IMG/VR virus record: IMGVR_UViG_3300023210_000108
Location: 1 to 35,730 of that record
Strand: one strand, 5' to 3'
Length of the DNA stretch: 35,730 bases
Origin: a virus
Positions 1 through 35,730 of this stretch are shown piece by piece; within the stretch, counting starts at the first letter, position 1; the number at the start of each line of letters is the position of its first letter. The translations under genes were made by a program, and so were the position numbers. The notes beneath the pieces were generated by a model. That model was not told where the DNA came from. It saw only the letters and a list, made by a program, of their open reading frames with translations, and searched no databases.

Positions 1-488
1 CTAACTATAAGATGCAAGGTTATATTACAACTGCGTTAACTAACTACTCTTATGGTCAAGATTTACTAGACAACAAATCACCATACTTAATTAATATAGA
101 TTCAGGTGGTACAACTTTAGGAAGTATTACTATAGCACCTAACGCTTTTTTTGAGATGGGTCAAGCACAAATAGTTCCTGAGAATTGTAGTGCAGTATCT
201 TTTAAAGGATGGGCGACAAGTACAGGTTCTAATGAGTTTAAAATAGCAATATGTAAACTAACTCCAGTTGCAGATAATACATCTAATAGAACTGCTGAGA
301 GAGTAAAAGAGATTGTTTTAACAGGACTTGCAAGTAACAATAAATTAATTGCTATAGATGAAACTACTTTTGCAGTAGCATCTGATGCAGATATATCAGC
401 AGGAGATATTATATTCCCAATGATAAAAGAAACATCAGGAGGTTCAGAGATATATATTAACTTAACTATTAAAACTACAACGTATTAA
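1..488 (+). CDS. Phage structural protein, 5'-truncated copy at window start
   Basis: This reading frame is already open at base 1 and ends with TAA at 486-488, so it is the C-terminal ~160 residues of a longer protein. The full-length version is at 35077-35730, whose last 160 residues match with only three substitutions (L/I, K/T, I/M) and one extra C-terminal lysine. The protein is Thr/Ser/Ala-rich with no catalytic motif, as in head-decoration, neck or appendage proteins. The next gene starts inside its stop codon (TAATG). The in-frame ATG at 12 is not a real start, because the full copy reads through it. Role unknown beyond a likely virion component. Confidence 0.8.
   Translation, partial: NYKMQGYITTALTNYSYGQDLLDNKSPYLINIDSGGTTLGSITIAPNAFFEMGQAQIVPENCSAVSFKGWATSTGSNEFKIAICKLTPVADNTSNRTAERVKEIVLTGLASNNKLIAIDETTFAVASDADISAGDIIFPMIKETSGGSEIYINLTIKTTTY
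1..488 (+). repeat. Imperfect terminal repeat, left copy
   Basis: Bases 1-488 align without gaps to 35240-35727 with 14 mismatches (about 97% identity). Both copies keep the ATG of the next gene at the same offset, so they look like one locus seen twice at the ends of a circular or terminally redundant assembly. The mismatches show the two reads of the locus are not the same molecule, or that the gene is really duplicated. Confidence 0.85.
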
Positions 489-721
489 TGACTACTAAAG
501 AGGAAATAGTTTCAATGAAAAAAGATATAAACTCTATAAACGAAAAGATGAACAGTATAGATGAAAAACTAGATATGCTAACAGAAAGATTGTTAAATCC
601 AGATGATGGGGTGACTGCTAGGGTAAATAGAAATACATCTATGAGAAAGATATTAGTAAAAGCAATGTGGGTTATATATACTATAACTTTAGGTGCTATA
701 CTAAAAATATTTACAGATTAA
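488..721 (+). CDS. Small coiled-coil protein with C-terminal membrane anchor (XhlA-like)
   Basis: A 77-residue protein. Residues 1-40 form a heptad-like Lys/Glu/Ile/Met pattern typical of a short coiled coil. A link with a DDGVTARVNRNT segment leads to a single hydrophobic span at about 57-74. A coiled coil followed by a C-terminal membrane helix resembles the XhlA/haemolysin family found beside phage lysis genes, but that match is by architecture only. It starts at the TAATG overlap with the gene upstream, which suggests translational coupling. It could help lysis or anchor an appendage component. Confidence 0.7.
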   Translation: MTTKEEIVSMKKDINSINEKMNSIDEKLDMLTERLLNPDDGVTARVNRNTSMRKILVKAMWVIYTITLGAILKIFTD

Positions 722-745
722 TAATAATATAAAAAACAAATAAAA

Positions 746-1033
746 ATGAGTACATTCGATACAGACAATACATTACTAATGGAGATGCTTGGTAAGAATT
801 ATGGTACAGAAGTTTTTACTACTGCTGCGCAAACAGGTAAAGACTGGTATTGCATATTTTTTCCAGTTGAATCAGTGATTTCTACAATAGCAGGTGACCC
901 TACTAATATTACTGCTTTAAATGGTCAAACTATGAATGCTGGAACAACATTATTTTTCCGTACAACTGCTATCACTTTAACGAGTGGTATTGGCATAGGG
1001 TACAGAGAGAGTGATGGTGATACAAGTTCATAA
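746..1033 (+). CDS. Small hypothetical virion-associated protein
   Basis: A 95-residue protein rich in Thr, Gly and Ile, without a recognised domain, signal peptide or catalytic motif. The composition matches the structural genes around it. It follows an A-rich leader after the coiled-coil gene, and its TAA overlaps the ATG of the next short gene. Its place directly before the large fibre genes suggests a tail-appendage or adaptor subunit (inference). Function not recognised. Confidence 0.65.
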   Translation: MSTFDTDNTLLMEMLGKNYGTEVFTTAAQTGKDWYCIFFPVESVISTIAGDPTNITALNGQTMNAGTTLFFRTTAITLTSGIGIGYRESDGDTSS

Positions 1034-1200
1034 TGAAATTATCTCTAGGCATATCATTACCAACAAGTAACAAGGGTGGATTAACCCCTGTACAAAAGCA
1101 GGTTAGCGACTTTAAAGCAAGAGTTATTGCTGATGGTGGAGTATTTGAGGCTAAGGCTTGTTTAGAAGCACAATTAACAACTTTAAATAATATAGAATGA
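1033..1200 (+). CDS. Short protein preceding the fibre gene
   Basis: A 55-residue reading frame locked between its neighbours: its ATG overlaps the upstream stop (TAATG at 1031-1035) and its TGA overlaps the downstream start (ATGA at 1197-1200). The sequence includes LTPVQKQVSDFKARVIADGG and then a Glu/Ala/Cys-containing helix. Short segments of this kind often sit at or before the N-terminus of marine phage fibre proteins (recollection, not checked). The tight overlaps on both sides argue for a real, translationally coupled gene. It may be a detached N-terminal adaptor of the fibre encoded next. Confidence 0.65.
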   Translation: MKLSLGISLPTSNKGGLTPVQKQVSDFKARVIADGGVFEAKACLEAQLTTLNNIE

Positions 1201-3098
1201 GTTTATTAGATGATGTTAGTATAGTAGTAACTCCTAACGGATATAAGGCAGGAGAATTGTATGCAGTAGTGCCTGTACCTACTGAGGGTTCTGAAATGCT
1301 ATCACAACCTGTTGATTTACAAACTGATTTTACAGCAGTTAATGGTGCTTCTATTGTAGATGCAAATACTTTTACTACTACGGGAGGTTCTGTTGAAGGT
1401 TTAACAAAAGCAGCAATATTAACAGTAGGCACACAATATAAATTAATTATAGAAGGAACTACTACAAGTTCAGGTTTTTCTTTGGGTAATACAACAGCAG
1501 GTGGAAATGAGTATGGTAGTGGTTTTGGTACACATTATTTTACTGCTTCAGGTAATAATACTTTATGGTTAAGACAATCAACAGCAGGAACTACTGATAT
1601 AACAAGTTTTAGTATAAAAGAATACACATCAGCAGATATGGATGTTACTAGAGCAACTGCTGCTACAAGAGTAGATGAGAATGGTTTAGTAAATTATGCT
1701 GAGATTGTTACAGGTTCAGATATAGTTACAGATGGAGATTTTCCTGATGGCTCAACTGCTTGGTCTTTAAATGGATGGACTATAAGTGGTAATACTGCTA
1801 ATGGAAATGGGCTTACAGCAAATTTGATACAAAGTATTTCAGGTTCTGCAAATAAAAATTTTTCACTAACCTTTACTATATCTAATTACATTTCAGGTAG
1901 AGTTATTCCTGCTTTTGTTGGAAATTCTTCGGATAGTTTAGAATATAGTTCTAATGGTACATTTACAGAAGTGATAAGTTCAGGTTCTGATATAAGGTTT
2001 GTTTTTTATGGTTCAAGTTTTAGTGGTTCTATATCTAACGTATCACTAAAAGAAGTTACAAGAGATAACGTACCTCGTATAGACTACACAGGAGGAGGTT
2101 GTCCGCATATATTAGCAGAGCCACAGAGGACTAATCTTATAACTTATAGTGAGGATTTTAGTCAGAGTTATTGGACTAAACAATCAGGTGTAACTCCTAC
2201 CTATAACACAACAGAAACTTTAAGTCCTGATGGAACTTATAATGCAACTAAATTTATTGGAAATGGCTCATCAGGTGTTTTAAAAGGGGGAATATCTGTA
2301 ACAGGAGTAATAGCAAGGTCAGTGTATTTAAAAAGTATTACAGGAACTGTAAATGTTGTTTTAAAAGACCCTAACTTAACAGTAACTCAAAAAACTTTAA
2401 CAGTAACGGAGGAATGGCAAAGGTTTGAATTGATTGAAAGTAATGGTACTTCTACACAAGGAATTTGGATAGATGATATACCTGTAAGTGGTATTTATAT
2501 TTGGGGCGCACAATTAGAAGAAGGTTCTTACGCAACGAGTTACATTCCAACATCAGGAAGTACAGTTACAAGAAACCAAGACATCTTCACAAGAGATGGT
2601 ATAGGTAGTTTGATTAATAGTACAGAGGGGGTTTTGTTTGTTGAGATGGCTGCTTTGGCTGATGACTTGACTTACAGAGAGATTTCTTTATCTGATGGAA
2701 CAAGTACAAATAGAATAGAAATAAGATACACAACCAACTCTAACAGAATACAGGTATTAATAAGGAATGGTAGTTACCTTGCCTTGCAGTATGATGTATC
2801 AAGTATTGTTGATTTCAATAAGGTTGCTTTTAAATGGAAAACAGGAGATTTTGCCTTATGGGTAAATGGGGTTGAAAGAGCAACTGACTCCACAACATTT
2901 GTAACTTCAGGATTAAATAGACTTGCTTTTGACCAAAGTCCATCAGGAAATGAGTTTTTCGGCAAAGTAAAACAACTACAAGTATATAACACAGCACTAA
3001 CAGATGAGCAACTATTACAACTAACAGGTACATCAGGAACTGATTTTTATGAATCTTATGCAGAGATGGCTAGTGCATTAACATACACAATACAATAA
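1197..3098 (+). CDS. Tail fibre/appendage protein with lectin-like C-terminal domain
   Basis: A 633-residue beta-rich protein. Residues ~150-300 hold a carbohydrate-binding-like segment ending near NVPRIDYTGGG. Residues ~305-460 hold a second jelly-roll-like region starting near EPQRTNLITYSEDF and ending with YIWGAQLEEGSYATSYIPTS. Residues ~470-620 resemble a concanavalin A-like/LamG sandwich closing with FFGKVKQLQVYNTALTDEQL. This arrangement is common in phage fibres that bind surface glycans. The following gene encodes a clear paralogue. It starts at ATGA and ends at TAATG, so it is coupled on both sides. Receptor binding is inferred; no hydrolase motif is visible. Confidence 0.8.
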   Translation: MSLLDDVSIVVTPNGYKAGELYAVVPVPTEGSEMLSQPVDLQTDFTAVNGASIVDANTFTTTGGSVEGLTKAAILTVGTQYKLIIEGTTTSSGFSLGNTTAGGNEYGSGFGTHYFTASGNNTLWLRQSTAGTTDITSFSIKEYTSADMDVTRATAATRVDENGLVNYAEIVTGSDIVTDGDFPDGSTAWSLNGWTISGNTANGNGLTANLIQSISGSANKNFSLTFTISNYISGRVIPAFVGNSSDSLEYSSNGTFTEVISSGSDIRFVFYGSSFSGSISNVSLKEVTRDNVPRIDYTGGGCPHILAEPQRTNLITYSEDFSQSYWTKQSGVTPTYNTTETLSPDGTYNATKFIGNGSSGVLKGGISVTGVIARSVYLKSITGTVNVVLKDPNLTVTQKTLTVTEEWQRFELIESNGTSTQGIWIDDIPVSGIYIWGAQLEEGSYATSYIPTSGSTVTRNQDIFTRDGIGSLINSTEGVLFVEMAALADDLTYREISLSDGTSTNRIEIRYTTNSNRIQVLIRNGSYLALQYDVSSIVDFNKVAFKWKTGDFALWVNGVERATDSTTFVTSGLNRLAFDQSPSGNEFFGKVKQLQVYNTALTDEQLLQLTGTSGTDFYESYAEMASALTYTIQ

Positions 3099-4747
3099 TG
3101 GCGAATCCAAGTTTACAGATAGGAAATGATAATTGGGCAATAAAAGAAGATAATCTATTAGGTTATAGTACAGCAGGTACAAGATTTGTACCTCAGCCAA
3201 TAACAATGACTAGAGCAACATTAGGTACTAGAGTTAATCCTAGTGGCTTAGTAGAAAATGTACAAATTGTTTCAGATACAGAATTAATTACAAATGGAGA
3301 TTTTGCAACTGATAGTGATTGGAGTAAAGGAACAGGATGGACTATATCAGGTGGAACTGCAAATTGTGATGGCTCACAAACAGGTACATCAAATCTAAAT
3401 AATAGTGTTTCTAATGGATTAGTTAATAATGTAAGTTATGTAGTAAAATATACAATATCTAATTATAGTGCAGGTTCTATTAGAATTAAATTAGGGAATA
3501 CAGGATATGGTGATTACAATTCAGCAAATGGAACTTATACAGCAACTTTAACTGCTTTAGTATCAACTTTTCCATATGCACAATTTAATGCAGATTCTTC
3601 ATTTGTAGGAAGTATAGACAATGTATCAGTAAAAGAAGCAACAATAGATAACTTACCAAGAGTAGATTATACAGATGGTACTTCTAGTTTATTAGTAGAG
3701 CCACAGAGAAAAAATGAAATAACTTATTCAGAAGATTTTGAAAAAAGTGGGTGGGGAATTTATAATTCTACATTAGAGACAGACGCAGTTATAAGTCCTA
3801 ACGGGATTTTAAATGCAACAAAATTAATCGGAACAAATGATGTAACTGCACACACTTTATATACAAATGCTTATACAGTTGTTGCAAGTGTTGATTATAC
3901 GCATTCTGTATTTATAAAAAAATCACAGAGCAAATACGTGCAATTATACACGGGTAGTGGGTTTGGAAATTATTATGCAAACTTTAATTTAGAAGATGGA
4001 ATTGTAGAAACATTTACAACATTAGATGCTAACATAGAAAACATAGGAGATGGTTGGTATAAGTGTTCAACAAAAGCAAATTCATCAACTACAACAGCAC
4101 AATCAACAGTTGCTTTAATAGACACGGCTACAAGTGGTAGAGGATATGCTTTTAATGCTGAAGATGAAAGTGTTTATATTTGGGGTGCACAAATAGAAGA
4201 AGGTTCTTACCCAACTTCTTATATAAAAACATCAGGTTCAACAGTAACTAGAAATCAAGAAACATATACAAAGACAGGAATTAGTGATAAGATAGGACAA
4301 ACAGAAGGAACATTCTTTATAGAATTATCTAAACCTGTACTCGAACCTGATAGTTACTATTTAATAAGTTTAAATAATGCTGCTTCTAATTCTGATGATA
4401 ATAGTGTAGCGATTGGTTTTGAAAATAGTAATGATTTTTTTCTTAGAGTTCAATCAAATGGTACTGACGTTTTTTACAGCAATAATTTTGATGCTTTAAA
4501 TGTAAATACTTTTTACAAAATAGCAGTATCATATAAAAGTGGTCAGAGTTTAATTTATATAGATGGTAGTCCTATTACTCCAAATGGAGGGAATCTTTCG
4601 AATGCTTTTGCTTTTACTGCAACTTTAGATAATTTATCTTTTGATTTTAATGGCAACAATGGCTTACCTTTTTTCGGAAAAGTAAAACAACTACAAGTAT
4701 TTAAAACAGCATTAACAGGCTCAGAATTAGCAACATTAACAACATAA
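3098..4747 (+). CDS. Second tail fibre/appendage protein, paralogue of the upstream gene
   Basis: A 549-residue protein with the same order of parts as its upstream neighbour: an ATRVNPSGLVE-type segment, VSVKEATIDNLPRVDYTDG, EPQRKNEITYSEDF, YIWGAQIEEGSYPTSYIKTS, and a LamG-like C-terminus ending FFGKVKQLQVFKTALTGSEL. DNA conservation is strongest at the 3' end: 20 bases, AAAGTAAAACAACTACAAGT, are shared exactly. The N-terminal half is more diverged. Tandem duplication followed by divergence is likely. It may be a second receptor-binding protein or a mixed-trimer partner (inference). Confidence 0.8.
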   Translation: MANPSLQIGNDNWAIKEDNLLGYSTAGTRFVPQPITMTRATLGTRVNPSGLVENVQIVSDTELITNGDFATDSDWSKGTGWTISGGTANCDGSQTGTSNLNNSVSNGLVNNVSYVVKYTISNYSAGSIRIKLGNTGYGDYNSANGTYTATLTALVSTFPYAQFNADSSFVGSIDNVSVKEATIDNLPRVDYTDGTSSLLVEPQRKNEITYSEDFEKSGWGIYNSTLETDAVISPNGILNATKLIGTNDVTAHTLYTNAYTVVASVDYTHSVFIKKSQSKYVQLYTGSGFGNYYANFNLEDGIVETFTTLDANIENIGDGWYKCSTKANSSTTTAQSTVALIDTATSGRGYAFNAEDESVYIWGAQIEEGSYPTSYIKTSGSTVTRNQETYTKTGISDKIGQTEGTFFIELSKPVLEPDSYYLISLNNAASNSDDNSVAIGFENSNDFFLRVQSNGTDVFYSNNFDALNVNTFYKIAVSYKSGQSLIYIDGSPITPNGGNLSNAFAFTATLDNLSFDFNGNNGLPFFGKVKQLQVFKTALTGSELATLTT

Positions 4748-4751
4748 TAAA

Positions 4752-5114
4752 ATGAACATATACAAATTACAATACACAGACAGAGCGCAAGGAGATGCAG
4801 ATTTACTTGCTAAAGGTACTTATGAAGTAGTAACTGAAGAAGGAGTAAGTCAAGACCTTTACATTAATGGTACTCAAGCAATAGTTTACATAGGTAAAAT
4901 AGTAGAGATACCAGGAACGTATGATCCTGATGGACACGAAATAACACCACCTGTATATTATCCTGGAGTATTCTATGACTTAATGACTACTGAAGAATAT
5001 GACTTTGGAATTAACGAGATATTCCCAACAGATTGCGTACATTCGTTTTTAGGTTATGCAAAAAATGCAGATGGTATTGATGTTAATCCTGATGAATCTG
5101 TTTCAGTAGAATAA
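4752..5114 (+). CDS. Hypothetical protein downstream of the fibres
   Basis: A 120-residue acidic protein without a recognised domain. It has alternating hydrophobic strands and a Pro/Tyr-rich middle (IPGTYDPDG, ITPPVYYPGVFYD). It lies four bases after the second fibre gene and one base before the endolysin. Such genes are often fibre chaperones or small tail proteins, but nothing in the sequence proves that. Confidence 0.6.
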   Translation: MNIYKLQYTDRAQGDADLLAKGTYEVVTEEGVSQDLYINGTQAIVYIGKIVEIPGTYDPDGHEITPPVYYPGVFYDLMTTEEYDFGINEIFPTDCVHSFLGYAKNADGIDVNPDESVSVE

Positions 5115-5115
5115 A

Positions 5116-5469
5116 ATGATTAAGCATTTTAGTAAAAATGAGTTTACTTGCAAGTGTGGATGTGATGAAACATTTATAAGTGATGAGTTGTTAGAGATGC
5201 TTGATAAGGCTAGAGAATTTGCAGGTATACCATTTGCTATCAATAGTGGGTATAGATGTGAGAACCATACAGAGAGCAAAAAGAACCCAACCTCTGCACA
5301 TATAAAAGGATTGGCAGCAGATATAAGATGTTCAGATGGTGTTACTAGAGCAAGAATGATGGATGCTTTAGTGTATGTAGGTTTTGAAAGGTTTGGATTG
5401 CATAAGTCTTTTATCCATGTGGATATTGACAATAAAGAAAAACCAAGTCCAGCGATTTGGTTGTATTAA
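5116..5469 (+). CDS. Peptidase M15 endolysin
   Basis: A 117-residue single-domain protein matching the Peptidase_M15_3 family, zinc peptidases that cut peptide cross-links in peptidoglycan. The Cys-rich start (C12, C14, C16) is typical of phage members. Zinc-ligand and catalytic residues are visible as H62 in SAHIKG, D69 in AADI and H101 with D103 in FIHVDID. INSGYRC at 42-48 is the usual conserved strand. No signal peptide, so it should need a holin to reach the wall; two holin-like genes follow. The exact bond cut cannot be read from the sequence. Confidence 0.9.
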   Translation: MIKHFSKNEFTCKCGCDETFISDELLEMLDKAREFAGIPFAINSGYRCENHTESKKNPTSAHIKGLAADIRCSDGVTRARMMDALVYVGFERFGLHKSFIHVDIDNKEKPSPAIWLY

Positions 5470-5500
5470 AAAGAGTATTAATTAATTAAATATATATATT

Positions 5501-5662
5501 ATGGATTTTATTTCACAAAATTGGTTAGAGTTATTAGTAGGACTAATGGCTTTTTTAAAAGTAGTAACTAACTTAACTCCAACAGAAAAAGACAACAAAA
5601 TATTTGGATGGTTAGATTCAGTTATAGATGCTGTTATTCCTAACTACAAAAAGAAAAAATAA
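5501..5662 (+). CDS. Short holin-like membrane protein
   Basis: A 53-residue frame beginning with ATG after a TA-rich leader and ending at TAATG shared with the next gene. One hydrophobic segment spans residues ~8-26 (WLELLVGLMAFLKVVTNL), followed by an amphipathic stretch and a basic tail NYKKKK. Size, single span, charged tail and position after the endolysin fit small phage holins or spanin-like helpers. There is no sequence-specific proof of pore formation. Confidence 0.7.
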   Translation: MDFISQNWLELLVGLMAFLKVVTNLTPTEKDNKIFGWLDSVIDAVIPNYKKKK

Positions 5663-5940
5663 TGATACAGAAATTTATAGGGTCAATGCTAGTTAAAGGG
5701 GGCATAAAACCAATAACAGAATTACTTAAAGCAGTTAAAGAACTTTTTGCAGATTCTAAAGGTAAGTGGAGTAGCAAAAGAACAATAAGTGGTGTAATTG
5801 TTTTGGCTGCAAGTTTATACATAGAGAAGAATGGTATTGACACTAATGCTTTAATCTTGACTGGACTAGGCGTACTACCTCTATGTTTCTCTGTATTTGA
5901 AAAAAAGCAATGCGATTGTAATTGTGGTTTAAAAAAATAA
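5662..5940 (+). CDS. Holin-like protein with Cys-rich tail
   Basis: A 92-residue protein with two likely membrane segments, residues ~42-57 (TISGVIVLAASLYIEK) and ~63-80 (ALILTGLGVLPLCFSVF), then a C-terminal cluster CDCNCG. The N-terminal third is amphipathic and basic. Two membrane hairpins beside an M15 endolysin fit a holin. The Cys cluster is unusual for a holin and could bind metal or form disulfides. It is coupled to the preceding small membrane protein and is the last gene before a promoter/terminator pair. Confidence 0.7.
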   Translation: MIQKFIGSMLVKGGIKPITELLKAVKELFADSKGKWSSKRTISGVIVLAASLYIEKNGIDTNALILTGLGVLPLCFSVFEKKQCDCNCGLKK

Positions 5941-5941
5941 T

Positions 5942-5949
5942 TATATTTG
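5942..5949 (+). promoter_or_regulatory. Bacteroidota-type promoter
   Basis: TATATTTG fits the TAnnTTTG -7 element, with TTG at 5922-5924 seventeen bases upstream. It lies directly after the last lysis gene. Transcription would start near 5954, about 50 bases before a strong terminator, so it either makes a small RNA or drives the phosphoesterase gene through an attenuator. Confidence 0.6.
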
Positions 5950-5953
5950 CATT

Positions 5954-6033
5954 AACGAGCAGGGTTGTGCCTGTTTTAGTTTTCATTGTTTATAGTTTTC
6001 AAGAGTGGGGTGTTAACAAACATCTCACTTTTG
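5954..6033 (+). ncRNA. Candidate small RNA or attenuated leader
   Basis: The stretch between the promoter at 5942 and the terminator at 6004-6032 has no reading frame of note. It contains a 5-bp hairpin (GCAGG/CCTGT around 5960-5974) followed by T-rich DNA, then the strong terminator hairpin. A transcript of about 80 nucleotides with its own promoter and terminator would result. The alternative is an untranslated leader of the downstream gene. Confidence 0.35.
6004..6032 (+). terminator. Rho-independent terminator after the lysis genes
   Basis: An 11-bp stem pairs 6004-6014 with 6019-6029 across the loop AACA, including two G-U pairs. It is followed at once by TTTT, then G and another T-run. 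The stem can be extended by two weaker pairs. It would end the late structural and lysis transcript. Confidence 0.75.
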
Positions 6034-6087
6034 ATTTTTAAAAGCATTATTTTCGTTATAATTGCATAACAACTAACACATAACAAC

Positions 6088-7179
6088 ATGAAGAAATATG
6101 GGAAGCGACTTAGACTATCTCAAGAAGAAGTTGAAATGGTTTACGAAAACAGAGCAGAAAGTACAACAAATCTTAATGGTAATACTGCGTTAGATATTCA
6201 TCTCTCAGAGAGGGGAATACTTAAGAAAGATGTAGTATCTGTTAAGCATTGGCAGTCAGCAAGTGGTGAGTATAGATTTAGTGTAGTAACTAAAGAAGAT
6301 GCAACTGCTGATACAAATGATATGCTAGAAAAGATTAGTGGGTTTATAGAAAATCATTCTCCTCACTATCCTTCAGTAAAAAGAAAAAACAAAAATCAAA
6401 ATCATCTATTAGTTGTCAATCCTGCCGATATACATATTGGTAAATATGCTAATGGTGCTGAAACTGGTGATGAATATGATGTTGAAACTGCTTGTATGAG
6501 AGTTTTAGAGGGCTTAGAAGGACTTATAGTTAAGTCAGAAGGCTTTGCTATAGAAAAGATATTATTCTGCATAGGAAACGATGTTTTACATATCGATAAT
6601 GTTTACAATCAAACTACTGCAGGTACGATTCAAGACACAGATGGCAAGTGGTGGGAACATTTTGAGGTTGCATTAGCGTTATATGTTAAGTGTGTAGAAA
6701 TATTAAGAGAGATTGCACCAGTAGACATTATACATTGTATGAGTAATCACGATTATCAAAGTGGATTTCATTTAGCACACGCATTAAAGTCTTGGTTTAG
6801 AAATGATGCTGAGATAACTTTTGATATTAGTGTAGCACATAGAAAGTATTATAAGTATGGTAGTAATCTAATAGGGTTAGAGCATGGTGATGGTGCTAAG
6901 ATGGATAACTTACCTTTAATGATGGCACAAGAGAAACCTTTACTCTGGTCTGAAACTAAGTTTAGGTACTGGTATTTACATCATTTACATCACAAAGTAA
7001 AACACAAGTGGAGAGATGCTAAAGACTTTATAGGAGTTACTGTAGAGTATATGCGTTCACCTTCAGGTACAGATAGTTGGCACTCAAGAAAAGGATATGT
7101 TGGAGTTCCTAAAGCAGTAGAAGGTTTTATACACGAAAAAGAGAGTGGTCAAGTAGCAAGATTAGTACATTATTTCTAA
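6088..7179 (+). CDS. Metallophosphoesterase (calcineurin-like)
   Basis: A 363-residue protein. The metal-binding motifs of the calcineurin-like phosphoesterase fold are visible in order: DIHIGK at 114-119, GND at 163-165, SNHD at 219-222, GLEHGDG at 263-269 and a His cluster HHLHH at 298-302. The ~105 residues before the catalytic domain look like a separate module, with an HTH-like start (LSQEEVEMVYENR). Phage members of this family are often annotated as DNA-repair exonucleases of the SbcD/Mre11 kind, but the substrate here is unknown. It follows its own leader with ATAACAAC motifs. Confidence 0.85.
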   Translation: MKKYGKRLRLSQEEVEMVYENRAESTTNLNGNTALDIHLSERGILKKDVVSVKHWQSASGEYRFSVVTKEDATADTNDMLEKISGFIENHSPHYPSVKRKNKNQNHLLVVNPADIHIGKYANGAETGDEYDVETACMRVLEGLEGLIVKSEGFAIEKILFCIGNDVLHIDNVYNQTTAGTIQDTDGKWWEHFEVALALYVKCVEILREIAPVDIIHCMSNHDYQSGFHLAHALKSWFRNDAEITFDISVAHRKYYKYGSNLIGLEHGDGAKMDNLPLMMAQEKPLLWSETKFRYWYLHHLHHKVKHKWRDAKDFIGVTVEYMRSPSGTDSWHSRKGYVGVPKAVEGFIHEKESGQVARLVHYF

Positions 7180-7282
7180 TGGTAATCATCTGGCCTTCAT
7201 AATTTAATTACAATTTACATCTAGTAGATAAACATTTTTATAAAAATTGTTAAAAAAGGTATTGTTATTGATTCCAATTTTA

Positions 7283-7290
7283 TATATTTG
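7283..7290 (+). promoter_or_regulatory. Bacteroidota-type early promoter
   Basis: TATATTTG matches TAnnTTTG, with TTG at 7262-7264 eighteen bases upstream. Transcription would start near 7295, about 25 bases before the ATG at 7320. It heads the run of small early and replication genes up to about 11107. The intergenic stretch 7180-7319 shows nothing else that I can assign. Confidence 0.65.
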
Positions 7291-7319
7291 CCTTGAATTT
7301 AATAACTAAACTATAACAA

Positions 7320-7490
7320 ATGGAAGAAAATATAATTAAAAGATTAAAACTAACTAATCAAGAAGTTCTTAATGTAGTTAGTGAATGGTATCTAAATGGA
7401 ATGTATCCAGATATATTACAGGATGAAGATGGCAACGAGTTATGTCATATAACACAAGACTTATGGGATGAAATCGAATATAAAAACTAA
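7320..7490 (+). CDS. Small acidic early protein
   Basis: A 56-residue protein starting with ATG at 7320 directly after the promoter-proximal leader ACTATAACAA. It is acidic with Tyr and Trp residues (VSEWYLNGMYPDILQDEDGN) and has no recognised domain. It is the first gene of the early transcript. The next gene begins 11 bases later behind a nearly identical leader (AACTAAACTATAACA in both), which supports both starts. Confidence 0.65.
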   Translation: MEENIIKRLKLTNQEVLNVVSEWYLNGMYPDILQDEDGNELCHITQDLWDEIEYKN

Positions 7491-7501
7491 ACTATAACAC
7501 A

Positions 7502-8026
7502 ATGGGAAGAATGAAAGAAGAGTATATGCGAAATATGTACAACCAACAAGAAGAACTTAATAATCAATTAAATAATAATCAAATGACAAAAAAAACAATG
7601 CAAGAAAAATTAAGAAAACAACCTGAACCAGTTGTTGAAACTAGAAAAGAGGCACTAAGAAGGCTTTACAAACAGAATGGTTTAACAGAAGAAGATATAT
7701 ACAAAGACAAGAGAGGTTTTGTAATTATTACAAGGACTGGTATTGATAAGATTGTTTCAAGAAACAACATTACAGTTGCTTATGAAGTAATTAATATGGA
7801 TATAGAGAAGTGTATCTGTGTACTAAGAGCAGCAGCAACAATGAAAGTAGGTAGTGAAGTTAAAAATGCAATGAGTTTTGGAGAAGCATCTGACAATAAC
7901 CTAATGGGTGGAGGTAAGAAGTTTCCAGTTGCTATGGCAGAGAAGAGAGCAATGTCAAGAGTTGTATTAAAGATTGCAGGATTCTATGAGCAAGGTGTGT
8001 TTGGACAAGATGAGATTGTCGATTAA
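7502..8026 (+). CDS. Possible single-strand annealing / recombination protein
   Basis: A 174-residue protein. Residues 1-50 are Gln/Asn/Lys-rich and probably disordered. Residues ~55-170 contain RTGIDKIVSRNNITVAYEV, a Gly-rich loop GEASDNNLMGGGKKFP and the helix MAEKRAMSRVVLKIAGFY. A folate-loop-like Gly segment before an 'AEKRA.SR' helix resembles phage Rad52/ERF-type annealing proteins or related replication proteins, but the match is from memory of patterns, not an alignment. The neighbouring SSB-like and nuclease genes fit a recombination-replication role. Its last base is shared with the next ATG. Confidence 0.5.
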   Translation: MGRMKEEYMRNMYNQQEELNNQLNNNQMTKKTMQEKLRKQPEPVVETRKEALRRLYKQNGLTEEDIYKDKRGFVIITRTGIDKIVSRNNITVAYEVINMDIEKCICVLRAAATMKVGSEVKNAMSFGEASDNNLMGGGKKFPVAMAEKRAMSRVVLKIAGFYEQGVFGQDEIVD

Positions 8027-8292
8027 TGAATGAAGAATGGTTAGATAATATCCTTGATGGTGAGCCTAGTGGTATAACTGATACCCAATGGCTTATCATT
8101 GAGAATAACATTTGCAATACTAGCCTACCTTCAAGAACCATAGAAGACATTCTAGAAAGACTAAATCATTTAACAAAACTAGAAGCAGAAGAAATAATAA
8201 CAACTATAAACGAAAATACACATGAAAGAGACACAAGAAAACAATGGGAAAGGATGTTCAAAGAAGGGATGTTTGAGCATAGAGATTTATAA
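8026..8292 (+). CDS. Hypothetical early protein
   Basis: An 88-residue acidic, mostly helical protein with no recognised domain. Segments SRTIEDILERLNHLTKLEAEE and a charged C-terminus (RDTRKQWERMFKEGMFEHRD) could pack as helices. It begins inside the upstream stop codon (TAATG) and its 3' end overlaps the next frame by up to 71 bases. Function unknown. Confidence 0.6.
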   Translation: MNEEWLDNILDGEPSGITDTQWLIIENNICNTSLPSRTIEDILERLNHLTKLEAEEIITTINENTHERDTRKQWERMFKEGMFEHRDL

Positions 8293-8476
8293 GCACTTTA
8301 CAGAACCACATACTTATGTAGTATGGCACAAGAAAGAGGTTATAGGTTTTATTAATGAAGACCAAGCATTACAAGTATTAAACAAAGATGAGTTGGTAGA
8401 TTTTTACTTTAACAATAAATCTAAATTTAAAATACCATCTTGGAAGATTGATAAATACATTTACAAAAATGACTAA
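8222..8476 (+). CDS. Hypothetical early protein with uncertain start
   Basis: The ATG frame gives 84 residues but overlaps the upstream gene by 71 bases. A TTG at 8273 would shorten the overlap to 20 bases and give 67 residues starting near SIEIYKHFTEPHTYVV. Residues after that point have a plausible beta-alpha pattern (YVVWHKKEVIGFINEDQALQ). Phage genomes with tight packing allow either start. No domain recognised. The next gene overlaps its end by 8 bases from the preferred ATG at 8469. Confidence 0.55.
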   Translation: MKETQENNGKGCSKKGCLSIEIYKHFTEPHTYVVWHKKEVIGFINEDQALQVLNKDELVDFYFNNKSKFKIPSWKIDKYIYKND

Positions 8477-8711
8477 TCAGTATTCATTAGATAAGATCAG
8501 AAAGTCTAGAAATGAATTTGAGGCATTGCTTAGAATATATGGTGTGTCAAACACTTTGCTAAGTAAAGTTATGGTAGTTAATTATGCTACAAGCAAGAAG
8601 TTTCTAGCAGACCCTACCAGAGTTAGATTCATTCACGCTAAGAGATTAGCAGACTATTTAGGATTACAGATGCAAGACATAGTTGATACAATAGTGTACG
8701 ACTTAAAATAA
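8469..8711 (+). CDS. Small helix-turn-helix protein
   Basis: An 80-residue protein from the ATG at 8469; an in-frame ATG at 8448 would add seven residues but enlarge the overlap. The order LLRIYGVSNTLLSKVMVV, NYATSKKFLADP, then RLADYLGLQMQDIVDTI resembles the compact HTH of Cro/C1-type regulators. In that reading, ATSKKF would lie in the recognition region. It may regulate early transcription or act as a replication accessory. No partner repressor on the other strand is present, which argues against a classical lysogeny switch. Confidence 0.6.
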   Translation: MTNQYSLDKIRKSRNEFEALLRIYGVSNTLLSKVMVVNYATSKKFLADPTRVRFIHAKRLADYLGLQMQDIVDTIVYDLK

Positions 8712-8721
8712 AACAAAACAA

Positions 8722-9168
8722 ATGAAACGAAGAAGATTAAAGTTTAGTGATTATTATAACGAAATAATACTAAATGAAGTAGCAGAAATATACGATGTAG
8801 AAAAGAGTAGGATATTTTTGGGAAGCAGAGAGAGAAACATTATATTTGCTAAAAGACTATACATCTTTATATTAAGAGAGATGTTTAACTTGACACTCAC
8901 ACAAATAGCAAAGATAACTAACTTACATCACGCATCAATACTACACCATTCAAGACAATTTGAGTTCTTTTATAGCAACAAAGGTTATGCTCAAGACAAA
9001 AGAAACTTTGAAAGAATTGAAAATAGAATTATTGAAGTAGAGATAGATGAAGAAATCTTAGGACTAGAAACACAATTAGAAGCAATAAACAAATCATTAA
9101 CCAAATTATATAAAATAAACCAATTAAAAAATGAAAGACAAGAAAGAGAAAGTCTACTTACCAAGTAG
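8722..9168 (+). CDS. DnaA domain IV-like DNA-binding protein
   Basis: A 148-residue protein. Residues ~12-80 follow the DnaA C-terminal (domain IV) pattern: VAEIYDVEKSRIFLGSRERN, AKRLYIFILREMFNLTLTQI, AKITNLHHASILHHSRQF. The last part corresponds to the 'GRDHSTVxHA' signature that contacts DnaA boxes, here changed to LHHASILHH. No AAA+ ATPase domain is present. Residues ~110-148 form a charged helix. It probably binds specific DNA, such as the phage origin or host DnaA boxes (inference). The overlap of 38 bases with the next gene is in another frame. Confidence 0.7.
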   Translation: MKRRRLKFSDYYNEIILNEVAEIYDVEKSRIFLGSRERNIIFAKRLYIFILREMFNLTLTQIAKITNLHHASILHHSRQFEFFYSNKGYAQDKRNFERIENRIIEVEIDEEILGLETQLEAINKSLTKLYKINQLKNERQERESLLTK

Positions 9169-9406
9169 CATTAAGAACATTGAAACAAAGTATGGAACTA
9201 TGATGGTTGCTAACTTTAAAGTTGATGAATTACAAGCGAACTCAAAGAATGGATGGGTGTCTATGGTAATATCAGAACGAAGAGAACCATCTGAAAAAGG
9301 TGCTACTCATTATGCTTATGTAAATGACTATGAGCCACCACAAAATAATGATGAGCCAAAGAAATCATTTAATAATAAGGTAGTAAAAGATGACCTACCA
9401 TTCTAA
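9131..9406 (+). CDS. ssb: Small single-stranded DNA-binding-like protein
   Basis: A 91-residue protein that ends in KDDLPF, the acidic-aromatic C-terminal tip typical of bacterial and phage SSBs, which recruits repair and replication partners. The body (IETKYGTMMVANFKVDELQ, GWVSMVISERRE, THYAYVNDYEP) is a short beta-rich OB-like core. A low-complexity Asn/Lys linker precedes the tip. It is shorter than the usual 110-170 residues, so the family call rests mainly on the tail and context. It overlaps the upstream gene by 38 bases and the downstream ATG by one base. Confidence 0.6.
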   Translation: MKDKKEKVYLPSSIKNIETKYGTMMVANFKVDELQANSKNGWVSMVISERREPSEKGATHYAYVNDYEPPQNNDEPKKSFNNKVVKDDLPF

Positions 9407-9915
9407 TGATTAAATGGAAAAATACAACTTATCCTAGCACTTTCATCGGACTATCTGATGAACTTGCTAAGGTAAGAAGTATGTTATCTGCTGATGTATA
9501 TAATCCTGACACAGAAAAATACAGAGGGGATCAGGAACACCAAATCCAAAGTCTAGGAATATTTGCAGAACTTGTTGCTAGACATCTGATGGAGAACAAC
9601 AAAGGTGTAAGATATAAGGCTGCACCAATAATAGAAAGCAGACCAGTTGTTGAGGCTGACATTGTTATTGAAGGAATAGAAGAATATAACTATGTAGATG
9701 TTAAAGGTATTAAGTCTGCTGGAAATGCCCTCAGAGTTAATTTTAAAGCCCATAACAACCCTAAAAAGAAAATTACACACTATCTATTCATACAGCCTTT
9801 AAATGGCTTATACGCAAGATTTTGTTGGTTTACTCATGAACAGGTTAGTAAGTGGACTGTGGTTATGTCAACCTATACTGAGTGCTATGAACTTGAAATA
9901 CAAAAACACAACTAA
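9406..9915 (+). CDS. PD-(D/E)XK-like nuclease
   Basis: A 169-residue protein. The arrangement of E55 in GIFAELVARHL, D85 in VEADIVIEG and D98-x-K100 in YVDVKGIK fits the PD-(D/E)XK restriction-endonuclease fold: a helix with Glu, then a strand with Asp, then a strand ending D-x-K. Later strands (THYLFIQPLNG, YARFCWF) are consistent with the core. It sits between SSB-like and initiator genes, so processing of replication intermediates or host-DNA breakdown is plausible. Exact family not recognised. Confidence 0.6.
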   Translation: MIKWKNTTYPSTFIGLSDELAKVRSMLSADVYNPDTEKYRGDQEHQIQSLGIFAELVARHLMENNKGVRYKAAPIIESRPVVEADIVIEGIEEYNYVDVKGIKSAGNALRVNFKAHNNPKKKITHYLFIQPLNGLYARFCWFTHEQVSKWTVVMSTYTECYELEIQKHN

Positions 9916-9918
9916 ACA

Positions 9919-10563
9919 ATGAAAGAACAACCAAACTACTATGCTATAATATCTGCTGAGGTTAGGTATGATGAGAACCTAACTGCTAATGCTAAATTAT
10001 TATATGCTGAAATCACTGCACTACTCAATATGAATGGTGAGTGTTTTGCAACTAACAAATACTTTTCTAACCTTTATAAAAAGAGTATTGTAACAATTTC
10101 TAAATGGATTAGCGAATTAGTGTCAAATGGTTATGTATCAACCTATTACACATACAAGGGGGGTACTAAAGAAATTGATAGGAGGTATATAAGAATACTT
10201 AAAGGGGGTATTAAAGAAAACGAGAAGGGGGGTATTAAAGAAAACTTTAAGGATAATAATACAAGTATTAATACTAATACTACGTATAGTAATAATAAGG
10301 GGCGTTTTAAAAAACCAACCATTGAAGAGATTAGTAATTATTGTATTGAAAGAAAGAATAATATAGATGCAGAAACTTTTTATGATTTCTATGAAAGTAA
10401 AGATTGGAAGATAGGTAAGAACAAGATGAAGGCTTGGAAGGCTTGTGTAAGGACTTGGGAGAAAAGAAACACTAATAAACCTCAAGGTATAAGTAAAATA
10501 CACCTTCACCTACAAAAGAATATGAATGTAAAAGAAAAACTAAAACAACAATTTAAACAATGA
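9919..10563 (+). CDS. Replication initiator with winged-helix domain
   Basis: A 214-residue protein. Residues ~7-95 follow the HTH_36/replication-initiator winged-helix pattern (YYAIISAEVRYDENLTANAK, then TNKYFSNLYKKSIVTISKWI, then wing GYVSTYYTYKGG). A repetitive linker follows, and residues ~130-185 hold a second small domain (IEEISNYCIERKNNIDAETF, then KAWKACVRTWEKR) typical of phage initiators. Three G-run iterons lie within the gene at 10158-10243, as in lambda gene O. The ATGA overlap with the next gene suggests an initiator-partner pair. It may bind its own gene to open the origin (inference). Confidence 0.75.
   Translation: MKEQPNYYAIISAEVRYDENLTANAKLLYAEITALLNMNGECFATNKYFSNLYKKSIVTISKWISELVSNGYVSTYYTYKGGTKEIDRRYIRILKGGIKENEKGGIKENFKDNNTSINTNTTYSNNKGRFKKPTIEEISNYCIERKNNIDAETFYDFYESKDWKIGKNKMKAWKACVRTWEKRNTNKPQGISKIHLHLQKNMNVKEKLKQQFKQ
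10158..10243 (+). repeat. Iteron array, candidate replication origin inside the initiator gene
   Basis: Three strong copies of a G-run unit are at 10158-10174 (GGGGGGTACTAAAGAAA), 10203-10219 (AGGGGGTATTAAAGAAA) and 10227-10243 (GGGGGGTATTAAAGAAA). A degenerate fourth (12 of 17 bases) is at 10180-10196. The GTA positions fall 22, 23 and 24 bases apart, close to two helical turns. The degenerate copy is out of the reading phase of the others, which favours selection on DNA over protein. An AT-rich stretch with the palindrome AGTATTAATACT (10264-10275) follows and could be the unwinding element. Confidence 0.6.
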
Positions 10564-10928
10564 AACAGATAAAAACAATGACAAAAGAGGAACTGCTTAT
10601 GGGTGCAGTAGATTTAATTAGTAAAACCTATATTGAATTAGGGCAAAACAATGTTGATGAAGATACATTAAGTGTTATGTCGCAAAGTTTAGCAGATGAT
10701 CTTGCTAAGACTTATCAGAATTTTTACTTTGAAGATGCACAAAATGCCTTTAACTTAGGAGTAAGAAGTCCTATCAATGGTGATTTCATACATTTCAATG
10801 TGCCAACATACATGAAGTGGTTAAGAAATCATATAGATTTGATATGGGAAGCAAGAAGCAGAGTAGATAAGGGTGAGAACCCTTTAAAAGTACCTAACTA
10901 TAGACCAGAACCAAAACTATTAAAATGA
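10560..10928 (+). CDS. Hypothetical replication-associated protein
   Basis: A 122-residue, mostly helical protein. It has TKEELLMGAVDLISKTYIEL at the start and a conserved-looking middle (FYFEDAQNAFNLGVRSPING, FNVPTYMKWLRNHIDLIW). It overlaps the initiator stop at ATGA and the next start at ATGA. A protein of this shape directly after an initiator often acts as helicase loader or accessory, but no AAA+ motif is present here. That role is a guess from position. Confidence 0.6.
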   Translation: MKQIKTMTKEELLMGAVDLISKTYIELGQNNVDEDTLSVMSQSLADDLAKTYQNFYFEDAQNAFNLGVRSPINGDFIHFNVPTYMKWLRNHIDLIWEARSRVDKGENPLKVPNYRPEPKLLK

Positions 10929-11107
10929 AAATAACAAACTACGAATTAGAAGATGTAAAATCTTGGGATTACCCAGACTTTTGTGATGCTTTTATCAGTT
11001 ATGCAGAAGATGAAAATGGTAAAGAGATGACTGAACAGCAGATACAAGAATGGACAGAAAACAATGAAGAAGAATTTTATGAAATGGTATTAGAATCTTT
11101 AAGATGA
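10925..11107 (+). CDS. Small acidic protein
   Basis: A 60-residue, strongly acidic protein (about a third Asp/Glu) with aromatic residues, MKITNYELEDVKSWDYPDF at the start and a helical Glu-rich end. It is coupled to its neighbour by an ATGA overlap and is the last gene before a new promoter. Such small acidic phage proteins can mimic DNA or bind host proteins; nothing specific is visible here. Confidence 0.6.
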   Translation: MKITNYELEDVKSWDYPDFCDAFISYAEDENGKEMTEQQIQEWTENNEEEFYEMVLESLR

Positions 11108-11156
11108 TAGATATAATAAAATATATTAATTATAATATAAAATTGAAATATATTTT

Positions 11157-11164
11157 TATATTTG
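11157..11164 (+). promoter_or_regulatory. Bacteroidota-type promoter, almost abutting the start codon
   Basis: TATATTTG matches TAnnTTTG and ends only four bases before the ATG at 11169. Transcription from it would begin at or next to the start codon. No well-spaced TTG was found upstream. Flanking bases 11108-11156 are almost pure A/T. It would drive the gene block 11169-12793. Confidence 0.5.
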
Positions 11165-11168
11165 TCAA

Positions 11169-11336
11169 ATGAATACGAACGAGTTATCTATATTTACTAT
11201 ATTCTTTACAGTCATTTTTATTATTGGCTTGTATAAAACATTTAAAAAAATAGCATCAACAGATGGTAATAAGATAATTGATAACTTAGAAAGATTTAAT
11301 GAACTAGAAAAACACAATGATGGAAACAATAACTAA
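11169..11336 (+). CDS. Small single-span membrane protein
   Basis: A 55-residue protein with one hydrophobic segment at residues ~7-22 (SIFTIFFTVIFIIGLYKT) followed by a basic stretch and a polar tail. It probably sits in the inner membrane with the tail in the cytoplasm. Its 3' end overlaps the next gene by 20 bases. Possible roles include superinfection exclusion or membrane attachment of early proteins, but nothing in the sequence decides. Confidence 0.55.
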   Translation: MNTNELSIFTIFFTVIFIIGLYKTFKKIASTDGNKIIDNLERFNELEKHNDGNNN

Positions 11337-11544
11337 AAAACCAAGAGAGTACAAAAGTATTAAGTGGATATTAAAAAACCACATAAAAAATAATGTTAGA
11401 AGTTTGTGGACTTATGAAGATGATAACTTTACCTGCATATACGATAACTATGATGGAGATATTAGAGTATACACAGTAAATCAAATGTTAAAATTTGTAG
11501 ATAAATTAATCCTTAAAGAAAAAGAAGATGATAAAACACAGTAA
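11317..11544 (+). CDS. Hypothetical early protein
   Basis: A 75-residue basic/aromatic protein with two adjacent ATG codons (11317 and 11320). It contains WILKNHIKNNVRSLWTYEDD and YDGDIRVYTVNQMLKFVDKL. No recognised domain. The overlap with the membrane-protein gene before it and the Nmad1-like gene after it suggests a coupled operon. Confidence 0.6.
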   Translation: MMETITKKPREYKSIKWILKNHIKNNVRSLWTYEDDNFTCIYDNYDGDIRVYTVNQMLKFVDKLILKEKEDDKTQ

Positions 11545-11911
11545 ATATTATTATGAAACTGATAGGAATGGATATACAACTAATAGCAGTATAAATCCAA
11601 AGATGTTATTAAGTAAAGAAGAACTAATGAAAGAAGAAGAAGAATCACCAAAGTTAAATTTTGACTGGCACTTAGACAAAGTATCAAAACAGATTACTGA
11701 TTTGTTAAAGTCTAAGAATAAAGCGTATGGCAATACTGCATTAAATCCATCTAATGTATTCAGTAAGTTAGATGCTACTGAAGCAATATGTGCTAGACTA
11801 GATGATAAACTAGCAAGAATAAAAAACAAAGGTATCAATGATAAGACAGAAGATACAGTTGATGATATTATTGGCTATTTATTATTGTTAAAGATGTCAA
11901 TGGAAAAATGA
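11528..11911 (+). CDS. Nmad1 / DUF1599-like protein (MazG-type all-alpha fold)
   Basis: A 127-residue protein. Residues ~50-125 follow the nucleotide-modification-associated domain 1 (DUF1599) pattern: LLKSKNKAYGNTALNP, ARLDDKLARIKN and EDTVDDIIGYLLLLKM, with acidic residues placed as in all-alpha NTP pyrophosphatases. The N-terminal 45 residues are extra and Glu-rich. In phages such proteins are linked to nucleotide-pool control or modified-base pathways. No base-modifying enzyme except the cytosine methyltransferase is encoded here, so the substrate is open. It shares bases with both neighbours. Confidence 0.75.
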   Translation: MIKHSKYYYETDRNGYTTNSSINPKMLLSKEELMKEEEESPKLNFDWHLDKVSKQITDLLKSKNKAYGNTALNPSNVFSKLDATEAICARLDDKLARIKNKGINDKTEDTVDDIIGYLLLLKMSMEK

Positions 11912-12165
11912 AAAAACCAATCTTTAGAGTGTTTGTTTCTTATGAGATTAAGAATAAATTAAAGGTTACCAGAAGAGTAAATACTGGAATACTAGACACC
12001 TTTGTTTTAACATCTAACATAAACGAAATAAAAAACGATAAAGAATTGATAGACAGAATATGTTACTTAAATAAAAAGAATCCAAATAAAGTAGAGATAA
12101 CCATAACTAATGTAGATGTAGAAAATCAGTATGGTGAAACTACAGACAGGTTTGAAGAAGAATAA
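11908..12165 (+). CDS. Hypothetical early protein
   Basis: An 85-residue protein with alternating strands (PIFRVFVSYEIKNKLKVTRR, KVEITITNVDVENQYG) and a Glu-rich end. Beta-rich but no family recognised. It starts at an ATGA overlap with the Nmad1-like gene and ends three bases before the next start, so it belongs to the same transcript. Confidence 0.6.
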   Translation: MKKPIFRVFVSYEIKNKLKVTRRVNTGILDTFVLTSNINEIKNDKELIDRICYLNKKNPNKVEITITNVDVENQYGETTDRFEEE

Positions 12166-12168
12166 ATT

Positions 12169-12438
12169 ATGCCAAAGATTAGAAAGATAAGAGTAGAAGA
12201 TAGAAAAGATAGTAGAGGTGGAGGTTACTCCAGAAGAAAGTTTACTGTTGCTGAAGCAGATGCTATAAGAGAAGAGTACAATACCTCAACACAAAAGATT
12301 ACTATATCATCTCTCGCTAGAAAGTATAGTGTATCACAACCATTAATGTACCAACTAATAAAAGGAACTACCTATACAGAGGAGAGTAGGGGTAGTAGAG
12401 GGGGTACTAGGGGGTATAGGGGGTATAGTAGGGGGTAA
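12169..12438 (+). CDS. Small HTH protein with Arg/Gly-rich tail
   Basis: An 89-residue protein. Residues ~25-68 form a homeodomain/resolvase-type HTH (FTVAEADAIREEYN, ISSLARKYSVSQPLMYQLIK). The basic N-terminus RKIRVEDRKDSRGGGYSRRK and the C-terminal RGSRGGTRGYRGYSRG flank it. Arg-Gly tails bind nucleic acids without strict sequence choice. The tail is encoded by a remarkable G-tract array at 12389-12435, so the DNA itself may be the functional target. A DNA-binding regulator or packaging/terminase helper is possible. Confidence 0.65.
   Translation: MPKIRKIRVEDRKDSRGGGYSRRKFTVAEADAIREEYNTSTQKITISSLARKYSVSQPLMYQLIKGTTYTEESRGSRGGTRGYRGYSRG
12389..12435 (+). repeat. G-tract array with G-quadruplex potential
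   Basis: Five runs of four or five G lie at 12389-12392, 12400-12404, 12410-12414, 12419-12423 and 12431-12435. They are separated by loops of 7, 5, 4 and 7 bases made of T, A and single G. This satisfies the common G-quadruplex pattern with G4 or longer stems. In this AT-rich genome, elsewhere G5 runs appear only singly, apart from the iterons. The repeated unit GGGGGTA(C/T)TA resembles the iteron core in the initiator gene. Confidence 0.6.
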
Positions 12439-12439
12439 G

Positions 12440-12793
12440 ATGGCTCTAAAGAAAGAAGCAAACGTACAATATAAGTTCTGTATATATATGCAGTTTAAAT
12501 ATCCTCAGTTAAGATACTGTGCTAGTCTAGGTGGTATAAGAACATCAATGAAACAAGCAGTCCTAGCAAAGAAAACTGGCTATGTCAAAGGCTTTCCTGA
12601 TATGCAGATATGCAAAGTCAATAGTAAGTATGCAGGACTATTCCTAGAAATCAAAGCAGACAAGACTTGTTACCCCTCTAAAGAACAAAAGCAATGGGTT
12701 GCTGATCTTAATGAAGAAGGCTACTATGCTAAGGTAGTCAAAGGTCTTGAAGAGTGCATGGATGTACTCGATTGGTATATGAAAATACCTTAA
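12440..12793 (+). CDS. VRR-NUC domain nuclease
   Basis: A 117-residue stand-alone VRR-NUC protein, a PD-(D/E)XK-type nuclease related to Holliday-junction resolvases. Active-site residues are visible: D54 in GFPDMQI, E70-x-K72 in LFLEIKADK and Q84 in SKEQKQW. GGIRTSMKQAVLAKKTGYVK matches the usual lead-in helix. The length is normal for phage members. It is the last gene of the early block and may cut branched recombination or replication intermediates before packaging. Confidence 0.9.
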   Translation: MALKKEANVQYKFCIYMQFKYPQLRYCASLGGIRTSMKQAVLAKKTGYVKGFPDMQICKVNSKYAGLFLEIKADKTCYPSKEQKQWVADLNEEGYYAKVVKGLEECMDVLDWYMKIP

Positions 12794-12842
12794 ACACTTT
12801 CACAATTTTTTAAAAAAACTTTTTACAAAAAATATTTCCAAC

Positions 12843-12947
12843 GAAACTGCTGGTGAAACTGCTGTGAAACTGCTAGGGTTGTTGTATGTGCTTGTGTGAT
12901 TGGTTGTCTGATCGTTACCTACAGGTTACTTAGTTACTTTTTGTTAC
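12843..12947 (+). promoter_or_regulatory. Repeat-rich control region upstream of the cargo unit
   Basis: Three direct copies of GAAACTGCT start at 12843, 12855 and 12866 (12- and 11-base steps, near one helical turn). A G/T-rich stretch follows, then four copies of GTTAC at 12914, 12925, 12933 and 12943. The region lies in the 238-base gap between the VRR-NUC gene and the next gene, upstream of a promoter. The phased spacing suggests an operator or activator array; the protein is unknown. Confidence 0.5.
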
Positions 12948-12997
12948 TACTTTTTTAACATTTTATTAATATTTGTTAATAGTTTGTAATATTTATA

Positions 12998-13005
12998 TAT
13001 ATTTG
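12998..13005 (+). promoter_or_regulatory. Bacteroidota-type promoter of the cargo unit
   Basis: TATATTTG fits TAnnTTTG, with TTTG at 12972-12975 upstream (22-base gap). Transcription would start near 13010 and run through 13032-14981 to the terminator at 15006. The phased repeats at 12843-12947 lie just upstream, in position to act on it. Confidence 0.6.
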
Positions 13006-13031
13006 CAGTATAACAATTAAAAAAAAACACT

Positions 13032-13346
13032 ATGAATGCACAAAAAAACACACAAAACACTGATAATCAATCAGTTACAGAATCTATCTCAAGTAGTCAA
13101 AACAATAAAACTACTGAAAATCAAGAAGTTACCTATATTTTAGAGAATAATTATATAGGTACTTTATTTACTTATAACAATTTACAAGAAGCATTTAGTA
13201 TGTTAGGAGATAGTTATCTTGTTGAATGGTTTAATAGTAGAAAGGAAATCCCCGCAAAATCAAATTTTATAATACAAAAAATAGTAAATGGAAATAATAG
13301 TACTATAATAACAAAAGTAAAAGCAAAAAACTTATTTAACTTATAA
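13032..13346 (+). CDS. Hypothetical cargo protein
   Basis: A 104-residue protein. Residues 1-35 are Gln/Asn/Ser/Thr-rich and probably disordered. Residues ~36-104 form a compact beta/alpha part (YILENNYIGTLFTYNNLQEA, YLVEWFNSRKEIPAK, IIQKIVNGNNSTIITKVKAK). No recognised domain. It is first in the cargo transcript, after a poly-A leader. Confidence 0.6.
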   Translation: MNAQKNTQNTDNQSVTESISSSQNNKTTENQEVTYILENNYIGTLFTYNNLQEAFSMLGDSYLVEWFNSRKEIPAKSNFIIQKIVNGNNSTIITKVKAKNLFNL

Positions 13347-13358
13347 AATAAAAAAATC

Positions 13359-13505
13359 ATGCAAAAATTAAACACCGATCTATTAAAAAAGTACAAAACT
13401 AAAACCAAAAACAAATTAAAAATAATATTTGAGGAATTAATATTTATGCTAGTAATGTTCCTATTTTCTTACATATGTATTATTATATTTTTAATTTACT
13501 ATTAA
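13359..13505 (+). CDS. Small membrane protein of the cargo unit
   Basis: A 48-residue protein from ATG at 13359: a basic N-terminal half (LLKKYKTKTKNKLK), then a strongly hydrophobic helix at residues ~29-47 (FMLVMFLFSYICIIIFLIYY). It would be a single-span inner-membrane protein with its N-terminus in the cytoplasm. It sits 12 bases after one gene and 18 before the next, with A-rich leaders on both. Function unknown; small membrane proteins in phage cargo can exclude other phages. Confidence 0.55.
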   Translation: MQKLNTDLLKKYKTKTKNKLKIIFEELIFMLVMFLFSYICIIIFLIYY

Positions 13506-13523
13506 TCACTAAAAAATAAAAAA

Positions 13524-13802
13524 ATGACTACAAAAGAAAAACAATTAGAAAACACTTTAACATGGTACACTTATTATGTTGATTATATCGAAAAACATTT
13601 TTACAATATACATAATGAAGCAGCCGAATTTTCAGACGATAGGCAAAAATTAGAAAATGAATTCTTAAAATTTCCTGAATTAGAAGAAGAAGAAGAAGAA
13701 GAAGAAGAAAATACTTGTTATGAATGTGGCGAAGAAATAGAACAGGAAGATCGTTTCTGTTCTAAAGAATGTTATAACAACTCTTTTAATGAACGTATAT
13801 AA
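13524..13802 (+). CDS. Zinc-ribbon protein with poly-glutamate linker
   Basis: A 92-residue protein. Residues 1-53 are helical and charged. Residues 54-62 are nine consecutive Glu codons, all GAA (13683-13709). Residues 65-83 carry C65-x2-C68-x10-C79-x3-C83 (CYECGEEIEQEDRFCSKEC), a small zinc-binding treble-clef-like knuckle. The identical codons form a microsatellite that could expand or shrink in steps of one residue. The protein may bind nucleic acid or protein through the zinc knuckle. It is encoded just before the GP88-like gene. Confidence 0.65.
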   Translation: MTTKEKQLENTLTWYTYYVDYIEKHFYNIHNEAAEFSDDRQKLENEFLKFPELEEEEEEEEENTCYECGEEIEQEDRFCSKECYNNSFNERI

Positions 13803-13825
13803 TATTAATTAAAAACTATAAAAAA

Positions 13826-14569
13826 ATGAACGTAAAAACACAAAATTATAAAGAAGTAAAAAATTTACTAAGTAAAGGTATTACAAACAGTAAAACGGCA
13901 AAAAATAATTTAGAAACATATATTTTGTACTTAGCACCACATAAACAAAACAGTAAAAAAATAAATCTTTGCCCTAAAGCCTCGAAAGGTTGCGCGGTTG
14001 CTTGTTTATATTCAGCGGGTAGAGGTAGGTTCTCAAATGTAAAAAACAGTCGAATAAATAAAGCCGAATATTATATTAGCGACAAAATTAAATTTATTAA
14101 TCAGTTAAGTAATGAATTAATAAAAATTGCTAACAGATCATTAAAACAAAACAAAAAAATAGCAATTCGTTTAAATGGCACTAGTGATTTAGACTTTATC
14201 GCATTAATAAAAAAATATAATAATTTAGATTTACTAAATGGTCAGCAGTTTAAAAACTTAGTTTTTTATGACTATACGGCTATTTTAGGCAAAATAAAAA
14301 AGTATATTAATACTAATTATAAATTGACTTTAAGTAGAAAAGAAGACAACGAAAGCGAAGTATTACAGGCTTTAAAAATTGGCGGTAATGTTGCAGCCGT
14401 TTTTCGTAATGATTTGCCAAAAAAATACAAAGGTTACAAGGTTGTAAATGGTGACACAAGCGATTTAGAAATGATATACAATTCAAATGTTATTTTAGGG
14501 CTAAGGGCTAAAGGTGAGGCAAAAAATGATAAAACAGGATTTGTTTTAAATTCTTATAATTTAAATTAA
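13826..14569 (+). CDS. GP88-like protein of unknown function
   Basis: A 247-residue protein resembling the phage 'gene product 88' family. It has CPKASKGCAVACLYSAGRGR at 49-68 (C49, C56 and C60 invariant-looking), SRINKAEYY, and RLNGTSDLDF at 115-124. C-terminal strands VAAVFRNDLPKKYKGYKVVN and VILGLRAKGEAKND complete the fold. The family is common on phages and plasmids, but no biochemical role is established to my knowledge. The conserved Cys triad suggests metal binding. It is the largest gene of the cargo unit. Confidence 0.7.
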   Translation: MNVKTQNYKEVKNLLSKGITNSKTAKNNLETYILYLAPHKQNSKKINLCPKASKGCAVACLYSAGRGRFSNVKNSRINKAEYYISDKIKFINQLSNELIKIANRSLKQNKKIAIRLNGTSDLDFIALIKKYNNLDLLNGQQFKNLVFYDYTAILGKIKKYINTNYKLTLSRKEDNESEVLQALKIGGNVAAVFRNDLPKKYKGYKVVNGDTSDLEMIYNSNVILGLRAKGEAKNDKTGFVLNSYNLN

Positions 14570-14573
14570 TATT

Positions 14574-14660
14574 ATGAATAGAGAACTTCCAAAAAGTAAT
14601 TTTTCAGATACTTTTCTTTTCATCATTTTTGTACTGGCAGTATTAACAAATGGATGTTAA
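14574..14660 (+). CDS. Possible 28-residue membrane peptide
   Basis: A very short frame with ATG five bases after the GP88-like gene. Residues ~11-25 are hydrophobic (DTFLFIIFVLAVLTNG) and the last residue is Cys. It could be a membrane peptide. The short length means a chance frame is possible; spacing and the hydrophobic pattern are the only support. Confidence 0.35.
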   Translation: MNRELPKSNFSDTFLFIIFVLAVLTNGC

Positions 14661-14699
14661 ACAATAACACAAAATTAATAATTAAACAATTAAACAAAC

Positions 14700-14981
14700 A
14701 TGGAAACAATAAACAAAGAACAGGCAAAAGAATTAATTAATCAGACTAACGGGCGTATATTTTCAGCAACTTATATTAAAAAAGATATGAGCAAAAGAAT
14801 TATGAACGCTAGACTAGGCAAACATTATAAAAGTAAAACAGGTAAGTCAGCGCCTTATGATCCTGATAAGTATAACCTTAAAAAAGTTTATGACATGAAA
14901 GTAAAAGACTTTAGAATTATAAACTTAAACACTTTAATAAGTTTATCTATTAATAAAAATAAGTATGTTATAAAAGAATAA
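14700..14981 (+). CDS. WYL_2 / DUF2693-like small phage protein
   Basis: A 93-residue protein with the pattern of a small phage SH3-like barrel: INQTNGRIFSATYIKKDMSK, RIMNARLGKHYK, YDPDKYNLKKVYDMKVKDFR and IINLNTLISLSINKNKY. This resembles the WYL_2 family (formerly DUF2693), of unknown function and possibly ligand- or nucleic-acid-binding. It is the last cargo gene and is followed by a terminator. Family call from memory. Confidence 0.6.
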   Translation: METINKEQAKELINQTNGRIFSATYIKKDMSKRIMNARLGKHYKSKTGKSAPYDPDKYNLKKVYDMKVKDFRIINLNTLISLSINKNKYVIKE

Positions 14982-15005
14982 ATTAAACTAACATATAACA
15001 CAATT

Positions 15006-15031
15006 AAAGACTATTAGCGTAGTCTTTTTTT
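15006..15031 (+). terminator. Rho-independent terminator of the cargo unit
   Basis: AAAGACTA (15006-15013) pairs perfectly with TAGTCTTT (15020-15027) across the loop TTAGCG and runs into a T-tract to 15031. It lies 25 bases after the last cargo gene and separates that unit from the packaging genes. Confidence 0.8.
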
Positions 15032-15585
15032 GTATCTAATATATACATATTATACAGCACATTTAAACGCTTAAACACTTTAAATAGTACTATTACTTTT
15101 TATTAGTTTCTTTTTAAATAGTGTTTTGTTATTGTTGATATGATAAATTTTTTTCTTTACTCTTACAAGATCAAGCCAAAAAAAAAGAATATTTAAAGAA
15201 TATTTGCAACAATTTTACAAACTTTAAACAGTTTTTAATTAATGTTAATATAAAAAAAAGGTTGTTTTTGAATTCCGTAAACGTAAACCGATAGGGGCTT
15301 ATTGCCACCTAAACGCACACACACAAAACCAAAGTTCAATTTTATAAAAGGTATGTTATGATTAAACATCTATGTAAAGGGTTGGTATATACTTTGCGAT
15401 ATGAGCAATGATGTTTACTATAGGATGTGGCGATTATAAGTAGTTACTATAAGTGATATACTCTTATAAGAGGCACGAAGTTAGTGTTTTAAAAATAAAG
15501 TTTTGCATAATTATTATACAATTTAGGAAAATGTTAACAAACTGATGTTCAATTTTATATAATAATTGTTAATGTGTATTAAAAC
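15032..15585 (+). other. Structured non-coding region before the packaging genes
   Basis: No reading frame of useful length is present. Elements seen: palindrome AATAGTACTATT (15083-15094); a tandem 11-base repeat AAAGAATATTT (15184-15205); a 7-bp hairpin with one bulge (15292-15298 with 15304-15311); an 8-bp inverted pair TAAACATC/GATGTTTA (15363-15370, 15410-15417); related stretches TTACTATAGG (from 15415) and TTACTATAAG (from 15444); and palindrome CTCTTATAAGAG (15461-15472). A position directly before the terminase genes suits a packaging (pac/cos) site or an untranslated RNA. Neither is proven. Confidence 0.5.
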
Positions 15586-15593
15586 TATTTTTG
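15586..15593 (+). promoter_or_regulatory. Bacteroidota-type promoter of the packaging genes
   Basis: TATTTTTG matches TAnnTTTG, with TTG at 15566-15568 seventeen bases upstream. Transcription would start near 15598, leaving a leader of under ten bases before the ATG at 15606. Confidence 0.65.
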
Positions 15594-15605
15594 TATTTTG
15601 GCAAA

Positions 15606-16025
15606 ATGAGTGAAGAAAAGAAGTTAGGTGGTGAGGCAATGAAAAAGAGGGGACACTCTATTGGCAAGATAGATGAGAACTATAATAAGACTGATAAGGT
15701 TTTGTTACCTAAAAGTAATGAGGTTAGAAGAGTTGCTAAGATGACTAGGAAATCTCTTGCTTATGCACTAGAGGGACAACCAGTAAAGATTAAGATGGCA
15801 TTAGATATATTATTTGAAGAAGACCCTAGAGCCTACATAGATGCAATAGCAAAACTAATGAACTATGCTATGCCTAAACTATCATCAACAGAAATAAAGA
15901 AAGATACAGATACTAAGATTGAGATTAACTTAAATGAAGGTGCTACCCTTGATGATATTAAAAATCAAATCAGAGGACTTGAAGATGCAGATGATATAGA
16001 CTACGCAGAGGTAGATGAAGAATAA
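15606..16025 (+). CDS. Putative small terminase subunit
   Basis: A 139-residue protein from ATG at 15606; a TTG at 15591 lies inside the promoter and is unlikely as a start. The basic N-terminus is followed by helical segments (RRVAKMTRKSLAYALEGQPV, KIKMALDILFEEDPRAYIDA, IAKLMNYAMPKL) and an acidic end. Size, helical character and place at the head of the packaging genes suit a small terminase that recognises the packaging site. The sequence match is weak, so the call rests on context. It ends just before the methyltransferase. Confidence 0.6.
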   Translation: MSEEKKLGGEAMKKRGHSIGKIDENYNKTDKVLLPKSNEVRRVAKMTRKSLAYALEGQPVKIKMALDILFEEDPRAYIDAIAKLMNYAMPKLSSTEIKKDTDTKIEINLNEGATLDDIKNQIRGLEDADDIDYAEVDEE

Positions 16026-16044
16026 AAACACAAACAATGAAATT

Positions 16045-16878
16045 ATGAATGTATTAAGTTTGTTTGATGGAATGTCTTGTGGTCAAATCGCATTAGAAAG
16101 AGCAGGAATTAAAGTAAATAAATACTTTGCTGCAGAAATTAAAAAACACGCAATAGAAGTAACACAACATAATTATCCAAATACAATACAATTAGGAGAT
16201 GTTACAAAGGTGAAAGCAAATGATTTACCTAAAATAGATTTGTTAATTGGTGGAAGTCCTTGCCAAGATTTTAGCAGGGCAAATAAAGAGCGTAAAGGAG
16301 TGGAAGGTTCTAAGTCTAGTTTATTCTTTGAGTATGTTAGACTACTTAAAGAGTGTAAGCCAAAATACTTTCTTTTAGAGAATGTAATTATGTCTGATTA
16401 TAATTATTGGTTTATTTGTAATGAGTTGGATTGTGAACCTGTTAGAATATGTGGTAGTTTAGTTAGTGGTGCTTTAAGAGATAGACTTTATTGGACAAAC
16501 ATTCCTCCATTCAGTTATGATATAACAGGTAGATTGATTAGTAATATTCCACAACCTAAAGATAAAAAAATATATCTTCAAAATATATTAGATAGTGGGA
16601 CAACAAAGAAAAGAAAACACTCTTGCTTAAATACAAATAGCGGTGCTACAGGTAAATCAAAACAAGAATATCTTTTACATAGAAACAAAACTACAGGAAT
16701 GATAACATTGATATATGAAAAAAATTGTGTTAGAACTGTTAATCAAAATGAATTAGAAAAACTACATAATATTCCAAAAGGATATACAAGTATTTTAAAT
16801 CAAAGAAAGGCAGGAGATTTAATTGGTGATGGGTGGACAGTAGATGTAGTGAAGCATATTTTTAAAAACTTAAAATGA
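16045..16878 (+). CDS. DNA cytosine-5 methyltransferase
   Basis: A 277-residue C5-methyltransferase that adds a methyl group to cytosine in DNA using S-adenosylmethionine. Motif I is LSLFDGMSCGQIAL (4-17), motif IV has the catalytic Cys in GGSPCQDFS (C73), motif VI is ENV (112-114), motif VIII is LRDRLYWTN (144-152) and motif X is GDGWTVDVVKHIF at the end. The ATG at 16045 begins exactly as homologues do; an upstream ATG at 16015 would overlap the previous gene. No matching restriction enzyme is encoded, so it is an orphan that may protect the phage from host restriction or mark DNA for packaging. Confidence 0.92.
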   Translation: MNVLSLFDGMSCGQIALERAGIKVNKYFAAEIKKHAIEVTQHNYPNTIQLGDVTKVKANDLPKIDLLIGGSPCQDFSRANKERKGVEGSKSSLFFEYVRLLKECKPKYFLLENVIMSDYNYWFICNELDCEPVRICGSLVSGALRDRLYWTNIPPFSYDITGRLISNIPQPKDKKIYLQNILDSGTTKKRKHSCLNTNSGATGKSKQEYLLHRNKTTGMITLIYEKNCVRTVNQNELEKLHNIPKGYTSILNQRKAGDLIGDGWTVDVVKHIFKNLK

Positions 16879-18320
16879 CGAATAAAAAATTATTAAAGTT
16901 CGCACTTGAAAAGAAACTTTGTGAAATGAGTTTCTATGAGTTTTTTAAGGCTGCTTGGATAGTAGTAGAACCAGCAGTACCTCTATCTACTAATTGGCAT
17001 CATAAATATATATGCGATACTCTACAAGAAGAATGTGAGAGAATAATAAGACAAGAGCCAAAAACTAAAGACATAATTATTAACGTACCCTTCAGAAGTA
17101 CGAAGTCACTTATAGTAACTGTTATGTTTCCAGTATGGGCTTGGATAAAATCTCCTAAACTAAGATTCATTACTTCTTCATACTCTGCAACACTATCTAT
17201 TGAACTAGCAACTAAAAGTAGAGATATAATATTTAGCGATTGGTTTAAGAAAAGATGGGGAGATGTATTTCACATTAAGAAAGACCAGAACCTAAAAGAG
17301 AGATACGAGAATAATCATATTGGTATGCGAAGAGCAACATCTGTTGGTGGTACTGTTACTGGACAAGGTGGAGACTTCCTAATAGTAGATGACCCCCTAT
17401 CACCACAAATGGCAAACTCAGCAACAGAGAGAGATAATGCAAACGAGTGGTATAGGACTACATTCTACTCTAGACTTAATCAAGCAGACATTGGAGTTAG
17501 GATTATTATTATGCAAAGAGTACACGAAGATGATTTAAGTGGATTCTTGTTAGATAGAGAAACTAGACTAAACTATAAGCATATATGTATTCCTGCAACA
17601 AACACAGATGGCAATATAAAACCAAAATCACTAGAAAAGTTCTATAATAAAGATACTGGCTTGTTTTGGGAAGATAGATTCAGTCAGAAGGTGCTAGATG
17701 ACTATAAAAACGCTTTAGGTACTTATGGCTATGCTGGACAACTACAGCAAACTCCTACACCACTTGATAGTGGGATGATACATAGAGATTGGTTTAGGAT
17801 AGATAGATTCAGAAAAGATGAAGCAATAGTAAATTTTATTATTGACCCTGCATATACTGCAAATCAAAAGAATGACCCCTCAGCATTATTAGCATATACC
17901 TACACAGAAAACAAATGGCAGATAGTAGATTGTGTTAATGTTAGAAAAGAATTTCCAGAACTTGTAAAATTCATTCCAGAGTGGGTGCAAAAAAATGGAT
18001 ATACTAACAAAAGCAGAATATATGTAGAACCAAAAGCATCTGGTAAATCTATTGTGCAAACATTAGTTAGAGAAACTGGACTTAACGTAAAAGAAGATAA
18101 ACCACCAACAAAAGACAAAGTAGCAAGAGTTAGTGATATTAGTGCCTCACTTGAGAGTGGTAGAGTTAGTTTACTAAATGGAAAGTGGAATGAAGAGTTT
18201 TTAGACCAATTAACTAAATTTCCAGCAGCAAAACATGATGATATGGTTGACTGCCTTGTTATGGCAGTTAATAAGGAAATTTGGGGGAGTAGAACAGGGA
18301 AAGTAGTCTATTTCAGTTAA
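16875..18320 (+). CDS. terL: Large terminase subunit
   Basis: A 481-residue ATPase-nuclease that pumps DNA into the prohead and cuts it. The Walker A-like loop VPFRSTKS is at 71-78, Walker B FLIVDD at 168-173 and the coupling region near 210. The RNase H-like nuclease has D324 in FIIDPAYT, E385 in YVEPKASGKS and the HDDMVD acidic cluster at 454-459. Length is normal for the family. The P-loop reads RSTKS where many relatives have Gly before Lys. It overlaps the methyltransferase stop by four bases (ATGA). Confidence 0.95.
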   Translation: MTNKKLLKFALEKKLCEMSFYEFFKAAWIVVEPAVPLSTNWHHKYICDTLQEECERIIRQEPKTKDIIINVPFRSTKSLIVTVMFPVWAWIKSPKLRFITSSYSATLSIELATKSRDIIFSDWFKKRWGDVFHIKKDQNLKERYENNHIGMRRATSVGGTVTGQGGDFLIVDDPLSPQMANSATERDNANEWYRTTFYSRLNQADIGVRIIIMQRVHEDDLSGFLLDRETRLNYKHICIPATNTDGNIKPKSLEKFYNKDTGLFWEDRFSQKVLDDYKNALGTYGYAGQLQQTPTPLDSGMIHRDWFRIDRFRKDEAIVNFIIDPAYTANQKNDPSALLAYTYTENKWQIVDCVNVRKEFPELVKFIPEWVQKNGYTNKSRIYVEPKASGKSIVQTLVRETGLNVKEDKPPTKDKVARVSDISASLESGRVSLLNGKWNEEFLDQLTKFPAAKHDDMVDCLVMAVNKEIWGSRTGKVVYFS

Positions 18321-18341
18321 TTTTTCAGTTTGTTTAAAAAT

Positions 18342-18358
18342 TGTGAAAATATTTCACA
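18342..18358 (+). promoter_or_regulatory. Operator-like palindrome
   Basis: TGTGAAA and TTTCACA form a perfect 7-base inverted repeat around ATA, ending nine bases before the -7 element at 18368. It has too little G+C to terminate well and no T-tract directly behind it, so a protein-binding operator is more likely. Confidence 0.4.
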
Positions 18359-18367
18359 CTATATGTA

Positions 18368-18375
18368 TATTTTTG
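18368..18375 (+). promoter_or_regulatory. Bacteroidota-type promoter of the tail genes
   Basis: TATTTTTG matches TAnnTTTG; TTG at 18341-18343 lies 24 bases upstream, a little far. It sits in the 94-base gap after the large terminase, 39 bases before the ATG at 18415, and would transcribe the tail genes. Confidence 0.5.
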
Positions 18376-18414
18376 TCTAGTTTTGATTGATTACAAAAAA
18401 ATTATCAAAAAATT

Positions 18415-18855
18415 ATGAAAGATACAGAAATACTTTACTTAAATGACCAGCACGAAGAAATTGTTGAGAGTCATCTAAAAACTATAAAGAAATTGATGTA
18501 TTTTGCTACTGAAGATGTAGATGGTGGCAAGTATCAAGATTTCTTACATATAGTAAACTCTATATTTCTATATTCTAATAATTTTCATAAAACTATGGTA
18601 GACAAAGTTGATACTGATAATGGAGTAGTCGCAGAGTTTATTTTTCTCATACCTAATATGATATTCTATACTTCTATAGGATTCTTGACTGCACTTAAAG
18701 ATGGAGAAAATGATGAGGATATGAAAGAGGCTTTAGAAAAGATTGGTCTTTCTTGCGAAAACACAACAAGTGAACTAGCAGATATTCTTATTGATGAGAG
18801 TGAGAAGAAACAAATCTATGAAGAGATAGATAAAATTAAAGTAAATCAAAACTAA
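18415..18855 (+). CDS. Hypothetical protein at the head of the tail genes
   Basis: A 146-residue acidic, helical protein with Phe-rich stretches (LMYFATEDVDGGKYQDFLHI, VAEFIFLIPNMIFYTSIGFL) and a charged C-terminal helix. No recognised family and no clear membrane span. It lies four bases before the tail assembly chaperone gene. A tail-assembly role is suggested by context only. Confidence 0.6.
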   Translation: MKDTEILYLNDQHEEIVESHLKTIKKLMYFATEDVDGGKYQDFLHIVNSIFLYSNNFHKTMVDKVDTDNGVVAEFIFLIPNMIFYTSIGFLTALKDGENDEDMKEALEKIGLSCENTTSELADILIDESEKKQIYEEIDKIKVNQN

Positions 18856-18859
18856 TAAA

Positions 18860-19540
18860 ATGATAGAAATTAAAATACAAAACGACAGTTACGAGATACC
18901 AACAGAGTGGAAAGACATGACACTTGAATATTGGTGTGGATTATACTCAATAATCAATCAGTATAGCAAAAGAGATGAGGAAGGCAACATAATTGATGAA
19001 GACCACTCAGAAGTACAGGTACTGAAGATGAATAGAGATATATTTGTGTATTTGACTGGATTAAACCAAAGTCAGATGGAAAAACTTGATGTTGACAGTG
19101 TAAATGCTGCGATAACTGCTTTTTCTGGTGCTTTAGAGGAATATAAGCCACAAGGTAGAGATAGATTTGTATTAGATGATGAAGAGTACCTATTTCCTAA
19201 AGAATTTCTAAAAAGGAACACATTTGGTGATTATATAGAGTCAACTCACCTAGATAGTACAATAAAGATAATGAAGCATGGTAGATTTGATGTTTTACCA
19301 GAACAAATGGCAATTCTGTGTCGGAGAGTAGATGAAGAGTACGATGATGATGTAATAGCATCTAAAACAGAGAAATTTAAGCAATTAAAAATGGACATCG
19401 TGTGGGAGTTCAGTTTTTTTTTGACAATGCAAAGCGTAAAATTAACTCGGACTTTCCAAATGTTTTTGGGGAAAACCGAAGAGGAGGTGGAAGTGGAAAA
19501 AATAAAGTTTCTACAGTTGGAATCTACAACAAGTTCATAA
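18860..19540 (+). CDS. Tail assembly chaperone, short form (gpG-like)
   Basis: A 226-residue acidic protein starting IEIKIQNDSYEIPTEWKDMT and containing LKMNRDIFVYLTGLNQSQME. Its place at the start of the tail genes, upstream of the tape measure gene, and the second frame overlapping its 3' end by 139 bases are the marks of a gpG/gpGT pair. In this pair a small fraction of ribosomes slips to make a longer chaperone. At codon 188 the gene passes through a run of nine T (19414-19422) holding T TTT TTG at 19417-19423 in the right phase. The short form would coat the tape measure protein during tail assembly (family knowledge). Confidence 0.7.
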   Translation: MIEIKIQNDSYEIPTEWKDMTLEYWCGLYSIINQYSKRDEEGNIIDEDHSEVQVLKMNRDIFVYLTGLNQSQMEKLDVDSVNAAITAFSGALEEYKPQGRDRFVLDDEEYLFPKEFLKRNTFGDYIESTHLDSTIKIMKHGRFDVLPEQMAILCRRVDEEYDDDVIASKTEKFKQLKMDIVWEFSFFLTMQSVKLTRTFQMFLGKTEEEVEVEKIKFLQLESTTSS

Positions 19541-19740
19541 AGCCTTATGGCTGGTTGAATAGTTTGTATATGGTAGCAGAGAAGGGTATTTTTAGAATGG
19601 ATGGAGAAAATGATGTAGATAGCGTGAAGAAAACAGATTTATACAAGGTATTGACATATTTAAGTTGGAATACTGCAAAAAACGACTATGAAATTGCTGT
19701 TCAAGAGAAAATACATAATAAAAATAATATAACATTGTAA
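19402..19740 (+). CDS. Tail assembly chaperone, frameshift extension (gpT-like)
   Basis: This frame is -1 relative to the upstream gene. The ATG at 19402 is inside that gene and is probably not used. Translation more likely enters at 19423 after slippage and adds 105 residues: DNAKRKINSDFPNVFGENRR, a Gly-rich joint, then IYNKFIKPYGWLNSLYMVAE and a helical end (KTDLYKVLTYLSWNTAKNDY). In lambda the T part binds tail-tube subunits. The stop lies two bases before the next gene. Confidence 0.65.
   Translation: MGVQFFFDNAKRKINSDFPNVFGENRRGGGSGKNKVSTVGIYNKFIKPYGWLNSLYMVAEKGIFRMDGENDVDSVKKTDLYKVLTYLSWNTAKNDYEIAVQEKIHNKNNITL
19417..19423 (+). promoter_or_regulatory. -1 ribosomal frameshift site
   Basis: T TTT TTG has the X XXY YYZ form, and the upstream gene is read TTT TTG here. 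Slipping back one base leads into GAC AAT GCA, the frame open until 19740. It would give a fusion of about 293 residues. The overlap begins well before and ends well after the site. Confidence 0.65.
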
Positions 19741-19742
19741 TA

Positions 19743-20882
19743 ATGGCAATAACAAGATTAACAGACATAGTAGAGGTATTTGAGAGCAAATGGGTCTATG
19801 GTGATGTGAAATTTGGATATGAAGGAGAAGTTAACCAAGACCACGACACGCAGTACCCATTAATGCTGATTCAACCACCAACATCTACAATGCCTGAGAT
19901 ATATAGTGGTAGAGAGGAGTATGAATTTGAAATAAACTTTTACAACCTATATACTCAAGCAGCACAATCAGTAGTGAAACTACAAAAGAGATGGGATAAC
20001 TTACAAGACTTGGCTAACGAGTGGATGGACTTTGTTCTTAAAAACTATCAAGATGTAACAGTTGAGGTGTACTTAAATGATGAAAGTATAGAGATAGAGA
20101 GAGTAAAAGATGTAGCAAACGATAAATTAGTACAAATAAAACTTGTATTTACTATGAGTGGCTTTACTAAGTGTTTCAGACCAACATCTAACTTCCCATC
20201 AGACTATTCTGATTTAGTAGTATGGCTAAGTGCAGATAGTAATGCTACATTTGATATACCTACTAAGAGAGTAAGTTTATTAGGAGATAGAGCATCTACA
20301 AATAATGTTGCACAGGCAACTGTAGCAAATCAACCATTATGGAAAGGATTTGATGGCACTAATGACAAATCATATATTTCTTTTGATGGCACTAACGATA
20401 CTTTAACATCTTTATCTAATTTACCAGTTACAGAAGATTTCACAATATTTGAAGTAAGTAAGATAACTAAAGATTCTGATAGTTCGGTGTTTGGCTATAG
20501 AGCAGTAACAGGTCAGATACAAATGGGTATTGATGCTACAGGTAAATATAGCGTAAGAGTAAATGATGGAACAAATGAGATGCTAGTTGCAACAACTGCA
20601 AATTCTTATGGTAATTATCATATTGGAATTTTACACAAGCACAATAAAAGAATCAATTTAGAATATTATGATGCAACCACAAGTTTTAGTGGCACTGATA
20701 ATAATTCTAGTTTTAATCATGAGGTTACTTTTAATACTGCTAGTTTTAATGTTGGTACATACCATAATACTCATTATATGAAAGGAGAGTTTAACGAATT
20801 AATAATATTTAACAGACAATTAACTACTGCTGAAATTGCTGATGTTAAAGGTTACTTAAATTTAAAATATAAAATATATTAA
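19743..20882 (+). CDS. Tail-terminator-like protein fused to a lectin-like domain
   Basis: A 379-residue protein in two parts. Residues 1-145 (ITRLTDIVEVFESKWVYGDV, PLMLIQPPTS, YEFEINFYNLYTQAAQ) look like a phage tail-completion or minor tail protein of the terminator kind. Residues ~155-379 look like a concanavalin A-like/LamG sandwich: DLVVWLSADSNATF, WKGFDGTNDKSYISFDGTND, and end GEFNELIIFNRQLTTAEI. The closing motif matches the end of the fibre proteins. A lectin domain on this protein would place a sugar-binding surface on the tail. The fusion is seen in one uninterrupted frame. Confidence 0.6.
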   Translation: MAITRLTDIVEVFESKWVYGDVKFGYEGEVNQDHDTQYPLMLIQPPTSTMPEIYSGREEYEFEINFYNLYTQAAQSVVKLQKRWDNLQDLANEWMDFVLKNYQDVTVEVYLNDESIEIERVKDVANDKLVQIKLVFTMSGFTKCFRPTSNFPSDYSDLVVWLSADSNATFDIPTKRVSLLGDRASTNNVAQATVANQPLWKGFDGTNDKSYISFDGTNDTLTSLSNLPVTEDFTIFEVSKITKDSDSSVFGYRAVTGQIQMGIDATGKYSVRVNDGTNEMLVATTANSYGNYHIGILHKHNKRINLEYYDATTSFSGTDNNSSFNHEVTFNTASFNVGTYHNTHYMKGEFNELIIFNRQLTTAEIADVKGYLNLKYKIY

Positions 20883-20885
20883 GAT

Positions 20886-22655
20886 ATGGCAGCGATAGAT
20901 GGAGATGTTTACTGGGGATTTCAACCAGTTGGAGATTCGACAAACATGAAAGGTTCTTTTTTTGATTATAGGGAAAATTACTTAAAAAGTGCAAACGACC
21001 CTTTAAGGTATCAAATACAATGGAAAAAAACAGGATATAATGAGGCTACACCTGCAACTGCTACAGGAGATTTAGTAAATGTAGTTTTTAAAGTTTACAC
21101 TTACGTTGACAGTACATATAAAGAATTAATTGCTACAATAAAAAAGTCTAAAGATATTGCTAATAAGAAATATACTGACAATTCAGTTGCACCATTACAA
21201 AGATTTACAATAGATGTAAGTCAATTAGTTTCTGACCAATTATCTTATAGTTTATGCCCTATAAACAAAGGCACATGGCAAAGTAGTGATTATGGTGGTA
21301 TGAATGGTGGACTTACAATGCAAGATAACTTATTAGGTAATACAACACAGGTTGGTGATGTGGTAAGCAATTATAATGTTTCTAAAAATGGAACATTTAG
21401 AAGATTACAAGTAGAAGCAAGTTTTGAAGTTTTAGATTCTTCAGGTAAAATAGTTGTTGCTACAGATTCTCCTGAAACATCTACAGTTTTAACAATTATA
21501 AACTCAGTTAATCAATTTGAAAAAGATATTCTATATTACTTTCAAACTTTTAATATGGATGATGATAATTATACTACATATCGTTTTTTAAGTAGATGTC
21601 CAAACTTTATTAATGACACTACTCATTCTATTTACAAAAAGCCTGTAAGACAAGAAGATGAGGCTGAGTTTTTACAATTTTATTTAAGAAGTACACATTC
21701 TTATGAAATTAGAGGTGCAGGATTAGATAGTATTGTAGGTAATGTTGGATTATATGTAGAAACATTTTTATCAGATGGTACTGCTGAGAATGATTTTTAC
21801 ATAAGAGATTTTGAAGATAATATAACAACATTTGATAGTGGTGGCTATACAGTTCCAAATGAATATCAAAATAGAAATTTCATACAAAACATATCTCCTT
21901 ATTACATTAATAATACTGCAAGTTTAAAAGCAGGAAAGGTTACACCTGCAACTCCCCCTGCTGCTTCAAATTATCCTTATTGGAGTGCATATACAGGAAA
22001 TAAAATAACGTCTAGCACAGCATTTTACAGAGTTAGTGTTTCTAAGTTTGGTATGTGGTCGCCATACGCAGAAAGAAGACAATCACAATATTATTATTAT
22101 TCTATAGATAGAGAGAGTGTAAAGATACCTTATGGCTTTGTTAGATTCCATTGGTTAAACTCTATGGGAGGAACAGATAGTTATACTGCCAAAAGAGATA
22201 TTGTAGAAGGATTAACAATAGGTAGAGATGTTATTGAGAGAAAAAGTGGTGATAGAACTTGGTATCAAGGGAATAAAGATTCGGCAGGTGATGATGTTGC
22301 TGATACAAGTTATCATTCAGATACAATGAGAGGTGGTGATATATATAAAGGTGGTAGAGAAGTAACTAATGTAAACGCAGAAAGAACACAAAGCGTATAT
22401 ACAGAGCCTTTAAATAAAGATGTTGCAAAGTGGTTAGAAGAGATAATGTTATCTCCAAACGTATGGATAGAGATGGACACAGATGCTACTCAAATGGGTA
22501 ATACTAGAAATCCGTACCTCAGACCATCAGATAAAGAGTATATACCAGTTATCATAACAAATAGTGATATTGAAACTGTTAATCAAGAAAATGGTTTAGT
22601 TAAGTTTAATATAGAATATACATTAGCACATAAAGTAATAACTCAAAGAAACTAA
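20886..22655 (+). CDS. Large hypothetical tail/baseplate protein
   Basis: A 589-residue soluble, beta-rich protein without a recognised family. Tyr/Asn/Thr-rich strands run throughout, with a distinctive YYYYSIDRESVKIPYGFVRF segment near residue 400 and a conserved-looking end (GLVKFNIEYTLAHKVI). It begins with MAAIDGDVYWGFQPVG. The place between chaperone/terminator and tape measure genes points to a distal tail or tail-sheath-like structural subunit (inference). Confidence 0.65.
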   Translation: MAAIDGDVYWGFQPVGDSTNMKGSFFDYRENYLKSANDPLRYQIQWKKTGYNEATPATATGDLVNVVFKVYTYVDSTYKELIATIKKSKDIANKKYTDNSVAPLQRFTIDVSQLVSDQLSYSLCPINKGTWQSSDYGGMNGGLTMQDNLLGNTTQVGDVVSNYNVSKNGTFRRLQVEASFEVLDSSGKIVVATDSPETSTVLTIINSVNQFEKDILYYFQTFNMDDDNYTTYRFLSRCPNFINDTTHSIYKKPVRQEDEAEFLQFYLRSTHSYEIRGAGLDSIVGNVGLYVETFLSDGTAENDFYIRDFEDNITTFDSGGYTVPNEYQNRNFIQNISPYYINNTASLKAGKVTPATPPAASNYPYWSAYTGNKITSSTAFYRVSVSKFGMWSPYAERRQSQYYYYSIDRESVKIPYGFVRFHWLNSMGGTDSYTAKRDIVEGLTIGRDVIERKSGDRTWYQGNKDSAGDDVADTSYHSDTMRGGDIYKGGREVTNVNAERTQSVYTEPLNKDVAKWLEEIMLSPNVWIEMDTDATQMGNTRNPYLRPSDKEYIPVIITNSDIETVNQENGLVKFNIEYTLAHKVITQRN

Positions 22656-22658
22656 TAA

Positions 22659-25439
22659 ATGTCAGTAAAAATTAATATTTTAGATTACGTTTATGATGGA
22701 AGTTCAAATATTGATTGGACTAAAAGCATAGTTGGAGAGTTAGATGTTACAGACCATTCTGACTTCCCATTAGCACTTTCTTTTCAAATATCAGATATAA
22801 AAGATATAACTGCAACAAGTGGTGATTACAGTAAAACATTTAAAGTTCCTGCAACTAAAAATAATAATCAGTTATTAAGAAATTTATATACTGCTAATAT
22901 ATTAAAGTTTGATGTTACAACAGGAGAGAATGTTAATAGTGCTACTGAAAATATGCCTTGTCAGATTCTTGTAGATGAACTTTACTCTACAGTAGGTACA
23001 ATAAAAGTTACTGGAGTTGGAGGTTATGGTGAAAAAGTTTCTTTTTATAACTGTGTTTTTTATGGCAACAATTTAGGATGGGCATTTTCTTTAGACAATC
23101 AGTATATGAATACTATTGATTGGGAAACTTATGGCGATAATTTGGTTTATAAAAAGCCAGATATTATGGCTACTTGGAGTGATGATCATAGTGATTCATC
23201 TACATCTCCAATAGTATATCCAATAACATCTTATGGCGATTTTAATTTTTCTGTTCAAGAACCATACATACAACTATTAGATACATTAGGAGAGCATAAT
23301 TCAAGTCTTAGTCCTTCTACATATACAGGTTATTATGGATATTATGATGATGGGCTTTCTTATGGAACTCCTAAACCATCTCCAGATTGGCGACCAGCAC
23401 TATTTGTAAAAACAACTTTAGAAAAGATATTTAAGAAAGTAGGATATACTATAAGTTCTACTTTTATGGACACAGATATGTTTAAAAAGTTAGTATGGTT
23501 ACTTCCTAATTTTACTTATAACAATCCAAATGATAGATATGATGAGTACGCAGTAGAAACAGAATTTTTAGATGAAACTACACTTGTAGCACCTAGAGTG
23601 CCTTTGACTGGTACTGAAATTTTACCAGAAATAACTGATAATGGAATTACAAGATTTGTAATTAATAATATAAGTGAAGATAATCTTGATTATGTAGCAG
23701 TAGCAGATAATAATTATTTTTATACAGGGGCAGGAAGGGCTGATTTGTCATTAAATACTTCTGCACCAGATAAAAACTTAAAAGTTAATTTAGATGAAAA
23801 TTCAAGATTAAGTGGTGATATTATAACAATAGGAGAGTATGGTTATTATGATTTAAGAATAAGAGGATTACAAGCAAAAGTTGCTAGACTTTATAAAGGG
23901 GGCGCACAAGACCAAAAAGTTTTTTTTGTAAGTGCTGCTATAAATGTTGAAGTTAAAACTGTAGGTCAGTTAAATTGGAATATTGTCGGTCAATTAAAAC
24001 ATGGTTTTGAGCCTTTGACAGAATCAGGAAGTCAAGGTGTAGATGAAAATAATCCTAGTTTTACAGAATATATAAATATAGATGATTTAGTGTTAGAAGG
24101 TGTTTACTTAAATGAAGGCGACCAGATAAAATTATCTAGAGGAATGAAATTAAATGCTTTGAGTTCAATACAAAACTTTTCATTAAATATATTTTGGAAA
24201 ACATCAGGGGCATCTGCTTTTGATGTTGCTTTTGCACCAAACTATGTAGAATATGGTCAGACATACAATTTGAATAATGTTATTAATAAAGATTACAAGC
24301 AAATAGATTTTATTAAGGGTGTTGCTCATGCTTTTAATTTAAAAATTACAACTAATGAAACAAGTAAAATAGTAGAAATAGAGCCTTTTAATAGTTTTTA
24401 CGATTCTTATGCAAATGCTTTAGACTGGACATACAAGTTAGACAGAAGTAAGGAGGTTAACGATAAATGGATGAAAACTAATTTAAAAAACAATTTTATC
24501 TTTAAATATAAGACAGATGACAAAGATGCTACAGTACAATACAGAGCATTAGAATATTTTAAAGGTATAGAAGATGAATATCCATATCAAGAAGATTTAG
24601 GAAGTAACTTTGAAAGAGGAGAGAGTATTTTTGAAAATCCTTTCTTTGCAGGAACATTTAACGCAAAAGACCAAGACACTACTGGGGTAGGAACAAAAGA
24701 CAATCCATTTTCAGGATGTCTATGGCAAGAAAAAGAGGATGATAAAATAACAAGTGCAAATGATGAAGCAAGACCACCAAAGTGTTTTGAGTTTTCACCT
24801 AGACTTTTATATTGGAATAAATATTCTCCTGCTTCACAAGTTGGAGAGAAGACAGCAATAGCACAAACTTGGACTAGCATTTATCAAAACATAACTGCTG
24901 ATGCATCAGGTAGTGGTAACTTATCAAATATATATCCACAAGCGACATCAATAAATAGAGATAAAACCACTCCAGAGATAGCACAAAAGTATGGTTATAG
25001 CGATTCTAGTCCAATATTATCTTATGGTAATGTATGGCATAGAGATTATGATGACAGTACAGGTGAATATACAGACCCTCCTGTAGCAGGAAAAGGATTG
25101 TATGAAGAATATTACAAAAATATGTTTGAGCAATTTAAAAGAAATCCTAGAATTAGAACTGCTTATTTCGATTTAAAAATTACAGATATAATAAACTTAG
25201 ACTTAAGAAAATTAATATATTTAGATGGGGTATACTGGAGGTTAAATAAAGTAAGTGATTATATGCCTAATAACAATAATACAACTAAAGTAGAATTAAT
25301 TGAATGGATTGAAGTTGGTGACTCTGCTGCTAGTATTCCTACATTTGGTTCTTCATCAGGTAGTACAGGGAATGATAGTTCATGGGGTAATTCACCTATA
25401 AGTAAAATTGGTACAGATAATCAAAATAATGGTATTTAA
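22659..25439 (+). CDS. Very large hypothetical tail-tip/baseplate protein
   Basis: A 926-residue protein that starts three bases after the previous gene. The first ~130 residues resemble a beta-rich insertion or hub domain (INILDYVYDGSSNIDWTKSI, ISDIKDITATSGDYSKTFKV). Long Asp/Tyr/Ser-rich regions follow. A low-complexity Ser/Gly/Asn tail (GSSSGSTGNDSSWGNSPISK) closes the protein. No catalytic motif seen. Size and neighbours suit a tail hub or baseplate component, as in Bacteroidota siphoviruses. Confidence 0.65.
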   Translation: MSVKINILDYVYDGSSNIDWTKSIVGELDVTDHSDFPLALSFQISDIKDITATSGDYSKTFKVPATKNNNQLLRNLYTANILKFDVTTGENVNSATENMPCQILVDELYSTVGTIKVTGVGGYGEKVSFYNCVFYGNNLGWAFSLDNQYMNTIDWETYGDNLVYKKPDIMATWSDDHSDSSTSPIVYPITSYGDFNFSVQEPYIQLLDTLGEHNSSLSPSTYTGYYGYYDDGLSYGTPKPSPDWRPALFVKTTLEKIFKKVGYTISSTFMDTDMFKKLVWLLPNFTYNNPNDRYDEYAVETEFLDETTLVAPRVPLTGTEILPEITDNGITRFVINNISEDNLDYVAVADNNYFYTGAGRADLSLNTSAPDKNLKVNLDENSRLSGDIITIGEYGYYDLRIRGLQAKVARLYKGGAQDQKVFFVSAAINVEVKTVGQLNWNIVGQLKHGFEPLTESGSQGVDENNPSFTEYINIDDLVLEGVYLNEGDQIKLSRGMKLNALSSIQNFSLNIFWKTSGASAFDVAFAPNYVEYGQTYNLNNVINKDYKQIDFIKGVAHAFNLKITTNETSKIVEIEPFNSFYDSYANALDWTYKLDRSKEVNDKWMKTNLKNNFIFKYKTDDKDATVQYRALEYFKGIEDEYPYQEDLGSNFERGESIFENPFFAGTFNAKDQDTTGVGTKDNPFSGCLWQEKEDDKITSANDEARPPKCFEFSPRLLYWNKYSPASQVGEKTAIAQTWTSIYQNITADASGSGNLSNIYPQATSINRDKTTPEIAQKYGYSDSSPILSYGNVWHRDYDDSTGEYTDPPVAGKGLYEEYYKNMFEQFKRNPRIRTAYFDLKITDIINLDLRKLIYLDGVYWRLNKVSDYMPNNNNTTKVELIEWIEVGDSAASIPTFGSSSGSTGNDSSWGNSPISKIGTDNQNNGI

Positions 25440-25441
25440 TT

Positions 25442-26167
25442 ATGGCTAGAGAACAACAGATAACAGGTAATGGAATAGCAAATCAAAGTGGATTAGAGAT
25501 ATTTGCTACAACAACTACTTTTAATGGAGAGTTTATGAATTGGGGTGATGCTTTTGCTTATGGCAATCAATTAAATTCTGACCCTGACTACACAACAAAT
25601 GATGTAGAAGATGGTGCTGTAGATGCTTTAGTAAACGCACCTAATACAACTGCAGGTCAATGGATGAGGTATCATAGCGATGCAGGTATTAATTTAAACG
25701 CTGCAGTAGCACCAACAAGTGGTAGTGGTTATTACACTTTTAATGCTAATGGAAATGCAGGTAAACCATCTCATAGTGGTATGTATCAAAAATTAGAATT
25801 AATAAAAGGTGTAGAGTATCAAATAGAATTACGAACTCCTATAAACCCAAATACAGGTACTGTAACTGTAAATACATACACTCCATTTGAAGACACTTTT
25901 ATTTTAACATCAACTGCTTCTATTACTTATCCAGTTATTAGAAGTCATGTAGGATTAGTTACATCATTATTTACAGCAGGTAGTGGTAGAGATGTTATCG
26001 TAATATATTTTCAAACTACTGCAACCTCATCTACAGATGCAACAATAACTAATATATCTATAAAAGAGAAGCAAGATTATTTAACTCCAATATATGCTGA
26101 AGATAGATGGGGCAATAGTCATAAGGTATTAAGAAGAAACTTAGATAATCCAACATTTAATACATAA
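25442..26167 (+). CDS. Hypothetical structural protein with carbohydrate-binding-like strands
   Basis: A 241-residue Thr/Asn/Gly-rich protein. The part ending in DATITNISIKEKQDY matches the 'NVSVKEA/NVSLKEV' end of the jelly-roll region in the two fibre proteins, so residues ~95-215 may be the same carbohydrate-binding-like module. It starts two bases after the previous gene and overlaps the next ATG by one base. Probably a tail-surface component. Confidence 0.6.
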   Translation: MAREQQITGNGIANQSGLEIFATTTTFNGEFMNWGDAFAYGNQLNSDPDYTTNDVEDGAVDALVNAPNTTAGQWMRYHSDAGINLNAAVAPTSGSGYYTFNANGNAGKPSHSGMYQKLELIKGVEYQIELRTPINPNTGTVTVNTYTPFEDTFILTSTASITYPVIRSHVGLVTSLFTAGSGRDVIVIYFQTTATSSTDATITNISIKEKQDYLTPIYAEDRWGNSHKVLRRNLDNPTFNT

Positions 26168-26670
26168 TGATTAAATTTAAACATACAAATATAACATTAA
26201 GAGAGGTTGGTGGATTGCTTAGAGTGAAACTGCAAGATGAGTTAAAAGCACAAAAGCATAATGCTACTGGTAGATTAAGCAGAGGATTAAAGTATAATGT
26301 TATAAAGAGGGGTATGAGTGTACTAAATATAACCTCATCAGTAGATTATTGGAAAGCAGTTAACAATCCTAAATTTGCTAAGAAACCTAACTTTAGTGCA
26401 ATAGTAAAATGGGTAAGAGCAAAAGGACTTCAAATGAGTTCTGCAGAGCCTATATTTAAAAAGTTACAAGGTTTCTATGGTAAGCCTTATGTTTACTGGA
26501 CAGAAGGTAATAATTTAAGAAGAACAAACTTTGCAGGATATGTAGCAAATAAATACAAGAAAGAAGTAGCGAGTAAGTTAGCACCATCTATCGGTGTAGA
26601 TGTGGCTAATATGATAGCAGACCAAATTAAAAAAAATAATCCAAAAACAAATGTTCAAAGAGCATTTTAA
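26167..26670 (+). CDS. Putative tail completion protein (HK97 gp10-like)
   Basis: A 167-residue basic protein. The order TNITLREVGGLLRVKLQDEL, ATGRLSRGLKYNVI, VLNITSSVDYWKAVNN, then basic helices, resembles HK97 gp10-type head-tail joining or tail completion proteins, which start with a helix, a G[RK]L segment and a beta-hairpin. In other siphoviruses this protein comes before the tail tube gene; here it sits just before the tape measure gene. The family call is tentative. Confidence 0.5.
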   Translation: MIKFKHTNITLREVGGLLRVKLQDELKAQKHNATGRLSRGLKYNVIKRGMSVLNITSSVDYWKAVNNPKFAKKPNFSAIVKWVRAKGLQMSSAEPIFKKLQGFYGKPYVYWTEGNNLRRTNFAGYVANKYKKEVASKLAPSIGVDVANMIADQIKKNNPKTNVQRAF

Positions 26671-26682
26671 TATATAATATAT

Positions 26683-29265
26683 ATGACAACAAATACAGAA
26701 AAGATAGTAGTACAGGTAGTCGTACAAGGTGATAAGCAGTTAGGTAATTTAGAGAAAAAAACTAAAAGCACTACTGCTAGTTTTGGTAAAATGACTGCAG
26801 GTATTATAGGTGCTTCAGCAGCGTTTCAACAAATGTCTAAACTTATTAGTGGTGCAATACGAACATTTAAAAGTTTTGAATTTGAAATGGCTAAAGTTAA
26901 AGCGATTACAGGTTCAACAGAAAAAGATTTTAAAAAATTAACTAATACTGCCCAACAATTAGGTCGTACTACATTCTTTACTGCATCACAAGTTGCAGAA
27001 TTACAAGTTGCTTATGGTAAATTAGGATTCTCAACTACTGAAATATTAGCAGCACAAGAAGCAACATTACAGTTGGCAACAGCAACTCAATCCGATTTAG
27101 GAAGAGCAGCAGTTGTAGCAGGTGCAGCAGTTAGAGGTTTTGGATTAGATGCTAGTGAAACACAGCGAGTAGTTGATGTAATGGCAGTAGCATTTACAAG
27201 TTCTGCTTTAGATATAGAGAAATTTCAGACATCTATGACTAAGGTAGCACCTATTGCAGCAGCAGCAAGTATATCTATTGAAGCAACATCGGCAGTTATG
27301 GGTACACTTACAGATGCAGGTATTGAAGCATCTATTGCAGGTACATCATTAAGAAATATATTCTTAAAAATGCAAGACCCAGCATCTGATTTATCTAAGC
27401 ATTTAGGTTTTACTGTAGAAAATACTGCAGATTTAGAAAAAGCATTAACACAACTAAACAATGAAGGGTTATCTAATGCAGAAATGATGGAACTTGTAGA
27501 TTTAAGACAAGTAGCAGCGTTTCAGACTATGATTAATGGTGCTGATAGTGTTTTAGATTTAACTGATGCGTTAGAAGATGCAAATGGAGAAGCACAGAAA
27601 ATGGCTGATATTATGGCTGATACTTTAGAGGGAGATTTGTTAAAAGTTAAGTCTGCTTGGGAAGGTCTTGAAATAGCAATTTTTAGTGGTAGCAGTAACA
27701 TATCTCGTTATCTTAGAACTGTAGTATCTGATTTTACACAATTTCTTAATGTTGTTGTAGCAAATATGCGTACTGAAGAGCAATTAGGTGCAGATTTTTT
27801 AACAGAATCTCTTAAAAACGTAAAAAATGTTCAAGATGAAATAAATGCTTTACAGAAATCAGGCGCACCTGTTGCTAGTAAATCAAGAGCAGAACTATTA
27901 GATATAGAAATAAAAAAACTAGAAAACCTACAATATGCACAAAAATTAGTATTAAAAGACCAAGAAAAAATAGGAGAGGGTATTGGTGCACTAGCAGCAA
28001 AAGGAAGAGAAAACGCTGAAGATTATAAAAAGCAAATAAATGCAAGAAAACTTGCTATAAAAGATTTAGAAGAAATTTTAGAAGGTGAAATAAAAGCAGA
28101 AGGAAATAAAAATGATAGAATACAATTAGAAAAAGACATTCAATCAGAAAAAGACAAAAGAAGAAGAGAAAAAGAAGCAAGAGATAAAGAAATAGAAAAA
28201 GAAAAAGAAGCAAAAAAAATATTAGCAAAAGAACAGCAAAATTATAAAGACAGTCAAAATCAATTTAAAATAGCATTACAAGAAGAATTAAATGCAGATA
28301 AAGAAAACCTAATTAATGGAGAAATAACTCAAGCAGAATATGATTTAAGAGCATTTGAGGCAGAACAAGCACATCTTGAGAACATGAAAAATCTTAATAT
28401 TGCTTATGGAAAAGATATAGCAGATATAAATGGTCAGATACTAGATAATGACTTGAATAGAATTAAAGTTGTTGCTCAAGACCAATTACAAGCATTTAAG
28501 GATGAACAAGCAATAAAACAAAGTCAGTTAGATTTAGCAGTACAAACAGCAGATGCAATTATATCTATAACAACTCAAAACATAGATAGACAAGCACAAA
28601 GAGATACAAAACTTTTAGAAGAAAGGAAAGAAGCAGGATTAATAACTCAAGAAGAATACGAACAAGGAGTTGAGGCTATACAAAGGAAGGCTTTTCAACA
28701 AAAGAAAAAGATGTCTTTATTAGAAATTTTAGTAGATACAGCAGCAGCAGTTGCTAAAATAAAAATTCAAGCAGCGATATTATTAGCGAATCCTTTTACA
28801 GCAGCAGCAGCACCAGCAGCATTAGCACAAATACCTTTTGCAATAGGCGCAGGGATAGTACAAGCAGCAGTAATACAATCACAAAAATATGCTAATGGAG
28901 GTATGATAGAAGAATTTGCTAATGGAGGTATGGTACATGGTAAATCACACGCTAATGGTGGTGAGAAGTTTGCAGTAGGTGGTAGAGTAGTAGAATTAGA
29001 AGGTGGTGAGGCAGTAATAAATAAAAGAAGTACAGCAATGTTTAGAAATCAATTATCAGCAATGAACTCTGCAGGAGGAGGTGTTAAGTTTGCAGATGGT
29101 GGATTACTTAATATGCCTTCATTCTCACAACAACAATTTAATGCACTAGGACAAAATCAAATGATGGGTGCTATGGGAGGTGCTAGTAAAGTAGTAGTAG
29201 TTGAAGCAGATATAACCTCAACACAAAACTCAGTTAGTGTGATAGAATCAGATGCAATAATTTAA
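26683..29265 (+). CDS. Tail tape measure protein
   Basis: An 860-residue protein that sets tail length and helps DNA enter the host. Residues ~55-330 match the TP901-type tape measure core (MAKVKAITGSTEKDFKKLTN, QLGRTTFFTASQVAELQVAY, GTSLRNIFLKMQDPASD). Residues ~370-660 are long charged coiled coils. A hydrophobic stretch follows at ~700-755 (LLANPFTAAAAPAALAQIPF, AIGAGIVQAAVI), then Gly-rich repeats (ANGG, FAVGGRVVELEGGEAVINK) usual at the end of these proteins. It would predict a moderately long tail. Confidence 0.92.
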   Translation: MTTNTEKIVVQVVVQGDKQLGNLEKKTKSTTASFGKMTAGIIGASAAFQQMSKLISGAIRTFKSFEFEMAKVKAITGSTEKDFKKLTNTAQQLGRTTFFTASQVAELQVAYGKLGFSTTEILAAQEATLQLATATQSDLGRAAVVAGAAVRGFGLDASETQRVVDVMAVAFTSSALDIEKFQTSMTKVAPIAAAASISIEATSAVMGTLTDAGIEASIAGTSLRNIFLKMQDPASDLSKHLGFTVENTADLEKALTQLNNEGLSNAEMMELVDLRQVAAFQTMINGADSVLDLTDALEDANGEAQKMADIMADTLEGDLLKVKSAWEGLEIAIFSGSSNISRYLRTVVSDFTQFLNVVVANMRTEEQLGADFLTESLKNVKNVQDEINALQKSGAPVASKSRAELLDIEIKKLENLQYAQKLVLKDQEKIGEGIGALAAKGRENAEDYKKQINARKLAIKDLEEILEGEIKAEGNKNDRIQLEKDIQSEKDKRRREKEARDKEIEKEKEAKKILAKEQQNYKDSQNQFKIALQEELNADKENLINGEITQAEYDLRAFEAEQAHLENMKNLNIAYGKDIADINGQILDNDLNRIKVVAQDQLQAFKDEQAIKQSQLDLAVQTADAIISITTQNIDRQAQRDTKLLEERKEAGLITQEEYEQGVEAIQRKAFQQKKKMSLLEILVDTAAAVAKIKIQAAILLANPFTAAAAPAALAQIPFAIGAGIVQAAVIQSQKYANGGMIEEFANGGMVHGKSHANGGEKFAVGGRVVELEGGEAVINKRSTAMFRNQLSAMNSAGGGVKFADGGLLNMPSFSQQQFNALGQNQMMGAMGGASKVVVVEADITSTQNSVSVIESDAII

Positions 29266-29284
29266 TAATCAAAGAAATAAACAA

Positions 29285-29479
29285 ATGTTTGTTGATAACA
29301 AAACCAAATTAGAAAGGCTAGATATATGTAAAAGTTGTAGTTTTTACCGAAACTTTATGTTACTAAAGAAACCTAAAATAGCAAGAGGTGCAAGATGTGC
29401 TGATTGCAAGTGCTTCCTAGATGCGAAAACATCTTTAACAAAAGAGTTCTTTGGTAAGTGTCCTCAGAATAAATGGTAA
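29285..29479 (+). CDS. Small zinc-ribbon protein
   Basis: A 64-residue basic protein with six Cys: C15-x2-C18 near the start, CADCKC in the middle and CPQ near the end. The paired CxxC knuckles predict a zinc ribbon. Small proteins like this are often encoded right after tape measure genes in Bacteroidota phages (recollection). It could act in nucleic-acid binding or assembly. Confidence 0.65.
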   Translation: MFVDNKTKLERLDICKSCSFYRNFMLLKKPKIARGARCADCKCFLDAKTSLTKEFFGKCPQNKW

Positions 29480-29489
29480 AAAAACATAT

Positions 29490-29783
29490 ATGAATTTCCA
29501 AGAAATCGCTAACAATTACGCAAAGACTAAAAGAAAAATGATGACTGATGCAGTTATCAAAAACAAAAACCACACTAAAAACTTTCCAACGTACCAAGCA
29601 GAATCTTTAGGATTAATGTTTGCAGAGTGGCATTTATTATTCCCACAACACAAACAAGATATGAAGTGTACTTCTTGTAGAGCAGCAGTATGTAAGTTTT
29701 GGGAAAACATGGTAGAAGAGTGGATAGCAATAGAACAAACTCCTAAAAAAAGAAATGGCTCAAAAAAGGCAAAGGCAAAATAA
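29490..29783 (+). CDS. Hypothetical basic protein with paired cysteines
   Basis: A 97-residue protein from the ATG at 29490; an ATG at 29451 lies inside the previous gene and is not preferred. It starts NFQEIANNYAKTKRKMMTDA and contains CTSCRAAVCKFW, a short Cys cluster that may bind zinc, then a basic Lys-rich tail encoded in the overlap with the next gene. No recognised family. Confidence 0.6.
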   Translation: MNFQEIANNYAKTKRKMMTDAVIKNKNHTKNFPTYQAESLGLMFAEWHLLFPQHKQDMKCTSCRAAVCKFWENMVEEWIAIEQTPKKRNGSKKAKAK

Positions 29784-30087
29784 AATAGATGTAGTCAAAG
29801 ACTTCATTGAAATTGCTGGAGAAGGCTTAGAGAAAAGATTTGGCTCTTCACCAACCTGCAAAGATGTTGTAAGGCATTTTGTAGAAAGAGGGATTATTGA
29901 CCCTAAAAGACTTAGAAACTATATGGTTATTGCAGACTTTGATAGAATGTTAGTAGGCAATGAGGGTAGTAGAACTAACACTTGGATGGATTTATCTATT
30001 AAGTACGACATAAGTGAAAGTCAAGCACAGAATATAGTTTACAAGGAGAGAAAGAAGTCTACACCATCTAGTAATATCACATATTAA
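29755..30087 (+). CDS. HTH protein, possible late-gene regulator
   Basis: A 110-residue protein whose residues ~80-105 form an HTH (MDLSIKYDISESQAQNIVYK), preceded by a helical domain (VVKDFIEIAGEGLEKRFGSS, CKDVVRHFVERGIIDPKR). The layout is loosely like Mor/C-type phage activators. It lies immediately upstream of the head-gene promoter at 30131, so activation of head genes is attractive but untested. It overlaps the previous gene by 29 bases. Confidence 0.55.
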   Translation: MAQKRQRQNKIDVVKDFIEIAGEGLEKRFGSSPTCKDVVRHFVERGIIDPKRLRNYMVIADFDRMLVGNEGSRTNTWMDLSIKYDISESQAQNIVYKERKKSTPSSNITY

Positions 30088-30130
30088 AAGTTTTGTACGA
30101 AAATAAGGTAAACTAAGGTTTATTATATTC

Positions 30131-30138
30131 TATTTTTG
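30131..30138 (+). promoter_or_regulatory. Bacteroidota-type promoter of the head genes
   Basis: TATTTTTG matches TAnnTTTG and ends five bases before the ATG at 30144, so the transcript would be nearly leaderless. The TTTTG at 30091-30095 is too far (35 bases) to be its partner. An activator may replace the missing -33 element. Confidence 0.5.
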
Positions 30139-30143
30139 CCTCT

Positions 30144-31178
30144 ATGACAGAAAAATGGTATAACATTCAGAACAAGGCAGGAAAACCTGCTGATGTATAT
30201 ATCTTTGATGAAATAGGAACTTATGGCATAACTGCACAAGAGTTTATTACAGACATTAAAGATTTAAAAGATACGCCAATCAACTTACGCATTAATAGTT
30301 TAGGTGGTGATGTTTTTGATGGTATGGCGATGTATAATGTAATCAAAAGGAGAGAGGCTAAGACTACAGTTTATATTGAGGGGATAGCAGCGAGTATTGC
30401 TACTATTATATCTCTTGGTGCAGATGAGGTTGTTATGGCTGAAAATTCTTTGTTTATGATTCATAATGCTTGGGGTGGTACAATGGGTGAGGCTAAAGAT
30501 ATGAGAAAGACAGCAGATACTCTTGAGAAGATTACAGGCGAACTGACAGACATTTATAGAAAAAAGACAGGATTATCTTATGATGCTCTTGCAGAGATGA
30601 TGGATGAAGAAACTTGGTTAAATGCTAACGAAGCATTAGAAATGGGTTTTATTGATACTATCTCTGATTCTATTAAAGTTGCTGCGAAGTATGATGTTTC
30701 TAAGTTTAAGAACATTACACAAGAAGAGATACAGAATAAATTAAGTATTAATATAAATAACAAAAAAATGACTAACGAGTTAAAAGAATGGTTTAACAAC
30801 AAAGTTGAAGAGATTATTACTGCTGTAAAAGGTGATGTAAAAGTTTCTGCAGATGTTGCTGAACAAACTGCGATAACTGTTAATCTAGGAGATAATGATG
30901 AGATAAAAAATAAAATTTCTGAGTTTGAATCTAGTAACATTGAATTATCAAACAAGATTTCTTTGTTAGAAGAAGAATTAGTTGCTTCAAAAGGAACTAA
31001 CGAAACTTTGACACAAGAAGTTGAAGCGTTAAACGCTAAAATCAACAAAGCAGATGCTAAAGGTACTGAGATTGTAACTGAAGCAGACCCTGTTGTAGTT
31101 GAGAACAAAAAAGAAGATGCTAATTCAGGTTTTTATAATCTATTAGCAGGTAAGATTAGAACTAAATTTAATAACTAA
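30144..31178 (+). CDS. ClpP-like prohead protease with C-terminal scaffold region
   Basis: A 344-residue protein. Residues 1-180 form a ClpP-like serine protease that trims capsid assembly proteins: INSLGGDVFDG at 50-60, catalytic S84 in GIAASIAT, H107 in FMIHNAWGG, and the acidic end near MMDEETWLNANEALEMGFID. Residues ~210-344 differ in character: charged, with a coiled coil at ~255-300 (SNIELSNKISLLEEELVASK), as in capsid scaffolds. An internal ATG at 30768 (M209) opens exactly this part. Protease and scaffold therefore share one gene, as with lambda C and Nu3. Confidence 0.9.
   Translation: MTEKWYNIQNKAGKPADVYIFDEIGTYGITAQEFITDIKDLKDTPINLRINSLGGDVFDGMAMYNVIKRREAKTTVYIEGIAASIATIISLGADEVVMAENSLFMIHNAWGGTMGEAKDMRKTADTLEKITGELTDIYRKKTGLSYDALAEMMDEETWLNANEALEMGFIDTISDSIKVAAKYDVSKFKNITQEEIQNKLSININNKKMTNELKEWFNNKVEEIITAVKGDVKVSADVAEQTAITVNLGDNDEIKNKISEFESSNIELSNKISLLEEELVASKGTNETLTQEVEALNAKINKADAKGTEIVTEADPVVVENKKEDANSGFYNLLAGKIRTKFNN
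30768..31178 (+). CDS. Nested capsid scaffold, internal start in the protease gene
   Basis: The in-frame ATG at 30768 gives a 136-residue protein (TNELKEWFNNKVEEIITAVK at the start) made only of the scaffold-like charged coiled coil. The bases before it, AATATAAATAACAAAAAA, look like the A-rich leaders of true starts in this genome, not like ordinary codons. In lambda the scaffold Nu3 is made the same way. Translation from this start is an inference. Confidence 0.5.
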   Translation: MTNELKEWFNNKVEEIITAVKGDVKVSADVAEQTAITVNLGDNDEIKNKISEFESSNIELSNKISLLEEELVASKGTNETLTQEVEALNAKINKADAKGTEIVTEADPVVVENKKEDANSGFYNLLAGKIRTKFNN

Positions 31179-31191
31179 AAATAAATAAAAA

Positions 31192-32217
31192 ATGGCAAAT
31201 GTAGCAAATAATAGTATCGCAGCAACTTATGGTGGTGCGCAACTAAACGAGATATTTTACGAGCCAGTATTTAGAAGTGATGATATTATGCGTAACTATA
31301 GAGTTATTCCTAATGTAAAACATAAAATGAATGTTTATACTTCTGCTGCTCTTAAAAATATAGTACAACCTTATACAACTTGTTCTTCAACAAGTGGTTC
31401 AACTCAATTTAATATTGATGACAAAGTAATTACTGCAGGTAGATGTAGAGTTGCTTTAGAGCAATGTACTGATGAGTTCTTTGGAACTTATATTGAAGAA
31501 ATGTACCGAAATGGTGCAGATGTAATGAATATTGAGGGAACTCAATTATCTGATGCAATCGTAAACAGAGCAGTAACAGGTATCGCTTCTGATGTAGTAA
31601 GATTAGCATGGGGTGGTGATGGCGCAACTGCAAATTATGATGCTTTTGATGGTTGGATGAAATTAATGGGTGCTGATGCAACAGTATTGGCTGCTCAAAT
31701 TCAGCAAACAGGTGCAGCATCAACTGCAACAGTTACTGCAGGACACGCAATAGGACTTATAAGAAAATGTTACGATGAAGCACCAGCAGCACTTCAACAA
31801 GTACCAGCAGGTGATAAGAAAATGTTTGTAACTCCTAAAGTATTTAACGCTTACTTAGCAAACCTTGAAGGTTCTTCTTCTGACTTAGCACTTGTTAACA
31901 AAGTAGATGGTTTACAAAGAGTTATGTTTAGAGGTGTAGAATTAGTACCTGTTTACGAATGGGATACTATCTTAGCAGCACTTAACCCAGCAATTTTTGT
32001 TGACCAAAGTGCAGCAGCAACAGGTAACACTGAAAATGGTGTATGTTACTGTGCAGTTGAGAACTTAATAATTGGTTCTGATGTAACTGATCCTGAAGGT
32101 TCTTTCAAAGTTTTCTATGATGACTTAGAAGAGAAAATGTTCTTCAGAGGTTACTTCAAACTAGGAGTACAGTTCTTGTACCCTTCTCTTGTTCAATGGG
32201 GAGTTGTAACAACATAA
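31192..32217 (+). CDS. Major capsid protein
   Basis: A 341-residue protein encoded 13 bases after the protease-scaffold gene, the expected place. It has no catalytic motif. Its pattern (YEPVFRSDDIMRNYRVIPNV, GRCRVALEQCTDEFFGTYIE, KMFVTPKVFNAYLANLEGSS, end FFRGYFKLGVQFLYPSLVQW) resembles HK97-fold capsid proteins of Bacteroidota phages. Codons here are more regular than elsewhere, consistent with high expression. A hairpin directly after the stop may limit read-through. Confidence 0.85.
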   Translation: MANVANNSIAATYGGAQLNEIFYEPVFRSDDIMRNYRVIPNVKHKMNVYTSAALKNIVQPYTTCSSTSGSTQFNIDDKVITAGRCRVALEQCTDEFFGTYIEEMYRNGADVMNIEGTQLSDAIVNRAVTGIASDVVRLAWGGDGATANYDAFDGWMKLMGADATVLAAQIQQTGAASTATVTAGHAIGLIRKCYDEAPAALQQVPAGDKKMFVTPKVFNAYLANLEGSSSDLALVNKVDGLQRVMFRGVELVPVYEWDTILAALNPAIFVDQSAAATGNTENGVCYCAVENLIIGSDVTDPEGSFKVFYDDLEEKMFFRGYFKLGVQFLYPSLVQWGVVTT

Positions 32218-32232
32218 CAATAATGTAATAAT

Positions 32233-32256
32233 AGAGAGTGTGTAAAAGCACTCTCT
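32233..32256 (+). terminator. Hairpin after the capsid gene, weak terminator
   Basis: AGAGAGTG (32233-32240) pairs perfectly with CACTCTCT (32249-32256) across an 8-base loop. The T-rich DNA behind it (TTAATTACTTTTT) is broken, so it may only partly end transcription or protect the 3' end of the capsid message. Confidence 0.6.
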
Positions 32257-32291
32257 TAATTACTTTTTATAATCAATAAAATAATAATAAA

Positions 32292-32867
32292 ATGGCAATA
32301 GATACAGGTTTAGCAATAGGTTGTGCTGATTTACAAGCAACTGGTGGTATTTCTCAAATCATATTAAGAAGTTGGGCGACTGCTGATGTAATTACTTATG
32401 GTGCTGCTGGAACACATAGCATTGAAAATATTCAATCAGGTGGTGATGCTGCTTGGTTTGTATATGAGTTTAAAAATGAAACTCCAGCATTAACTATAAA
32501 TGCAACTAAAGAAAATGGTTCAACTGCTTTTGAGTGTGGATTATCTTTCAACTTACCAAAAATAGAATTAGCAAAGTTTAGCGAATTACAAGGTATGCTT
32601 AATGAGTGTATGATGGGAATGGCTTTAGACACTAATGGTAAATGGTGGGTTTTAGGTGTTTCTGAAAAATACGCTAATGAAGATGTAGCAAGTAGAAGTC
32701 AAACTTTCTTAAACTTAAGTGGATTTGAAGGTGGTACTGGTGCTGCTTATTCTGATGAGAGTGGTATTACTGTTAACTTAATGGCAAGACAATTTGAGTT
32801 ACCAAGAGAGTACGCAGGAACTGTTACAGTTGATACTTCAGCATTAACTGCAACAACAGGTGCATAA
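32292..32867 (+). CDS. Putative major tail tube protein
   Basis: A 191-residue beta-rich protein, no catalytic motif, following the capsid gene. It opens with LAIGCADLQATGGISQIILR and repeats strand-turn patterns (ALTINATKENGSTAFECGLS, GKWWVLGVSEKY, ITVNLMARQFELPREYAG) seen in Bacteroidota phage tail tube proteins (recollection). The hairpins on either side mark it as a highly expressed unit. A head decoration protein is the main alternative. Confidence 0.5.
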   Translation: MAIDTGLAIGCADLQATGGISQIILRSWATADVITYGAAGTHSIENIQSGGDAAWFVYEFKNETPALTINATKENGSTAFECGLSFNLPKIELAKFSELQGMLNECMMGMALDTNGKWWVLGVSEKYANEDVASRSQTFLNLSGFEGGTGAAYSDESGITVNLMARQFELPREYAGTVTVDTSALTATTGA

Positions 32868-32872
32868 TAATT

Positions 32873-32937
32873 AAAGATAAATAGGTTGAACGTAGTTCGT
32901 AAAAAGTTTATAACATTTCCCTATTAATATCTTTTTT
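32873..32937 (+). terminator. Long-stem terminator or attenuator before the portal genes
   Basis: AAAGATA-AATAGG (32873-32885) pairs with CCTATT-AA-TATCTTT (32920-32934), a 13-bp stem with a two-base bulge. The loop holds a small GAAC/GTTC hairpin, and a T-run of six (32932-32937) follows. It fits a terminator that lets only part of transcription reach the portal. Confidence 0.55.
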
Positions 32938-33000
32938 ATAAAATGTGTGATTGTGGTGGAAATATTGTAGATTTATCACACTTAAAAATATATACAATTA

Positions 33001-33212
33001 TGGCAAAATATAAAGCGAGTAAATCATCTGGAACACTTTACAAAGGTGATTTTAAGATTAAATGGGCAAATGCTACTCAAGAAGAGTTAGCGTATGCTTA
33101 TGAAGAATTAGGTATGACTTCTAATATAGAAAAATTATCAACTACAAAAACTAAAGATGAGCCAAAGAAAACAAAAAAGTCAGGTAAAAAATCTACAGAA
33201 TCAGAAGAGTAA
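33001..33212 (+). CDS. Small basic hypothetical protein
   Basis: A 70-residue protein from ATG at 33001, where the local context (ACAATTATGGCAAA) matches other starts. An in-frame ATG at 32943 would add 19 residues (CDCGGNIVDLSHLKIYTI) but lies directly after the terminator T-run. The body is KYKASKSSGTLYKGDFKIKW plus an EELAYAYEELGM helix; the tail is Lys/Ser/Thr-rich. Similar small proteins precede portals in related phages (recollection). Its end overlaps the portal frame by 56 bases. Confidence 0.55.
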
Positions 33213-34479
33213 TACTTTTGAATTTGGAGTTTTTAACTTAGCAATTCCTGAACATATTGAAGAACCACAAGACTTATCAAAGGTAAGGACTAAGTTTATT
33301 CCTTTTGGTAATAACAACCTCTTTCCTCAATATTTAGCAGAACTAAAAAGAAAATCTAGTACACATAGAAGTGTATTGGCACAGAAGGCAGTATTCACAA
33401 GTGGTGCAAAGTTTGTAACCAACAATGAAACTGTTAAAGAATATATTAAAGATGTAAATGCAGATGGTGAATCATTAAGAGAAGTTTTTAAGAAACTTGC
33501 TGATGATTACTACACTTTTGGAAATGCTTACATTGAAGGCGTTTTATACGATGGTGGACTAAATCTATATCACATAGATGCAACTACTGTTAGAATGTCT
33601 AAAAACAAGAAACAAGTATATGTACACCCAGACTGGGCTAAGTACAATACTATGAAGGACAAATTAAACATTATACCTCTATATCCTGAGATGAGTGGGA
33701 GTAGATTTGTAATGCAATTTAAAGATTACGAACCTACATTCCAATTCTATGGTTTACCAGACTATGTTGCTGCTTTAGAGCATATAGCAGTAGATTATGA
33801 GATTGGTAAATGGAATCACACTAAATTCAAAAATGGCTTTCAACCTTCTGCTATTATTGAGATTAATGGTGATATGGGTGAAGAAGAAGCAAAGAAGTTA
33901 GTAAGAGAAGCACAGAAGAAGTTTGTTGGAGATGGTAACAATGGTAAGATAATGTTTATCGTTAAGAATGGTGATGCTGCTAATGCTAATGTTCAGATAA
34001 TAAAAGATGACCAAGAAGGTAGTTGGATAGACTTACAACGAATTACTGACCAGAATATTGTAACTGCACATAGATGGCAACCATCATTAAGTGGATTAGT
34101 TAGTTCAGGTAAGATGAATAACACAGGTAGTGAGATAAGAATTGCATATGATTTAGCAATGACTACAGTAATTAAAGATACTTCAGATTTGCTTTTAAAT
34201 GGTTTAAGAACTATTCTTTATAAAGAAATGGGCTTTTTACCAGAGGAGTTAATTATACATTATGAGCCACCAATTAGTTTTGCAACTCAGATTGACCCTA
34301 AGCAAATTCTTACTATAAATGAGCAAAGAAAAATGTTAGATGAGGATTTACCTATGTTAGAAGAAGGTAATATGTTCTTGACAGATAGAGAGCAAATCAT
34401 TGTAACAAGAGATGATGATGCAGATGGGAAAGGAGATGATGATGCAGGTGATTTACAAGTAACTGAAACAAACGAATAA
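33157..34479 (+). CDS. Portal protein
   Basis: A 440-residue portal, the ring through which DNA enters the head. Signature segments are LAQKAVFTSGAKFVTNN, LADDYYTFGNAYIEGVLYDG (clip/wing region), YHIDATTVRMSKNKKQVYVH, LPDYVAALEHIAVDYEIGKW and the helix ITDQNIVTAHRWQPSLSGLV. The Asp-rich tail (RDDDADGKGDDDAGD) is extra. The start at 33157 is the only good ATG and overlaps the previous gene by 56 bases in another frame. The portal usually precedes the capsid gene; here it follows it. Confidence 0.85.
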   Translation: MSQRKQKSQVKNLQNQKSNTFEFGVFNLAIPEHIEEPQDLSKVRTKFIPFGNNNLFPQYLAELKRKSSTHRSVLAQKAVFTSGAKFVTNNETVKEYIKDVNADGESLREVFKKLADDYYTFGNAYIEGVLYDGGLNLYHIDATTVRMSKNKKQVYVHPDWAKYNTMKDKLNIIPLYPEMSGSRFVMQFKDYEPTFQFYGLPDYVAALEHIAVDYEIGKWNHTKFKNGFQPSAIIEINGDMGEEEAKKLVREAQKKFVGDGNNGKIMFIVKNGDAANANVQIIKDDQEGSWIDLQRITDQNIVTAHRWQPSLSGLVSSGKMNNTGSEIRIAYDLAMTTVIKDTSDLLLNGLRTILYKEMGFLPEELIIHYEPPISFATQIDPKQILTINEQRKMLDEDLPMLEEGNMFLTDREQIIVTRDDDADGKGDDDAGDLQVTETNE

Positions 34480-34481
34480 CT

Positions 34482-35063
34482 ATGGCAAACGTAAACCAAT
34501 ATATACCTTTAGTAACAGCAGGAGAAGTTATAAGCAATAGTTTTACTAATGCTAATACAGATACTGCACTAATTTCTGATAACACTATTTTACTTTCTGA
34601 GTTGGCTCATTTAAAACCAGCATTAGGTCAGAAGTTTTATGAAGAAATTAAAACACAACACAATGATGGTACTTTAACAACTGCGAATCAAACTTTGATG
34701 GATGATTTCTTGACAAGATGTTTATGTTGGTTTGTTAGATTTGAGGTTATCAATGAAGTACAGAGTAATAGTAGTAGTGCTGGTATTGTTCACAATATAG
34801 ATGAGTTTGCTACGATTATAGACCCTGCTGAGTTGAATGTTTACAAGCAAGATACTTATAGAAAGGCAGAGATATACTTAAAGGATATGATAGATTATAT
34901 GACAGATAGCGACCAGAATGGTTTATATCCTACATTTGATGCTAATAAGCCTTGTAATGATAATGTGTATAAGAATCATGGTATAATAATGTATGATAGC
35001 ATATATACTAGGCGTAGAGGTTATGATAGTTGGAAGAATTTTTGTCCATGTGATGATTGTTAA
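34482..35063 (+). CDS. Head-tail connector / adaptor
   Basis: A 193-residue protein two bases after the portal. It has the helical adaptor pattern (LISDNTILLSELAHLKPALG, QTLMDDFLTRCLCWFVRFEV, YRKAEIYLKDMIDYMTDSDQ) of proteins that join portal and tail, similar to the DUF6712-type proteins of Bacteroidota phages (recollection). The C-terminus has CPCDDC, a possible metal site. Position and helices are the main support. Confidence 0.65.
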   Translation: MANVNQYIPLVTAGEVISNSFTNANTDTALISDNTILLSELAHLKPALGQKFYEEIKTQHNDGTLTTANQTLMDDFLTRCLCWFVRFEVINEVQSNSSSAGIVHNIDEFATIIDPAELNVYKQDTYRKAEIYLKDMIDYMTDSDQNGLYPTFDANKPCNDNVYKNHGIIMYDSIYTRRRGYDSWKNFCPCDDC

Positions 35064-35076
35064 AATAAATATATAA

Positions 35077-35730
35077 ATGGCTGCAAACGAACATAAGAAT
35101 TTAAACGATATTAATAGGCATAATCCAAAAGGGTTTGAAACTGCTACTAATAATACTGTACTGAGCAAGACTGCAGGTACATCTGCTACTGGTACTGATG
35201 GTAACTTACAATGGCAAGACAAGTCATTTATGGGTGCTACTAACTATAAGATGCAAGGTTATATTACAACTGCGTTAACTAACTACTCTTATGGTCAAGA
35301 TATATTAGATAACAAATCACCATACTTAATTAATATAGATTCAGGTGGTACAACTTTAGGAAGTATTACTATAGCACCTAACGCTTTTTTTGAGATGGGT
35401 CAAGCGCAAATAGTTCCTGAGAATTGTAGTGCAGTATCTTTTAAAGGATGGGCGACAAGTACAGGTTCTAATGAGTTTACTATTGCAATATGTAAACTAA
35501 CTCCAGTTGCAGATAATACATCTAATAGAACTGCTGAGAGAGTAAAAGAGATTGTTTTGACAGGACTTGCAAGTAACAATAAATTAATTGCTATAGATGA
35601 AACTACTTTTGCAGTAGCATCTGATGCAGATATATCAGCAGGAGATATTATATTCCCAATGATAAAAGAAACATCAGGAGGTTCAGAGATATATATGAAT
35701 TTAACTATTAAGACTACAACTTACAAATGA
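35077..35730 (+). CDS. Phage structural protein, full copy at window end
   Basis: A 217-residue protein (start AANEHKNLNDINRHNPKGFE) whose last 160 residues repeat the gene at the window start. It is Thr/Ala/Gly-rich with strands such as LTNYSYGQDILDNKSPYLIN and EMGQAQIVPENCSAVSFKGW, and no catalytic motif. It ends TGA at 35728-35730, overlapping the next ATG (35727-35729). It lies after the connector and would run into the coiled-coil and fibre genes on a circular map, so a neck, decoration or head-fibre protein is likely. Confidence 0.8.
   Translation: MAANEHKNLNDINRHNPKGFETATNNTVLSKTAGTSATGTDGNLQWQDKSFMGATNYKMQGYITTALTNYSYGQDILDNKSPYLINIDSGGTTLGSITIAPNAFFEMGQAQIVPENCSAVSFKGWATSTGSNEFTIAICKLTPVADNTSNRTAERVKEIVLTGLASNNKLIAIDETTFAVASDADISAGDIIFPMIKETSGGSEIYMNLTIKTTTYK
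35240..35727 (+). repeat. Imperfect terminal repeat, right copy
   Basis: The match to 1-488, gap-free with 14 mismatches. The changes include the loss of the TAA stop (AAA here), so this copy adds one lysine and stops at TGA. The ATG of the following gene is kept at the matching position (35727). Confidence 0.85.

Follow-up and report, generated by a model that had tools for sequence, protein, structure and literature searches.

The 35,730-base virus record IMGVR_UViG_3300023210_000108 from IMG/VR (hereafter the window) carries, between its early and its packaging genes, a unit of about 2.2 kb that we consider to be, more likely than not, an accessory operon with interchangeable content, located at one constant place in the genomes of a lineage of marine tailed phages of Bacteroidetes type and acting early on the host. 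The fixed slot and the exchange of its content are very well supported by sequence comparison. Early expression and a function in host takeover are steps that we infer, and the chances of early host takeover itself are about even. A previous sequence-only reading had described six small genes with a leader and a terminator, and the ORFs and the sequence bear this out: all six ORFs are present, spanning 13,032-14,981.

A fixed slot with exchanged content

Almost all genes of the window lie on the + strand, in the order tail, exonuclease, replication-initiation protein, VRR-NUC, the block, small-terminase-like protein, DNA methyltransferase, large terminase and structural genes. Judged by the large terminase, the nearest isolates are phages of marine Bacteroidetes, for example Croceibacter phage P2559Y (44%). 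The conserved left neighbour of the slot is the VRR-NUC nuclease gene (12,440-12,793, + strand; Pfam PF08774, E=3.2e-5), present in every slot-spanning locus. Its conserved right neighbour is the small-terminase-like gene (15,606-16,025, + strand), whose start was picked by aligning starts in relatives. This gene had no family match of its own in Pfam or PHROG profile searches and is named from its position, since in almost every terL relative it lies ahead of the large terminase.

Relatives were gathered by three routes, namely through GP88, the large terminase and the repeat array of the leader, and 29 loci contained both VRR-NUC and the small terminase, 24 of them distinct (the window included). 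All 24 carry a block of genes, 2.6-5.2 kb long, between these two neighbours, and none has an empty site. Thus, the presence or absence among sister phages to which the sequence-only reading had looked is not what distinguishes them; rather, this is an ancestral slot with exchanged content. That reading had also weighed a block conserved in all relatives with late-gene functions. The position is indeed conserved, but late-gene functions did not emerge.

Two lineages only, L002 and L004, are sisters with near-identical flanks. Identity to them is mostly 96-100% in the flanks and 53-96% in the block, with edges at the array (~12,880) and near 15,250. Within the block, synonymous divergence (pS) from L002 and L004 amounts to 0.347 and 0.348, versus 0.054 and 0.047 in the flanks, a rise of about sevenfold, and this jump is most likely explained by replacement with a diverged allele through recombination. 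At the right border of the exchanged segment lies a conserved noncoding element (15,250-15,605, + strand), where identity to the sisters is back at 97-99%. Its part at 15,325-15,605 is very highly conserved, with the stretch TTTGCGATATGAGCAATGATGTTTACTATA nearly invariant and GTTCAATTTTATA present twice. The element is probably the promoter of the small terminase, and possibly a packaging or late-promoter site; an Rfam search of 12,700-15,700 gave no match.

Comparison of the loci also reveals a semi-conserved gene order: membrane peptide, zinc-ribbon or acidic protein, GP88 or a Kyano_Gp96-like protein, 28-aa membrane peptide and WYL_2. GP88 was found in 14/24 loci and the Kyano_Gp96-like family F6 (PF23790, 1.2e-17) in 6/24. 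Each comes after a zinc-ribbon or F3 gene, and the two never occur together (hypergeometric p ~0.002 if the loci are independent). Many other slot genes are one-off occurrences among the 24 loci. At L095:4606-5850 and L100:2669-3910, GP88 is replaced in the slot by a protein of 413-414 aa whose C-terminal region is rich in cysteine and which has no confident family match.

Variation is also seen elsewhere in these genomes. A C5-type DNA methyltransferase gene (16,015-16,878) lies between the small and large terminase and is absent from the otherwise near-identical sister L002; L024, L051, L054 and L056 too have extra DNA between these genes, and the site is a second accessory insertion point. 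At 8,722-9,050, identity to sister L003 falls to 72-74% within flanks of 94-100%, and this is a second exchanged gene.

The word use of the block had been described as different from that of its neighbours, and the codon-usage comparison agrees, with both AAA runs and CGN codons raised. GC content is 25.7% in the block versus 32.5% in the neighbours, AAA makes up 0.91 of lysine codons versus 0.67-0.71, and AAAAA occurs 25.6 times per kb versus 6.4-6.8. The CGN share of arginine codons is 6/17 versus 27/356 (Fisher p=0.002), and in overall codon-usage distance the block is, narrowly, at the top of 35 gene sets (5.12 vs 5.05). The slot has lower GC in 23/24 loci and A-runs in 22/24, so the odd composition does not show that the window phage acquired the block recently. 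Because it is common to the slot across the lineage, it suggests a separate pool of genes that supplies the slot, and it does not speak for one recent origin from a foreign source.

Leader, predicted promoter and terminator

The repeat-rich control region of the sequence-only reading was recovered as three GAAACTGC and four GTTAC repeats in the leader. An A/T-rich tract (12,794-12,841, + strand), A/T-rich in most relatives too, lies ahead of an array of three (T)GAAACTGCT repeats (12,842-12,875, + strand), which forms the left border of the exchanged segment. The three GAAACTGC copies begin at 12,843, 12,855 and 12,866. All 24 leaders contain 2-6 copies, always on the + strand and mostly spaced by 9, 11 or 12 bases, and the motif occurs 95 times in 16.8 kb of leader versus 22 (+) and 6 (-) times in 322 kb elsewhere. 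When the collection was scanned, the array recurred mainly beside VRR-NUC/HTH homologues, and some matches were unrelated chance occurrences in coding sequence. In the distant relatives L276, L225, L292 and L285, GAAACTGC arrays of mostly 9-base period lie inside a small coding gene just 5' of an ORF that we read as DUF5675-like. A Chi-like, genome-wide oriented motif was considered and rejected, given 22 (+) versus 6 (-) copies outside leaders where about 8 are expected, part of them in in-gene arrays. The array may represent origin iterons, an operator array or a recombination border.

Further downstream, the four GTTAC repeats (12,914-12,947, + strand) form a candidate operator. Several relatives have a TTTAGAATNATT(C/A)TAAA palindrome in their place. 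Close to the array and promoter, the leaders of L034, L038, L095, L097 and L098 contain TTTAGAATCATTCTAAA, a perfect palindrome whose shape recalls the 7-1-7 boxes of the Fur family; in the window and in L044, GTTAC repeats stand in its place. A Fur-box reading of the TTTAGAATNATTCTAAA palindrome was dropped, the palindrome being absent from the window.

The block had been credited with a promoter of its own, and a Bacteroidetes sigma-A promoter, TTTG-N22-TATATTTG, is predicted at 12,972-13,005 (+ strand), from a match to the TTTG / TANNTTTG consensus of this phylum (PMC6847099, PMC9723704) and a position kept in relatives. The pattern has two + strand matches in the window versus about 1.2 expected by chance per strand, so the prediction is weak by itself and draws its support from conservation at the same place: most aligned relatives have a TANNTTTG box or a near variant directly 5' of the first cargo gene. 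The predicted promoter implies a leader of about 22 bases, near the reported phylum median of 24 (PMC6847099, PMC9723704).

At the other end, the block closes with an intrinsic terminator, AAAGACTAT-TAGC-GTAGTCTTTTTTT (15,006-15,031, + strand), a paired stem followed by a T run. It had been called strong. The terminator stands, but its strength does not, as it is A/T-rich with few G-C pairs and was missed by a generic terminator scanner. We judge it to be real because a hairpin and T run follow the last cargo genes in 20/24 loci, with stems that differ yet keep their pairing. We found no terminator separating the VRR-NUC gene from the block, and read-through into the block from upstream may therefore occur.

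The cargo genes and the GP88 family

The first gene (13,032-13,346, + strand) encodes a 104-aa protein with a low-complexity N-terminus, which is confined to the window, with a homologue in none of the other loci compared. It is followed by a 48-aa one-helix membrane protein of the TM48 family (13,359-13,505, + strand), with homologues in 17/24 loci, and by a 92-aa acidic protein (13,524-13,802, + strand) with weak zinc-ribbon matches and a C-terminal CxxC..FCSxxC zinc ribbon. Downstream of GP88 lies a 28-aa membrane peptide ending in NGC (14,574-14,660, + strand), whose family was found in 32 fetched loci and in 20/24 slot loci, with P-x-(T/S)-N-(Y/W/F)-S conserved and a terminal cysteine usual. 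Across this locus and the 31 others the peptides are 26-36 aa long and follow M-S-(R/K)-G-x-L-P-L-T-N-(Y/W)-S; most end in a cysteine, resembling a lipoprotein signal with nothing behind it. The last gene (14,700-14,981, + strand) encodes a 93-aa WYL_2-like Sm/SH3-barrel protein (DUF2693, PF10902, E=2.7e-5; phrog_2267, 4e-13). Its Pfam match covers nearly the full domain at 24.8 bits versus a curated cut-off of 26.7, and WYL_2 is present in 19/24 loci.

The remaining gene, GP88 (13,826-14,569, + strand, 247 aa), had been called GP88-like and is GP88 outright (PF17338, E=6e-34, 118 bits versus a curated cut-off of 24.4; phrog_1617, 1.7e-58). A pN/pS of 0.21 for GP88 and 0.45 for WYL_2 is a sign of selection on both genes, in keeping with their coding status. 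The family (PF17338, phrog_1617, phrog_1392) also takes in the 200-aa protein of most relatives, which like the window protein matches PF17338 far above the cut-off. Both this match (1.2e-40) and profile comparison identify it as a divergent GP88. This branch differs from the window GP88 in a shorter C-terminus and in having HDSGD in place of NGTSD. A literature search found no functional study of GP88, DUF2693 or Gp37/Gp68.

Could GP88 be an enzyme? In an alignment of 74 diverse members, C49, C56, C60, R115, D121, Y148, Y150, S170 and D213 are invariant, and a CX5-7CX3C cysteine pattern is found in 73/74. An AF2 model predicted from this alignment (pLDDT 91, pTM 0.88) gave nothing significant by Foldseek against the PDB (best E 0.17, TM about 0.2-0.3), and the GP88 profile had no PDB match by sequence. 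Three PDB sequence matches of the 200-aa branch at E 0.3-0.6 were judged to be chance, and the scattered barrel matches of a first fold model (15 sequences, pLDDT 79) were not confirmed by the better one. In a viral fold library, the named good-score matches to the model were GP88 and DUF7227 proteins. With no PDB relative by sequence or fold, it is the invariant residues alone that speak for an enzyme, and we would put a metal-binding enzyme, with a predicted metal site, at somewhat below even chances. GP88 resembles radical SAM enzymes in having three clustered cysteines ahead of a conserved motif and an alpha/beta model, and a few radical SAM names are listed among the viral fold matches below significance. 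However, the spacing is CX5-7CX3C rather than CX3CX2C, there is no PF04055 match at E<1, and radical SAM entries in the PDB have Foldseek E>2; this assignment was therefore rejected.

The sequence-only reading had asked for co-occurrence of GP88 with zinc-ribbon genes, which holds within the lineage and is weak beyond it. A zinc-ribbon or F3 family protein is present in 20/24 loci, normally immediately 5' of GP88 or F6. In L009, GP88 is fused to a similar zinc ribbon and in L136 it adjoins one, which suggests a physical partnership. Outside the lineage the association is 10/204 versus 24/1114 neighbours (p=0.03, the loci not being independent).

GP88 is present in pelagiphages, HMO-2011, giant phages and many mycobacteriophages, and viral contigs gave at least 600 matched stretches on hundreds of contigs. 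It is rare in bacterial genomes (25 loci), and a single distant GP88 among 72,556 plasmids led us to reject a plasmid origin of the block. In pelagiphage HTVC120P it is gene 3, ahead of the RNA polymerase; in HMO-2011 it is gene 1, and the next gene carries an annotation of similarity to L5 Gp82; in mycobacteriophage Eros it lies near the right end, with DNA methylases among nearby genes. We take these positions to be early regions, and the presence of GP88 in early regions of unrelated phages is our main argument for an early, host-directed role.

A probable accessory operon and its alternatives

The layout had been likened to that of a moron, and a self-contained, compositionally distinct unit between early and packaging genes is indeed what we see. 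As in morons of temperate phages, the block has a predicted promoter and a terminator of its own and a deviating base composition. Yet a classical moron, that is, a recently inserted, independently transcribed gene set benefiting the lysogen, seems to us very unlikely: none of the 24 loci has an empty site, the composition is common to a slot conserved across the lineage, and there is no sign of lysogeny, with neither an integrase nor a repressor in the set of window proteins scanned, which takes in some but not all small ORFs. Equally improbable, in our estimate, are ordinary fast-evolving early genes diverging in place under relaxed or positive selection, without cassette exchange. All relatives do carry partly the same families at the same position, but the edges of the divergent segment are sharp and unrelated genes swap at one position (GP88 versus F6; the 413-aa protein in L095 and L100). 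The sevenfold rise in synonymous divergence also points to segment replacement, since relaxed selection on the proteins would not produce it.

That the block protects against other phages, by defence or by superinfection exclusion, is more plausible than these two readings, though still unlikely. Hotspots of P2/P4 type are 1-5 kb loci, flanked by a conserved gene on either side, in which gene turnover is high (PMC9122126), and the slot is likewise small, fixed in place and rich in one-off families; the block also encodes two membrane peptides, and WYL-superfamily domains have been linked to defence regulation (PMC4012209). However, the slot differs from such hotspots in its semi-fixed operon backbone, its array-marked left border and its setting in a virus in which no integrase was found. 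PADLOC gave no confident defence-family match for ten proteins (five longer window proteins and five from relatives), and where no lysogeny genes are seen there is little chance to protect a lysogen. Of the earlier suggestion that this is the best host-takeover or defence candidate in the window, the block is the best accessory-gene candidate here, defence found no support from PADLOC, and host takeover is the best guess. A replication origin formed by the array and leader, with cargo beside it and exchange arising from origin recombination, is rather doubtful but would be compatible with an accessory operon. The direct repeats are spaced by 9-12 bp next to an A/T-rich tract, with a replication-initiation protein encoded about 2 kb upstream, at 9,919-10,563; against this, the GC skew has no turning point (all genes, however, lie on the same strand), and in some distant relatives a second array is found within a gene.

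In the reading that we find most likely, the block sits in a hotspot of exchange and is an operon for early host takeover or counter-defence. Transcription of the operon would start at a host-sigma-A-type promoter of its own and stop at a terminator, likewise its own, that lies shortly ahead of the packaging genes. Relatives that infect the same cell would trade the segment by homologous recombination, and two conserved stretches would bound it: on the left the GAAACTGC array that follows the VRR-NUC gene, on the right the noncoding element ahead of the small terminase. Its products would act early in infection, reprogramming the host or blunting its defences. In this scheme GP88 may be a metal- or Fe-S-binding barrel-type enzyme, with the adjoining zinc-ribbon protein as partner or targeting subunit; WYL_2 may bind nucleic acid or a ligand, and the envelope may be where both membrane peptides act. 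It would be bolder, and we think it unlikely, to propose that the array, putatively bound by a phage factor (e.g. the HTH protein at 12,169-12,438), is both the switch of the cargo operon and its recombination border, and that GP88 and the zinc ribbon form a new Fe-S/metal enzyme of early host takeover across phages of Bacteroidetes, pelagic Alphaproteobacteria and mycobacteria.

As a phage accessory hotspot, the block is ordinary in kind; its semi-fixed operon, array-marked border and GP88 are unusual. GP88 is widespread in viral contigs and in cultured pelagiphages and mycobacteriophages, and the slot offers a natural experiment: GP88 or a Kyano_Gp96-like protein at the same position suggests interchangeable roles, and the operon points to likely partners. 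Being shared by the whole lineage and having a border marked by sequence, the exchange slot is also a place to seek new host-takeover and counter-defence genes of marine phages.
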